Below are positions 1 through 64,000 of a stretch of DNA of 64,000 nt, piece by piece. Source of the stretch: Fibrobacter sp. (GTDB lineage Bacteria > Fibrobacterota > Chitinivibrionia > Chitinivibrionales > Chitinispirillaceae); the NCBI GenBank assembly GCA_012513915.1, contig JAAZBG010000099.1, positions 1-64,000 of the forward strand, in the 5' to 3' direction. The number at the start of each line of letters is the position of its first letter. The stretch's first letter is position 1. Under the pieces are notes generated by a model. That model did no database searches. It was not told the origin of the DNA and worked only from the letters and a program-made list of their open reading frames with translations. The position numbers were made by a program, and so were the translations under genes.

Positions 1-1388
1 AAATCATTTAGTTTAACTTTTAATAAAGATGGATACAATTTTCCGAGTGCTTTTCTTAACGCGTTGTCAAGCGCATTCACCGGACCGTCACCTTCAGATG
101 CAGTATGTTCAAACTGCTCATCTTTCCGTATTTTTATAGTCGCCTCAGAAAAGGCTTCACCATTCTCTCTTTTTTCCTCGATCACCCTGAAACCAAGTAC
201 CTGAAAAGGATTATTGAATTGTCCGAGCATCTCCCGGGCAATCAGTTCAAATGACGCATCCGCGGCTTCAAACTGATACCCTTCAGATTCCAGTTCCTTT
301 ATTCTCATAAGCAGTTTTTTAACCATCGGATCTTTTTTGTCCAGTCCCGGCTGGATAGTGTTAAGCTTCTCAAGAATTGTGCTTGATCCGGCCTGATCAG
401 AAACAACAAACTGCCGCTGGTTCCCAACAGACTCCGGAGGTACATGTTCAAACGAATGCCGCACCTTGCGAACTCCATCAGCATGTGCACCGGCTTTATG
501 CGAAAACGCTGCTTCGCCAACATAGGGCAACCGAATATTCGGTGTAAGATTGGAAACCTCAGAAACAAACACGGAAGCAGTTGTCAGCATCTTGAGCTGC
601 TGCTCGGTGACTATTTTATAACCACGCTTGAGCTGAAGATTCGGGATGATCGTACATAGATTCGCATTACCACACCGTTCCCCAAGTCCATTAACCGTAC
701 CCTGAACCTGTACAGCACCTTCAAGCACCGCAAGACAGGAACTTGCCTCAGCGCAACCTGAATCATTATGGAAATGTACACCAAGCGGAGCAGTTATGGT
801 TTCCTTTACTGTACGAAATATCGAAAGTATCTCATCAGGAAGCATCCCGCCATTAGTATCACATAGAACGATGCAATCAGCACCAGCCTCCTGTGCAGCA
901 GCAAGTGTTTTCATGGCATATTGAGGATTAGCTTTATACCCGTCAAAAAAATGTTCGGCATCATAAACAACTTCATCCATGTTCTTTTTCAAAAATGCTA
1001 TTGATTCAGCAATCATGTCCACATTTTCATTGAGCGTGGTATTGATAACCTCTTTTACATGTAAATCCCAGCTTTTACCAAAAATTGTTGCAACAGGAGC
1101 GTTTGTCCGAACAAGCATTTCAAGAAAGGGATCTGTTGCAGTTTTTGATCCTGGTTTGCGGGTTGATCCAAATGCCGCAATTTTGGCTTTTAATTTCAGT
1201 TCTTTTACCTTAATGTAAAACTCTGTATCGATCGTATTTGTCGGATTAGGCCATCCGCCCTCTATATAATGCATTCCGAGTTCATCAAGTTTTTCGGCTA
1301 TTTTCAATTTGTCATGAAGCGACAAACTCATACCAAGTGCCTGATTGCCATCTCGTAACGTTGTATCGTAAACTGCTACTTTTTTCAT
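1..1388 (-). CDS. cimA: Citramalate synthase (CimA/LeuA-like), runs off the left edge
   Basis: Minus-strand frame from ATG at 1388 reads MKKVAVYDTTLRDGNQALGMSLSLHDKLKIAEKLDELGMHYIEGGWPNPT..., characteristic of the citramalate synthase branch of the HMGL-like family. No stop before position 1. Confidence 0.9.
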   Translation of the reverse strand, partial: MKKVAVYDTTLRDGNQALGMSLSLHDKLKIAEKLDELGMHYIEGGWPNPTNTIDTEFYIKVKELKLKAKIAAFGSTRKPGSKTATDPFLEMLVRTNAPVATIFGKSWDLHVKEVINTTLNENVDMIAESIAFLKKNMDEVVYDAEHFFDGYKANPQYAMKTLAAAQEAGADCIVLCDTNGGMLPDEILSIFRTVKETITAPLGVHFHNDSGCAEASSCLAVLEGAVQVQGTVNGLGERCGNANLCTIIPNLQLKRGYKIVTEQQLKMLTTASVFVSEVSNLTPNIRLPYVGEAAFSHKAGAHADGVRKVRHSFEHVPPESVGNQRQFVVSDQAGSSTILEKLNTIQPGLDKKDPMVKKLLMRIKELESEGYQFEAADASFELIAREMLGQFNNPFQVLGFRVIEEKRENGEAFSEATIKIRKDEQFEHTASEGDGPVNALDNALRKALGKLYPSLLKVKLND

Positions 1389-1467
1389 TTATCTATCTAT
1401 TCTATTCTATACTTTACAAAACAAGTACATTTCATCATCTGCAGATCAGCTGCATGTACGGTGCAGC

Positions 1468-3021
1468 TTAAAGAAATTCTTTTTCTACAGGAAGCTTGCG
1501 TTTAAACTTTTTCATGCGGGCAATTTTATTAATGATATCCATATAAGCAAGCGCTGATGCCTCAACGATATCGGTACTGGTACCACTACCGGTGAAAACT
1601 CCTTCAACCGCTTTTGCAATGATTGAAACACGCCCGAGAGCCTCACGCCCTTCTGTTACTGCGTCAAGATGATACTTCTCAACAGTCAGTTTATAACCAG
1701 CAATTCTGTCAATCGCCTTCGTCGCAGCATCAACGGCTCCATCACCGCACGCTGCTTCCTGAAACATTTTGCCACCGACACTGATCCTTGCTGTTGCAGT
1801 GGGAATGGTTCCCTTACCACTTGACACATTAAGATACTCAAGAACATAGGTGTCTTCAAGATCCTCTTTGCTCTTCGACTCCATGAGTGTCACGAGATCA
1901 TCATCGTAAACATGACCCTTTTTATCAGCAAGAGCCTTGAACCGGTCATAAAACGTCTGCATATCGAATTCATTTTCATTATAGCCGAGTTCAAGAAGCC
2001 GTGCTTTTACCATATGAGAACCTGAACGTCCTGTCAGATTCATCCTGTTTTCTTTCAGGCCAACTGACTGCGGAGTCATAATTTCATATGTTTTCTTCGC
2101 CTTGAGCACACCATCCTGATGTATTCCGGATGAATGTGAAAATGCGTTGCTTCCGACCACCGCTTTATTAGGCTGAACCGGCATATTACAGATATCACGC
2201 ACAAGCTTGCTTGTACGAATTATTTCCTTAGTGTCAACATCACTGGTTACACCGAAAAGATCATTTCTCACTTTCAGCGCCATCACAATTTCTTCAAGTG
2301 CTGCATTACCGGCACGCTCACCAATGCCGTTAATGGCACACTCCACCTGACGAGCCCCATGGGCGACTGCAGTCAGTGAATTTGCGGTTGCCATACCAAG
2401 ATCATCATGGCAATGCACAGATAGAATCGCCTTGTCAATATTCGGCACCCTGTTTATTAATGCATCAAATATACTCCCGAAATACTCAGGGATTGTATAG
2501 CCGACAGTATCAGGAATATTGATTGTTGTAGCACCAGCCGTAATTGCAGATTCTACGATTTTGCAAAGAAAATCAACACCGGTGCGTCCTGCATCCTCTG
2601 CAGAGAATTCCACATTATCGCAGTGTTTACGTGCGAGCTTTACATAAAACTTTACAATATCAAGAATCTCCTCCTCAGTTTTCCTGAGCTTCTTTTCAGT
2701 ATGAATTGCACTTGTCCCGATAAACGTATGAATGCGAGGACGTTCTGCGAATTTAACTGCTTTTGCACACGCAAGAATATCTTTCTCCACCGTTCTTGCA
2801 AGTCCGCAAATTACCGGCCCCTTTATTTCCTTTGCAATGGTTGCAACGGATTCAAAATCACCTGGAGATGAAACAGGGAAACCAGCTTCAATGACATCAA
2901 CTTTTAGTTTTGCCAGTTGACGTGCAATACGGAGTTTCTGATCGACTGACAGACTTGACATCAGTGCCTGCTCGCCATCACGCAGCGTCGTATCAAATAT
3001 TATAACTTTATCTTTATTCAT
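1468..3021 (-). CDS. leuA: 2-isopropylmalate synthase
   Basis: MNKDKVIIFDTTLRDGEQALMSSLS..., HCHDDLGMA, NGIGERAGNAALEE; C-terminal LeuA regulatory domain. Confidence 0.95.
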   Translation of the reverse strand: MNKDKVIIFDTTLRDGEQALMSSLSVDQKLRIARQLAKLKVDVIEAGFPVSSPGDFESVATIAKEIKGPVICGLARTVEKDILACAKAVKFAERPRIHTFIGTSAIHTEKKLRKTEEEILDIVKFYVKLARKHCDNVEFSAEDAGRTGVDFLCKIVESAITAGATTINIPDTVGYTIPEYFGSIFDALINRVPNIDKAILSVHCHDDLGMATANSLTAVAHGARQVECAINGIGERAGNAALEEIVMALKVRNDLFGVTSDVDTKEIIRTSKLVRDICNMPVQPNKAVVGSNAFSHSSGIHQDGVLKAKKTYEIMTPQSVGLKENRMNLTGRSGSHMVKARLLELGYNENEFDMQTFYDRFKALADKKGHVYDDDLVTLMESKSKEDLEDTYVLEYLNVSSGKGTIPTATARISVGGKMFQEAACGDGAVDAATKAIDRIAGYKLTVEKYHLDAVTEGREALGRVSIIAKAVEGVFTGSGTSTDIVEASALAYMDIINKIARMKKFKRKLPVEKEFL

Positions 3022-3143
3022 ACCACAGACTTCTTTTCATGTAAAGCAACGGGTTCCTTGTAAGAAACCGTTGTATTTATGCTGCCGGTCGACAGTATCA
3101 ACCGGCAATAGTATCATTGTATCAACCAAATTTAAAAACGTAC

Positions 3144-4244
3144 TTAGTTGCCTGAACGGCCGCCAATACCTTTTGCAGTTGCTGCTGTTTCTTTTGCTTT
3201 CTCTTTTGGACGAAGAGCACGAACAGCCTTACCGGTAAGCCACAATTCTGAATTACCAAGATCAGCAAGTTCCTTATTGAGTTTTTCTCTGTAGTCTGCT
3301 TTACCGCATGATGTAAGTGTACGTTTTGTCTCCGCACCATCTTTAACTGATTTATAAAGTTCTTTGAAAACCGGCAGTGTTGCCTTTTTGAACTTTGGTC
3401 TCCAGTCAAGAGCACCGCGCTGTGCAGTTGTTGAACAGTTGCCGAACATCCAGTCCATTCCGTTTTCATCAACAAGACGGATAAGACTCTGTGTAAGTTC
3501 TTCAACAGTTTCGTTAAAAGCTTCTGACGGGCTGTGACCGTTCTTGCGAAGCACTTCAAACTGTGCTTCCATAATACCGGCAAGAGCACCCATGAGCACA
3601 CCGCGTTCACCGGTGAGATCGCTGTACACCTCCTTCTCGAATGTTGTCGGGAAAAGATAGCCTGAACCTACGCCGATTCCAAGAGCAAGTGTACGTTCCA
3701 TTGCTTTTCCGGTTGCATCCTGGAATACTGCAAAACTTGAGTTGATTCCTGCACCGTTAAGAAAATTACGACGGACATTAAGACCGCTTCCCTTTGGAGC
3801 AACAAGGATAACATCAACATCTTTCGGCGGAATCACTTTTGTCTGATCTTTGTAGACAATTGAGAATCCGTGTGAGAAATAGAGTGCCTTGCCTGGAGTG
3901 CAATATTTTTTAATTCTCGGCCAGAGCGCTTTCTGCCCGGCATCTGAAACGAGGAACTGAATAATCGTTGCTTTTTCACAAGCTTCTTCAATGTCAAACA
4001 GCGTTTCTCCAGGAACCCATCCATCTTTCTTAGCGCGATCCCAGTTCACCTTTGATGCCTTATTCTGACCAACGATTACATTAAAACCATTATCCTTAAG
4101 GTTTAATGCCTGTGCAGGTCCCTGAACACCATACCCGATAATCGCGATAACTTCCTTCTGTAAAACCTTTCTGGCTTTTGCGAGTGTAAACTCTTTACGG
4201 GTGACAATTTCTTCTTTCGTGCCACCAAAATCGATCAGTGCCAT
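3144..4244 (-). CDS. ilvC: Ketol-acid reductoisomerase
   Basis: IIGYGVQGPAQALNLKDNGFNVIVGQ Rossmann motif and acetohydroxyacid isomeroreductase C-terminal domain; located in the ilv operon. Confidence 0.93.
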   Translation of the reverse strand: MALIDFGGTKEEIVTRKEFTLAKARKVLQKEVIAIIGYGVQGPAQALNLKDNGFNVIVGQNKASKVNWDRAKKDGWVPGETLFDIEEACEKATIIQFLVSDAGQKALWPRIKKYCTPGKALYFSHGFSIVYKDQTKVIPPKDVDVILVAPKGSGLNVRRNFLNGAGINSSFAVFQDATGKAMERTLALGIGVGSGYLFPTTFEKEVYSDLTGERGVLMGALAGIMEAQFEVLRKNGHSPSEAFNETVEELTQSLIRLVDENGMDWMFGNCSTTAQRGALDWRPKFKKATLPVFKELYKSVKDGAETKRTLTSCGKADYREKLNKELADLGNSELWLTGKAVRALRPKEKAKETAATAKGIGGRSGN

Positions 4245-4324
4245 AAAAATGGGCTCCTTCTATATGGTTTAATTACAGTGCACCCGGGAGCCTGTGCCGA
4301 AACACAGGAATTCAGGCGCCATTT

Positions 4325-4804
4325 CTACTTTTTGTTCGACAATGCAATAGTGCCGGACCTGACCAGTTCCCGAATGCCATAAGGCTTTACAAGACTGATA
4401 AAATCCTCCACAATGCGTTTCGCTCCGGCAATTTCGAGTGTAATTGCACTATGTGAAACTGCAGCGATTTTAGCATTGTACATTGATGCCAGTTCGAGAA
4501 TCTCGTGACGGGTCGATTTGGTCGAATCAACCTGCACCAGCACCAGTTCCCGTTCAACATAATCGTCATCAACCATCTCAATCACTTTGATTACATCAAT
4601 CAGGCGGTTGAGCTGCTTTACAATCTGCTCAAGAACATTTGCTTCACCATCAACCACGATGGTCATACGGGAAATCGTCGGATCATCAGTCTCAGCAACG
4701 GTCAGGCTTGAAATATTATACCCGCGGCTCGAGAACAATCCTGCTACTCTTGACAATGCGCCACTGTGGTTCTCAAGCATTATTCCAATGATTCGTGTGC
4801 TCAT
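4325..4804 (-). CDS. ilvH: Acetolactate synthase small subunit
   Basis: ACT domain: IIGIMLENHSGALSRVAGLFSSRGYNISSLTVAETDDPTISRMTIVV. Confidence 0.95.
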   Translation of the reverse strand: MSTRIIGIMLENHSGALSRVAGLFSSRGYNISSLTVAETDDPTISRMTIVVDGEANVLEQIVKQLNRLIDVIKVIEMVDDDYVERELVLVQVDSTKSTRHEILELASMYNAKIAAVSHSAITLEIAGAKRIVEDFISLVKPYGIRELVRSGTIALSNKK

Positions 4805-6528
4805 TATCCCTCCAGAATTTCATCAATAGGTTTACCGGCCGGGACCATCGGAAAAACATTCTCCTCGGCTGATACAATGAACTCCATAAGCACAGGCCCA
4901 TCAATACCAAGCCCCTGATGCAGCACGGGGGTAATATCTGCTACCGTTTCAGCCCTGAACGCCGGGATATTGTAACTCTTAGCAAGAGCGACAAAATCGG
5001 GTACATACTTTTTCGTACATTTTTCAGGACCGGGACATGATTTACACAGAATGCCTCCGCGTAAACATGTTGAACTGTAGCGTTTATTGTGAAAAAGTTC
5101 CTGCCACTGGCGCACCATACCTAAATAACTATTGTTGAGAATTACAATCTTAACCGGTATTTTGTTTAATGACAGTGTAGCAAGTTCCTGGATATTCATC
5201 TGTATTGAACCATCACCGGCCATTGCCACAACAGTTTTTCCATGAGCACCAAACGCTGCACCCATTGCCGCAGGCAGGCCAAAACCCATTGTTCCAAGCC
5301 CACCGGATGTCAGCAGCGTTCTTGGTTTTGTAAAGGTATAATATTGTGCAGTCCACATCTGATGCTGCCCGACTTCGGTCGTAACGATTGCATCACCCTT
5401 CGTCTCTCTGTAAACCGCTTCAATAACAGCCTGAGGTTTAATATCAGTGTCCGATTTTACATACGAAAAGAGACGTTCACCCTTCCAGATTGCAATTTTA
5501 TCGCTCCATGCATCAACGGGACGAGGTTTTACGATCTCGTTAAGTACCCTGAGCGTCCGTTTTGCATCGCCGACTATCGGACAATCTACCTTGATTATTT
5601 TTGAAATTGCAGCCGGATCGACATCTATATGAATAATTGATGCATTCGGCGCAAACTTTGCAACATACCCTGTCACACGGTCATCAAACCGTGCACCGAT
5701 TGACACTATAAGATCACACTCCTGCAATGCATAGTTTGCGGCTTTTGCACCATGCATCCCCGGCATTCCGATAAAGAGCGGATGATTACCCGGAAAACTC
5801 CCAAGCCCCATCAGGGTTGTTGTCACGGGAATGTTTGTTTTTTCAGCAAGTTCCCGCAGTTCATCATAAGCAGCCGAGTGAATTATTCCACCACCACTAA
5901 AGATTACCGGCTTTTTTGCTGCATCAATCATTTCAGCTGCTTTGCGAATCTGTTTTATATGACCATCAAGATTCGGTTTGTAACTGCGAATTGACACCGA
6001 TTCCGGATATAAGTAATCCTCAAGCACCGCCCGTGATACATCAACGGGAATATCGATAAGCACCGGACCAGGTCTGCCGGTACGAGCGATATAGAAAGCC
6101 TGCTTAAGCAACGTCGGCAGTTCGTTAATTGACCGTACAAGGAAATTATGTTTTGTAACCGGTCGGCTCATTCCGACTATGTCAGCTTCCTGAAATGCAT
6201 CGGTACCAAGGAGCGGCGTTGCCACCTGTCCGGTTATTGCAACCATCGGAATCGAATCGAGGTACGCAGTTGCAATACCGGTCATAATGTTGGTTGCGCC
6301 AGGTCCCGATGTCACCAGACAAACACCTACATCACCAGTAGCGCGGGCATACCCGTCAGCTGCATGTGCCGCAGCCTGCTCATGACGAGTCAGGACAAAC
6401 TCCAGATTTTCCGTATCGTAAAGCACATCAAAAATAGGAATTACGACACCACCAGGATATCCGAAGACAACCTTGACTCCCTCCTGAATGAGAGCGTCAA
6501 TTACAATTTGTGCACCAGTTTTTTTCAA
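4804..6528 (-). CDS. ilvB: Acetolactate synthase large subunit
   Basis: ThDP-dependent enzyme: GAQIVIDALIQEGVKVVFGYPGGVVIPIFD, GDGSIQMNIQELAT; overlaps ilvH by one base. Confidence 0.95.
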   Translation of the reverse strand: MKKTGAQIVIDALIQEGVKVVFGYPGGVVIPIFDVLYDTENLEFVLTRHEQAAAHAADGYARATGDVGVCLVTSGPGATNIMTGIATAYLDSIPMVAITGQVATPLLGTDAFQEADIVGMSRPVTKHNFLVRSINELPTLLKQAFYIARTGRPGPVLIDIPVDVSRAVLEDYLYPESVSIRSYKPNLDGHIKQIRKAAEMIDAAKKPVIFSGGGIIHSAAYDELRELAEKTNIPVTTTLMGLGSFPGNHPLFIGMPGMHGAKAANYALQECDLIVSIGARFDDRVTGYVAKFAPNASIIHIDVDPAAISKIIKVDCPIVGDAKRTLRVLNEIVKPRPVDAWSDKIAIWKGERLFSYVKSDTDIKPQAVIEAVYRETKGDAIVTTEVGQHQMWTAQYYTFTKPRTLLTSGGLGTMGFGLPAAMGAAFGAHGKTVVAMAGDGSIQMNIQELATLSLNKIPVKIVILNNSYLGMVRQWQELFHNKRYSSTCLRGGILCKSCPGPEKCTKKYVPDFVALAKSYNIPAFRAETVADITPVLHQGLGIDGPVLMEFIVSAEENVFPMVPAGKPIDEILEG

Positions 6529-6633
6529 TCAGTATCTCCGTACGAGTATTTATTGACAAATAAACCGATCGTAATTAAACAGTTTTGTAAAATACGACCT
6601 CCGCCCTGAATAATCAAGGATTAGTGTGTGTTA

Positions 6634-6672
6634 AAAACAGAAAAGCCCGCTTCCCGGTAAGGAAACAGGCTT
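6634..6672 (-). terminator. Intrinsic terminator/attenuator hairpin upstream of ilvB
   Basis: Minus strand AAGCCTGTTTCC (6661-6672), loop TTACCG, GGAAGCGGGCTT (6643-6654): 12 consecutive pairs, 2 of them G-U, followed by TTCTGTTTTT. Confidence 0.85.
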
Positions 6673-6697
6673 AATTTTTTAAAATTTCTATTTAAAC

Positions 6698-6793
6698 TTA
6701 AAAACCTGTCTCCCTTTGCCATGGTAGAATGACCACAGCAATGCTAATGATGCTAATGACAGGAATAAAAGCTATTAAATTTTTCTTTTTCAT
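6698..6793 (-). CDS. ilv leader peptide (31 aa), MKKKNLIAFIPVISIISIAVVILPWQRETGF
   Basis: Not in the ORF track. ATG at 6793 to TAA at 6698; 7 Ile, 3 Val and 2 Leu of 31 residues, immediately upstream of a terminator hairpin and ilvB. No strong Shine-Dalgarno seen. Confidence 0.8.
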   Translation of the reverse strand: MKKKNLIAFIPVISIISIAVVILPWQRETGF

Positions 6794-6839
6794 TTGTATA
6801 TAAACTACAAGATGTTTGCAGGCAAATCAAGTTTTTTGT

Positions 6840-7028
6840 TTATTTTTCACTGAGGCAATCTTCTCGCCAGCAGCATTCAACCTGATCACAGAAATCATTG
6901 GCAGTTTTATAACAGGGGAAATTGCCTTCGGACTCCTGAATTGCATGAACAAGCTCCTCTTTTTCAAGCCTTGAATTGGAAATGCCCATTGCTTTTGCCT
7001 TCTTTTTTATTTCGGTAATTGTAACCAT
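6840..7028 (-). CDS. Small SAP/Rho-N-like domain protein with Cys-rich C-terminus
   Basis: MVTITEIKKKAKAMGISNSRLEKEELVHAIQESEGNFPCYKTANDFCDQVECCWREDCL; helix-extended-helix N-terminus; AAGGAG upstream. Confidence 0.75.
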   Translation of the reverse strand: MVTITEIKKKAKAMGISNSRLEKEELVHAIQESEGNFPCYKTANDFCDQVECCWREDCLSEK

Positions 7029-7049
7029 CTATGGCTCCTTGAAAAGTGT

Positions 7050-7094
7050 AAAAAAAAACGATTGATGATCATATGGAGTGAAAAATCATCAATC
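7050..7094 (-). terminator. Terminator-like hairpin in the leader of the SAP-domain gene
   Basis: Perfect 10-bp inverted repeat GATTGATGAT/ATCATCAATC (7060-7069/7085-7094) followed on the minus strand by GTTTTTTTTT. Confidence 0.6.
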
Positions 7095-7119
7095 AATATT
7101 TATATTTGTTCTGTTTAGT

Positions 7120-7149
7120 ATTATATTATTACATATTATGGTGATGCAA
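7120..7149 (-). promoter_or_regulatory. Candidate sigma-70 promoter for the SAP-domain gene leader
   Basis: Minus strand TTGCAT (7144-7149), 18 nt, TATAAT (7120-7125). Confidence 0.45.
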
Positions 7150-7310
7150 TATGTTTTTAATAAACACTGTTGTAAGGTACACAAATAACAGGTAACGCCA
7201 CACCTTGATGAATACGAATGAATACGTTTTATGAATCATTGCATTGCAGTATCGTAAACACCTTGATAGGATCAGTTTAGTATCCTGTTACTCTACACAG
7301 CGGAGGACAA

Positions 7311-8504
7311 ATGAAAAAGAGTGTGTTTCTCGGAGTGATACTGGTATCACTAAATCTTAGTGCAGCCGTTATTTCTGTTCCGAAGGATGTTTCAAAGATT
7401 CAGGCTGCAATTGACAAGGCAGAAAACGGTGATACCGTTCTTGTCAGTGACGGGATCTACTTCGAAAGTATCACCATGAAAGACGAAATCTCTCTTATTG
7501 GCCAAAGCGCGCGTGGAACCATAATCTCCGGCAAAAAACGGGAACCGGTTATCAAAGCCGGGGATAAATCAGTAATTAAAAATCTTACCATTCAAAACGG
7601 ATCCACCGGAATCATCTGCGAAAACACAATGCCTACAATCAGGAACTGTATCATTAAGGACAATAAAGGTACCGGTATTCATTGCATTATCACTCTTGCT
7701 GATATCCTTAATAATGTCATCATGGCCAACGAATGGACCGGTATTTATTGTGAGTCATCACGGAGTATCAAATCATCCATTCAACACAATGTCATCGCCG
7801 ATAACGGGTATAGCGGAATTATGCTTGATGGCAACAGTGAGGTGCTGGTGCAGAATAATGTCATAATCGATAACCGGCAATATGGCATCTATGCAGAGCA
7901 ATCCAGCAAGAAATCACGAATTATCTACAATAATTTTTATGGCAACAGATCATCAAATAACTATTTCGCAATTACCGATCGTTCAAACATCCACGAAAAT
8001 CCTCAGTACCCGATGTCCGGAAAGGTAAACAATTACTTTGGTACGGAAGTTGTTGGTCTTAAAGGTAAAGGCAAGGACGGGGCAACAATCGGCATGATCT
8101 CTGATACATATCTTAATCAGGTAAAAAATGATCCGGATATGGATGGCGTTGAAGGTGCACTTGATCTCTGCAAGGATATACCCGAGGATCCTGATGGTTT
8201 TGAGGATGATGATGGCTGTCCGGAATTTGATAATGATCAGGATGGCATTTTTGATGGTCAGGATATGTGCCCTGACGAAGCCGAGGATTTCGATAATTTC
8301 CGGGATGATGACGGATGTCCGGATCCTGACAACGATAAGGATGGGGTTCTGGATGTAAATGATCTCTGCCCGAATAACATGGAAGTCATGAACGGATACA
8401 AAGACGATGACGGGTGTCCGGATGAGGTTCCTGTGTCAGGAGATACTTCAAAAGTTAAAGAAAAAACTGAACCTGTCAAGACTGACACAACAAAAAAACA
8501 GTAA
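7311..8504 (+). CDS. Secreted right-handed beta-helix protein with C-terminal thrombospondin type-3-like Ca-binding repeats
   Basis: Signal peptide; VPKDVSKIQAAIDKAENGDTVLVSDGIY and parallel beta-helix repeats; three D/N-rich repeats such as DNDKDGVLDVNDLCPN. Confidence 0.85.
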   Translation: MKKSVFLGVILVSLNLSAAVISVPKDVSKIQAAIDKAENGDTVLVSDGIYFESITMKDEISLIGQSARGTIISGKKREPVIKAGDKSVIKNLTIQNGSTGIICENTMPTIRNCIIKDNKGTGIHCIITLADILNNVIMANEWTGIYCESSRSIKSSIQHNVIADNGYSGIMLDGNSEVLVQNNVIIDNRQYGIYAEQSSKKSRIIYNNFYGNRSSNNYFAITDRSNIHENPQYPMSGKVNNYFGTEVVGLKGKGKDGATIGMISDTYLNQVKNDPDMDGVEGALDLCKDIPEDPDGFEDDDGCPEFDNDQDGIFDGQDMCPDEAEDFDNFRDDDGCPDPDNDKDGVLDVNDLCPNNMEVMNGYKDDDGCPDEVPVSGDTSKVKEKTEPVKTDTTKKQ

Positions 8505-8509
8505 TTTAC

Positions 8510-9175
8510 ATGTACAAATTTCGAATACTTATTATTACACTTCTTATCGTACATTCAGCAGCGTTGTCATCAGAATACAGACGATCAGCGCTGCAACCGA
8601 ACTGGCAGCTCATTGTACCACCGTTGCCGGCTCCCCAAAAATGGTTACAAAGCAGCCCATTTCACGAGAGTTGCTACCAGAGTCTTAAACGCCAGTTTGA
8701 GGGAACTCTTTACGAAGTTGTAAAGCTTAACGATATCAGTCAGTACGATTCATCAAACGGTAAAAAGCGGGATCTTATCATCGAGCCCGAAAAACCGACA
8801 TCATTACAGAAAAGCATGCAGTCAGATACACTCGCCTTCTGGCTTAAATTCAGGACAGGGTTCAAATATTCACGAATTACCATTGTACTTAAAAAAGAGT
8901 ACTACACCACACTCTGCGATTCGGTAGCCATAGCAGTTTACAGAACCGCACAATCCGAATTTCTTGGCGAGCTTGATCTTCAGGGTGGTCCGATCGGATG
9001 CACGATGTCAATTTCCGACAACTTTACGGTGTCACCACCATGCAGGATACTTATTCCTGTTGGCGTCTACGAAATTCAAACAACATTTCCAGGTTTCATC
9101 TCACGAAGTGATTCTGTTTCAGTCAATGGTGGTGAACAAGTGAAAAAGCGGGTGCTACTTCTTCCGGTTGAGTAA
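8510..9175 (+). CDS. Secreted protein with C-terminal PEGA-like domain
   Basis: Signal peptide; C-terminus PPCRILIPVGVYEIQTTFPGFISRSDSVSVNGGEQVKKRVLL resembles PEGA; 5 nt after the previous stop. Confidence 0.6.
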   Translation: MYKFRILIITLLIVHSAALSSEYRRSALQPNWQLIVPPLPAPQKWLQSSPFHESCYQSLKRQFEGTLYEVVKLNDISQYDSSNGKKRDLIIEPEKPTSLQKSMQSDTLAFWLKFRTGFKYSRITIVLKKEYYTTLCDSVAIAVYRTAQSEFLGELDLQGGPIGCTMSISDNFTVSPPCRILIPVGVYEIQTTFPGFISRSDSVSVNGGEQVKKRVLLLPVE

Positions 9176-9401
9176 GCCTCTGAACGCCAGGTTTTGTTGT
9201 AACATATAGCTGGTTTGCGATCAAAATCTATTCTTCCATTAAAAAAACCAACTTTTATTAGTATTTTTAACCTTTTTAGTGATCTGGTGTGGCACATTCA
9301 GTTACCGGAATATTAATTGAACATGTTTATCGTAAATATTATTTTTAAAAACACAAGATAATTTAACACGTATCACCCCTATCATCCTTCAAGGAGGTCC
9401 T

Positions 9402-9998
9402 ATGAAAAAACTTATTCTCCTGATGTCAGCGTTAGTTCTGACAGTCTCAAGTGTAGTTTCATCAGCACAGGCAGCTGAAAAACAGATGAGAATTCTGATG
9501 GTCGTTCCACCTGAGCAGATTGAGGATGGCGAATATAATGCATCCCGTTCGCTATTTAACGAGAAAGGCGCATTGGTAAAGGTAGCAAGCACTACGAAAA
9601 AAATGGTAACCGGCAGTTCCCTCGAATTCAAACCGGATCTTCTAATTTCCAAAGCTAAATCATCCGATTATGATGCAATCGTACTCATTGGCGGTATGGG
9701 AATATTTGAGCACATCTTCGGAAACCAGGACTTGCAGAAATTAGTAAAGAATATGCACTCAGAGGGTAAATACATTGGTGCTATATGTGGTACTCCTGTT
9801 GTTCTTGCTGAATGTGGCATCCTAAAAGATGTTGAGGCAACAGTAGCTAAGGATAATAACCTGATTAAACAACTTCAGGACAGTGGTGCAAAATATGTTG
9901 ACAACGAAGTTGTTGTTTCGGGGAAAATTGTTACAGGAAACGGCCCCCGAGCCTCCACGGCATTTGCAAAAGCTGTGTGTGAATTGATAGGTTTATAA
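9402..9998 (+). CDS. Exported DJ-1/PfpI family protein
   Basis: N-terminal signal peptide ending AQAAE; PfpI core MRILMVVPPEQIEDGEY..., nucleophile elbow GAICGTPVVLAECG. Confidence 0.85.
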   Translation: MKKLILLMSALVLTVSSVVSSAQAAEKQMRILMVVPPEQIEDGEYNASRSLFNEKGALVKVASTTKKMVTGSSLEFKPDLLISKAKSSDYDAIVLIGGMGIFEHIFGNQDLQKLVKNMHSEGKYIGAICGTPVVLAECGILKDVEATVAKDNNLIKQLQDSGAKYVDNEVVVSGKIVTGNGPRASTAFAKAVCELIGL

Positions 9999-10119
9999 TC
10001 AGATAACGGCTGTCTGATAACACGCATTGCTATGCGAACATCAATTATTTTTCCGGTAACAGGAAGTGTACCGTAAGACAACCGAACCCTGTTACTTTTG
10101 AACCGGAGAAAAATTACTA

Positions 10120-10815
10120 ATGCGAGTATTAATTATCAATGCATCTCCCTTTCAACGCCGGAGCAACACATCATTACTACTGAATGCGTTTATCAGTGGC
10201 CTGAATGAATGTGGAAGCAAAGTTGAGCTTTTTAATCTTGTCAACTTAACCATACATCCATGCCGTGGTGATCTGAACTGCTGGTTTCGCGCGCGCGGAA
10301 AATGCATTCAACGCGACGACATGGATAAATTATATGAACCATTTACAAATGCTGATGCTGTCATTTTTTCAACGCCGGTGTATTGTGATGGCGTGCCGGG
10401 GCAGTTAAAGGTTATGATGGACCGGTTGGTTGCTGGAGGTGATCCGCACCTTGAAATCAGGGATGACCATAGTCGTCACCCGGTTACGCTCAGACAACAA
10501 TCGCAGAAGTTTGCACTTATTGCAAGCTGCGGACTCTGGGAACTTGGAAATTTTGACCCGATGATCATGCATCTGAAAGCATTCTGTAACAATATCGGAT
10601 TTACATTTTGCGGATCTCTTCTCAGACCTCATGCATTCGCCATGAAAAACCGCCCGATCAACGATATCTTAAAAGCAGCGAAATGTGCTGGAAAAAGTTT
10701 TGGTGAAACCGGTGATATCCCGGAAGCATATTCTGTTGTTGTCAAGAGAGATATTGTTTCACGCGAGGAATATATTAACGAGGTAAACAATAAAGTAACA
10801 AGCCTGATTCACTAA
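10120..10815 (+). CDS. NAD(P)H-dependent FMN reductase/flavodoxin-fold oxidoreductase
   Basis: MRVLIINASPFQRRSNTSLLLNAF..., DAVIFSTPVYCDGVPGQLKVMMDR. Confidence 0.88.
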   Translation: MRVLIINASPFQRRSNTSLLLNAFISGLNECGSKVELFNLVNLTIHPCRGDLNCWFRARGKCIQRDDMDKLYEPFTNADAVIFSTPVYCDGVPGQLKVMMDRLVAGGDPHLEIRDDHSRHPVTLRQQSQKFALIASCGLWELGNFDPMIMHLKAFCNNIGFTFCGSLLRPHAFAMKNRPINDILKAAKCAGKSFGETGDIPEAYSVVVKRDIVSREEYINEVNNKVTSLIH

Positions 10816-10913
10816 TCTGCTTGTGATTGCCGGACATTCTCTGAACATAGTAACAGGATGCATTCAAGCGTAAATGTTATTTTTGTAATCATCCGCGCAG
10901 ATATTAAGAAAAC

Positions 10914-10939
10914 GGAGGTATATTGTATGGTATACCTCC
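10914..10939 (-). terminator. Hairpin between convergent genes
   Basis: GGAGGTATA (10914-10922)/TATACCTCC (10931-10939), followed on the minus strand by GTTTTCTT. Confidence 0.55.
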
Positions 10940-10947
10940 ACACAATT

Positions 10948-11148
10948 TCAGGACTTTTTTCGTGTCTTGCGTAATACAGTGCTCATGACGTGTGTACTCT
11001 GATCTTCGGTGTTAAACCACAACATAAGCCGCTCATCATTTCGTGTAAAGCAATCAGCAATAGTTGTTTTTTGTGCACAAGGATAGATTTTCTTATGCTT
11101 TCTGGTCGCCTTGTCAATCAATTGTTTTTCAAGATTACCCATCAACAT
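10948..11148 (-). CDS. Small conserved-looking hypothetical protein (66 aa)
   Basis: Open frame MLMGNLEKQLIDKATRKHKKIYPCAQKTTIADCFTRNDERLMLWFNTEDQSTHVM; followed by a terminator-like hairpin. Confidence 0.6.
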   Translation of the reverse strand: MLMGNLEKQLIDKATRKHKKIYPCAQKTTIADCFTRNDERLMLWFNTEDQSTHVMSTVLRKTRKKS

Positions 11149-11177
11149 ATTCCTTATGTATAAATATTAATCAATCA

Positions 11178-11204
11178 CAGGGACGGGCTTGATACCCGTC
11201 CCTG
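11178..11204. repeat. Intergenic palindrome 3' of ftsZ
   Basis: CAGGGACGGG (11178-11187)/CCCGTCCCTG (11195-11204), perfect 10-bp stem; no U-tract. Confidence 0.7.
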
Positions 11205-11211
11205 CAAAATA

Positions 11212-12555
11212 TTACTGCATCTGTTTTCTCAGAAATGTCGGAACATCCATATCATCTTCCAGCGTTGTCATTACATTGCCTTTTGAAACATAGATACGTT
11301 CATTGCGTTTCGGATCACGTTTTGGATATATTGGTAAATCCACATTTGCATTTGACGCTGCAGTAACACGTGTCTCTTCGCGATCCTGAATCTGGCTCAT
11401 ATCGATATCATCAAGTTTAGGCATCTCAATGATGACCGGGTCAGCAACCCTTTCCTTGACAACTTCAGGTTTGGCAGGAACACTCAGTGCAATAGACAGC
11501 TGCTCTGTCTTTTCCGGTATTTTCTTGTCGATAACCGGCATCTTGACTGCAAGCTTTGGTGCTGCTGCTTCCCGTTTTTCTTCAAGTGTTTCCTCATTAA
11601 AACCGGTTGCAATAACTGTAACCCGGATTTTTCCATTCATTTCAGGATCAGTAACAGCACCGAAAATGATATTGGTCTCTGAGTCTTCACCGACAGCATC
11701 ATAAACTGTCTGAGTTGCATCACTGACATCGTACAATGTCATATCTTCACCACCGGTGATATTGATAAGAATACCACGGGCTCCCGTAATTGACACATCA
11801 TCAAGCAGCGGACTATGAATAGCTGCATCAGCAGCCATGACTGCACGATTTTCACCCTCTGAATATCCGGTACCCATGAGAGCGTCACCCATACAATTCA
11901 TGACAGTTCTTACATCTGCGAAGTCGAGATTGACAAGACCGTGTACGGAGATAAGATCCGAAATACCTTTAGTTGCCTGATATAATACATCATCGGCTGT
12001 TTTGAATGCATCGATAAGTGATGTCTTCCTGTCAACAATCGAAAGGAGTTTCTGGTTAGGAATAACAATAATAGTATCGACAGCTCTACGTAAATCATCA
12101 ATACCCTTGCGTGCATTACGGTCGCGGACTTTACCTTCAAAAAGAAATGGACGGGTAACAATGGCAACAGTCAGAATTCCCATCTCTTTGGCGATTTCTG
12201 CAACAACCGGAGCACCACCAGTACCTGTTCCACCACCCATACCTGCAGTGATAAAAACCATATCTGCACCATTGAGAACAGCAGCGATTTTTTCTCTGTC
12301 CTCTTCCATTGCCAGGCGACCTACTTCCGGATTAGCACCGGCACCCAGCCCTTTTGTGACCTTCTCGCCGATCTGAAGTCTCGCTGCAGCACGGTTATTG
12401 TCAAGAGCCATTGCATCGGTATTAACAGCAATAAAATCAACACCTGTCAATCCGGCTGCAACCATTCTGTTAACAGCATTACCTCCGGCCCCTCCAACAC
12501 CAATCACCTTCATCTTTGCAACAGCATCGAAATTTTCTTCTAACGTAAAGACCAT
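11212..12555 (-). CDS. ftsZ: Cell division protein FtsZ
   Basis: [26 protein letters not shown] tubulin signature, C-terminal peptide DVPTFLRKQ. Confidence 0.98.
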
Positions 12556-12642
12556 ATAACCCTCCTCAGAGTATTGTAAGAATTATAATTATTCAATTTT
12601 TTAATAATATTTGCAAGTGATAATTATACTTTTTGCGATTTT

Positions 12643-13896
12643 TTAAAAGAATTCTTTTACCCATATTTTCATTTTGTCGAAAATCTTCTTAAAGTTATCA
12701 TCACCGCCGATTGTTTTTTTACTTTTACGATTTCCTGACTGTTCCATCGCATACATACACAGGCCTACACCAGTAGCATGAACCGGTGATTTTGCAGCTT
12801 CGGTGAGTCCGCCAAATCCAGTTGGAACACCAATCTTGACAGGCATCTCAAAAACCTTCTCCGAAAGTTCCTGTATTCCATCCATCAGGGCACCCCCACC
12901 CGTCAGTACAACACCGGCACCGAGCATATCTGAATACTCAGTCCTTTTTATTTCTCTTAAAGCAAGTGACAAAATCTCTTCGAGGCGTGGTTCGATGATA
13001 CCGGCAAGAACCGCTTTTGAAACTTCACGCTGCTCACGTCCACCGACACCGGGAACACTAATGTATTCAGTACCTTTAAGGAGTTGCGAATATGCGCATC
13101 CATATTGTCGTTTGATCTCTTCGGCACGCTCAACAGGAGTACGTATCCCGATTGCAATGTCACTAGTCACGTTCTTTCCCCCAAGACCGACAACCGCCGT
13201 GTGACGAATACTTTCATCAAAGTAAATTGCGATATCAGTGGTACCTCCACCCATGTCAACCAGTGCAACACCAAGTTCTTTCTCATCCTTCTCGAGGACA
13301 GAGTAACATGATGCAAGCGGCTCAAGGACAAGATCGACAACTTTAAGTCCGGCCTTCTCTACACTTTTGTAAATATTCTGTGCACTTGTGACAGCACCGG
13401 TAATAATATGCACCTGTGTTTCAAGACGTACACCGCACATACCGATCGGATCCTTTATCCCCTTTTGATCATCAACAACGAATTCCTGCGGGATCACATG
13501 TAGAATCTCCCGGTCCATCGGAATAGAAACCGCACGGGCTGCATCAATAGCTCTCACTACGTCAAGATCAGTTATTTCATTGTTATCACGGGAAATCGCA
13601 ACAAGACCACGGCTGTTGATTGCCCTGATATGATCACCTGCAATACCAACCCAAACCTCATCGACATCAACGCCGGCCATGAGTTCAGCTTCTTCAACCG
13701 CTTTTTGAATGGATCGTACTGTTTTATCTATATTGACAACAACGCCTTTACGAAGACCATCTGAGGGACTCACCCCTACTCCAACGATTTTCAGTTCGCC
13801 GTTTGCATCCTGCTCTGAAATAATGCAGGCGATTTTCGTAGTCCCAATGTCAAGCCCGACAAAGACATTTTCATTCATGTACAACCTCCAGTCCAA
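12643..13896 (-). CDS. ftsA: Cell division protein FtsA (likely start at 13878)
   Basis: VGLDIGTTKIACII, VDMGGGTTDIAIY, VLTGGGALMDG. Confidence 0.96.
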   Translation of the reverse strand: MDWRLYMNENVFVGLDIGTTKIACIISEQDANGELKIVGVGVSPSDGLRKGVVVNIDKTVRSIQKAVEEAELMAGVDVDEVWVGIAGDHIRAINSRGLVAISRDNNEITDLDVVRAIDAARAVSIPMDREILHVIPQEFVVDDQKGIKDPIGMCGVRLETQVHIITGAVTSAQNIYKSVEKAGLKVVDLVLEPLASCYSVLEKDEKELGVALVDMGGGTTDIAIYFDESIRHTAVVGLGGKNVTSDIAIGIRTPVERAEEIKRQYGCAYSQLLKGTEYISVPGVGGREQREVSKAVLAGIIEPRLEEILSLALREIKRTEYSDMLGAGVVLTGGGALMDGIQELSEKVFEMPVKIGVPTGFGGLTEAAKSPVHATGVGLCMYAMEQSGNRKSKKTIGGDDNFKKIFDKMKIWVKEFF

Positions 13897-13904
13897 CGCA
13901 TATC

Positions 13905-14771
13905 TTATTCTGCAACGGCTTTCCCCTGTTTTTTTACTACAACCGAATCCGGTATGGTAACAAACGCAATATTCTGATACGATAAATCAATCTTTTCCGG
14001 ATGGCGGCTCCCGTTTTGTATAAGCTTTTCAAGCTTAAGCAATTGACCAAGTCTGGTTTCCAGATTGTCATCAGAGAGTTCAACAATTGTTGTATATGCC
14101 TGAAAAGAAAGCTTTATTTTATGTTTCTCAGATAAATCAATCTGTGTAATACTTTGAAAAAGCTCGTTATTTACAGAAAGTGCGGCTTTTATAAAAGCTT
14201 TCACCCGTTTCATATCGTCAACACGGACTTTGCGGATTCCACTTCCACCGATGGTATCTTTTAACCCGCATATAATCGGCATCTCAGAGATTACATTCTT
14301 TGCCAGCGGGAAAATGTACCCATCTCTATCTATATAATAAATTGCACCAAGATTTACAAGGGCAACCGGCTTTCTTTCTTTGATTTTTATTGTTACTTTT
14401 CCATCAAGATTTTTTCCAACCTTGACATTATCAATCCAGGGATTTTTCATGAGTACCTTACGAACATCACATTCCTTAACAGCAAATGATCGTGTCGAAT
14501 CACTGATACCACACTCTTCAAGAATCGTCTGTTTATCAATATGTTTATTTCCGGTAATCTCAATTGCTTTGACAGTAAATACTTGTGAATTTTTAATATT
14601 CAGAGCAATAGTAATAATTCCCTTATAACTATAAATGAAAAGTGCGGTCAAGGCAGTAACGCCGAGCAATACGATTATAATGCTCATGCCGAATTTCCTC
14701 GCTGCACTTTTAACCTTTACTTTACGGTCGGCATTTCTTTTCCTGCCGTTTGCTCCAAGACGCTTAGCCAT
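13905..14771 (-). CDS. ftsQ: Cell division protein FtsQ (POTRA)
   Basis: Single TM, VKAIEITGNKHIDKQTILEECGI, position between murC and ftsA. Confidence 0.9.
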   Translation of the reverse strand: MAKRLGANGRKRNADRKVKVKSAARKFGMSIIIVLLGVTALTALFIYSYKGIITIALNIKNSQVFTVKAIEITGNKHIDKQTILEECGISDSTRSFAVKECDVRKVLMKNPWIDNVKVGKNLDGKVTIKIKERKPVALVNLGAIYYIDRDGYIFPLAKNVISEMPIICGLKDTIGGSGIRKVRVDDMKRVKAFIKAALSVNNELFQSITQIDLSEKHKIKLSFQAYTTIVELSDDNLETRLGQLLKLEKLIQNGSRHPEKIDLSYQNIAFVTIPDSVVVKKQGKAVAE

Positions 14772-16137
14772 TTTTCAATTGCTCCAGTATCGTTGGTGCT
14801 ATTTCCCATATATCACCGGCTCCCATTATTACAACGCAATCGTTTTCTTTTACGTTGCTTACAACTTCAGGTATAATCTCAGCCTTATCCGGAATATGGT
14901 ATACATACTTATGACCTGATGCTTTAATACGATCAGAAATTGCTTCAGAGTTAATTCCAGGTATCGGTTCTTCACGCGCTTTGTAAATATCAGCAATATA
15001 CACGATATCCGCTTTTCCAAGACTTTCAGCAAATTCATTGATAAAATCACGGGTGCGTGTATACAAATGCGGCTGAAAAACAGCAATTATATTGTTGTAG
15101 CCGCTTGTCCGTGCGGCATCAAGCGTCGCCCGAATTTCACCGGGATGATGTGCATAATCATCAATGACAGTAACCTTTTTCTCAACACCAATAACTTCAA
15201 AACGACGTTTGACACCCTGAAACTGTTTTAGACTCAAAGCTATGGTTTTGAAGTCGACACCAATTTCCAATGCTACAACAATTGCAGCAAGTGAATTTAA
15301 CACATTGTGCTTTCCGGGAATGTTCAGATCGATTGTCCCCAGTTCAACACCGTGCTTAACAACGGTAAAGACCCCGTGACCATTGACAAACGAAATGTCT
15401 TTTGCAACATAATCAGCATCGCCATTAACACTATATGTTATAACGGTACTGTTAATACGCGGCAATATTTCACGAACCCCAGTATCATCCTTGCATGCAA
15501 TAACAGCACCATAGAACGGGATACGTTCGGAAAACTTTACAAACGCATCTTTGATATCATCAAGAGAGCTATAACAATCAAGATGATCTGCTTCAATATT
15601 AGTGATAATTGCAATAGACGGATACATTGCAAGAAAAGAGCGATCATACTCATCTGCTTCTGCAACCATAATGTTGCTGGTACCGACAAATGCATGTGAC
15701 TCCGCACTGCGTACCACTCCGCCCACAAGTACCGTTGGCCGCAGGGATGCATCATTGAGGATTGTTCCAACCAGAGATGTCGTTGTTGTTTTCCCGTGCG
15801 TACCGCTGATGCATACTGTAAAGTGAGCCCGCATAAGGTCACCAAGCAGCTCCGCCCTGCGAATACAGGGAATACCATGTTCACGTGCATACACACGCTC
15901 AGGATTGTTTTCTCTGACAGCACTTGAATACACCAGAAGATCCGCGTTCCTCACAAGATCTACATCATGATTATACTGCACCCTGATCCCCATTGATTCA
16001 AGTCTCGCGGTTGCAACCGAATTTATTTTATCACTGCCGGTAACTTTGTGACCGTGTGCCTGCAATACCTCAGCAAGCGGGCACATTCCGGCTCCACCAA
16101 TACCAAGCATATGAATTTTTTTTATAAACCGTTTCAT
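14764..16137 (-). CDS. murC: UDP-N-acetylmuramate--L-alanine ligase
   Basis: IHMLGIGGAGMCPLAEVLQAHGHKVTGSD, ISGTHGKTTTTSLV. Confidence 0.97.
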   Translation of the reverse strand: MKRFIKKIHMLGIGGAGMCPLAEVLQAHGHKVTGSDKINSVATARLESMGIRVQYNHDVDLVRNADLLVYSSAVRENNPERVYAREHGIPCIRRAELLGDLMRAHFTVCISGTHGKTTTTSLVGTILNDASLRPTVLVGGVVRSAESHAFVGTSNIMVAEADEYDRSFLAMYPSIAIITNIEADHLDCYSSLDDIKDAFVKFSERIPFYGAVIACKDDTGVREILPRINSTVITYSVNGDADYVAKDISFVNGHGVFTVVKHGVELGTIDLNIPGKHNVLNSLAAIVVALEIGVDFKTIALSLKQFQGVKRRFEVIGVEKKVTVIDDYAHHPGEIRATLDAARTSGYNNIIAVFQPHLYTRTRDFINEFAESLGKADIVYIADIYKAREEPIPGINSEAISDRIKASGHKYVYHIPDKAEIIPEVVSNVKENDCVVIMGAGDIWEIAPTILEQLKNG

Positions 16138-16157
16138 AAATAAATCATCTCAATCTG

Positions 16158-17306
16158 TCAATTTTGTATAACTCTGCGACGTACACCACGCTTTACACCG
16201 GCATCAGAAACATGCTGCGACTGACTTGAAATATTCAGTACAATTCCCATACCTATCATCATAAACACGATACTCATACCACCATAACTCAAAAATGGAA
16301 GCGGTATCCCCGTCGTCGGTATAAGTCCGCATCCAACGCTGGTATGTATTAGTGTATAAACAGCAACAACCATCGTAAACCCGAATGCCATCAATTGACC
16401 CATTCTATCAGGGGCATGAAGTGCTGCATGCATCCCTCTGCTTATTATGTAAACAAAGGTTGCGAATACTATCATCAGGCCGATAAAACCAATCTCCTCA
16501 CCAAGAATGGCGATTGCAAAATCCGTATGAGGCTCGGGAAGATAGAAAAACTTCTGCTCTCCCTTCCCAAGCCCTGTACCGAAAAGGCCGCCATTACCCA
16601 ACCCGATCAGCGACTGATATGTTTGATAACCAACATGATCCTTTGACTCAGCGCTATTCATAAATGCCATCAATCGCCTCATTCTGTATGGCGTTTTCAA
16701 AATCAGGACAATTGCGAAAGGAATGGCAGCCAGTGCGATTGATGCAATATGCATCAGCTTTGCACCTGACAGATAGATCATTGACACGGCAATTATACCC
16801 AGCACCACTGCGGTTGACATATTCGGTTCAATAAGAATAAGTCCGCAAACAATTCCGATTTTTATCATAAGCTGAATAAAGTGTTTAATATTGGTGATAT
16901 CATTTCCTATTTTATCGCAGCTACGGGCAATAAGACAAATTAACGCAACCTTTGCAGCATCGGAAACCTGAAATAATACCGGACCGATATCCAGCCACCT
17001 CCGTGCACCGTTAATTCTGGGAACACCCGGCAAAACCAATACCGCTACAAGTAAACCAATCGCTCCCAGATACAAGAGATTGCTGATTTTACCCCAGAAA
17101 TGATAATCAACATTTACAAAAAGCATAAATGCACCAATGGCAATAAGAACACGGATCGATTGACGTGCAAGAAAGAAATCCGCACCGCCAAACCGCTGCT
17201 GAGCAAGCGCAAATGATGAACTGTACACAAGAACAATTCCAAACCCCATCATTACAAGCAATGCAATGAAAAGCCCGAAATCCATTCCTGCCATCCGGTT
17301 TTTCAT
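16158..17306 (-). CDS. ftsW: SEDS glycosyltransferase FtsW
   Basis: Multi-TM protein; GLGNGGLFGTGLGKGEQKFFYLPEPHTDFAIAILGEEIGFIG, TGIPLPFLSYGGMS. Confidence 0.95.
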   Translation of the reverse strand: MKNRMAGMDFGLFIALLVMMGFGIVLVYSSSFALAQQRFGGADFFLARQSIRVLIAIGAFMLFVNVDYHFWGKISNLLYLGAIGLLVAVLVLPGVPRINGARRWLDIGPVLFQVSDAAKVALICLIARSCDKIGNDITNIKHFIQLMIKIGIVCGLILIEPNMSTAVVLGIIAVSMIYLSGAKLMHIASIALAAIPFAIVLILKTPYRMRRLMAFMNSAESKDHVGYQTYQSLIGLGNGGLFGTGLGKGEQKFFYLPEPHTDFAIAILGEEIGFIGLMIVFATFVYIISRGMHAALHAPDRMGQLMAFGFTMVVAVYTLIHTSVGCGLIPTTGIPLPFLSYGGMSIVFMMIGMGIVLNISSQSQHVSDAGVKRGVRRRVIQN

Positions 17307-18679
17307 TTTGTTACATTCCTTTTACAAACGAGCTGTTTGAAAACATCTCCACGTTCCTCATAGTTTTTAAACATATCAAAACTTGAACACCCCGGAGAAA
17401 AAACAACCACCTCTCCCGGCACCGCATTCTCCATTGCGCAGTCAATTGCAGCATCAAGTGTCGCCGCACGTTTTATTGTTGTTAATCCATTCCAGACACG
17501 TTCCATTCGATCTGCAGCTTCACCGATCAGTGTCACATCAGTAACATGTTCTTTAATCGCATCATTGACTGTTGTAAAGTCACAGAATTTATCACGTCCC
17601 CCGGCGATCAGATGCACACCTTTGGGAAAAGCTTTAACAGCAACAAGTATCGATTCTGCGGTCGTAGATTTTGAATCATTGTAAAATCTTATTTTGTTAA
17701 TCTCATCAACATACTCAAGACGATGCTTCAAGCCCTTGAAGCTGCATATTCCTTTTGCAATCCCTGTCACATCTGCACCGGAAACCATTGCGAGCGCTGA
17801 GGCTACGCAGGCATTTTCATAATTATGATGTCCCTTGATAACCATATCGTTTACATTCAGGACAACTCCATTATTTCCCCTGAAACGATACTTAAGGAGC
17901 AAACCATCAATCCAGAATGAATCCTCCCCCGGCACATCTGCCCCAAACCAGACGATCTGTGTCCGGTGTCTCATTTCGTTGGCCCATTCACACAAGCGAT
18001 CATCATTTGCATTGAGCACAAGCACATTATCTTTTGTAAAATTACGCGCAATTTCCTTCTTTGCATTGTAATAGTCATCTTCACAGGCATACCGGTCGAG
18101 ATGATTCTTCATGAAATTCAAAACCGCGGCAGCCATTGGCCTGAAAGTGTCAATAGTTTCAAGCTGGAAACTTGATACTTCGGCAACTACATAACTATCT
18201 TTTGGCACCTGATGAACAATACTGATAACCGGAATACCAATATTGCCGGCAACAACAGCATCCTTACCACCAGCATTGAGAGCCTCTCCCAGTAACGAAA
18301 CAGTGGTGCTTTTTCCGGTTGATCCGGTTACTGCAAGAAACGTAGCTTTACTTGCACGAAATCCGAGTTCCATTTCCGACCAGACCGGAATTTTTCTCTC
18401 ACGTGCTTTGACAAGAATCGGAATATCTGATGGAACCCCCGGAGAAAGTACAATCAAATCACAATCAAGAACTCTGTCGGTATGCGCAGATGCTTCATAC
18501 CTGACATTATTAATACCCTTATCAGATAATATCTTTACAAGTTTTACCTCATCACAGGTATCACTGATTAATACATCAGATCCCTTACCAATAAAGAATT
18601 CGGCAGCTGCAAGTCCACTGCGTGCAGCACCAATAATAGAAACCCGTGATGGAAAACTTTTCTGCATATCAAAATTCAT
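17303..18679 (-). CDS. murD: UDP-N-acetylmuramoylalanine--D-glutamate ligase
   Basis: AVTGSTGKSTTVSLLGEAL, FYNDSKSTTAESILVAVKAF, AGGRDK. Confidence 0.96.
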   Translation of the reverse strand: MNFDMQKSFPSRVSIIGAARSGLAAAEFFIGKGSDVLISDTCDEVKLVKILSDKGINNVRYEASAHTDRVLDCDLIVLSPGVPSDIPILVKARERKIPVWSEMELGFRASKATFLAVTGSTGKSTTVSLLGEALNAGGKDAVVAGNIGIPVISIVHQVPKDSYVVAEVSSFQLETIDTFRPMAAAVLNFMKNHLDRYACEDDYYNAKKEIARNFTKDNVLVLNANDDRLCEWANEMRHRTQIVWFGADVPGEDSFWIDGLLLKYRFRGNNGVVLNVNDMVIKGHHNYENACVASALAMVSGADVTGIAKGICSFKGLKHRLEYVDEINKIRFYNDSKSTTAESILVAVKAFPKGVHLIAGGRDKFCDFTTVNDAIKEHVTDVTLIGEAADRMERVWNGLTTIKRAATLDAAIDCAMENAVPGEVVVFSPGCSSFDMFKNYEERGDVFKQLVCKRNVTK

Positions 18680-18690
18680 TTCTATGACCC

Positions 18691-20103
18691 TTAGAATCTT
18701 TCGAAAACTGTCTCAAGTTGAACACCCCGGGAACCCTTTAAAAGAACTGTATCACCTTTTACTACGATTTCTCTCGCTTTCTCAACAGCATTCCCGGCAC
18801 AGTCTGCGATCATTATAGAACCAGCGCTCATACCTGCTGTCACGGCTCCCTTTTTAATCTCCTCAGCAAACTCACCAACTGCAAGAATTTTATTTACTTT
18901 TGCATCAACAAGGTTTTTACCAAGTTCCTGATGCAGTTTTGATGCATACTTGCCGAGCTCTTTCATATCACCAACGATTGCAACGCGATTTACTTCCGGA
19001 GTAATATCCGAGAGATAGGTAATTGCGCTTTTCATTGATGACGGATTTGCATTATAGCAATCGAGAATAAACCTGGTTCCCTTTTTCATCTCTACTGCAC
19101 CACGCATTGTGACCGGTTTCTGTTCAAGCAGCGCTTTTGCAATACGATCATCAGGAATCCCGCACCGTCTTCCGATGAAAATTGCAGGCAGTGCGCTGTA
19201 GATAAAATGACGGCCCGGCATCGCAAGCCTGAATGTGTATCCGTCAAGTTCAAACGAGATTCCCTTAACTGCATCAATGGTTACATTCTGTGGACGGACA
19301 GTGCACTTTGACGAGAAACCGTAGAAAACGCTATTAAGCCCACGTTCCTTTGCACCTTTGACAAGACGAGGATCATCACCGTTAAGCAGCATGAAACCGG
19401 ACTTTTTATTTAGTCCATCAGCGATCTCGAATTTAGCCTTAGTTGTATTATCCAGTGATCCGAATAATCCAACGTGCCCATAACCGATATTGGTAATCAC
19501 TGCAATATCCGGCTTTGCAATAGTAGTTAATTCATGAATTTCACCGACATGGTTAGCACCCATCTCAATGACACCAGCCCATTCATTACCAGAAAACCTG
19601 AGAAGGCTAAGCGGTACTCCAATATGATTATTCCAGTTTCCGAATGTTTCACTAATGTCAAGGCCCTGACGCAGCACCGATGAAATGAACGTACGTGTCG
19701 TGGTTTTTCCGTTTGATCCTGTAACACCAACAAGAAGAATACCCATCTCCTGACGGTATTTTGCAGCAGCTTTCTGAACAGCCTTTAACGGATCTGTCAC
19801 CCTGATCAACTTCCGTGCCTGCGCAGCAGTACATTCGATAGTACTCTTTTTATCAACAATTGCAGCAATAGCCCCGGCTTTGAGTGCATTTACGACATAT
19901 GCATGTCCATCATCACGCTCTGATTTCAACGCAACAAAAACATCACCCGGCATAACTTTACGTGAATCGTTCCATACGGTCCCGACTTTTAATGAAAGCT
20001 TTGATACTGGTAGTTCAGATTTACCACAGCACCACGTTACAAGATGCCCCAGTGTAAGCGGTGTTGAATTACTCTGCTCAGTGCATGCTTTACTTGCCAT
20101 CAT
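18691..20103 (-). CDS. murF: UDP-MurNAc-tripeptide--D-Ala-D-Ala ligase
   Basis: VGVTGSNGKTTTRTFISSVL, DCYNANPSSMKSAI. Confidence 0.96.
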   Translation of the reverse strand: MMASKACTEQSNSTPLTLGHLVTWCCGKSELPVSKLSLKVGTVWNDSRKVMPGDVFVALKSERDDGHAYVVNALKAGAIAAIVDKKSTIECTAAQARKLIRVTDPLKAVQKAAAKYRQEMGILLVGVTGSNGKTTTRTFISSVLRQGLDISETFGNWNNHIGVPLSLLRFSGNEWAGVIEMGANHVGEIHELTTIAKPDIAVITNIGYGHVGLFGSLDNTTKAKFEIADGLNKKSGFMLLNGDDPRLVKGAKERGLNSVFYGFSSKCTVRPQNVTIDAVKGISFELDGYTFRLAMPGRHFIYSALPAIFIGRRCGIPDDRIAKALLEQKPVTMRGAVEMKKGTRFILDCYNANPSSMKSAITYLSDITPEVNRVAIVGDMKELGKYASKLHQELGKNLVDAKVNKILAVGEFAEEIKKGAVTAGMSAGSIMIADCAGNAVEKAREIVVKGDTVLLKGSRGVQLETVFERF

Positions 20104-21569
20104 TTCCCCATTTGTAAATACAGTGTTTCAACAATCTCTTTATCATTGAAGTGATGTTTTACACCATTTATTTCCTGGTAATCTTCATGCCCTTTACCGG
20201 CAATAACGATACAGTCACCCTCTTTTGCATTCTTCAGGGCTACTTCAATAGCAGATTTCCGGTCAGGAATGGCTACATGAGGAAAATCCAGAGGTATTCC
20301 TGCGCAGATCTCATCAATGATTGCGATGGGCCGTTCACTTCTGGGATTATCTGATGTAACAATTGCTTCATCAGCATGTTCAGCCACGACACCACCCATA
20401 ACCGGCCGTTTTGTCCGGTCCCGATCACCCCCGCATCCGAACACACATATCAATCGTCCTTTTGTTAAGGGACGTGCAGTAGTGAGAATATTTTGAAGTG
20501 CATCAGGAGTATGCGCATAATCAACTATTACAGCAAACGGAGCATCGATCATCACGCGATCCATTCTGCCGGCAACAGTTTCCACCGCACTAAAAGCCTG
20601 CTGAATCGTTGCATCGGAAAAGCCAAGTCCATAGGCACCGGCAATCAACGCTGTCATATTATAAACATTAAAAAAACCTCGTAATGATGAATGAAATGCG
20701 AGACGTTTTCCTTTATGGACAATTGTGACCTCACAACCATCCCAACTACAGTTCCAGGAATCGATTCGAACATCCGATGCACTGTCACGACCATAGGTCA
20801 GAATTTTCCTGTCTCCAATTTCTGCGGAAAGACGTTTTCCCCATTTGTCATCAATGTTGATAACTGCAACACCGTCAGGTTTCATATATTCAGTAAAAAG
20901 TCTTTTCTTTGCCTCGTAGTAGTTTTCCATAGTCTTATGGAAATCAAGATGATCCTGTGTCAGATTTGTCCATACTGCCACATCGTAAAAAAGTCCGCTT
21001 ATTCTATCAAGTGCAAGCGAATGCGATGATGTCTCCATGACAATGGAATCAGGCGAATAATTTTCTTCATGTATACATCTGAATATTTCTATCGCTTCCG
21101 GTGTAGTATGCGTAGCAGGTACAATTTTATTTGCTATGTGAAAATCAATTGTCCCAAACATCCAGACCTGCTCTTTTTTACTGGTTTGCTCAAGAAGCTT
21201 CTGAAACTGATGTGTAATTGTTGTTTTTCCATTGGTTCCGGTGATACCGATCATTTTTATTCCGTTAATATCAATATTCCATAATGCTGCTCCAAGATAG
21301 CCGGTGCAGTGACGAACATTCTTTACCTGAACAGAAGGGACATTCAATTCCGGATGTTTCTTTTCTGATATGATTGCAGCGGCACCTTTTGCAAGGGCAT
21401 CAGCAATATATGCATCTCCGTCAAGCTTTGTTCCAGGTATTGAAATGAATACATACCCCAGTTTTACTTTACGTGAATCAAACGTAATACCGGTAATATC
21501 CGGATCGCCGCTTCCGGATCTGCTCAGGACTTCAACATTTGCTTTTTTCAGGAGTTCTTCAAACAACAT
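20100..21569 (-). CDS. murE: UDP-MurNAc-dipeptide ligase MurE
   Basis: IGITGTNGKTTITHQFQKLLE; DNPRSERP motif (diaminopimelate-adding type). Confidence 0.96.
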   Translation of the reverse strand: MLFEELLKKANVEVLSRSGSGDPDITGITFDSRKVKLGYVFISIPGTKLDGDAYIADALAKGAAAIISEKKHPELNVPSVQVKNVRHCTGYLGAALWNIDINGIKMIGITGTNGKTTITHQFQKLLEQTSKKEQVWMFGTIDFHIANKIVPATHTTPEAIEIFRCIHEENYSPDSIVMETSSHSLALDRISGLFYDVAVWTNLTQDHLDFHKTMENYYEAKKRLFTEYMKPDGVAVINIDDKWGKRLSAEIGDRKILTYGRDSASDVRIDSWNCSWDGCEVTIVHKGKRLAFHSSLRGFFNVYNMTALIAGAYGLGFSDATIQQAFSAVETVAGRMDRVMIDAPFAVIVDYAHTPDALQNILTTARPLTKGRLICVFGCGGDRDRTKRPVMGGVVAEHADEAIVTSDNPRSERPIAIIDEICAGIPLDFPHVAIPDRKSAIEVALKNAKEGDCIVIAGKGHEDYQEINGVKHHFNDKEIVETLYLQMGK

Positions 21570-21630
21570 ACTATTCTCTTTTCAAGTAAACCGTCGAAAC
21601 TGACTCTTGACATAATAGGCCATGGTACTA

Positions 21631-23550
21631 TCAATCTGATGCACAGATAAGTGTACAGGCTTCAGCAGCACGCATCATTGTTCCAGCTTCGGGAAACTGT
21701 TTCTTTACTTTCCCAAAACCAATGATATATGGTGTCAAACCATTTATATTTACAAGATTGACAGCATCGCGCAAATCCTTGCCGTTACAATCAGGTACGA
21801 TTCGTTCCTTTCCCGAACTGTTATCGAAGTATGCAGTCAGCATCCTTGTTTTATCCATCTTTGTACCGGCTCTGGGAGCCTGATACATTATAGTCTTGCC
21901 ACTGCCGGCAAACTGATACTGTATTCTGCTTTTTTTAAGAACCTTTTCCGCACTATCTTTTGTTAAACCACTGATATCCGGAACCGTAATTTCATCAGTT
22001 TTTTCATACTGTGATGCAACATCATTCTTTCCAAGAATTTTTTCTGCATAATGTAACTCCGGATGACTGATTATTTGTGTCATGATTTTGTTAAATGCCG
22101 GAGCAGCTGCGACTCCACCCATTTCGCCGCCAGCCGGTTCATCAATGACAACACTGCATAAAAGTTCCGGTTTGTCAGCAGGAATAAATCCAATAAATGA
22201 TGACCATGAGCGCCACCGTGAATATTTGCCCGAATCCGGCTTCTGAGCAGTACCGGTTTTTCCACCGACAACAATACCCTCAATTGCAGCTTTTTTTCCT
22301 GTACCATCAGCAGCTACATCTGCAAGCATTGTTCTCATTCGCTTTGCAACATCTTCATTGAGGACTCTCCGTACCGGTTTGTATTTTGCACTGTCAACTA
22401 TCTTCCCGTTACTGTCAACTATTTTATCGTAGATTACCGGCTCCAGCAGTATTCCCCCGTTTGCTACTGCAGCATAAGAAAGCGAGATCTGCAACAGTGT
22501 TACTGAAAGTTCCTGACCTATTGCAACAGTGACACGTGATCGTCCAGACCATGCACTTACCGGGTGAACAATCCCGACTTCCTCACCTGGGAGATCAACG
22601 CCGCTCCGGATACCAAATCCGAAATTTTTAATATAGTTGAACAGTTTCTCATTTCCGATTTCATTGGCAATCTGTGCAAAACAGACATTGCTTGAATAAC
22701 TTAATGCTTTTGTAAATGTTAAAAATCCATACGGCACATGGTCCCGTATCACCTGATGAAATATCTCATATCGTCCATTGTTTCCATTAATGAGATCATC
22801 TTCCTTCTTAATGCCTTCTTGTAAAGCAGCTGAGGCTGTGATCACTTTAAATGTTGATCCCGGTTCGTATGTATAGCTGATACACCTGTTTTGTCGTTCA
22901 GCTATTGAATACATCGATGTAAAGTTCGGATCAAATGATGGTTCATTGGCCATTGCAAGTATTTTTCCATTTGATGGATTCATTACAATACACCATCCAC
23001 CCTTTGCCTTGAAATTTTCGACGGTTTTCTTAAGTACAGCCTGCGTTATCTTTTGTATATTTGCATCAATCGTCAGATAAACATCATCCCCGGGTACCGG
23101 ATCCCGCTCCGGCAGCCCGATTTTACGATACCGCTGGTTTTTTCCATCCTTCTGAAGTATTATCCATCCGTCTTCTCCACGGAGGTAGTTGTCAAATGCT
23201 AACTCTGCACCTCCAAGTCCGTATCCATCACGCCCGACATATCCAAGCACACTTCCGGCAATATCACCCAATGGGTAAATTCTGTTTGTCGAACGTGCAC
23301 CAGCTTTTGTCCCATCCGGTTTCAACATGATTTTCTTTTCTGTTGTCAATGCGAGCATTTTTCCATTACAATCGTAAATTGTACCGCGCTTTGCAATGAG
23401 TATCTGTCGTAACTGACTCTGGTTGCGGCTTCGTTCTGAATATCTCTTACTGTCAAGAACCTGAATCGTAAACAATCTGAAAATTACTGCAGCTCCTCCA
23501 AGCCCCAAAACCATGCAGACCAGAAGCAAACGAATTTTCAGTTTACTCAT
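21631..23550 (-). CDS. ftsI: Penicillin-binding protein FtsI/PBP3-like with C-terminal PASTA domains
   Basis: TYEPGSTFKVITA (SxxK), SSN, KTGTAQ; C-terminal ITVPDISGLTKDSAEKVL and IVPDCNGKDLRDAVNLV PASTA repeats. Confidence 0.94.
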   Translation of the reverse strand: MSKLKIRLLLVCMVLGLGGAAVIFRLFTIQVLDSKRYSERSRNQSQLRQILIAKRGTIYDCNGKMLALTTEKKIMLKPDGTKAGARSTNRIYPLGDIAGSVLGYVGRDGYGLGGAELAFDNYLRGEDGWIILQKDGKNQRYRKIGLPERDPVPGDDVYLTIDANIQKITQAVLKKTVENFKAKGGWCIVMNPSNGKILAMANEPSFDPNFTSMYSIAERQNRCISYTYEPGSTFKVITASAALQEGIKKEDDLINGNNGRYEIFHQVIRDHVPYGFLTFTKALSYSSNVCFAQIANEIGNEKLFNYIKNFGFGIRSGVDLPGEEVGIVHPVSAWSGRSRVTVAIGQELSVTLLQISLSYAAVANGGILLEPVIYDKIVDSNGKIVDSAKYKPVRRVLNEDVAKRMRTMLADVAADGTGKKAAIEGIVVGGKTGTAQKPDSGKYSRWRSWSSFIGFIPADKPELLCSVVIDEPAGGEMGGVAAAPAFNKIMTQIISHPELHYAEKILGKNDVASQYEKTDEITVPDISGLTKDSAEKVLKKSRIQYQFAGSGKTIMYQAPRAGTKMDKTRMLTAYFDNSSGKERIVPDCNGKDLRDAVNLVNINGLTPYIIGFGKVKKQFPEAGTMMRAAEACTLICASD

Positions 23551-23951
23551 CAGTTGCGTACTCCAAGTGATCTGTTAATGACATTCAGAACAGATGCAAG
23601 AGTAACCGTTTCGACTTTATCACTGCCGGATTTCATCTTTACAATAACAATTTGATTTACATTGGGATATTCGAGTTTGCAATGATGACGTGCGAATGTT
23701 TCAATCCTGCTGTTATCAGAAAGTCTTTCTACATCATGTTGCAAAGCGGCAATTTCTTTATCAAGCACTTTCAGCGTATCAGACAGCGCATTCATCTTCA
23801 TTGACACATTAGTAATATATACCTGTTTTGTCACAATTAATAACGGCCCGGAAATAATCAGACCTAATATTGCAAGCCCGATCAGCATTAAACGGACCTT
23901 AACAATAGGTTCTGTTTTTGATGGTATCTTTTTTTTGTTAATTTTTTTCAT
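23550..23951 (-). CDS. ftsL: Cell division protein FtsL-like
   Basis: Small single-TM coiled-coil protein between rsmH and ftsI. Confidence 0.8.
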   Translation of the reverse strand: MKKINKKKIPSKTEPIVKVRLMLIGLAILGLIISGPLLIVTKQVYITNVSMKMNALSDTLKVLDKEIAALQHDVERLSDNSRIETFARHHCKLEYPNVNQIVIVKMKSGSDKVETVTLASVLNVINRSLGVRN

Positions 23952-24898
23952 ATGTACCTGTTTCTGTTACTCAGTTTTTCTGCAACCCTTACCCGTACAC
24001 TTCGAGACCGGGGATTACGGGCAATCTCTGCATCATCAGCCTGCAGTGACTTTCTGGTTACCCGCTTAAGTGATGCAACTTTTTTACAGGTGCATACCGG
24101 TTGTGATGGCGGACAGATGCACCCCAGTTCGCCAGCTCTGAAAAATTCCTTTACAATACGGTCTTCAAGGGAGTGATACGCCATAACTGCAATGCGTCCG
24201 GATGGTTTAAGGAATGATACCGATTTTTCAAGAAACCGCTGTAACTCCCCCAGTTCATCATTCACCGCTATCCGTATAGCCTGAAATACCTTGGCAAGAA
24301 CTTTGTATTTTAAATTGGGCCCGTACTCTTTTATCAAACAATTCCTGAGATCAAATGTTGTCACAATCGGATGACTGCATTGCTTAATGGTTCTGGCCAT
24401 ACGTTTTGCATTCTGTACTTCACCGTATCTATCAAGAATAGTACACAACTCAGCTTCACTGCTTGATGCAATAAACTCTGCAGCACTGATACCGCTATTG
24501 CGATTCATTCGCATGTCAAGTTCTCCATCACCCATAAAACTGAATCCTCTGTCTTTGTTATCGATCTGCCAGGATGAAACTCCTAGATCAAGCAGCATCC
24601 CGTCAACAGCACTGATAGCATGCCGTTCCAATACTTTGTCAAATTCAGAGAAAGGGCTTTGCTCAATGATCACCCTGGATGATGTCTGCAGTGGATTTCT
24701 TAGATTCCACTGTATTGCGTCACTGTCGCGATCAATCCCGATCATTGTTGCTCCCGGTTCAAGACACTCTGCAACCGCCCGGAAATGGCCACCACCTCCC
24801 AGCGTACAATCCAGATATATTCCCTTCTTATCAGTTACGAGTAAGCTGATAATCTCCTTTTTTAATACCGGCTCATGATAAAATTCCTGATTATTCAT
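23948..24898 (-). CDS. rsmH: 16S rRNA m4C1402 methyltransferase
   Basis: HEPVLKKEIISLL, YLDCTLGGGGHFRAV, MAYHSLEDRIVKEFFR. Confidence 0.97.
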   Translation of the reverse strand: MNNQEFYHEPVLKKEIISLLVTDKKGIYLDCTLGGGGHFRAVAECLEPGATMIGIDRDSDAIQWNLRNPLQTSSRVIIEQSPFSEFDKVLERHAISAVDGMLLDLGVSSWQIDNKDRGFSFMGDGELDMRMNRNSGISAAEFIASSSEAELCTILDRYGEVQNAKRMARTIKQCSHPIVTTFDLRNCLIKEYGPNLKYKVLAKVFQAIRIAVNDELGELQRFLEKSVSFLKPSGRIAVMAYHSLEDRIVKEFFRAGELGCICPPSQPVCTCKKVASLKRVTRKSLQADDAEIARNPRSRSVRVRVAEKLSNRNRYI

Positions 24899-25350
24899 TT
24901 TTTATCAACACTGCTTTTTACTGCTTCATAGAATATCGTATCGAAATTTTCGTCATCGGCTTCGAGAGATGCATCACATTTTGCAGTATCCCAGACTTCA
25001 ATAAAATTACCCTGACCTACAAGGGTAACCTCTTTTGTAATGCCGGCGATTGCCATTTGTGCAGGTGTCAACGTAATTCTTCCCTGCGCGTCAAATACTG
25101 ATTCAGAAATTGTGCTGAACAATAAGCGTTTGAGCCGTAACGTTTCCGGTGTTTCGGGCCTTGAAGTGATATCTGCTTCAATTTTTGCCCACTCATCATT
25201 AGGATACACCCGCAAACATCCACCAGGTGCGCGGCTGATAATAACAGTCTCTGCAGCCTCAGGACTCATCGCCTTCCTGAATTTGGCCGGAATATTTACT
25301 CTACCCTTTGCATCAATCGAGTAGTCAAATCTTCCAAGAAACCGTGTCAT
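24895..25350 (-). CDS. mraZ: Transcriptional regulator/division protein MraZ
   Basis: MTRFLGRFDYSIDAKGRVNIPAKFRKAM. The ORF track extends to an upstream TTG at 25368; ATG at 25350 is the better start. Confidence 0.95.
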   Translation of the reverse strand: MTRFLGRFDYSIDAKGRVNIPAKFRKAMSPEAAETVIISRAPGGCLRVYPNDEWAKIEADITSRPETPETLRLKRLLFSTISESVFDAQGRITLTPAQMAIAGITKEVTLVGQGNFIEVWDTAKCDASLEADDENFDTIFYEAVKSSVDKK

Positions 25351-25390
25351 CGCCACATTCTCCCACAATTACCCACAATTACACACTTTT
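25351..25390 (-). promoter_or_regulatory. MraZ-box-like operator (10-bp-period repeats)
   Basis: Minus strand GTGTGTAATT GTGGGTAATT GTGGGAGAAT GTGGCGATG: GTGGG-type repeats every 10 bp directly before the mraZ ATG. Confidence 0.65.
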
Positions 25391-25771
25391 ACCCCTTAGA
25401 ATACTTCAATTCACCGTTCATTGTCAAGATTTTTCAATTATTTTTTAAGCGAAAACTGTTTTTTTTATTCGGGATTTTTTAATTGTTTTTAGCGATTTCT
25501 ATTAGTAGTACGCAAACACCGCCATACACTATATGTAGCTGAGCATGATCAGCACGGGTAAAACATTTTGTAGTACTGTTGTTACTACAATCAGGAGGCA
25601 TTCCGCCAGAATGCAGATGCATCTCCCTTTACAAATAAATAATCAGTGTAACCGATTAATAAATAATCAGAAAATAGTGGATATCTTGAGAATAATGTTG
25701 ATAAAAGAGATCAATTTCGGTAGATATTCGATTGAATATGGAGAAAAACAGAACGGTCAGGGAATCAATAA

Positions 25772-26353
25772 TCAGAAATTAACATTTGTATGCTGGAAAT
25801 CCTCATTAAGGGTTGTAACACTCATTATGCGGGTATCTTCATAGAGTTTAAGGTTGACCTTATCCTGCGTTATCTCTATGTCATCGCTATCAGAACTGTC
25901 AGCTACCTTTGATAAATCATTTTTCATGTCTTTTGGTACTTTTCCTGGAAGTTCAATATTTTGGCTATTTTTATCTTCTTTCAGTTTTTTAAGTTTAGCC
26001 CGCAATGAATAATTTTCGCTGACAACGATGTCATATTCTTTGTAGAGCTCTCGTAACTTATCTTTTAAATCGTTGATTTCTGAAGAACAGTCGATTTTTT
26101 CCCGCTTGAAATCATCAATAACATTCTGTTGATTATTGATAGAATCTGTTACTGCAGAGATCGCTTTTTCCAGTTCCTGAAGCTTAACCTCGGAAGAAAG
26201 ATGCGGAGTCAGTGAGATTGTTCCGTTGTTAAATTTCAGAACCTCACTTTTTAAATCACTCTGCAGCGTTTTCTTTTGAGCGAAATAGAAAACAATTCCT
26301 ACAAAAATTACAAAGGAAACAATTGGAATAGTCCAAAGCATCTCTATATGCAC
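25772..26353 (-). CDS. Hypothetical membrane-anchored coiled-coil protein
   Basis: N-terminal TM (PIVSFVIFVGIVFYFAQ) then heptad-rich region. Confidence 0.65.
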   Translation of the reverse strand: MHIEMLWTIPIVSFVIFVGIVFYFAQKKTLQSDLKSEVLKFNNGTISLTPHLSSEVKLQELEKAISAVTDSINNQQNVIDDFKREKIDCSSEINDLKDKLRELYKEYDIVVSENYSLRAKLKKLKEDKNSQNIELPGKVPKDMKNDLSKVADSSDSDDIEITQDKVNLKLYEDTRIMSVTTLNEDFQHTNVNF

Positions 26354-26745
26354 ACTACAACCCCATTAAATAAAAACAATTATTGGTACCTTTAACAAAT
26401 TTATAATCAAGCAATTATTAAAATCAACCATTCTGTTGTATATATTTCCGGTAAAACCGGCTTTGCGTTGAAATAAACTGTTTCTAATACATGAAATTAT
26501 CTATTTTACAACAGAAACGCAAATAATTAAATCTTTTTCATCAAGAGGCAGTTTGCAATTGGTAAAATTGTATGATTTGAAGCAAACCTGCTCCAGACAC
26601 AAATGCAATACCCTCAGTACAGAGCTATCGGTTCTACCTTGAACCTTATACCCGCAGAGCATCGCGGCGCACTATAACAGATTAATAATTTAAATGCCTG
26701 CACGCATTGCAAATGACTATGCTGCATGATTAACAAGGAGTAATT

Positions 26746-28095
26746 ATGTCAAACCTTCCTATTATGTCAGTTTCAGGAATTCGTGGAGTTGTTGGAAAAA
26801 CAATTGATGAAGACTTTGTTGCAAAAATCGCGTTTATTCAAACAAAACAGGCTGGTGGTGGAAAAATTGTCATTGGCCGCGATACGCGCCCATCCGGTGA
26901 AAGTTTCATGAAAGCAGCATGCAGAGGAATCAGGGCTGCTGGCGGTATACCGGTTAATATCGGCATAGCTCCAACCCCGACGACGTGTGTTGCAGTGCCG
27001 GCGCTTGGAGCAAACGCAGGAATTATCCTTACTGCAAGCCACAATCCCGGTCAATACAATGGTTATAAAATGGTACATAAAACCGGCCGCCTTTTTAAGG
27101 GCAGCGAGTGTGATTCTGTTTATAATGCATTTTTTAATAACGATTACCATCCAATAGAAATTATTAACAAATCGGCAGCTGAACCGGCAGAGACTATTGA
27201 CGCTGCGGTTATTCACATTGAGAAAATATGTCGCAACATTGATGTTGACCTTATCAGAAATGCCGGCATCTCCATTGCAATCGATTCAATAAATGGTGCA
27301 GCAGCAGCAGTATTTCCAAAGCTGCTTGACAAGCTCTCTGTAACGTGGATAGGTGTACACAATAAACTTGATGGTGATTTTGTGCATAATCCGGAACCAC
27401 GGCCGGAACACCTTGGCGATCTTGCATCCCTGCTAAAAAACAATAATGGCCTTTGGGGCGGGTTTGTTTTTGATCCTGATGCCGACAGACTTGCCACAAT
27501 GGGTGAAAACGGGGAAGAAATTTCTGAAGAGATGACACTGGTCTTTGCACTTGATAATCTGCTGAGTCGGGCAGCAACACCGGTAGCTACCAACATGTCA
27601 ACATCAATGCTCATTGACGATGTGGCAAAAAAATACAAAACAAGTGTGATCCGGACAAAAATCGGCGAGGCAAACGTTGTTGAAGGCATGATGAAAAATA
27701 ATTGTCTGGCTGGTGGTGAAGGTAACGGTGGAGTGATCTATCCGGTAATCAGTTGTGCCCGTGATGGTTTAGCTGGAATTGCTTTAATTCTCGAATTAAT
27801 GGCAAAACAGAAGAAACGGCTATCGAAGCTTGCAAACGAATGGCCCCTTTATGCGATAGTAAAAGAGAAGATTGCCTGTGAAGGTAAAAATCCGGCAGCA
27901 ATAATTGACAGACTTAATACTGTTTTCGCAGATGAAAAACGGGATAACCTTGATGGCATGAAGATTATCCGCGACTATGGATGGGTTCACCTGAGATCAT
28001 CAAATACAGAGCCGATTATCCGCTGTTATGCAGAAGCCCGGACAATGCAACAGGCAAAAGAGCTGGCCGAGATGGTTATGAAAAAAGTTCCCTGA
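26746..28095 (+). CDS. glmM: Phosphoglucosamine mutase / phosphohexomutase
   Basis: SVSGIRGVVG, IGRDTRPSG, TASHNPGQYNGYK catalytic serine loop, FDPDADRLA. Confidence 0.9.
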   Translation: MSNLPIMSVSGIRGVVGKTIDEDFVAKIAFIQTKQAGGGKIVIGRDTRPSGESFMKAACRGIRAAGGIPVNIGIAPTPTTCVAVPALGANAGIILTASHNPGQYNGYKMVHKTGRLFKGSECDSVYNAFFNNDYHPIEIINKSAAEPAETIDAAVIHIEKICRNIDVDLIRNAGISIAIDSINGAAAAVFPKLLDKLSVTWIGVHNKLDGDFVHNPEPRPEHLGDLASLLKNNNGLWGGFVFDPDADRLATMGENGEEISEEMTLVFALDNLLSRAATPVATNMSTSMLIDDVAKKYKTSVIRTKIGEANVVEGMMKNNCLAGGEGNGGVIYPVISCARDGLAGIALILELMAKQKKRLSKLANEWPLYAIVKEKIACEGKNPAAIIDRLNTVFADEKRDNLDGMKIIRDYGWVHLRSSNTEPIIRCYAEARTMQQAKELAEMVMKKVP

Positions 28096-28120
28096 TTCTA
28101 AAACGATAAAAAAGTTTTTC

Positions 28121-28142
28121 GGGGGCGGGCATTTCCGCCCCC
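28121..28142. repeat. Intergenic palindrome 3' of glmM (possible terminator)
   Basis: GGGGGCGG/CCGCCCCC, perfect 8-bp stem. Confidence 0.65.
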
Positions 28143-28629
28143 TCTATATTCGTTCCTGCCTGGACATGTATTTCAGACAATTGACATAATGAGCAATATT
28201 GCAGCACTATACCAGCGCTATAACTGCTGAAAAATCATCGATTTTAAATATACAAATCCATTTCAACGTTATTTTTGGCAACAATTCTGCCGGATGCATC
28301 CAAACTCCCCCTGATAATGAATGTTGACTTCCGTATACAGGTGTTCTAATTCTTTCTTCAAATTTGCATACCACTGTTTTTCTGAATATTAATACGAAGA
28401 TACGAACACTTTAATTTATACATTATATATTGTATTACGTTCCCGTTTTATTTATTTTTTGAAATATTTCATTCCAGAACAGTGCGTAAGTGTTCTCTGC
28501 TTTTTTTAATCAGAACGTTCCGCACAAGCAGTCTGATATATCACCTGTTAAGTAGGATTTATGTAACGGTACAGGGTTTTGTTTTGATACTTTTTATCTG
28601 CAAACAAACACCAGTATAAGGAGAAAAAA

Positions 28630-29922
28630 ATGAAAATCGCCCCAAAAATCACTGCTGTTTTTTTACTTCTTGCAGCCATGCTTTCAGCTCAGAGTCTCAC
28701 TGGATCGTTTACTATCACACTGAAAGGCCCCGCAACCGGTGATCAGATCAACATTGTAAAGGCTGGTGCACGCACAATGCTGAAAAATGAAATAATCAGT
28801 TGGCTGAAAACCTCACACGAATTCAAATTTGATACAACAAACGTTCTGACAAATCTTGCGATAGAAATTCTCACCGACTCATGTATCAACCATGGCAAAG
28901 AGGAGTCATCATTTAAAGGTCGCGAATTGTCAATTTTTTATACGGTAACTGAAGCTGCTGCCGATGATGCCTTGAATTCATTCGACAGAGCATCTGAAGA
29001 GTTTGTTCGCAGGAATATCATCACCATGCAGAACGCTGAGAAAGACAGTAACAATGCAGCGTATTTCAAATCAGCACTGATAGCATATTGCTACTCTTAT
29101 GGTCATTTTGGAGAACCGATCATCCTTGATGAAGCCACAGGCGTGACAGTTGTCGAAGAAACCCAGAAAATCGTTCATAATCTTTTCAACCGGTTAAAAA
29201 TCCAGTCATCTGACATGATATTGCAGGGAAGAATCGGAAGGGCTGTTGATCAGCCGCCAATCGTGACAGCAGTACTTGACAGTACACCGATCAATGATTT
29301 GTGGTTCTGCGGGTATTTACAATCTGGCAAATATATCTATGCCGGCGTTACTGATGATCAGGGACAGTTGACTCTTAAGGATATGATGATCCCTCTTGTA
29401 TCCAATGGTACTCTTTACTCGCTTACACCTGATATCGGAAAAACCATAGGTGCACCGGTTTCCATAACACTTACCGATTTAAAAATCCAGGTCAAGGATG
29501 GTCATACTCAAACATTTATGTTTAAGGTAATTCAGCCGACTTATTCACTCGACTATAAGATTTCATCCGGTTCAGACCTGTCACTTCCTCCGGAATTTCT
29601 TAGCGATGCTGTTCTGAAAAAATATCTCAAAGATTCCTGTTTTGTTGTTGATACAAAGCCAAATGTTCCACCTGACTTCATGATTACCGCAGATCTTACT
29701 GTCGCCAATGCAGCAGTTGATATTACCGATGAAATGGGACTAAAAGTCACCGGCACTATTACCATTAAGGGATTATCCCTTGAAACTCCGAGAACTGAAA
29801 TAAAAAATGTCGAATATATCAAGCGTTACGCAAAAAGAACAGAAATCCCCTATGGCCTGGCGCTATGGGATATGAATATGCTTATGAAGCAAAACATGAA
29901 GTCAATCCTTAGTAAAATGTGA
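28630..29922 (+). CDS. Secreted protein of unknown function
   Basis: Signal peptide, AAGGAG before ATG, 430-aa open frame; no family recognised. Confidence 0.7.
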
Positions 29923-30046
29923 TAACGAATCAGGCAATACTGTTGTTTATCCACTGCGAACTGCCTCTTTAACTGGTCTGCTGAATTCATACCTGAAAAC
30001 AGCATTCATTCTCTATTCTGAGTATATCTACCTCAAACATAAACAG

Positions 30047-33000
30047 GTGTATATGACAATTTATGACATACTTGATACAAGAATTATGATTCTTGATGGT
30101 GCGCTGGGAACCATGATACAAAAGGTAAACCCGGTTGAATCAGACTTCCGTGGAAAACGTTTTTCAGATCACGACTGTGATCTAAAAGGCAATAACGACA
30201 TTTTGTCAATTACACAGCCGGATATTATCACCGATATTCACCATCAGTATCTCAGTGCTGGTGCAGATATCATTGAAACCAACACATTCAATGCCAATGC
30301 AATATCACAAGCAGATTATAATCTTTCACCTCTTTCGTATGAAATCAACGTTACATCCGCAAAACTTGCCCGAACAGCCGCAGATGAATTTACAAAAAGG
30401 AATCCATTAAAACCCCGCTTTGTTGCCGGTGTCCTTGGGCCGACAAACAAAACGCTATCAATTTCTCCTGATGTCAACAGACCGGAATACCGGAGTGTGA
30501 CATTCCCGGAAATCGCGGATGCCTATTACACTGCAGGCTCCGGACTTATTGATGGCGGCGCGGATATTTTACTCATTGAAACTGTTTTTGACACATTGAA
30601 TGCAAAAGCTGCTATCTATGCTCTGTTCAAGCTTTTTGATGACCGGAAAAAAAGTTACCCGGTAATGATTTCAGGAACAATCACCGATCTGAGCGGTCGC
30701 ACGTTAAGCGGCCAGACTCCCGCTGCTTTTTACCATTCAGTGGCACATATTTCACCTATCTCAATCGGATTCAATTGTGCTCTGGGTGCAGCACAGATGC
30801 GTCCGTTTCTCACCGAACTTCATCACGAAGCAACCTGCAGAACAAGTGTTCATCCCAATGCCGGGCTTCCAAATGCATTTGGCGGCTATGATGAAACCGC
30901 TGAACAGATGGCAACGACCATTAGAAGTTTTGCTCTTGACGGATTAATAAATATCGCAGGCGGCTGTTGCGGTACAACACCTGAACATATACAGGCACTA
31001 TCAGAAACTCTTGATGGTATTACGCCAAGGAAAGTACCTGCAAAGAAAAAACGTTCCTGTTTCAGCGGACTTCAACCTCTTATTGTTGATGACTCCTCAT
31101 TGTTTGTAAATGTCGGTGAACGGACAAATGTTGCAGGTTCCGCGAAGTTCAAAAAACTGATTGCACAGGGTTCATTTGAGGAAGCGTTACAGGTTGCATG
31201 TGACCAGGTAAATGGTGGTGCACAGATTCTTGATATCAACATGGATGACGCAATGATTGACAGTTTGACTGCAATGACTACATTTCTCAACCTGATTGGT
31301 TCTGAACCTGATATTTCAGTTATCCCCATCATGATCGATTCATCCAGATGGGAGGTTCTTGAAGCAGGGTTACAGTGTGTCCAGGGAAAATGCATTGTCA
31401 ATTCAATCAGTTTAAAAGAGGGTGAAGCTGCGTTTATCGAAAAAGCTGAAACGATCAGGCGTTATGGTGCGGCAATGGTTGTAATGGCCTTTGATGAAAA
31501 AGGTCAGGCAGATTCATTTGAACGTAAAATCGCAATCAGTGAGCGATCATGCAGATTGTTAATTGACAGATTAAACATAACACCTGACAACATTATTCTC
31601 GATCCGAATATATTTGCGGTCGGTACCGGAATTGATGAACATAAAAATTATGCACTTGATTTTTTCAGAGCGACATCGTGGATAAAAGAGCATTTACCAG
31701 GTGTACTGGTTTCCGGCGGTGTCAGTAACGTTTCGTTCTCCTTCCGTGGAAATTCTACCGTTCGTGAAGCAATAAACGCGGCATTCCTGTATCATGCGAT
31801 TAAAGCAGGTATGGATATGGGAATTGTCAATCCAACCCAGCTTGCGGTCTACGATGAAATTCCTGTTGACTTAAGAGAACATGTGGAAGATGTTCTGCTT
31901 AACCGTCATAGTGATGCAACTGAACGGCTGCTTGAATATGCTGAAACAGTCTCTGAAAAAGCACAGTCACAAACTACTGATAAACTTGAATGGCGTAATG
32001 ATCCGCTTGAAAAGCGGATTTCCCACTCACTTGTAAAGGGTATCACCGAATTTATTGATGATGATACAAAAGAGGCACTGGATACCTATGATGATCCAAT
32101 CCAGATCATTGAGGGTCCGCTGATGAACGGAATGAATGTTGTCGGTGAACTTTTCGGATCAGGAAAAATGTTTCTTCCGCAGGTTGTCAAGAGTGCTCGG
32201 GTTATGCGTAAAGCAGTTGCCTACCTTACGCCATTTATAGAATCCCGCAGGACTGCTGCCAAACTTAGTACATCAAAACCAAAAATTTTGCTCGCAACTG
32301 TCAAGGGTGATGTTCATGATATCGGCAAGAATATTGTCGGCGTTGTTTTACAGTGCAATAATTATGAGGTAATTGATCTTGGTGTCATGGTACCCTGTAA
32401 CGATATTCTGCAAAAAGCAAAGGAATATAATGTTGACATTATCGGATTAAGCGGACTTATTACACCATCACTGGAAGAGATGTCATATGTAGCATCCGAA
32501 ATGGAGCGATTGAACTTCACCATTCCCCTTTTAATAGGCGGCGCAACGACATCAAAAGCTCATACCGCCCTGAAAATCGCACCCAAATACAGTGGCCCGG
32601 TAATGTACGTCAGAGATGCATCACTTGCGGTACAGGTATGCCGTCAACTCCTCACCTCTTCGTCAAGTCAATCATTTGTTGAAAATACTAATCGTGATTA
32701 TGAAGAATTGCGCAATACCTATTCTCAAAACGATACTCAAAAATTGCTTCATTCCCTTGAAAAAGCACGTTCATTAAAATTTGTCAATACAACAACATAC
32801 AAACCATTAAAACCGAATAAATCAGGAATTACTACATTTACAAATTGCACTATTGACAGACTGGTGCCCTATATTGACTGGACGTTTTTCTTCAAGGCCT
32901 GGGAATTAAAAGGTACGTATCCATATATTCTTGATGATGCTAACGAAGGCGAACAGGCTAAGAAGCTGTTCAATGATGCACAGGATCTGTTACATGACTT

Positions 33001-33715
33001 ACTTAAGAATACGACACTGCAAATTAAGGGCATTCTTGGAATATTCCCGGCAAACAGTGACAACAACGATTCCATTAACGTCTACGAATCGGAAGATAAA
33101 AACAGAGTACTTACAGAGATTCACTGTCTTCGTCAGCAGATAGTAAAACCAAATAACAAACCAAATGTTTCACTTGCTGACTTTATTCTTCCTGAGTCAT
33201 CAGGAATTACTGATTACCTGGGATTCTTTGCAGTTTCTACCGGATTTGGCGTTGACATGCTTGTTGAACGATTTGAAAAAGACAGCGATTCCTATAACTC
33301 CATTATGGTAAAGATCCTCGCAGATCGTCTCGCAGAAGCCTTTGCCGAAATGCTTCACGAGGTTGTGCGAAAGGAACTCTGGGGATACGCAGCTGACGAG
33401 TCAATAAGTATTTCAGACATGCTTCACGTTAAATATAAAGGAATCCGTCCGGCCCCTGGTTATCCGGCCTGCCCTGATCACTCAGAAAAAAAACAGATAT
33501 TTGACCTGCTTGGTGTCGAAAAATCGATTGGCATAACATTGACAGAATCACATATGATGCAACCAGCAGCATCAGTTTGCGGGTACTATTTTGCAAACCC
33601 AGAATCACACTACTTTTCATTAGGAAAGATTGGTGATGACCAGATTGCAGATTTTGCAAAGAGAAAAGGAATCAGTATTGATAAAGCAAAAAAAAGAACC
33701 GGTATGTTTGTTTAA
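30047..33715 (+). CDS. metH: Cobalamin-dependent methionine synthase
   Basis: [52 protein letters not shown] (B12 binding), AdoMet activation domain near the C-terminus. Confidence 0.96.
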
Positions 33716-33764
33716 CCCCGACCACTGTAATCACATTCTCCGGAATTTCGCAGTAACCGGCTGG

Positions 33765-34424
33765 TTAGATAGAGACTGATTGTATTATTTTTTCGCTATG
33801 ATACAATTTCTGTGCACGCCAGCAAATACCTGCACCGGAAACAAACATAGCCCCGATAAGATAATAAATTGACATCGTAATAAATTGAGCAAGCGTCAAA
33901 TATATACTGACAAATATACCTAAAACAAACATGTTAACAAAATGAAGCAATCGCTGATTCGTAAGCTTAATTGAAAAGTAGGCACTTGCAGCGACGTTTA
34001 AAAATGTTGATGAGGTATAAAGTAAAAATGATTCAATACCAGTTGATGGCATTGAATTATAAAAGATATACCTATCAAGGAATAGAGAAAATATGATACA
34101 AACTGTTCCAAACAGTACACTCATCGTGATTATAAAAAACATTTTTCCATAAAGCACCGCATTTCTTGACAATCCAGAAGTAATCAGAATTTCCAGAGAG
34201 CCATTAGTCCGTTCTGAAACAAATATTGAATTTGAAAAGTTTGCAGTTATGACAATGGAAAAAAACACAAGCCACAACGGTCCACTGTCAAATGATTCGG
34301 AAGATCTTGTTGCAAGAAGCGCGCTCCATACTATGACAATAACACTATACAGTATAAACATTCCACGGTCTGCCCCCGCAAAACACTTCAATTCCTTTGC
34401 AAATACGATTTTGAATCCACCCAT
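33765..34424 (-). CDS. ABC-2 type transporter permease
   Basis: Six predicted TM segments; adjacent to an ABC ATPase on the same strand. Confidence 0.75.
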   Translation of the reverse strand: MGGFKIVFAKELKCFAGADRGMFILYSVIVIVWSALLATRSSESFDSGPLWLVFFSIVITANFSNSIFVSERTNGSLEILITSGLSRNAVLYGKMFFIITMSVLFGTVCIIFSLFLDRYIFYNSMPSTGIESFLLYTSSTFLNVAASAYFSIKLTNQRLLHFVNMFVLGIFVSIYLTLAQFITMSIYYLIGAMFVSGAGICWRAQKLYHSEKIIQSVSI

Positions 34425-34450
34425 ATATCAATTACCGGATTTTTTTGCTT

Positions 34451-35356
34451 TTAATTCTGTTTTGTATATATTGAACGTATTGTATCACTGAATCCTGTAG
34501 TTTCCGGTCTGATTTCAAACACCGGATATTGACACCTGACCATCTTTTCAACTATCGCCGGGATTGTCGTCTGAGGATTATTTACCAGAAAATCCCATCT
34601 TCCATTACTGCTGTTTATATTCGTACAGCCGCATTCAGAAAGTAACGGTAGACAATCACAAATAGCTGATGTAAAAAGAAGCCACCGCACATGCCCGCGA
34701 TTTCCACATTGTAAATCATCGAGTATCCCGCTGCTGAGATTCCCTACTCTGTCACACAGGTCATCAATAGTATCAAGCTGATGTGAACTGATTATCAATG
34801 CAGCACCGCGTTCTTTGGCATTCTTTACTATCATTCTGAAGTGTGCATATGCTGTCATGTCAAGCGCTACAGCCGGTTCATCAAGCAGAAGTACATCTGG
34901 CCATCCAAGGAATGCTCTGCACAGGGAACACTGCACCCGTTGTCCACGTGAAAGATGCTTAACCTTTTTATCGGCAGTTGCAATCACCGTATCACTCCAG
35001 AATTGAGTAATATACTTCTCCGTTTCAGACCAGGTAAGCTTCTTTGCTGCAGAGAATATTTTCAGATTCTCTTTAATTGTCAAATTTCCCCAAAAACCAT
35101 CATGATCAAGTACCACACCAAGCCGCGTATAAAAATCAACCTTATGATTCCATGGATTAAAACCGTTAATGGCTATAGTCCCGGAATCTGTTTTCAAAAT
35201 GCCCAGCATCAGCCGTAACAGTGTTGTTTTGCCTGCACCATTAAGCCCAACCAGCCCATAAGCGACTGATTTATCGACTTGAAGTGATACGCCATTTAAA
35301 ACGGTATGGTTTCCAAACGTTTTTTTTACTTCATTCAGTAGTATTGTATCAGGCAT
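34451..35356 (-). CDS. ABC transporter ATP-binding protein
   Basis: GLNGAGKTTLLRLML Walker A, LSRGQRVQ signature, LLLDEPAVALD. Confidence 0.9.
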   Translation of the reverse strand: MPDTILLNEVKKTFGNHTVLNGVSLQVDKSVAYGLVGLNGAGKTTLLRLMLGILKTDSGTIAINGFNPWNHKVDFYTRLGVVLDHDGFWGNLTIKENLKIFSAAKKLTWSETEKYITQFWSDTVIATADKKVKHLSRGQRVQCSLCRAFLGWPDVLLLDEPAVALDMTAYAHFRMIVKNAKERGAALIISSHQLDTIDDLCDRVGNLSSGILDDLQCGNRGHVRWLLFTSAICDCLPLLSECGCTNINSSNGRWDFLVNNPQTTIPAIVEKMVRCQYPVFEIRPETTGFSDTIRSIYTKQN

Positions 35357-35458
35357 AGTATAGAAAATGACTTATGCACATTTTTTTTACAATCATGATT
35401 TTTCAATTAAATATTCAGGTGTCCGAATCTATTTTTTACTCATACAACAGGAGTATTA

Positions 35459-37228
35459 ATGAAGATTATTGTTGCAAAAACTGCAGGTTTCTGTATGGGT
35501 GTAAAACGGGCTGTTGACCTTGCCCTCGAACATTCTGGCAAAGAATCGCATGGGATTCAGACATTGGGACCACTTATTCATAATAAACAGACACTTGAAG
35601 TCCTTAAACAGCGGGGTGTAACAACACTTGATGAAAACAAACCCACAACCGGAAAAGCTACTTTACTCGTAAGAGCACACGGCATACCGCCTGAAATGCA
35701 GAAAAAATACAGCACTCAGGGGCACAGGATCATTGATGGAACTTGTCCTAAAGTAAAAACTGTACACAAAGTAATTGAACGATTCAGGGAACAGGGTTTT
35801 TCAATAGTCATTACCGGCGATGAAGGGCATGCGGAAGTTATCGGACTTATGGGTTATGCAGGGAAATCCGGGTACCTTGTGCAGACCGTTGATGACATTG
35901 CAAAATTACCTGATCTTGACAAAGTGTGTCTGGTCTCCCAGACAACCTTTGACCGGATCCTCTTTGACACCATCGCAGATGCCGTACGGAAAAGGTTTAC
36001 ATCAAGCGAAGTTGTTATTAAGAAAACGATCTGTGCTGCCACTGATCAGCGCCAGGCGGAAACTGAAGAACTGGCAAAACAGGTTGATGCTCTTATTGTT
36101 GTCGGGGGAAAGAACAGTGCTAATACCCAGAGACTTGCTAAAATCGGAACAGATTGCGGTAAAATCACACAACACGTCGAAACTGAGAATGAAATCAATT
36201 GGGATTCTATCTCGCAATGTAAAACAATAGGTATTACAGCAGGTGCATCAACGCCAACCTGGATGATAAAACGGGTACATGATTATATTCAGTTCATGTC
36301 ACAAACCCGCAGACGAAGCATTAAGAATATACTGCTGTACATGCTTGACATTTTCGCAAACATGAATATTTTTGTTTCCCTTGGTGCTGTTGCTGTATAT
36401 TATGCATCGTGCTATCTTCAGGGATTTGATTTTAACCTGACCGGTGGATTGATCGCATTTACTTATTTTCTCACAATGTATCTCTGGAACAGTCTCGCAA
36501 GCATCGAAAAAACACAGCATCATGGAATAAGCCGGTATCATTTTTATCATGCTCATAAACGCATATTTTACATTATCGTTACTTTTGTAATATTACTCAC
36601 GCTGGGATTCTGTGCATTCTATTCGTTAAACCTCTTCTACCTTATGCTGTTTGCAACGCTTGCAGGCCTGGCTTATCACATGTCAATTCTTCCTTCGTTT
36701 TTACAACATATACTGCCTTATAAAACACTTAAAGATATCCCTACATCACGAGAACTTTTTATTGCTCTTGCATGGTGCACAGTTCTTACGTTCATGCCCC
36801 GGGTACTCGCAAATACCTTTACCATTGATATTTTGAGTATTGCCCTTTTTGCGTGGATTTTTATCATTGCTTATTTACGATCACTTATTTTTGATCTCCG
36901 TGATATTGAGGGCGACCGGATAATGGGACGTGAAACACTTATAACCATCATCGGCGAGAAACGTGCCCGTAAAGTCATGCTTCTGATGATCTGGATCTGC
37001 CTTGCAGCATTACTCATTGTACCATCAGTGCTTGGTCTCAGTGTTTACAAAAGTACAAAAGCGATACAGTTCTTTTTCCAGATACCGGTACTATTCTATA
37101 CCTTTGTCTTTATACGATGGAACTCAAATATTCATCAAAAGCGTAACACACTGTTTATAATGCTGACTGACGGGATGTTTTATTTGATGGCACTTGGTGC
37201 TGTGATGGCTGATTTTTTCCTCAGGTAA
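35459..37228 (+). CDS. ispH: Fusion: HMBPP reductase (IspH/LytB) + UbiA-like prenyltransferase membrane domain
   Basis: N-terminal ~280 aa IspH (AKTAGFCMGVKRAVDLAL, RAHGIPPE, DGTCPKVKTVHK, KTICAATDQRQ, GASTPTWMI); C-terminal ~300 aa multi-TM with DLRDIEGDRIMGRETL motif; single uninterrupted frame. Confidence 0.9.
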   Translation: MKIIVAKTAGFCMGVKRAVDLALEHSGKESHGIQTLGPLIHNKQTLEVLKQRGVTTLDENKPTTGKATLLVRAHGIPPEMQKKYSTQGHRIIDGTCPKVKTVHKVIERFREQGFSIVITGDEGHAEVIGLMGYAGKSGYLVQTVDDIAKLPDLDKVCLVSQTTFDRILFDTIADAVRKRFTSSEVVIKKTICAATDQRQAETEELAKQVDALIVVGGKNSANTQRLAKIGTDCGKITQHVETENEINWDSISQCKTIGITAGASTPTWMIKRVHDYIQFMSQTRRRSIKNILLYMLDIFANMNIFVSLGAVAVYYASCYLQGFDFNLTGGLIAFTYFLTMYLWNSLASIEKTQHHGISRYHFYHAHKRIFYIIVTFVILLTLGFCAFYSLNLFYLMLFATLAGLAYHMSILPSFLQHILPYKTLKDIPTSRELFIALAWCTVLTFMPRVLANTFTIDILSIALFAWIFIIAYLRSLIFDLRDIEGDRIMGRETLITIIGEKRARKVMLLMIWICLAALLIVPSVLGLSVYKSTKAIQFFFQIPVLFYTFVFIRWNSNIHQKRNTLFIMLTDGMFYLMALGAVMADFFLR

Positions 37229-37364
37229 GTGCAGCAATAATTATTCTGCAAATGGTAATCATAGTTACTACCTGAGGCATGCTTTCATTTTACGGAGGTA
37301 GCGTATTCTGAATTTTTCTGGCTAAAAGAATCAGAATTATCTGCAATCTTCAGTACATTTGTAT

Positions 37365-38090
37365 TCAGTTTGGCAAAGCCGGACCCGAGACAACCCTGAC
37401 AAAGACATCCTCGAGCGACTCACCATCCCTGACAAGATTTTCTATTGTATCCTTTACAACAATAGAACCTTTGTTCATAATTGCTGCTGATGAGCATATA
37501 CGTTCTACTTCGGAAAGTATATGAGAATTCAGAAGAATTGTAACCTTATCAACTTTCAGACGTTCAAGAATCAAACGGAACTCCCTCATGCCAATCGGAT
37601 CAAGCCCATTTGTGGGTTCATCAAGAATAAGCAGTTTTGGTGTATTCAGCAGCGATGCAGCAAGCCCGATACGCTGAAACATTCCCTTTGAATAATTTGC
37701 GGTTCTTTCATTTGCGCGTTCCTTCATGCCGGTGATCTCAAGCACATTGTCAATCGCTTTATCTGCATCCATCCTGGTCATCTGAAACAGTTCTGCATTT
37801 CTTTTCAGGAACTCCCGACCACTTAAAAACGGTGGAATTCTTAAATTTTCCGGAAGATAGCCAATACCCCTGCGGGCTTCAATATCTGAACAGGAAATAC
37901 CGTTGATACTTGCAGTACCGGAATCCTGTTTTGTAAACCCAAGCAGAATACGGATAATTGATGTCTTACCGGCACCGTTAGGTCCAAGCAGTGCAAACGA
38001 CTCACCAGTTTCAATGTCAAGAGATACATTGTTAAGTGCCGTGACTTTTCCAAATTTTTTTTCAATCGCTTTTAAAGAAATGATACTCAT
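37365..38090 (-). CDS. ABC transporter ATP-binding protein
   Basis: LGPNGAGKTSIIRILLG, YSKGMFQRIGLAASLL, LILDEPTNGLDP. Confidence 0.92.
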   Translation of the reverse strand: MSIISLKAIEKKFGKVTALNNVSLDIETGESFALLGPNGAGKTSIIRILLGFTKQDSGTASINGISCSDIEARRGIGYLPENLRIPPFLSGREFLKRNAELFQMTRMDADKAIDNVLEITGMKERANERTANYSKGMFQRIGLAASLLNTPKLLILDEPTNGLDPIGMREFRLILERLKVDKVTILLNSHILSEVERICSSAAIMNKGSIVVKDTIENLVRDGESLEDVFVRVVSGPALPN

Positions 38091-39412
38091 TATAATTCCG
38101 TTTCTTCTATCAGAACATCATTGAGAGGTTTTACAAGCAGTTCATCAGGTGATTCATACCGGGGGGGATTATACCCCTTTTTAGCAAGGCTTGATCCATT
38201 TATTATTTCAATAGCCTTATTCAATGCATCTTTTGAACTCGTAAGAATATCCGGAATGATCCCTTTTCCATGATACGAGGTACCATCACGACGTACAAAC
38301 ATCTGAGATGTCACTTTTGCCTGAACAGAATCAGGACCAAGTAATATGCTCTGTCCTATCCCTTTACCAAATGTAACTGTTCCGATAAGTTTGATATCAG
38401 GTCGGGATGCTTTCAATCCGGCAATAACAATCTCCGATGCACTTGCGCTATTGGAATCGCATAGAACAAAAATATTCTTGTACAGTAAATCCGGGGTGCC
38501 ATCAGCCAGGTATGCGCCTTTTGCGGTCACATAGATATCTGTACCTTTAAAAAAACTTCTGTAGTTCATACTTACAAGAGTGTCTCCTTCTAGTACAAAA
38601 TGAGACGCAACATCAATACAATGTGAAATACGTCCGCCACCATTTCCCCGTAAATCAAGAATAATATTTTGAGCCCAAATGGAACGATTTACCGCAGAAG
38701 AAAATTCAGCAGCAGTTCCACCCTCCATAATGGTAGATGGCAAAAATGATGTTATCGCAATATGCACTGTGGTAGAATTCAAGGAATCTGTAAACACTGT
38801 TGGAGCAAGATACTCACCCTTACTGAGCGTAAATTCGAACAGCCCGGCTAACCTTCTTACTTTTAATACAGTCGGAACACCCGCACTAATTGACTTTAGA
38901 ATAACTTTCAATGAATCGTAACTTATACCGATAACATCAATACCATTAACAGCAACAAGAGTGTCAAGATCCTTTAAACCCGCTGATGCTGCCGGGGAAC
39001 CAGCATACACATTCTTTATCAGAAAGCCGCGATTAATAGAATCAATATTCATGCGTATACCGAAACCGCTTGATGATGTTGTCTGGGATTTTCTATACAT
39101 TCGGGCATTTTCGACATTGTAATAGATAGTATACTTGTCGTTAACTGAACTGTAAAGTGATTCAGGACAGGAAAAGGCATACAGATCTGATAGTAACCGG
39201 TCACGATAAATAAGATACTGCTCCAGCCCCTGCGCTGCAAATGTATAGTATTTATCTGCAATGCTGCTTTTAGTTATTGTATCATGAATCGTTATTGTAT
39301 CATGAATGATCACCGTTTCAGGTGTGATCACTGAAGTCGGCTCATTATTACAGTTTGTCAACATGAAAAACAGTACACCTGTCATACATGCAAAATATTT
39401 TATAAGGTTCAT
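38090..39412 (-). CDS. S41 family (C-terminal processing) peptidase, probable lipoprotein with PDZ domain
   Basis: Lipobox-like FFMLTNC; PDZ GFGIRMN...VYAGSPAASAGLKDLDTLVAVNG; LDLRGNGGG; SNSASASEI. Confidence 0.88.
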   Translation of the reverse strand: MNLIKYFACMTGVLFFMLTNCNNEPTSVITPETVIIHDTITIHDTITKSSIADKYYTFAAQGLEQYLIYRDRLLSDLYAFSCPESLYSSVNDKYTIYYNVENARMYRKSQTTSSSGFGIRMNIDSINRGFLIKNVYAGSPAASAGLKDLDTLVAVNGIDVIGISYDSLKVILKSISAGVPTVLKVRRLAGLFEFTLSKGEYLAPTVFTDSLNSTTVHIAITSFLPSTIMEGGTAAEFSSAVNRSIWAQNIILDLRGNGGGRISHCIDVASHFVLEGDTLVSMNYRSFFKGTDIYVTAKGAYLADGTPDLLYKNIFVLCDSNSASASEIVIAGLKASRPDIKLIGTVTFGKGIGQSILLGPDSVQAKVTSQMFVRRDGTSYHGKGIIPDILTSSKDALNKAIEIINGSSLAKKGYNPPRYESPDELLVKPLNDVLIEETEL

Positions 39413-40047
39413 ATAATCAAATCTCCCATCGAGTCAATAAACCATGTTGGGTTCCTTTTAAGTGAAGCATGATTATTGACACTCCAATTTACAAACGCAG
39501 TATCAATTCCGGCACTTGTTCCGCACTCTATATCAAATGTAGCATCACCAACAAACAATGTTTCAGATTTCCGGGCGCTCAATTCTTCAATCGCTTTTAT
39601 AGCAGGTTCAGGATGCGGTTTGTGATGCTTTGTTGACTCAGGAGAAATAATTACATCAAAATAGTCATAGATTCCTGTTTCCCGAAGATAGACATCAAGT
39701 GAATTTCTGAATCTGGATGTAACAACTGCAAGTTTTTTACCATTACGCTTCAGTTTATCAAGTGCTTCCGAAACACACGGGAATAGTTTAAGGTACTGAG
39801 TGTAAACTGACATCTGAAAATCCATGTGAAGTGTCCGATATCTGTCATATTCTTCATCGTCAAGCTTGCCAAAATAAACTGTCATCTGATCACGTAATGT
39901 CAATCCGATGTATTTAAGCGCCGTTTCCCGACCGATCGGATTATGCCCGGTTATTTTAGCAGTATTCTCAAAACACCGCCAAATCAACTCTGTAGTATCA
40001 ATCAGCGTCCCGTCTGCATCAAAGAGATAGTACCTGTAATCACGCAT
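39409..40047 (-). CDS. HAD family hydrolase (phosphoglycolate phosphatase-like)
   Basis: YLFDADGTLIDTTELI, VVTSRF, FVGDATFDIECGTSAGI. Confidence 0.9.
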   Translation of the reverse strand: MRDYRYYLFDADGTLIDTTELIWRCFENTAKITGHNPIGRETALKYIGLTLRDQMTVYFGKLDDEEYDRYRTLHMDFQMSVYTQYLKLFPCVSEALDKLKRNGKKLAVVTSRFRNSLDVYLRETGIYDYFDVIISPESTKHHKPHPEPAIKAIEELSARKSETLFVGDATFDIECGTSAGIDTAFVNWSVNNHASLKRNPTWFIDSMGDLII

Positions 40048-40086
40048 ATTCCCCCCCCCTCGATAATCCTTCCTGCAAAAGAATCG

Positions 40087-40509
40087 TTAATTCCGGTTAC
40101 CAATTATAAATTGGCGCATTTTTTCTGCATATTTTTCAGGAGCCGGAACAATCTGACGTGTCTGGCTATCCATAAATGCGATACCACTCGTTGCACGCAA
40201 CAGCAGTTCCTTTCCCCTGCGAATCTTATATCCCAACTCAAGCCTGAACTCATCCATTGACGTTATAAAAACGCTGACAACTAAATTATCAAGAAGTTGA
40301 GCCGTTTTTTTAAAACGAAGATCAAGACTGAACAGAACAATATTCATGTTCCCGGGATGAAGATCGAACCCAAGATCTGTAAGGAAATGCACCCGTGCCC
40401 GCTCGAGATAAGCCACAAATTTTGTATGATGTACAATTTTGTAGGAATCTACATCCTCAAACTCTACAGTAAGCGGGAACTCATACTCTTTTTTTGAATA
40501 ATCTACCAT
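40087..40509 (-). CDS. Acyl-CoA thioesterase (4HBT hotdog fold)
   Basis: VEFEDVDSYKIVHHTKFVAYLERARVHFL, YbgC-like. Confidence 0.85.
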   Translation of the reverse strand: MVDYSKKEYEFPLTVEFEDVDSYKIVHHTKFVAYLERARVHFLTDLGFDLHPGNMNIVLFSLDLRFKKTAQLLDNLVVSVFITSMDEFRLELGYKIRRGKELLLRATSGIAFMDSQTRQIVPAPEKYAEKMRQFIIGNRN

Positions 40510-40736
40510 TGTAGTGCCAGAAAATTGAAATAAATAGCAACAATTACGTATCCTGCGTTTATGTAACTATTACAAAATAATCTATTGCCTGATAGAAATC
40601 ATACTTAATATATGATCAATGCGAGACGAGTTTTAAATTTCCTTTCCTCTACACAAAACGTATTTTATAGATATATTGGAAACGAAATCGGGATTAACTT
40701 CCGAATCTACATAGCATTTATCAAGGACTTGACAAA

Positions 40737-41351
40737 ATGATCGCCATTGTCGATTATGAGGCCGGGAACCTTACATCCGTAAAGCGTGCGCTGGATTATC
40801 TGGGGCTTGAAAATATCATTACCCCTGATCCATCAGTGATTACCGGCGCAGAGCGGGTGATCTTTCCAGGTGTCGGACACGCTGCATCAGCCATGAAGAC
40901 ACTACTTGAACGCAAACTTGACAAAGCACTGCATGATGCATTTGCAAAGGGAATTCCCATACTTGGCATCTGCCTGGGCACACAGATCATCCTTTCCAGA
41001 TCAGAGGAGGGTGATACACAATGCCTGGGTCTTCTTGACGGGTTCTGCCCAAAGTTCAAACTGAGTAATCCACTTCTGAAGATTCCTCATATCGGATGGA
41101 ACGCTGTAACTTATCGTAAAGAACATCCTGTACTTGATGGGATTGCACAAAATGATGAGTTTTATTTTGTACACTCTTACTACCCTGTACCATCCGATAC
41201 CGATTGTATTATCGCGACAGCAGAATACGAGATCGAATTTCCCGTTATTCTTGGAAAAAACAATCTGATCGCGACACAGTTTCACCCTGAAAAAAGCGGT
41301 CCTTCCGGTCTACGTCTTCTTTCAAACTTCTCGAAATGGAATGGTAAATAA
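40737..41351 (+). CDS. hisH: Imidazole glycerol phosphate synthase, glutaminase subunit
   Basis: IVDYEAGNLTSVKRAL, GICLGTQIIL, ATQFHPEKSGPSGLRLL. Confidence 0.96.
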   Translation: MIAIVDYEAGNLTSVKRALDYLGLENIITPDPSVITGAERVIFPGVGHAASAMKTLLERKLDKALHDAFAKGIPILGICLGTQIILSRSEEGDTQCLGLLDGFCPKFKLSNPLLKIPHIGWNAVTYRKEHPVLDGIAQNDEFYFVHSYYPVPSDTDCIIATAEYEIEFPVILGKNNLIATQFHPEKSGPSGLRLLSNFSKWNGK

Positions 41352-42128
41352 ATGCTAAGCAAGAGAATTATTTCATGCCTTGATGTACGGGACGGGAAAC
41401 TTGCAAAAAGTGTAAAGTTTGTCAACACTGTCGATATTGGTGATCCTGTAGTGACAGCAAAGAAATATTACGATGAGGGTATTGACGAACTTGTGTTCTA
41501 TGATATCACAGCGTCAAGTAACAACCACAATATCATGATTGATGTTGTCAGCCGTGTTGCATCAACAATTTTTATCCCGTTTTCTGTTGGAGGCGGCCTT
41601 CGAACTGTACAGGATTGCACAAAAGTACGCATGGCCGGAGCAGAAAAAATAAATGTAAACACCGCTGCGGTTGCAAATCCCTCACTTATTTCTGAGGCAT
41701 CACTTGCACTTGGTGCCCAGGCAGTTGTTTTGTCAATGGATGTTCTTAAAACAGGTGTATCGGAGAATATTCCATCCGGCTACGAAATTGTCACCCATGG
41801 CGGAAGAAATAAAACTGGTCTTGACGCAATAGAATGGGCTAAAACAGGAGAACAACTTGGTGCCGGTGAACTTGTCGTCAATTCAATTGACGCAGATGGT
41901 ACAAAAGAAGGATACGAAATCAATCTGACACGAATGATCGCCCAGGCGGTAACAATTCCTGTAATTGCAAGCGGTGGCGGCGGTAAACCGGAACACCTCT
42001 ATAATGTACTCACTGAAGGCCATGCTGACGCAGCACTTGTTGCATCAATGCTTCACTATAGCGAGTATACAATACGTGAAATCAAGGAATATCTTCACAG
42101 CAGAGGAATAAAAATCCGGAGGACATAA
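41352..42128 (+). CDS. hisF: Imidazole glycerol phosphate synthase, cyclase subunit
   Basis: [46 protein letters not shown]; starts immediately after hisH. Confidence 0.96.
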
Positions 42129-42282
42129 TTGCCGGAATGTTCAATAGAAAATGTGAACCTTGCCAAACCTATTGGAAATGTTGGGAATTACCATTCGTTA
42201 CCATACCGCTATCATGATATCCGCGTCATGGTGCATCCCATTATTTACCAACAAATCGTATTTTTGGGTATAACAATATAAT

Positions 42283-42384
42283 GTTGGGCGAATGATGGTG
42301 TTGGGCGAATGATGGTGTTGGGCGAATGATGGTGTTGGGCGAATGATGGTGTTGGGCGAATGATGGTGTTGGGCGAATGATGAT
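42283..42384. repeat. 17-bp tandem repeat, six copies
   Basis: GTTGGGCGAATGATGGT at 42283, 42300, 42317, 42334, 42351; last copy at 42368 ends GAT and runs into the palindrome GGGCGAAT-GATG-ATTCGCCC. Confidence 0.95.
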
Positions 42385-42390
42385 TCGCCC
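42371..42390. repeat. Intergenic palindrome (possible bidirectional terminator)
   Basis: GGGCGAAT (42371-42378)/ATTCGCCC (42383-42390). Confidence 0.75.
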
Positions 42391-42397
42391 CTACGGT

Positions 42398-43648
42398 TTA
42401 TTCTTCAACAACTTTCTTTTTGCGTCCGGGCTTTTTCTTTGCTGGTTTCGGTTCATCCTCTTCATCTTCTTCAATTTTAGATGCAGCCTTTTTACGAACG
42501 ATTTTCTTTACAGGTGCATCAGGATCCGGTGCTGCTTCAGCAAGTGGTGCATCAGGATTTACCACTGATGGCGCTGCAGATGGAACTACGCCCGGATTTT
42601 TCATGATACGCTGTAAGAGCTGAGGACGGAGTTCCCCATACATCTCTTTATATTTCAGTTCAGTCATGACCGCATCAGAGATATAGGTTCTAACCTGTTT
42701 CTCGTCACCAAGCTCAATCAGATATTGACACGCAAGAAAACTGATTTCTGGTGCTGGATCCATTACCATAAGGAATAATCCTGCTTTGTTTCCTGCGCTG
42801 TTAAGATCTTCTACCGCGTGACGTCTGTCAACGAGTTTTTCGGTAAACTTATGAGCAGAATAAAGCAGTTTCGTTTTTGCATCCTTTTCGATCATTACAA
42901 GAACATACTGTTCAAGACAACGGAGCCACTTGTTTTTCATCTGAATGATAACCGGATTAAGACCGCTAAGATACAAAGGATCCTTATTCCTGAATATTGC
43001 AAGCTTGAGAGCGACAAGCGCAAGATTAAGATTTCCCGCCCCAATACAAGCAAGGGCATGTGCACGGAGCGTGTCAATTGTCTCAAAAAGTGGACGACGA
43101 ACAAGCGACGCAGTCTGGTAGACCATCAATTTTAGAACATCGTCAGGTGTATAAACTTTAAATGAATCCGTAGTAATTATATATTCTTTGGGTTTCTTAC
43201 TTACCTCAGGAGGCATAAAACCATCAAAGAAACTTTCGTTGTAACCACAAGCTTTAAGAAAATTAAAATAGCCACAACACTTATCAATATCGTATGTTGC
43301 TGTACTTTTGCAAATAATAAGAAGTAGTTCAGGATTTGCAGGATCCCAAACAAGCCCTTTCTCTGCAAACTCAACAGCACTTTCAAATTTACCGGTTGCA
43401 AGAAACAGCTCTGCAATCATTTTTGATACACTGATAGCAGTCAACGAATCCCATACCGGTGTTGAAAGCATCATCTCAATCAGAACATCCTGTGCTTTTT
43501 CAGTATTGCCTGCTTTAATCAGTGACGGTATGATATCAAAATCTCTTCGTTTGCAGCGCACCACATGAGCATCAAGTGCAACACTAATTGATATATCATT
43601 ACTACTAAACTTTTTCCAAAGCTGTTCAAACATAGAATTCATTCGCAT
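42398..43648 (-). CDS. Hypothetical helical-repeat (TPR/HEAT-like) protein with Ala/Pro/Lys-rich C-terminal tail
   Basis: Long open frame; helical repeat N-terminus; tail ...KKIVRKKAASKIEEDEEDEPKPAKKKPGRKKKVVEE. Confidence 0.75.
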   Translation of the reverse strand: MRMNSMFEQLWKKFSSNDISISVALDAHVVRCKRRDFDIIPSLIKAGNTEKAQDVLIEMMLSTPVWDSLTAISVSKMIAELFLATGKFESAVEFAEKGLVWDPANPELLLIICKSTATYDIDKCCGYFNFLKACGYNESFFDGFMPPEVSKKPKEYIITTDSFKVYTPDDVLKLMVYQTASLVRRPLFETIDTLRAHALACIGAGNLNLALVALKLAIFRNKDPLYLSGLNPVIIQMKNKWLRCLEQYVLVMIEKDAKTKLLYSAHKFTEKLVDRRHAVEDLNSAGNKAGLFLMVMDPAPEISFLACQYLIELGDEKQVRTYISDAVMTELKYKEMYGELRPQLLQRIMKNPGVVPSAAPSVVNPDAPLAEAAPDPDAPVKKIVRKKAASKIEEDEEDEPKPAKKKPGRKKKVVEE

Positions 43649-43937
43649 TCCTCTTTCATTTCTTTATTAACCATTGAAAATAATTAGGAAATTGTACTAA
43701 TGCCAGAAGTTATGTAAAATGAACATTTTTTTTTATCAAACCAGAGTTTCCTGAGTATTTTATACGGACTTCAGGAAAATCGCCTTATTTACGAAATTCC
43801 GCACAAGACTATGTCAATACTTAACATAATAGCAGTATGATGTTTGTGAAAACATTATACTTATCAGTCTAATCCCACCTGAATTTTGACACGACAATGT
43901 TTACAATAAGACAAAAAAACATTAACCAAATACAAAA

Positions 43938-43969
43938 GGCAGGAGATATCACTGACACAATCTCCTGCC
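43938..43969 (-). terminator. Terminator downstream of the OmpA-family gene
   Basis: GGCAGGAGAT/ATCTCCTGCC perfect 10-bp stem; minus strand followed by TTTTGTATTT. Confidence 0.75.
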
Positions 43970-44053
43970 TGTCATTTTGATCAATTGGTGAGAATTACTC
44001 TGAAATCTGCCTGACAGGCCGGTAATGTACCTCCAGGCAACCAATTCAAATAT

Positions 44054-45619
44054 CTATTTGTTATATTCTAACAAAACTTCCTTGTTAAGCACCTGCAATT
44101 CAACTCTGCGATTAACTTTACGCCCTTCTGCATAAGAATTATTTGCCTTTGGCCTACTTGATCCGTAGCCCCTTGCTGTAATGCGGCTGGATAATTCCGG
44201 AGACGATTGAATAAGGAAATACTTCACCGCTTCTGCGCGGGCCTTACTTAAGGTCATATTCATTGACATACTGCCGACATTATCAGTATGACCGCTAACC
44301 TCAATAAGTAATTTAGGATACTTGAGAAGCATTTTGCTTATAATCATTAAATATGGTTCGGAGTTGATTGAGATGCTTGATTTCCCTGATTCAAAATAAA
44401 CTGCATCAAGAAGCAGTAATCCTGTTGATAGAAGCTGTTTTTCTGCATCAGTACGTTTAGACTTTTCCTCCTCGAGTTTTTTTGTTGCTTCAACAAGCTG
44501 TATTGAATCTGTTTTAGCTTTTGCTGCAATGCTGTCTGCACGTAAACGTTCCTGTTCCCTCTGTTGGACAAGTTGCAACGAATCTGCTTTAGCTTTCGAA
44601 GCAATACTGTCTGCTCTAGCCTGAAGTTCGATATTTTTACTCTCTGCAAGCTCTCTCTGTTTACGTTCATTCTCTCTGTCAAGACTGTCTTTTACGTGAC
44701 GTTCATGCGCAATTCTACGTTTTGTTGCAAGCATGTCAAAGGATGCACTGATTCCGGCAAAAAATCTGAACGGTTCCAGTGCCCTGTCAGTATCACGATC
44801 TTTTGAAAGAGCTATGTTTCCTCCAATTGCAAAGTCCATATTTACCGGTGTGTGAAACTGTAACAGTGGTGTAATCATCAAAGGATCTTTGGTAAAATCC
44901 GCATCCGACAATGATGTACGCGAATTAACCTCAAGACCGATTGTAATTGCTTTATGAGGATCAAATTGAAGTCCCATGCCAAGTAAAAGGAGATGATCTT
45001 TTTCATCCTGAAGTGTCACCACACTCCCCTCATTTAAATGCAGCTTGACACACATGCCCTCATCACCAAACCTGATCGTCTGCATCACAATTGCTTCAAA
45101 ATCATACCCGGTCCTGGTTTCGAAATAGTTGAACCCATCCGAGCGGTTATCATTAATCTGATTCGAGGAGGTTCCCCCAAGAATACTTACCCGTGCACCA
45201 AGGAAAAACGGAAGATCTTCAGGAAGCGGCAGACGTCCCTGAATACCACCCCGAAAAGTACCTATTCCCCCATTATCCTTGTCGCGGGAATAGCCACTGA
45301 TTCCATAACCTGACAATGCAAGGTAAATATCGAAATAAGAACTGACACCAAAACCTGAGCTTAATGTTCCTGTAATAATATCCGCACCATCATTAGGTGC
45401 ATGAATAAAACTTTTCTTCTGCATATACCAGGCAGATGAAAGTGTGAAACTCAATCGGCCTTCTCCAAGAACCTCTGCAGAATAAATAGAATTCAAACCA
45501 CGGGTGGAAAGCGGATTCTGTGATGGTGTAAAAATAGATGCATACGAACCTGATTCCTGTGCTATCGATAGAAAACAAGCTGCTGATGTAATTATTGACA
45601 CAATAGTTTTCTTAATCAT
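44054..45619 (-). CDS. OmpA family outer membrane protein with central coiled-coil repeats
   Basis: Signal peptide, beta-barrel-like N-terminus, RADSIA(A/S)KAK(T/A)DS repeats, C-terminal OmpA domain (VSGHTDNVGS, SKARAEAVKYFL, ARGYGSSRPKANN). Confidence 0.88.
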   Translation of the reverse strand: MIKKTIVSIITSAACFLSIAQESGSYASIFTPSQNPLSTRGLNSIYSAEVLGEGRLSFTLSSAWYMQKKSFIHAPNDGADIITGTLSSGFGVSSYFDIYLALSGYGISGYSRDKDNGGIGTFRGGIQGRLPLPEDLPFFLGARVSILGGTSSNQINDNRSDGFNYFETRTGYDFEAIVMQTIRFGDEGMCVKLHLNEGSVVTLQDEKDHLLLLGMGLQFDPHKAITIGLEVNSRTSLSDADFTKDPLMITPLLQFHTPVNMDFAIGGNIALSKDRDTDRALEPFRFFAGISASFDMLATKRRIAHERHVKDSLDRENERKQRELAESKNIELQARADSIASKAKADSLQLVQQREQERLRADSIAAKAKTDSIQLVEATKKLEEEKSKRTDAEKQLLSTGLLLLDAVYFESGKSSISINSEPYLMIISKMLLKYPKLLIEVSGHTDNVGSMSMNMTLSKARAEAVKYFLIQSSPELSSRITARGYGSSRPKANNSYAEGRKVNRRVELQVLNKEVLLEYNK

Positions 45620-45991
45620 CCACGACCTCCATCGCAGGTTTAGTATCGTTATGTAAGATTTAATCCTGACAAGAAATCTGACTGCCTGTTTATACTGATG
45701 TACTGTATATAACGGACAGCTATTGCATAAACATTATGCATTGCAAAGATCTGTTTGTAATAACAGATAATCTGACGAAGTAAACTGTGAGCCGGTAACC
45801 GTTTATTAAAAATAAGCCGCTCCGGAATTTTTTTACAAAGCATATATTTTAGCATATATGTTGAAAATATACTCTTCATTTCCGACAAACTCTACTTTTT
45901 TATTAAAAAAGATGGTTTTTTTTGAGTAAATTCGTAGACAAACAAAATTATAAGAAGAAATCGGGTTGTTTACCTGATGAACATCTGATTA

Positions 45992-47368
45992 TCAGAATAA
46001 CACATGCTGTACATCAGCAATTTTCGCACAGGAAATCAAGGTAAGACCATAGTCATTTGAATACCAATCAGCACTTCCGGACGGTTTTGGTACAATGCAT
46101 TCGCGAAACCCCAGATGAGCAAGCTCTTTAAGGCGGCTCTTCATATTGACAACAGGCCTGATCTCTCCGCCAAGCCCGATCTCTCCAACACATCCAAGGT
46201 CCCGGCGCAACGGTTTGTTCCTGAATGATGATAATACAGCTGATGCAATCCCCAGGTCAATGGATGGTTCTGATACTGTCAATCCACCAGCAATATTGAA
46301 GAATACATCATGATCACCAAGCAGAATTCCCCCATGACGTTCCAGGACGGCAAGCAGCAACGCAAGTTTCTTCGGATTGACACCTGATGCCACCCGTTGA
46401 GGAAGTCCAAAATGCGATCGATTTACAAGCGATTGCAATTCAACGACGATGATCCTGCTGCCCTCAAGTATCGGTGCAACAGCAGTACCGATCTGTGGTT
46501 CATGACGATTAATAAGGAAAAATTCGGATGCATTGGTTACCTCATGAAGCCCGCTGTCGGCCATTGACAGTAGTGCTATCTCACCTGCCGGACCAAAACG
46601 GTTCTTTACTGTACGCAGAATCCGGTACTGGTTTGATGAATCTCCCTCAAAGTAAAGTACAGTGTCTACCATATGTTCAAGCACACGCGGACCTGCGATG
46701 GATCCATCCTTGGTAACATGACCAATCAGAAAAAAGACTGTTCCTGTGGTTTTTGCATGACGTAACAGCATTGCGCTGCTTTCACGTATCTGCGAAACAC
46801 TTCCCGGAGCACTTTCAATTGTCTCTGTAAATACTGTCTGGATCGAATCAATAATAACGATACCCGGCTTATCATTTGTTAAAACCGTCAGTATCGATTC
46901 AATTGACGTTTCAGTAAGAATTCTAACCGCTGATGAAATCACCTGTAAGCGTTCAGCCCGCATCGAAACCTGCTCAGCAGATTCCTCACCAGTAACATAC
47001 AATACGGATTGTTTAAGTGCAGAAAATCTTGCTGCAAGCTGAAGCAGTATAGTTGATTTACCGATACCAGGATCTCCGCCCAGTAAAATAAATGCCCCGC
47101 GAACAAGGCCTCCGCCAAGCACCCGATCTATTTCTGTAAAGCCACTCTTTGTGCGTGGCATTGTTTCAGATTTACATGATGATAGCAACTGAGGTACAGG
47201 AGGTGCAGATAATGTCCTGTTTTGCCCGGTCCAGGACTTTGACGATCCGGAAATCTTTATTTCTGTAATTGAATCCCAGGTACCGCAACTATCACATTTA
47301 CCATGCCACTTTGCATAATCCTGACCACAGTTATTGCAGACATAAGCAGTTTTAACTTTTTTATTCAT
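45992..47368 (-). CDS. radA: DNA repair protein RadA
   Basis: YVCNNCGQDYAKWHGKCDSCGTW zinc finger, GGDPGIGKSTILLQLA, KNRFGPAGEI. Confidence 0.97.
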   Translation of the reverse strand: MNKKVKTAYVCNNCGQDYAKWHGKCDSCGTWDSITEIKISGSSKSWTGQNRTLSAPPVPQLLSSCKSETMPRTKSGFTEIDRVLGGGLVRGAFILLGGDPGIGKSTILLQLAARFSALKQSVLYVTGEESAEQVSMRAERLQVISSAVRILTETSIESILTVLTNDKPGIVIIDSIQTVFTETIESAPGSVSQIRESSAMLLRHAKTTGTVFFLIGHVTKDGSIAGPRVLEHMVDTVLYFEGDSSNQYRILRTVKNRFGPAGEIALLSMADSGLHEVTNASEFFLINRHEPQIGTAVAPILEGSRIIVVELQSLVNRSHFGLPQRVASGVNPKKLALLLAVLERHGGILLGDHDVFFNIAGGLTVSEPSIDLGIASAVLSSFRNKPLRRDLGCVGEIGLGGEIRPVVNMKSRLKELAHLGFRECIVPKPSGSADWYSNDYGLTLISCAKIADVQHVLF

Positions 47369-48209
47369 TTTCTTTTACAGGCATTTTAAATTTACGTTCT
47401 GCAACCTGAGTTTTAAGACGATTTAGATCCACCGTTCCGGCATAAGCCTCCTCGTCCTCAACAGCGTAATGCATCTTGCGCTGCCCTTTGATAAACTGCT
47501 GGATATACGGATTATGTGTTTTTCGGATCTCCCCCGGAGTACCATCAAAAATAATCTTGCCCTCATGGATCATTGCGATTTTGTCAGCTATTTTGTAGGC
47601 ACTTCCAATATCATGTGTTACCACAATTGATGTCATCCCAAGCCGTTCACGTAAACTTAGAATGAGGTCATTAATCTTGTCGGTCATGATCGGGTCAAGA
47701 GCTGATGTGGGTTCATCATAGAGCATTATTTCCGGTTTCATAACAAGCGCACGTGCAAGTCCTACCCTGCTTCGCATACCGCCACTTAGCTCTGCAGGCA
47801 TCTTGTTTTTAAATATTTCTTTCAATCCAACCATTTCAAGTGCTTCGCCAATCAGCTTGTTAATCTCCCCTTCGGTCATCGTCGTATGCTCACGAAGCGG
47901 GAATGCAAGATTTTCCCCGACACTCATTGAATCGAAAAGTGCAGCTCCCTGAAAAAGAATTCCAAACCGTTTTCTGGTTTTGTTAAATTTGACTGCAGTA
48001 ATTGACGGCGAAGAAATAACCTCATTATCAAGAAGAATCCTTCCGCCATCGGGAAATATTAATCCGATTATATGCTTGAACAAAACAGTTTTTCCGCTTC
48101 CTGACTGCCCGATAATGCAGGTAATCTGTCCCTTTTGAATCTCAAGATTGATATCATCAAGAACAGTCTGCGAACCGAAGTGTTTTTTCAAATGTTCAAT
48201 TTTCAGCAT
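47361..48209 (-). CDS. ABC transporter ATP-binding protein, MlaF-type
   Basis: IGQSGSGKTVLFKHIIGL, LSGGMRSRVGLARAL, YDEPTSALDPI; adjacent MlaE-type permease. Confidence 0.92.
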   Translation of the reverse strand: MLKIEHLKKHFGSQTVLDDINLEIQKGQITCIIGQSGSGKTVLFKHIIGLIFPDGGRILLDNEVISSPSITAVKFNKTRKRFGILFQGAALFDSMSVGENLAFPLREHTTMTEGEINKLIGEALEMVGLKEIFKNKMPAELSGGMRSRVGLARALVMKPEIMLYDEPTSALDPIMTDKINDLILSLRERLGMTSIVVTHDIGSAYKIADKIAMIHEGKIIFDGTPGEIRKTHNPYIQQFIKGQRKMHYAVEDEEAYAGTVDLNRLKTQVAERKFKMPVKENE

Positions 48210-48221
48210 AGTGTATCCATT

Positions 48222-49022
48222 TTACAATACAAGAACTGCCATAACAAAATCAAAGATCAGTATCAATACGGCTGAAACCACAACTGCTTTTGTCGTCGCT
48301 TCACCAACCCCTTCAGCTCCGCTGCGCGCTTCAAAACCAAAATGCGCACCGGTAATGGCAATAATAATTCCAAATACCGATGTTTTTAACACACCGATAA
48401 AAAGATCCTTAGCCTGAAAAAAAAGCCGAAAACCGCTGGTGAGTGTCTGCATGGTGATATCAACGGTCAGATAAGCATTGACAATTGATCCCGTAAACGC
48501 CATCAGTTCACCCCAGATTGTCAGCACCGGGAGCATCACAATGCATGCAGCTGTTTTAGGAACAATAAGATATCGTATTGCGTCCAGATTCAGCACCTGC
48601 ATTGCATCAAGCTGCTCAGACGTTTTCATGGAACCTATTTCAGCGGCAATGCCGGTTGCAACACGCCCGGCAACAACCATGCTGGTTACCACAGGTCCCA
48701 ATTCAATGGTGATCCCTTTACATACAATAACGCCGAGATACCGCATTGGAATGAACCCGCTCATCTGGTACATTCCCTGAATAACAATTTCTGATCCGAG
48801 AAAAAGTCCGATAACTGTTACAAGCGGCAGAGACTCGATTCCAAGTGTATACATGTGAGAAGCGGTTAGATCCGGATTTTTAAACAGTAGCGGCATCCGG
48901 GTAAAAGTCTGAACCAACAAATGATAGTACCGATAAACACTCCTGAGAAAATCACCTGATAATCGTCCACTTGTACGGGCGATCTCTCCAACGGTGGCAA
49001 TTCCCCTAAGTACAAAATTCAA
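48222..49022 (-). CDS. MlaE-type ABC transporter permease
   Basis: LGPVVTSMVVAGRVATGIAAEIGSMKTSEQLDAM signature. Confidence 0.94.
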   Translation of the reverse strand: MNFVLRGIATVGEIARTSGRLSGDFLRSVYRYYHLLVQTFTRMPLLFKNPDLTASHMYTLGIESLPLVTVIGLFLGSEIVIQGMYQMSGFIPMRYLGVIVCKGITIELGPVVTSMVVAGRVATGIAAEIGSMKTSEQLDAMQVLNLDAIRYLIVPKTAACIVMLPVLTIWGELMAFTGSIVNAYLTVDITMQTLTSGFRLFFQAKDLFIGVLKTSVFGIIIAITGAHFGFEARSGAEGVGEATTKAVVVSAVLILIFDFVMAVLVL

Positions 49023-50425
49023 AAGCCGCTATTCTCCTCGACCCGTTCAGACAGGTTCTCGTAACGGGCAAAATCTCTTACAAATGCAACATGAGCAGTA
49101 CCAATCGGACCATTACGCTGTTTTCCGATGATAATCTCACCACGCCCCCTGACACTTTCATCATCCTTATTATACACTTCATCACGGTAAACGAACAAGA
49201 CAATATCTGCGTCCTGCTCAATAGCTCCTGATTCGCGGAGATCACTAAGCTGCGGACGGTGGTCAGTACGGGTTTCAACTGCACGGGAAAGCTGCGAAAG
49301 AGCAATAATCGGAATATCGAGTTCTTTGGCAACGCCCTTCAGTGCACGGGATATCTGAGAAATTTCCTGCTGACGACTCTCAATGTGTCCAGTCGATCCC
49401 ATAAGCTGTAAATAGTCAATAATGATAAGACTGAGGCCATGCTGCGCCTTGAGACGACGTGCCTTCGCGCGAAGCTCAAGTACCGAAATTGACGGTGTAT
49501 CGTCAATGTAGATCGGTGCCTCGGAGAGCGGTCCAGCCGCAAAACTCAGCTTTGGAAGATCGCGTTTTGGCAGTGTTCCACTTCGAAGCTGATGCATATT
49601 AACACGCGCTTCGGAGCAGAGCATACGCTGAACGAGCTGTGCTTTTGACATTTCAAGAGAGAAAATTGCCGTAGCATTCTTGTGATGCACAGCAGTGTTG
49701 AGTGCAAGTGAAAGTGCAAATGCCGTCTTACCCATCGCCGGACGTCCTGCAAGAATGACAAGATCTCCCTTGCCAAGACCCGTTGTCATATCGTCAAGTT
49801 CCTTGAAACCGGTCTGGACACCTTTAAAACTACCCTTCGAGTACCCTTCGATTTCGACAAACGTATGCGGCAGCAGATCTCGAACCGATTCAAATTTATT
49901 CTTGATACGCGCTTCTGAAATACCAAAAATTTTAGCTTCCGCTCCATCAAGCACAGCCTGAGGATCTTTTTCCGGATCGAAACAGTCGGTTGTAATCTGC
50001 GCAGCAACTGAGATCATTTGACGCAGTGTAGCCTTTTCGATCAGAATTCCGGCATAATATTCAATATTTCCGGATGTTGCAATACACTCGGAAAGTTCTA
50101 CGAGGTACATCTCATTACCGATTGATTCAAGCCATTCTTTCTTTTTAAGAATATCTGCAACCGTTATGATATCAATTGGGATGCTCTTTTCAAACATCTC
50201 TTTCATGCATAAAAAAATACGCTGGTTTGCGGTTGCATAAAAACAGTTTTCATCAAGCAGTTCCATTGCATTAACTGCCGCCTGACCATCAATAAGCATT
50301 GATCCAAGCACGGTTTTCTCTACGTCAAGCGCCTGCGGTGGTAGACGATCAGTCACCAGAATCTGCGGTTTTTTTTCAGCCCATGGTGGACGTCGTTCAT
50401 AATTTTGTTGATTCATAAACACCAA
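49019..50425 (-). CDS. dnaB: Replicative DNA helicase DnaB (likely start 50416)
   Basis: PPQALDVEKTVLGSMLID, LAGRPAMGKTAFALSLA, IIIDYLQLM, SQLSRAVETR. Confidence 0.97.
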   Translation of the reverse strand: MVFMNQQNYERRPPWAEKKPQILVTDRLPPQALDVEKTVLGSMLIDGQAAVNAMELLDENCFYATANQRIFLCMKEMFEKSIPIDIITVADILKKKEWLESIGNEMYLVELSECIATSGNIEYYAGILIEKATLRQMISVAAQITTDCFDPEKDPQAVLDGAEAKIFGISEARIKNKFESVRDLLPHTFVEIEGYSKGSFKGVQTGFKELDDMTTGLGKGDLVILAGRPAMGKTAFALSLALNTAVHHKNATAIFSLEMSKAQLVQRMLCSEARVNMHQLRSGTLPKRDLPKLSFAAGPLSEAPIYIDDTPSISVLELRAKARRLKAQHGLSLIIIDYLQLMGSTGHIESRQQEISQISRALKGVAKELDIPIIALSQLSRAVETRTDHRPQLSDLRESGAIEQDADIVLFVYRDEVYNKDDESVRGRGEIIIGKQRNGPIGTAHVAFVRDFARYENLSERVEENSGF

Positions 50426-51374
50426 GATCGGTCAATAATTTCTGAAATTTCTGCAGATCCTCCCAGGCCGGACGTTTATACCCCGGATTCCTGAGCAGCG
50501 CTGCGGGATGATAAATTACCATTGACGGAATGTTATTATAGAGATGTGTTTTTCCCCGCATGGCACTAATACTGTCCGTCGTTGACAGGAGCGAATGCGC
50601 AGCTATCCGCCCAAGCAACAGTATCGCTTTGGGTTTGATGATATCAATCTGTTTTTTGATAATCGGCAGACAGGTGATAATTTCAGAACTTTCGGGATTG
50701 CGGTTTTCAGGAGGTCTGCATTTGAGTATGTTTGCAATAAAAACATTCTTCTTTCTATCAAGATCTATTGCTGCAAGCATACTGTTTAAAAGCTGTCCTG
50801 CAGCACCAACAAACGGTAATCCCTGATCATCTTCGTCAGCACCGGGTGCCTCCCCGATAACCATCACAGGACCATCCGCACGCCCCTCACCGAACACATA
50901 TGTTTTTCTTGTTTTAGCAAGAACGCACTTTGTGCATCCTTCATAGTAAAGAACACGCAATGCAGCACGTTTCTGATCAAAGGTCTCTGATGATTCCGGA
51001 TTACGATTATCCGCTGATACACTCTGCGAAGCAGGACTCTTAAATCCGGTTCTAACCGGTACGTCAAGCTGATCAATAGTTTTTAAGCCGCTTAACCGTG
51101 ATGAAATCGTCTGCTTATCTTTTGCCACGATAGAAACGGTTGGCTTTGCAGTATGTGACTGAGCTGGTGTTTTTTCCGGATATGATAATGCACCCGCAGT
51201 TTTTTGAGGTGATGCAATCTCACTTATATTGTTGTCAGATCCAAAAAGAATATCAAGAGCCGCTTTTGAACTGAAAATAAAATCCGGCATTGACAGATCG
51301 CGCTGCTGACGGAAATATGCTCGAAGTACTCTTTTATCAAACATGATTACCTGCCCGGTTTTGATACAACGCAC
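50397..51374 (-). CDS. Family 4 uracil-DNA glycosylase with N-terminal extension (likely start 51344)
   Basis: CTKCVLAKTRKTYVFGEG, MVIGEAPGADEDDQGLPFVGAAGQLLNSML, YHPAALLRNP. Confidence 0.92.
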   Translation of the reverse strand: MRCIKTGQVIMFDKRVLRAYFRQQRDLSMPDFIFSSKAALDILFGSDNNISEIASPQKTAGALSYPEKTPAQSHTAKPTVSIVAKDKQTISSRLSGLKTIDQLDVPVRTGFKSPASQSVSADNRNPESSETFDQKRAALRVLYYEGCTKCVLAKTRKTYVFGEGRADGPVMVIGEAPGADEDDQGLPFVGAAGQLLNSMLAAIDLDRKKNVFIANILKCRPPENRNPESSEIITCLPIIKKQIDIIKPKAILLLGRIAAHSLLSTTDSISAMRGKTHLYNNIPSMVIYHPAALLRNPGYKRPAWEDLQKFQKLLTDLGVYESTKL

Positions 51375-52531
51375 TCCAGCACTGCCTGTGCAGCAACTGA
51401 TTTATCCGTACAGTCAATGGCTTTACGAAAACCGTTTCTACCAAGAATAACAATACTTGTTGAATCGAGCCCCAGCGCCTTGTCGGCCCGATTGAACACA
51501 ATAAAGTCACATCCCTTTTTCTCCAATTTTGCAAGCGCCAGCGACTCGTCATTGCTGCTTTCAAGGGCAAAACCGACAAGGATACGCGTCCCTTTAATAG
51601 CTCCAAGTGTTGCAGCGATATCCGGATTGGGACAAAGCTCCAGTGTAATGGATCCGGACTCATTACGTTTGATCTTTGACTCGCTGTAATTGACAACCCT
51701 ATAATCACTAACTGCGGCGGCCATAATACAAACATCTGCATTTGCAAACTCCTCATGCAGTACATCGTGCATCTGCTGCGCAGTAGTAACTTTGCGCACA
51801 CATACTGACGATGGAAATACTGCATTTGATGGCCCGCTGACAACAGTGACCTCAGCACCTTTGATAAGCGCTTCACGGGCAAGTGCAACACCCATTTTTC
51901 CACTTGACTTATTAGTAAGAACACGCACCGGATCGATCGGCTCTTCGGTAGGTCCTGATGAGATAAGAACACGTTTACCTTTAAGAGTTTCATCCGATTT
52001 ACTCGATGCAAGTACGTATGAAACGATCTCTTCGGGTTCAAGCATACGCCCCGCCCCGGTAACATCACATGCAAGTTTACCGAAACCAACGGGAAGCACG
52101 ATAATACCGCGTCTCTTTAACGTGCAGATATTTTCCTGCGTCGCCCTGCTTTCCCACATGACAGTGTTCATGGCCGGAGCAACGATTATCTGTGATTCCC
52201 GAAAAGAAAGCGCAAGTGTAGTAAGGAGATTATCAGCAATACCGTGGGCAATTTTTGCAATGGTGTTTGCGGTTGCCGGACAGACAAGAAGTTTCTGTCC
52301 CCACTCTGCAAGACGGATGTGATCCATATCGTAGTTGACAAGACCGTCACGATATACCTGATTTGCAGAAACCGTACGAAGTGCATCCTCACCGACAAGA
52401 GGAAATGCTGATGGTGTTAAAACGATTTTCGTTTCAACACCATTGACTTTTAATAACCGGATAAGCTGCGGTATTTTATAGGCGGCAATACCACCGGAAA
52501 TACCAATGACTAAACGGTTCAGGTTGCTCAT
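51347..52531 (-). CDS. coaBC: Bifunctional phosphopantothenoylcysteine decarboxylase/phosphopantothenate--cysteine ligase
   Basis: IGISGGIAAYKIPQLIRLL, APAMNTVMWE, ISSGPTEEPIDPVRVLTNKSSGKMG. Confidence 0.96.
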   Translation of the reverse strand: MSNLNRLVIGISGGIAAYKIPQLIRLLKVNGVETKIVLTPSAFPLVGEDALRTVSANQVYRDGLVNYDMDHIRLAEWGQKLLVCPATANTIAKIAHGIADNLLTTLALSFRESQIIVAPAMNTVMWESRATQENICTLKRRGIIVLPVGFGKLACDVTGAGRMLEPEEIVSYVLASSKSDETLKGKRVLISSGPTEEPIDPVRVLTNKSSGKMGVALAREALIKGAEVTVVSGPSNAVFPSSVCVRKVTTAQQMHDVLHEEFANADVCIMAAAVSDYRVVNYSESKIKRNESGSITLELCPNPDIAATLGAIKGTRILVGFALESSNDESLALAKLEKKGCDFIVFNRADKALGLDSTSIVILGRNGFRKAIDCTDKSVAAQAVLECVVSKPGR

Positions 52532-52533
52532 GA

Positions 52534-52749
52534 TCAGTGAACAATCTCACCCTCTTCGTTCTCAATAACACGACCTTCAAAGAGACGCTGCAGGGCGATT
52601 GTCGTGGGTTTTTCTTTTGACTCCACAATGTCAAGACGGAGCTGATCATTGATAAAGCGGGCTTCCTGTGACGCCATAAGGACTGCCTTATAACGGTTGA
52701 TTCCGCGCTTTTCGAGTTGTTCAAGATCGAGTTCCAGTAATTCTGCCAT
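52534..52749 (-). CDS. rpoZ: RNA polymerase omega subunit
   Basis: INRYKAVLMASQEARFIND..., ALQRLFEGRV; position upstream of coaBC. Confidence 0.85.
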   Translation of the reverse strand: MAELLELDLEQLEKRGINRYKAVLMASQEARFINDQLRLDIVESKEKPTTIALQRLFEGRVIENEEGEIVH

Positions 52750-52801
52750 TAAAAGCCTCCTGAGTCAAAAAGGTGACAGTATCGTCTGTATAACGACACT
52801 G

Positions 52802-53677
52802 TTATTCTATATTTTGAATTTGTTCTCTGATTCGTTCGATATTCTCTTTAAGTTTAACTGACTGATGAGAAATCTCGGTATCATTTGCTTTTGAGCCGAT
52901 AGTATTTGCCTCCCGGTTCATTTCCTGAAGCAGAAAACCCATACGTTTTCCTACTGGTTCGTTAAGCTCAAAATCTGCACTGAACTTTTCGATATGAGCT
53001 CTGAGCCGTGTACACTCTTCAGTTATGTCAAGACGATCCGCAAAGAGCGCAATCTCCGTCTGCATCCGCAAAGGATCAGGGGGATTATCGATAAGTTTCT
53101 GCACTTTCTCAGTCAGCACCTTTGCATATTCCTGAATACGAACTGGCGCACGCTTCTCAACCAGCTGCAGCGATTTTGTAATATCCCTGAGTAATTTTTT
53201 AAGATCTTTTACAAGCATTGCTGCTTCAGTCTCGCGAGCCTTCTGGAATGCAGCAATAGATTCTGTGAGCACCGGTTTAAGATGTTTCCACAAAACTTCA
53301 TCATCGAATGTATCAGATTCCGTTTTAATGAAATCGCTGAAATTAAGAAGATCATTAAGCGTGACTTTACCATCAAGCTTGTATGCTTTCTGAATTTCAC
53401 CAAAAATCTTCATATATCCATCAACCGTCTTTTTATCCCAGGACAGTTTGGATTCTTTATCTTCGCGGTCACAACTGATTAATACTGTTACAGATCCACG
53501 GGAAATAACCGATGAGATCTCTTTTTTCACCCGCGCTTCAAGATTTGCAGCAAACTTTGGAAGCCGTATCTGAAGTTCAAGAAAACGGTTGTTTACTCCG
53601 CGGATTTCTACTCTGTAAGTCCCTGACGGGCTTGCACTTTCAGCAAGTCCGAACCCTGTCATACTGCGAATTGGCAT
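52802..53677 (-). CDS. YicC family protein
   Basis: PIRSMTGFGLAES, EIRGVNNRFLELQIRLP, GKRMGFLLQEMNREANTIGSKANDTEISHQSVKLKENIERIREQIQNIE. Confidence 0.95.
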   Translation of the reverse strand: MPIRSMTGFGLAESASPSGTYRVEIRGVNNRFLELQIRLPKFAANLEARVKKEISSVISRGSVTVLISCDREDKESKLSWDKKTVDGYMKIFGEIQKAYKLDGKVTLNDLLNFSDFIKTESDTFDDEVLWKHLKPVLTESIAAFQKARETEAAMLVKDLKKLLRDITKSLQLVEKRAPVRIQEYAKVLTEKVQKLIDNPPDPLRMQTEIALFADRLDITEECTRLRAHIEKFSADFELNEPVGKRMGFLLQEMNREANTIGSKANDTEISHQSVKLKENIERIREQIQNIE

Positions 53678-53806
53678 AGCTGTTTTTCCTTAATAAATGA
53701 CCTACACCCAATAGAGACGGAGAAAACCCTAAATATAATGAATAACCGGTAAAAACTCAAGGGAATTCAACGTGGGATGAAAATGGTTGATTGGGATTAT
53801 GGGGTA

Positions 53807-53834
53807 ATGGATTGTGAATTATGGATTGTGAATT
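53807..53834. repeat. 14-bp tandem duplication (ATGGATTGTGAATT x2)
   Basis: Identical copies at 53807-53820 and 53821-53834. Confidence 0.9.
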
Positions 53835-53836
53835 GT

Positions 53837-53880
53837 ATTGGAATGTAGGGACAGGTCGCGACCTGCCCCTACATTCCAAT
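53837..53880. repeat. 44-bp near-perfect palindrome
   Basis: ATTGGAATGTAGGGACAGGTCG|CGACCTGCCCCTACATTCCAAT; 21 of 22 positions complementary, no loop. Confidence 0.95.
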
Positions 53881-53968
53881 ACACAATTACAATGCACTAC
53901 GTAACGCGTAATCCACAATCACCGTGACATATCAACAACAACCGTCACGATACCGTTATCGAAAACAA

Positions 53969-55258
53969 TTATTCATACATCAAAAGAATATCTGCCGGAT
54001 CCATAATGAAACCCTGCGGTAATGCTTCCTCGACATCCGGGGTTCTCACCAGCTGGCGAACCTTCGTGCACCGTTTTACATCATGCGGTATCATCCAGTC
54101 TTCAATTATGGTATCATTTGTTAACTGTTTGTTGATTGCTATATACACCGGTTTATTTCCCGATGTCGATGATTTCTTCAAAAATAGAAATGGCATCTGA
54201 TAATCATTAAGCGGCTGCCATTGACCTTCTTCTGCAAGAACCGGTAAAGACATTTTGAGCTTATGTACATGTGCAATCCAGGAACTGATATCAAATTTTT
54301 TCTTGTCAACATCTGCCGGCGTACCGCGCACGACATCCATACGTGTCACTGCACCATACTCAAATCCCTGAGGCATCAGTACACCCTGCGAAAAAACAGC
54401 ACTGAATGCGTATCTGAACTTCTGAACGATTTCAGTTCCCGGAGGATTACTCGCGCAGCGTTCGGTATCATGTGATTCGGCAAATCCAACTGATGGAGCA
54501 ATATGACTATTTGCCTCGTGCTGCTCGAAAAGCCATGACTGATCAAAATTCCACCACTTTGACGAATTAAAGAGAAAATCAAAACCGGCCGGTGAAAGCG
54601 CTTCTATTTCTGCCAATTTGCATCCAAGCGTTTCAGCATAAAAATGCGTTTGAGGAAATCTCTTTTTTGCAGCACTGATAAGGTATGACCATAGTGACGC
54701 CGGAACCTGATACGCTGCATCACAACGGTATCCCATAACTCCCATTTTCTGGAAATACGCAATCAGTGAATCCCAATATGCCCAAAGCCCTGCTCTGTCG
54801 CCTGATGTTTCATTTTCGATAATTGCAAGGTCACCCCAGACCGTAATATTGCCGGGATTACCGGGATCAATAGCAAACGGACTTACCAGCTTACCAGACT
54901 CATCATGACGATACCATTTGGGATTTGATTTTGTCAGAACAGAGTCAATTGCAGTATGGTTGATAACAAGGTCCATAATCAGCTCAAGACCATGCTCTTT
55001 ACATTTATCAATAAACTTCTGTACTATACTGAAATCCTTCGGATCCTGCCCTTTTCGTAAAAACAAGGAATTGAGTTTATAATAATCCTTGACAGCATAC
55101 AAACTTCCCGAAAAACCGGTTTCATGAAACGGATTTACAAAAACAGCATTGAATCCCATTTCCTTAATATGCGGTAGAGCAGCTTCCCACTCATCGATGC
55201 AGGTAAAGTGACGGGGAAAAAGATTATAAATAACCGGAACGAATGTCGACTTCTTCAC
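53969..55258 (-). CDS. GH13 alpha-amylase family protein
   Basis: YNLFPRHFTCIDEWEAALPHIKEMGFNAVFVNPFHETG, DLVINHTAIDS, GYRCDAAYQVP, AESHDTERCAS. Confidence 0.9.
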   Translation of the reverse strand: MKKSTFVPVIYNLFPRHFTCIDEWEAALPHIKEMGFNAVFVNPFHETGFSGSLYAVKDYYKLNSLFLRKGQDPKDFSIVQKFIDKCKEHGLELIMDLVINHTAIDSVLTKSNPKWYRHDESGKLVSPFAIDPGNPGNITVWGDLAIIENETSGDRAGLWAYWDSLIAYFQKMGVMGYRCDAAYQVPASLWSYLISAAKKRFPQTHFYAETLGCKLAEIEALSPAGFDFLFNSSKWWNFDQSWLFEQHEANSHIAPSVGFAESHDTERCASNPPGTEIVQKFRYAFSAVFSQGVLMPQGFEYGAVTRMDVVRGTPADVDKKKFDISSWIAHVHKLKMSLPVLAEEGQWQPLNDYQMPFLFLKKSSTSGNKPVYIAINKQLTNDTIIEDWMIPHDVKRCTKVRQLVRTPDVEEALPQGFIMDPADILLMYE

Positions 55259-56112
55259 AATGTACCTCCTATTACAATATTGTCAATAAGACGTGTCCTG
55301 CTCTCTTTTGTTCTGCATGCCACAGCAATAAGTGCTGCTGATGTAACAGAGGTGACAGGTTTTATTTTTTTAGTATCAACAAGCTCGACATACTCTATTT
55401 CAAGCAGAGGAGATTGCCCGATTGCTGTCGTTACCACATTTATAAGTGCATTCGATTCAACAACACCATTATTGTAGTATATGGCACCATCGTTTAGCCC
55501 TTTGTAAATAAGCGGAGCAGCCGCACGTTCTGCATCTGACAGATAAACATTACGGGAACTCATCGCAAGTCCGCTTTCCTCACGGAATATCGGTGCGACA
55601 TCAATTGTAATCGACAAATTCAGATCGTGAACCATTCTTTTTATGACAAGTACCTGCTGCGCATCCTTCTGTCCAAAGCATGCAATCTGTGGCATCACTA
55701 TATTAAATAACTTAAGCACTACGGTCGTTACACCCCGAAAATGTCCAGGCCGCGAAGCACCACAAAGGCCATCAGTAATATTCTCAACATTGACATACGT
55801 ACAATAATTTTCCGGATACATATCTTCTTTTGATGGCGCAAAAATTACATCACAACCGGCCTTCTCAGCAAGTTCACAATCGGCATCAAACGGTCGCGGA
55901 TATTTCTGAAAATCCTCTTTCGGTCCGAACTGAACCGGATTCACAAAAATGCTCATTACCGAAAAATCACACGAATCATTTATTCTATCAAGCAGTGACA
56001 TGTGGCCACTATGTAAAGCCCCCATTGTCGGTATAAACCCGACAGAACTTCCACTGCGCTGCATCATCATCGACAGGTTCTTCATCTCCGCCGGAGATCT
56101 AACTATCTTCAT
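55255..56112 (-). CDS. panC: Pantoate--beta-alanine ligase
   Basis: VGFIPTMGALHSGHMSLLD, FVNPVQFGPKEDFQKYPR, CFGQKDAQQVLVIKRMV, MSSRNVYL. Confidence 0.96.
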   Translation of the reverse strand: MKIVRSPAEMKNLSMMMQRSGSSVGFIPTMGALHSGHMSLLDRINDSCDFSVMSIFVNPVQFGPKEDFQKYPRPFDADCELAEKAGCDVIFAPSKEDMYPENYCTYVNVENITDGLCGASRPGHFRGVTTVVLKLFNIVMPQIACFGQKDAQQVLVIKRMVHDLNLSITIDVAPIFREESGLAMSSRNVYLSDAERAAAPLIYKGLNDGAIYYNNGVVESNALINVVTTAIGQSPLLEIEYVELVDTKKIKPVTSVTSAALIAVACRTKESRTRLIDNIVIGGTL

Positions 56113-56224
56113 TGTATAAAATCCTGAATAAATTACATTTATTACTATAGTATCACATCATTGTAAAAATGTAACTACATGATGTTTACATTTTCTGTGA
56201 AAACCGGATTATCTGCCGGATAAT

Positions 56225-56243
56225 GGACGTATGCAATACGTCC
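56225..56243. repeat. Intergenic palindrome adjoining the 3' end of the dNK gene
   Basis: GGACGTAT (56225-56232)/ATACGTCC (56236-56243); minus-strand context GTAGGGACGTAT. Confidence 0.75.
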
Positions 56244-56996
56244 CTACACCACAACATTATCCTTCTCTCCTCCCCCATCTCTGCTATCATCATCGTTGCA
56301 TCCGGTGAGAAATACCCGGTCTCTGGAACTCATCGGCTGATAATATTCGGTTCCGTGCCTGCCGGCGCGAATTATCTGTTCAATTATTTCCTCTCTGTCA
56401 TTCTCATTATTGACAAAATCAATATCATTGGTATTTATTATTAAAAGCGGTGTTTCATTGTAATTGAAAAAGAACTGATTATATACTTTATTAAGCATAT
56501 TCATATATTGCGGATCCATGTTGTATTCATACGACCTGCCCCGTTTTTCAATCCGCCTGAGCAGCGTTTCATCTGATGCCTGAAGATATACCACCAGATC
56601 AGGTTTTGGTATCGCAGCTGTCATCACCCCTGATATTGTATTATACAACGCATACTCTTCATCATCAAGGTTGACACTTGCAAATATCCGGTCTTTAGCA
56701 AAGATATAATCACTGATTGTGACTGCATGAAACAGATCCTGCTGAGATATCATTTGCGAAAGCTGTTTAAATCGTGAAACAAGGAACCAGAGCTGCGTTT
56801 GAAAAGCATACGATCGTCGCTCTGTATAGAACCGCGCAAGAAACGGATTTTCGTCAGCCTCCTCAAGCACAATGCGACAATTAAAACGTTCTGCAAGGAT
56901 ATTGCTCAAGGTAGTTTTTCCGGAACCAATTACGCCTTCAATACATAGATAGGATACATGCGATGGCAGTGAGTCACGATTTTCTTTTTTAATCAA
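56244..56996 (-). CDS. Deoxynucleoside kinase family protein
   Basis: CIEGVIGSGKTTLSNILAERF, FQTQLWFLVSRFKQL, ISDYIFAKDRIFA, PDLVVYLQASDETLLRRIEKRGRSYE. Confidence 0.92.
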   Translation of the reverse strand: MIKKENRDSLPSHVSYLCIEGVIGSGKTTLSNILAERFNCRIVLEEADENPFLARFYTERRSYAFQTQLWFLVSRFKQLSQMISQQDLFHAVTISDYIFAKDRIFASVNLDDEEYALYNTISGVMTAAIPKPDLVVYLQASDETLLRRIEKRGRSYEYNMDPQYMNMLNKVYNQFFFNYNETPLLIINTNDIDFVNNENDREEIIEQIIRAGRHGTEYYQPMSSRDRVFLTGCNDDDSRDGGGEKDNVVV

Positions 56997-57090
56997 TTAC
57001 ATTTATCCCTGTTTTGTCGTAGAACCAATCATTCATATAGAGATCACACTGTTACGATGTACAAATAATACTCAATATACCAGTACTCTG

Positions 57091-57588
57091 TCAAATATAC
57101 CGAATACCCTGTAACTGTAGATCTGCTATATTTGATTGCAGTATCTCTTTCACACTTTTCTGAAGCCCTGGAATGACAATGGAACTGTCAATATCATTCA
57201 ATCCCTCCAGGTTGAACCTTCTTGTCAGAATTCCTCTGTGAGGTATTGTCAGAATGTCACTATTCAGGATTTCATTCCCGAAGAGTAAAATGTCTATGTC
57301 TGCAGTTCTCGATTTCATTGTTCCTTTGTCTACCCGTCCAAGCGCCACCTCAATTTCCTGCGTTGCCTTTAAAAGACAGGTTGGCGATTTAGAGTAATAT
57401 GCGCCAATAATACGATTTAGATACCACTGCTGTTTATCGGTAACATCGACCGGTTCTGTTTCCATGATACGCGATTTTTTTAATGGTGGTTCGAGTATCT
57501 GTTCAAGCAACTGTTCCATACGCAAAATATAGTCCAGTCTGTCACCGCAATTTGATCCAAGACTGAGAAATACCTGACCTTGCTGCAT
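57091..57588 (-). CDS. folK: 2-amino-4-hydroxy-6-hydroxymethyldihydropteridine pyrophosphokinase
   Basis: MQQGQVFLSLGSNCGDRLDYI..., RTADIDILLFGNEIL, PHRGILTRRF. Track start 57690 gives a non-homologous extension overlapping the next gene. Confidence 0.93.
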   Translation of the reverse strand: MQQGQVFLSLGSNCGDRLDYILRMEQLLEQILEPPLKKSRIMETEPVDVTDKQQWYLNRIIGAYYSKSPTCLLKATQEIEVALGRVDKGTMKSRTADIDILLFGNEILNSDILTIPHRGILTRRFNLEGLNDIDSSIVIPGLQKSVKEILQSNIADLQLQGIRYI

Positions 57589-57610
57589 ACTGTTATTTAC
57601 AACCAGCCCG

Positions 57611-58933
57611 TTAAATTTTATCCCGGTAATGATACCCGGTAAATATGCCGAATTTCTTAAGCTGCTCAGCAATCTCGACCTTTTTCCCAACAGCGATAAT
57701 AATCATTTTTTCAGCCAGAAAATGCCTCCTGATTGCATCATTCACATTGTCAAGTGTGATACTGTTCAGTAGCGTATCAAATTGTTCGATATACGAATCA
57801 GGATAGTCGTAGAACCGGAGCCACATTAATTTTTCTGCAATACTTCCAATACCTTCCAGCTGAAAGGCCATGTTACCTGTAGCGAATTTCTTCGCCCTGT
57901 CAAGTTCTGCTGCAGTGATTCCGTTTAAACAGAGTTCATTATATTGCTCAAGAATCGCATCAATCATTGCCCCGAGTTGATTATTCTGGGTTGATGTCGA
58001 TATTGTAAATGCACCAAAAATCCGTTCAGCTGCAATCTGTGATGAGATTCCATAGGTATGCCCGACTTTGGAACGGATGCTTGTCATTAGCCGTGATGAA
58101 AAATTACCTGCACCAAAAATGTAATTTGCAAGCGCAAGCGGTCTTCTGTCTGGTGATAATTCACCCGGCATGCAATGCCCCATAACAAGTGTTGTCTGTG
58201 TTGTATCGTCCTTGTCAATAAGACGGAATGCTTTTTTCGATGTTTCAACCAATGGTGCAAAACAAGGCTCTGTCTGTTTGTCAGCATTCCATTGTTGTAT
58301 TGATTTCAGATACATATCATTAAATTCAGAAACATCAAAGTCACCAGCTACAACCATAATTGCATTTTTAGGACCGATATGCTCTGCGTAGAATTTTTTT
58401 ATGTCATCAATGGTAATTTTCCTGATTGCATCAAGAGAGTGAAATCTTCCGGCAGGATGTGATTTCCCGACTAACTCGACAAAAAAGTGACGATTAGCAA
58501 TTATTGATGGCTCCGCAGTCTCCGCATGAAGCGATGTAACCATCTCTTTTTTAATCCGCTCAAACTCTTTTGTGTCAAGTGCTGGCATCATAACCATTTC
58601 AAGAAACAGTGGAATGAGATTTTTATGGCTTTTTGACAACATGCGAATACCAATACCGGTATGCTCCTCCCCGACCTCGGCAAACAATGATGCACCTTCG
58701 AACTCAAGCATTGATGAAAACTGATCAAAATGGCACTGCTGTGTTCCTTTTTGTAAAAGAGCGATTACACTCTCTGCAACGCCCTCTTTTCCTGATTCGT
58801 CGCAAAATCTGCCGAATGGAAACTGTAACGCCGCAACAAGACCTTCCTGTTCATGATCAGGCAGAAGAATCAACCGCAGCCCATTATCAAGCACCGATTC
58901 ATGAAATTTTGGAAATTTAAAGCTGAACGCCAT
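57611..58933 (-). CDS. M16 family peptidase-like protein lacking the HxxEH motif (non-catalytic partner)
   Basis: VLDNGLRLILLPDHEQEGLVAALQFPFG...; position of HxxEH reads GVAESVIALLQKG. Start moved from 59089 to ATG 58933. Confidence 0.88.
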   Translation of the reverse strand: MAFSFKFPKFHESVLDNGLRLILLPDHEQEGLVAALQFPFGRFCDESGKEGVAESVIALLQKGTQQCHFDQFSSMLEFEGASLFAEVGEEHTGIGIRMLSKSHKNLIPLFLEMVMMPALDTKEFERIKKEMVTSLHAETAEPSIIANRHFFVELVGKSHPAGRFHSLDAIRKITIDDIKKFYAEHIGPKNAIMVVAGDFDVSEFNDMYLKSIQQWNADKQTEPCFAPLVETSKKAFRLIDKDDTTQTTLVMGHCMPGELSPDRRPLALANYIFGAGNFSSRLMTSIRSKVGHTYGISSQIAAERIFGAFTISTSTQNNQLGAMIDAILEQYNELCLNGITAAELDRAKKFATGNMAFQLEGIGSIAEKLMWLRFYDYPDSYIEQFDTLLNSITLDNVNDAIRRHFLAEKMIIIAVGKKVEIAEQLKKFGIFTGYHYRDKI

Positions 58934-58946
58934 ATAGTTGTACCTC

Positions 58947-60260
58947 TTATTTCCTTTTTGCAAATAAACGGTTGACAATTCCGGCAACATACAACATAAC
59001 ATTGGTCTTTCGTGGTACCAGATGCAGTACATGACATTTCGAATCATCCCAGTATTTATTGGCAACTTGAATAAGGCCATTGATATCAAGTTTTTTTAAT
59101 GTATCAAAGCGTTCGACCCATTGACGATAGTCACCTTCAACACATTCGCTGTGCCCGATTCTGTTGCATATATTTTCTGCCGAATAGAGTTCAAACGTTC
59201 TGCTTGACAATGTTGCATTTCTTACTTTTTCCATTTCAGTTTCAGTAATACCCTCTTTACGTATAAGATCAATCTGCCGGTTGATTGACCGTTCCACTTT
59301 TGCGACAGACATATCCGGTGTAAACGCAGCAAGAAACATTGACATTCCTGCATATTTCAGAATATTATTCGTCCCGCCGGTCATCACTGCAACTGATTCT
59401 TTTCTGACAACTTCTTTATGTAAACGACTGCTCTCACCACCACTAAGCACAAGCTGTAAAATTTCCATCGCAACAGCATCTTTGTTATTCGATGCAGGCG
59501 CCGGGTATCCTGTGACAAGCAGTGGAACATCAAATTCAATTTTACGCTTCATGCGGTGGATATTAACCTGTCCATGATGCTCCAGTATGGAGTCAGCATG
59601 AAGCTCCTGTAATACTCCGGATTTTTTAATCCCGAAATATTTCTCTACACGGTCAAATACGTTTGTTTCATCAATATCACCAACAATAACAAGTACTGCA
59701 TTGTTTGGTAAATACCAGCGTGAATAATACTCACGACACTGTTCAGTAGTAATTGTCTGAAGATTTTCGATTAATCCAAGAGGTGATATCGAGTAAGGAT
59801 GATTTGCAAAGAATTCGTGGCGAAATTCAAAAAAAGCCTTCGTCACCGGATTATTCATATATGTATGATATTCCTCAATGATAACTTTTCGTTCTGTCTC
59901 AAACAGTGAACTATCAAGCTGTAAACCATCCATCCGGTCCGCTTCAAGTTCAAGTACCATATCAAAATACTCTTTTGGAACACTGTTGGTATACACTGTA
60001 ACATCCTCAGATGTAAATGCGTTGCAATGCCCTCCGACCTCATTTATCCTGCGAGCATGCTCTTCAGAACCAACATTCCCTGAACCACGAAACATCATGT
60101 GTTCAAGTACGTGCGAAATACCCCTGATACCATCACACTCACCGACACTTCCGATTTTATACCAAAGTTGCAATGAGACTATTGGCACTCCCGGTTTGTT
60201 AAGACATATCACCTTAAGCCCGTTCGAAAGTGTTTTCTCAATAATATTATGAAGTAGCAT
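58947..60260 (-). CDS. M16 family zinc peptidase (catalytic)
   Basis: LSNGLKVICLNKPGVPIVSLQLWYKIGSVGE...GISHVLEHMMFRGSGN (HxxEH). Likely start MLLHNIIEKTL at 60260. Confidence 0.93.
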   Translation of the reverse strand: MLLHNIIEKTLSNGLKVICLNKPGVPIVSLQLWYKIGSVGECDGIRGISHVLEHMMFRGSGNVGSEEHARRINEVGGHCNAFTSEDVTVYTNSVPKEYFDMVLELEADRMDGLQLDSSLFETERKVIIEEYHTYMNNPVTKAFFEFRHEFFANHPYSISPLGLIENLQTITTEQCREYYSRWYLPNNAVLVIVGDIDETNVFDRVEKYFGIKKSGVLQELHADSILEHHGQVNIHRMKRKIEFDVPLLVTGYPAPASNNKDAVAMEILQLVLSGGESSRLHKEVVRKESVAVMTGGTNNILKYAGMSMFLAAFTPDMSVAKVERSINRQIDLIRKEGITETEMEKVRNATLSSRTFELYSAENICNRIGHSECVEGDYRQWVERFDTLKKLDINGLIQVANKYWDDSKCHVLHLVPRKTNVMLYVAGIVNRLFAKRK

Positions 60261-61035
60261 TATCGTTTTTTTCACCTGATAAATGTGAATACCGCTCACA
60301 CAATAGACTTACAATAAATTCATAAAGAACTTTTCCGGCTTGCGGGGATGACAATCCGGCAGTTTCAGTCATTACCCCACCGGGAAACATTTTTTTAAAT
60401 GATTCCGGATCACGTCCTCGCTTCTTCCATTGCATATACCGCTTCTGATCCAGTGGTCGCACTGTGCCACGTCCAACTGGTTTGTAAAAATTTTTGTCAA
60501 GATACGAAGCAACTGACAGCATCAAAAATTCTGACCTGTCAACATCTTTGACAGAAAACGTTTTTCCAAGAAAATCCCTTACTACAGTATCTGAATGTAT
60601 GGAAAAGATCTGAATTTTACAACTCTGATTATTATATCTTTTCAATAGTAATTCAAGTGCTAAAACGTTTTCTTCACTGCTGTTAAAAAAAATGACCTCT
60701 TTAAATCCCTGGAAAAAGTAATCATTACAAATAGATTCAAGCATGGCAGAAAACTGCTTTGGCTTCAATCCAGCCGATCCGGCAAATGCTTTATACCGGC
60801 CACTTACACCATAGTGCAAAACCGGGGCTTTAAGCAGCGATAACCGCGACGCGACTTCAGCAGCAATTGAATCAATACAGAGTGCACTGATTCCAAGAGA
60901 ACTTGACGTGCCATACGGTTCAAGAGTACTGAGAGGAATAATTACTGATGGTATTTGTTTCAGGTGTGATAGGACGCAATCTGATGAAAGCATGCCAAAG
61001 GAATGGGGATTTGCGAAAGGGTGATTATTGCTCAT
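60247..61035 (-). CDS. Degenerate creatininase-fold protein
   Basis: Overall creatininase-like layout (IPSVIIPLSTLEPYGTSSSLGI..., C-terminal AGLSSPQAGKVLYEFIVSLL), but canonical metal-ligand motifs are changed. Confidence 0.6.
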   Translation of the reverse strand: MSNNHPFANPHSFGMLSSDCVLSHLKQIPSVIIPLSTLEPYGTSSSLGISALCIDSIAAEVASRLSLLKAPVLHYGVSGRYKAFAGSAGLKPKQFSAMLESICNDYFFQGFKEVIFFNSSEENVLALELLLKRYNNQSCKIQIFSIHSDTVVRDFLGKTFSVKDVDRSEFLMLSVASYLDKNFYKPVGRGTVRPLDQKRYMQWKKRGRDPESFKKMFPGGVMTETAGLSSPQAGKVLYEFIVSLLCERYSHLSGEKNDNATS

Positions 61036-61066
61036 TTCATTTACACTCGTTATTGAGAAATAAAAA

Positions 61067-61140
61067 TCGGAGTGAGAGGATTTGAACCTCCGACTCCTTG
61101 GTCCCGAACCAAGTGCGCTACCAGGCTGCGCTACACTCCG
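61067..61140 (-). tRNA. tRNA-Pro (anticodon CGG)
   Basis: CGGAGTGTAGCGCAGCCTGGTAGCGCACTTGGTTCGGGACCAAGGAGTCGGAGGTTCAAATCCTCTCACTCCGA; full cloverleaf, anticodon loop TTCGGGA, T-loop GGTTCAAATCC. CCA not encoded. Confidence 0.95.
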
Positions 61141-61270
61141 AGATTTTTATTTGAAATTATCTTCAAACACCCATCAACACAGGAACCTTAAAATAGCATT
61201 TGGTGATCGACAACGCAAGAAAAGATTACACCTCAAAAACCTGAAAAACGGTGGATTTAAACAATAACCG

Positions 61271-62656
61271 TTATCGTATAACCTTTACACTAACTTTACC
61301 AATGACCTTTGCAATTGCCAAAAGCCTCTGACCCTCATCATCAATTACAAACGGTAACCGGTCATGCGCGGCAGGAAACAGTCCAAAAGCAGGGTCTGCA
61401 AACAACCAGTGTTTTCCATCATGAGCCATTACCCATACATGATAATAATACCCGCTCTTTTCGGGCATATACACAACACCATTTACAATTCTTGCCGGAA
61501 CGCCCGATGCACGCAGCAGTGCAGCCAGAAGAACCGCATGCTCACCACAGTCCCCAAAACCTGAACGCAGAGATTCAAGCGCACTTGAGAACGTTGCGGT
61601 ATAACGTTTTTCCATTTTGGTAAACACATAACTGTTAAGATCTTTAATAATTTCACATGGTTTACTGCTGCGGGTACGTTTTTTAGCAACCGAGCGTATT
61701 TCAGGATGATCTGACTGCAGCGTTGGAGTGGAAATCAGATATCGTTCCAGCGAATCAGCCTTAACAGCGACACTTGCTCCGCAGGAATCTGCAGGTCTGA
61801 TAAATTCATAGCTGTCGTTTATACGGCGATAAAAATGAATCACCGAAGAATCAAGCGTGTATGACGAATCCAGCGTTATCATTATTCTGTCATTGTGTGT
61901 AATGGTACCCGATACTGGAATCCGGAATGACTCAAAAATATTCGCAGCAGTTTCTTCAGATTCTTTACTCCCTTTACGTTTTGCAACAAACGGAAAGATT
62001 TCATGAACGATGGTATTTCCATTTGTATCAACAAGCCATGTTTGACTTTCGTTCTGAAGTGAATTTTTCTCAATAAATTTCCATACGTAACCGTTTTGCG
62101 GTGATGCATTTTCAACACAGGTCACTGACGAAACGATATTATCTCCTGATGTCAACTCAACAACGGTATCAGTCCAGGATTGATTAATGTGCAAAGATTT
62201 ATTCTTTATTCCATCATAAATTTCTAGAAATGATCCCGACTTATCATATACGGCCGGAAGCAATCTGCTTGATTCAGCACCACCAAGCCAACTTTTAAGC
62301 TCCCACTTTTTCTGCTTATTTCGCACCAGTTCCCAGCGATTAACACCTGCCGGACTTTTCATTTCCTGCAGTGCCCGCTTCAGCGTAAAGTCAGCATTAT
62401 AATACCGGGCCTCAACGATGTCTGCTTTTATCAGATTCCCACCACCATCATCAAGTGCCGTACTTATTGTATTTTTTATAACGATTCCAGTACTATCCGG
62501 AGCGATAAGTGAAATAAGCACACCTGCAGATTTACCATTCAGAAATACATCAAGTGTTTCCGCCTGAAAATATGATTTCCAATCCTTACCCTGTGCTGAA
62601 AACAGCAGACTGCAGCCCAACACCATTATTGTGAAACTATTATAAATTAATCTCAT
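61271..62656 (-). CDS. Secreted transglutaminase-like protein
   Basis: FGDCGEHAVLLAALLRASGVPARIVNGVVYMP...YYYHVWVMAHDGKHWLFADPAF (Cys-His-Asp); signal peptide from MRLIYNSFTIMVLGCSLLFSAQG. Confidence 0.88.
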   Translation of the reverse strand: MRLIYNSFTIMVLGCSLLFSAQGKDWKSYFQAETLDVFLNGKSAGVLISLIAPDSTGIVIKNTISTALDDGGGNLIKADIVEARYYNADFTLKRALQEMKSPAGVNRWELVRNKQKKWELKSWLGGAESSRLLPAVYDKSGSFLEIYDGIKNKSLHINQSWTDTVVELTSGDNIVSSVTCVENASPQNGYVWKFIEKNSLQNESQTWLVDTNGNTIVHEIFPFVAKRKGSKESEETAANIFESFRIPVSGTITHNDRIMITLDSSYTLDSSVIHFYRRINDSYEFIRPADSCGASVAVKADSLERYLISTPTLQSDHPEIRSVAKKRTRSSKPCEIIKDLNSYVFTKMEKRYTATFSSALESLRSGFGDCGEHAVLLAALLRASGVPARIVNGVVYMPEKSGYYYHVWVMAHDGKHWLFADPAFGLFPAAHDRLPFVIDDEGQRLLAIAKVIGKVSVKVIR

Positions 62657-63500
62657 GGGTTTCAAGGGATTTCCTGAATATGTCAAGAGTTGCTCCTGTT
62701 ACAGAATTGAATTGTTCCTCCATCGTCTTGCGATCTTTAAATCCACACATCTGCGCAAGGACATCGTTGTCAAGCACAGAATCTTTATTGATAAAATGCT
62801 TCACGCGGTTAACCCGTACCTGTATAATAAAGTTTTCGACAGAGATGCCGAGTTCCTGATAAAACAACGCTTGCAGAAAAGCCTCTCCGGTAACCAGAGT
62901 ATCACACAGTTCCTTGATATCGAGAGAATCATTTGCATAATTTTCTTCAATATAGTCACAGGCTTTTTGAACCATCTTATCCATAATTGCCAGTCGCCCG
63001 GTAGTCAGAAACCTTCCAACATCACGTCTCCAGATGAAAAACAGTATTCCAGCGCCAATCACCAACACTGCAGCACCGGAATATAGAATGCCTTTGAAAT
63101 GAGTCTTAATAAATGATGCCCCGGGAATGGATAACCATATTTTTGAAAAAATCTGGTTAAGCGAGACCGCAGAATTACCTTTAGAAGTATCCTTTTTTCC
63201 ATCCGGCATTCGCAGGGTTTCCTGGGTTTGTTTTGACTTCCTGGCAACCGGAGATTTGTCTTTCAGTAAAGACTTTTTTTTGAGCGCTCGTGTGTCTTTT
63301 GCAGAATCGTCTATTGTGATTTCAAGATTTTTCAGAAGTTCTTCGACGGCAAGTGATTCATCACGTGATGCAACTTTTTTATGATTGCGGTTTGCCGGTT
63401 CTCTGATTTTTTTTTCTGCGGTCAAAGAATCAGCTTCAACCTGAAAAACCATAAATAGAGCAATGATACAATATTTTACAAAAATTATTGGCCTATACAC
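62640..63500 (-). CDS. Membrane-anchored AraC-type HTH protein
   Basis: N-terminal signal/TM, Lys-rich linker, central TM FKGILYSGAAVLVIGAGILFFIWRR, C-terminal AraC-like DNA-binding domain (ACDYIEENYANDSLDIKELCDTL...VRVNRVKHFI...DVLAQMCGFKDRKTMEEQFNSVTGATLDIFRK). Confidence 0.75.
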   Translation of the reverse strand: MYRPIIFVKYCIIALFMVFQVEADSLTAEKKIREPANRNHKKVASRDESLAVEELLKNLEITIDDSAKDTRALKKKSLLKDKSPVARKSKQTQETLRMPDGKKDTSKGNSAVSLNQIFSKIWLSIPGASFIKTHFKGILYSGAAVLVIGAGILFFIWRRDVGRFLTTGRLAIMDKMVQKACDYIEENYANDSLDIKELCDTLVTGEAFLQALFYQELGISVENFIIQVRVNRVKHFINKDSVLDNDVLAQMCGFKDRKTMEEQFNSVTGATLDIFRKSLETHEINL

Positions 63501-63979
63501 CGTTTCATCTGTTCCTGAAGCATTGCTTTGTAATTATTCCCAAGTGCGTCAATTTTTGCTTTCAACCTTAAACAGAACTTATCAACCTCATCAATATTAC
63601 GCAGTTTTGCACTCTGCCAGAGTACCTTAAGATTTCTCTCATTAAGAATTTCATTTGTTGAAATTTCAAAATGAAACATTTTATTCTCGGTGACTCTTTT
63701 ATACGCCTGATTGATCATCTGCATTACCTCAGAGTAAACCGCCTGGTCGAATTTCTGACGTAAAAATTTGATATCGCCACTTAACCGTTCTGCAAAAAAT
63801 TTACTATTAAAAATGTAATGACGTTCGTTTTTGTAAACACGGGCATCATAGAAATACTCCCCTATGACACGCCCGTTGGTAGTTTTAACCACAGATTTGG
63901 GAAACACCGGAATATCCAGCTGATCCTGCTGTGGCATAAATTCAACACTCTCAACCTGAGGCACCTGCTCTGCCTGCAC
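63485..63979 (-). CDS. Hypothetical protein; may extend beyond the window
   Basis: Open frame overlapping the start of the downstream AraC-type gene; no family recognised. Confidence 0.55.
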   Translation of the reverse strand: MQAEQVPQVESVEFMPQQDQLDIPVFPKSVVKTTNGRVIGEYFYDARVYKNERHYIFNSKFFAERLSGDIKFLRQKFDQAVYSEVMQMINQAYKRVTENKMFHFEISTNEILNERNLKVLWQSAKLRNIDEVDKFCLRLKAKIDALGNNYKAMLQEQMKRCIGQ

Positions 63980-64000
63980 CTGTTCAAGTGTTTCTGTCTG

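Follow-up and report, generated by a model that had tools for sequence, protein, structure and literature searches.

A predicted leader-peptide transcription attenuator upstream of ilvB in an order of the Fibrobacterota

In the window, by which we mean the whole 64,000-nucleotide stretch of DNA analysed here, a short ORF rich in Ile, Val and Leu codons precedes a terminator-like hairpin and the acetolactate synthase gene ilvB, which raises the question of whether a ribosome reading this ORF decides if transcription continues into ilvB. Comparison with related genomes suggests that a conserved attenuator is real and very probably ribosome-mediated.

Leader region and downstream operon

The leader comprises the following elements:

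6793-6698, minus strand: leader ORF, with ATG at 6793-6791 and stop codon TAA at 6700-6698; 31 codons, Ile/Val/Leu-rich, no Shine-Dalgarno sequence, predicted to be leaderless
6758-6763, minus strand: candidate segment 1 (protector), CCTGTC, which pairs with GACAGG of segment 2 in the centroid fold
6725-6736, minus strand: V20-V21-I22-L23, the last regulatory codons, at which a stalled ribosome would leave segment 2 free
6714-6702, minus strand: segment 2, the antiterminator 5' arm GGGAGACAGGTTT, within the final codons of the leader ORF
6672-6660, minus strand: segment 3, AAGCCTGTTTCCT, which serves as the terminator 5' arm and also as the antiterminator 3' arm
6634-6655, minus strand: segment 4, the terminator 3' arm GGGAAGCGGGCTT, with the T-rich tail

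The encoded leader peptide, MKKKNLIAFIPVISIISIAVVILPWQRETGF, contains 12 Ile, Val or Leu residues among its 31, and both sequence and translation agree with the original prediction of this locus. The 12-pair hairpin with a U-rich tail that had been described ahead of ilvB is found at 6672-6643 (minus strand), where 12-13 pairs are followed by a T-rich tail; the gap between the stop codon and this hairpin is also present, but measures 25 nt on recount rather than 26. The alternative 9-bp pairing of CCTGTTTCC (6669-6661) with GGAGACAGG (6713-6705) in the last leader codons was likewise recovered, and a scan lengthens it to the full segments 3 (6672-6660) and 2 (6714-6702).

When both strands of the 64-kb window were scanned for a short ORF ending over the complement of a terminator arm, this locus was the only match. 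The attenuator arrangement was reproduced in 1 of 2,000 dinucleotide shuffles of the leader region, and in none with at least 38% Ile, Leu and Val, and the leader RNA fold has a z-score of -3.9. An Ile/Leu/Val content of at least 40% is reached by 7.8% of the short ORFs in the window, and richness in these residues, taken alone, is weak evidence for an attenuator.

The leader unit stands upstream of four genes:

4804-6528, minus strand: ilvB, acetolactate synthase large subunit (TPP_enzyme N, M and C domains), with a TTG start and the Shine-Dalgarno sequence ACGGAGA
4325-4804, minus strand: ilvN, acetolactate synthase small subunit (ACT_AHAS_ss, ALS_ss_C)
3144-4244, minus strand: ilvC, ketol-acid reductoisomerase (KARI_N, KARI_C)
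1468-3021, minus strand: leuA-type 2-isopropylmalate synthase (HMGL-like, LeuA_dimer), the last gene of the presumed operon

The predicted function of ilvB-ilvN-ilvC-leuA fits an attenuator that would sense Ile, Val and Leu.

Conservation and covariation of the unit

The source genome is placed in an order within the Fibrobacterota that is separate from Fibrobacter, on the grounds that one family among the genomes of its phylum carries the Fibrobacter-specific TIGR02171 above the cut-off of that model, in contrast to all 14 control genomes. No congener was among the genomes compared, which included 40 of this order. The leader-terminator unit precedes ilvB in 36 of the 40: with a covariance model built on the unit, 33 genomes give a match, 32 of them at ilvB, and inspection reveals it in four further genomes (G021, G034, G037 and G039). 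Two genomes (G029 and G038) contain ilvB with no such unit upstream, and no ilvB was found in another two (G023 and G033). All 30 orthologous loci that were read first (L001 and L003-L031) present a short ORF whose end overlies or adjoins a copy of the terminator's 3' arm, followed by a terminator, and in the main inspected loci ilvB is ~62-79% identical to that of the window. The leader peptides average 43% Ile/Val/Leu over 34 leaders, compared with 25% for the short ORFs of the window. Elsewhere in the phylum, the covariance model yields weak matches only (E 1e-5 to 1e-3 in Fibrobacter-family genomes), and reading by eye upstream of ilvB in genomes of the Fibrobacter family (f8) and of f11 reveals no such unit. 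A contig search returned only ilvB relatives from other phyla, at most 59% identical, and these were left out of the leader comparison.

Covariation of the 2:3 stem and of the 3:4 stem had been proposed as a check on the original prediction, and compensatory changes are indeed observed in each. In an alignment of 26 leaders, pairing reaches 95.5% in the 3:4 terminator stem, which shows 29 double-change cells where shuffles give 10.6; for the 2:3 antiterminator stem the figures are 91.9%, and 20 such cells where shuffles give 6.7. These counts are not probabilities, since the relatives share ancestry. Sliding the partner by a single column lowers pairing to 58-65%. Several columns display concerted changes in all three segments (columns 30/72/96, for example, shift from G.C.G to A.T.A), a pattern that pairing of segment 3 with segment 2 and also with segment 4 would produce. 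Thus, both the short ORF and its alternative stems are conserved in relatives, the opposite of the outcome that had been named as refuting the original prediction.

A structured RNA might also be a riboswitch, a T-box or a protein-binding leader that contains an ORF by chance, yet beyond the structure itself nothing favours such an identity, and the leader alignment contains no conserved sequence block outside segments 2-4. Searches of the window region against Rfam at E-values up to 1 returned no relevant match to a leader family, T-box or riboswitch, and at gathering scores none was obtained in the ilvB or ilvB2 loci of six relatives or in the genome's own ilvB2 locus. Known Rfam leaders, T-boxes and riboswitches were rejected on these grounds, and we regard an element of this kind, known or not, as extremely improbable.

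Promoters, ribosome position and proposed mechanism

Two predicted promoters flank the leader:

6802-6830, minus strand: P1, with -35 TTGATT at 6830-6825, a 17-nt spacer and -10 TAGTTT at 6807-6802
6617-6589, minus strand: P2, with TTGATT at 6617-6612, a 17-nt spacer and TATTTT at 6594-6589, located 3' of the terminator

The layout of P1 in the window is TTGATT-17-TAGTTT-8-ATG, so that transcription is predicted to begin at the leader ATG or immediately beside it. A promoter of the form TTGNNN-16/18-TANNNT ending 5-9 nt before the ATG is found in 25 of the 34 leaders, where shuffling of these sequences gives an expectation of 0.36. A Shine-Dalgarno match of at least 4 is absent from all 25, in contrast to seven of the other nine leaders and 31 of 34 ilvB genes. 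Versions of the unit in families f3, f6 and f7 of the order lack the leaderless promoter spacing, and the majority have a Shine-Dalgarno sequence. The missing Shine-Dalgarno sequence, noted as a weakness in the original prediction, would be explained by the position of the ATG at the predicted transcription start; the absence itself stands, and the accompanying remark that the ORF may be leaderless gains the backing of the promoter spacing, from which feature only we judge the leader ORF most likely to be leaderless.

The sequence TTGATT-17/18-TATTTT follows the terminator in most relatives, usually 20-26 nt past it, and is a perfect 12/12 match in 19 of the 34 loci. Transcription from this predicted promoter would generate an ilvB mRNA that bypasses the attenuator, such that ilvB transcription need not all pass through it; an ilvB start downstream of 6672, which had been listed as refuting the original prediction if mapped, probably exists beside P1, with the attenuator not abolished. 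P2 could furnish most of the ilvB mRNA, in which case the contribution of the attenuator would be minor. In relatives, an ACTGTTT / AGCTGTTTT stretch recurs after the -10 box of P2, around the predicted start (~6588-6576 in the window).

Just upstream of P1, at ~7028-6840 on the minus strand of the window, lies a Cys-rich 62-aa ORF that ends with EGNFPCYKTANDFCDQVECCWREDCLSEK and has no Pfam match. It stops 49 nt ahead of the leader ATG and runs in the same direction, and this proximity, together with the high conservation of P2 after the hairpin, would suit a scenario in which the hairpin is the plain terminator of the upstream unit, ilvB is transcribed from P2 only and the leader ORF is incidental. 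However, the 62-aa gene is located upstream in only 4 of 34 loci (the window and three of the 33 others, L009, L012 and L015), whereas the leader ORF, segment 2 and the terminator stay linked. Moreover, a plain terminator needs neither covariation between segments 2 and 3 nor a promoter 5-9 nt ahead of the ORF. Given that the unit is conserved and the upstream gene is not, we reject this explanation as very improbable.

If a ribosome is assumed to cover ~15 nt on the 5' side of the codon being decoded and 12-13 nt on its 3' side, one positioned at the stop codon masks segment 2 entirely in 29 of the 30 leaders, and 11 of its 13 nt in the remaining one. Each leader has 9-16 Ile/Leu/Val codons at a sufficient distance upstream for a ribosome stalled on them to leave segment 2 free; in the window leader, segment 2 begins in codon 27 and L23 is the last such codon. 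The stop codon and segment 3 are separated by 14-31 nt in 29 leaders and by 47 nt in the thirtieth (L016). Under this footprint, the geometry agrees with the original proposal that translation to the stop covers segment 2 and that stalling upstream exposes it. The ORF, the stems and their covariation, this geometry and the promoter spacing together support the leader-peptide reading, and on the basis of such sequence comparison we are highly confident that the unit would act as a ribosome-mediated transcription attenuator for ilvB-ilvN-ilvC-leuA.

Equilibrium folding of naked RNA yields the terminator in nearly all leaders. With a stalled ribosome, the window leader still has a terminator probability of 0.92, and 28 of the 29 others have values of 0.84-1.00; antitermination was obtained in L028 alone, and equilibrium folding was consequently rejected as a simulation of the stalled state. 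Since equilibrium favours the terminator despite the stalled ribosome, antitermination would have to be kinetic: in this model the 2:3 pairing must form before segment 4 is made and be held through the U-tract. The pairing of segment 2 with upstream leader sequence exceeds that of shuffles (mean 0.77 versus 0.55) in all of the 30 leaders, which are non-independent relatives, and the window leader's own 1:2 excess is weak, with a fraction of 0.27 of its shuffles at least as high. Such pairing is consistent with a 1:2 protector and with default termination when translation does not occur.

For the mechanism, we infer transcription starts, translation, a starvation response and kinetic antitermination as follows. 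Polymerase would start at P1, at or beside the leader ATG, and a ribosome would begin on the leaderless ATG and trail it. With ample charged Val, Ile and Leu tRNA, the ribosome would reach the stop codon and cover segment 2, so that segments 3 and 4 pair and transcription terminates before ilvB. When charged tRNA is scarce, stalling on the Ile/Val/Leu codons would leave segment 2 free to pair with segment 3 once the latter emerges, and polymerase would read on. If no ribosome engages, segment 2 would be held by upstream sequence (1:2) and termination would ensue by default. P2 would supply a basal level independent of the attenuator, which in turn would set the share contributed by P1 above this floor.

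The predicted leaderless start in most leaders, and a default of termination when translation is lacking, might also be expected of an attenuator that sensed the general capacity for translation or its initiation (70S/leaderless initiation, for instance) instead of the supply of branched-chain amino acids. Relative to other short ORFs, however, the leader peptides are enriched in Ile/Leu/Val, with these residues clustered immediately ahead of segment 2, and these amino acids are precisely the products of the operon. We consider sensing of general translation capacity to be very unlikely, slightly more so than a plain upstream terminator, and retain branched-chain amino acid supply as the probable signal.

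Related units and known attenuators

The genome contains a second acetolactate synthase gene, ilvB2 (G000:C306), which is 48% identical to the window ilvB. The leader MNSHKNFTQLLTTALTLVVVVVVVTITPS, a Val/Thr/Leu peptide, lies with its own terminator ~275 nt upstream of this gene (L191), and ilvB2 looks to be attenuated as well, by its own Val-rich leader. Tandem Val-rich leader-terminator units are seen before ilvB2 in two other genomes (L188, G008:C315; L189, G006:C340), for example MMNSQYLTVVVLGVVRFLP followed by MKQKLSNLISNTINLIILSLTLVSVIVTVVVVVSVPP. In family f9, the leader MKYRIHSLVSLITVVLIVPQCRGARG and a terminator precede an ilvD-ilvB operon (L184, 809-729 on the minus strand; G041:C28, ~29730-29810). 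The end of this leader resembles those of ilvB leaders (compare VIIVPQMRETGI in L006), which suggests that the attenuator unit may be older than the order. In family f11 (L177, 503-661; L178, 510-676), a leader ending VWAIIPxGxxGAA over GGGAGCGG is followed by a CCCGCTCCC terminator and precedes a predicted multi-pass transporter gene (EamA/DMT-like by eye), not ilvB. No similar attenuator was found in the stretches scanned at the genome's own histidinol dehydrogenase, homoserine dehydrogenase and two chorismate-binding enzyme regions, where operon starts may lie outside those stretches.

The E. coli ilvGMEDA and ilvBN operons are controlled by leader-peptide attenuators, the former responding to Ile, Val and Leu and the latter to Val and Leu. 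They share with the unit described here a leader peptide rich in branched-chain amino acids, mutually exclusive 2:3 and 3:4 pairings and an operon of the same pathway; the 1:2 pairing of E. coli has a candidate counterpart here. Moreover, E. coli likewise has two acetolactate synthase loci with their own attenuators, one mixed Ile/Val/Leu and one dominated by Val, and the window ilvB and ilvB2 may divide their roles in a parallel way. The Fibrobacterota unit differs from E. coli in its predicted leaderless leader peptide, in the conserved predicted promoter just after the terminator, and in the location of segment 2 inside the last ORF codons, where a ribosome at the stop codon would cover it directly.

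Experiments support leader-peptide attenuation of the ilv operons of M. tuberculosis (PMC13236596) and of C. glutamicum (PMC11857589). The operon type of M. tuberculosis ilvB1NC and C. glutamicum ilvBNC is the same as here, and in M. tuberculosis ilvB1NC the antiterminator arm is hidden by a ribosome that has reached the stop codon, with 'LVVI' codons proposed as the stall site (PMC13236596). These are Actinobacteria with mapped transcripts and tested leader mutants (PMC13236596, PMC11857589), whereas the Fibrobacterota unit is predicted from sequence comparison. Attenuation of ilv by leader peptides has also been predicted in other Actinobacteria (PMC1262725). A passage of that paper citing earlier work describes a similar-looking ilvB leader in Streptomyces coelicolor in which changing the supposed regulatory codons elicited no response (PMC1262725); by analogy, this result would count against the attenuator reading here. 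The transcript of the Sinorhizobium meliloti trpL attenuator begins with the leader-peptide ATG (PMC7298713), as predicted here, but concerns the Trp operon of an alphaproteobacterium. Salmonella mgtCBR has two short ORFs in series in its leader (PMC3641672), comparable to the tandem ilvB2 leaders of G008 and G006; it differs in being an Mg2+/virulence operon, whereas the G008/G006 tandems are Val-rich attenuators that precede ilvB2 and not the window ilvB.

Leader-peptide systems were known only from Proteobacteria and Actinobacteria at the time of a 2010 survey, which added Firmicutes (PMC2965389). Our search for literature on leader peptides or attenuators in Fibrobacter/Fibrobacteres found no relevant report, with most subscription journals outside its reach, and the unit is apparently a known kind of switch unreported for Fibrobacterota. 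A more tentative idea, which we consider possible but doubtful, is that leaderless initiation plays a functional role in attenuators of this class in the Fibrobacterota: a 70S ribosome and polymerase would load on the same nucleotides, such that each transcript is read from its first codon, with P2 as the unattenuated floor, with Shine-Dalgarno-led and leaderless sensors exchanged while the stems were kept, and with the ilvB2 attenuators duplicated in series. The present reading would extend classical leader-peptide attenuation to the Fibrobacterota. The leaders would also constitute a clean comparative set, in which the same stems occur with Shine-Dalgarno-led or leaderless starts and as single or tandem units, a natural series in which to examine the contribution that the leader gene's start makes to attenuation.
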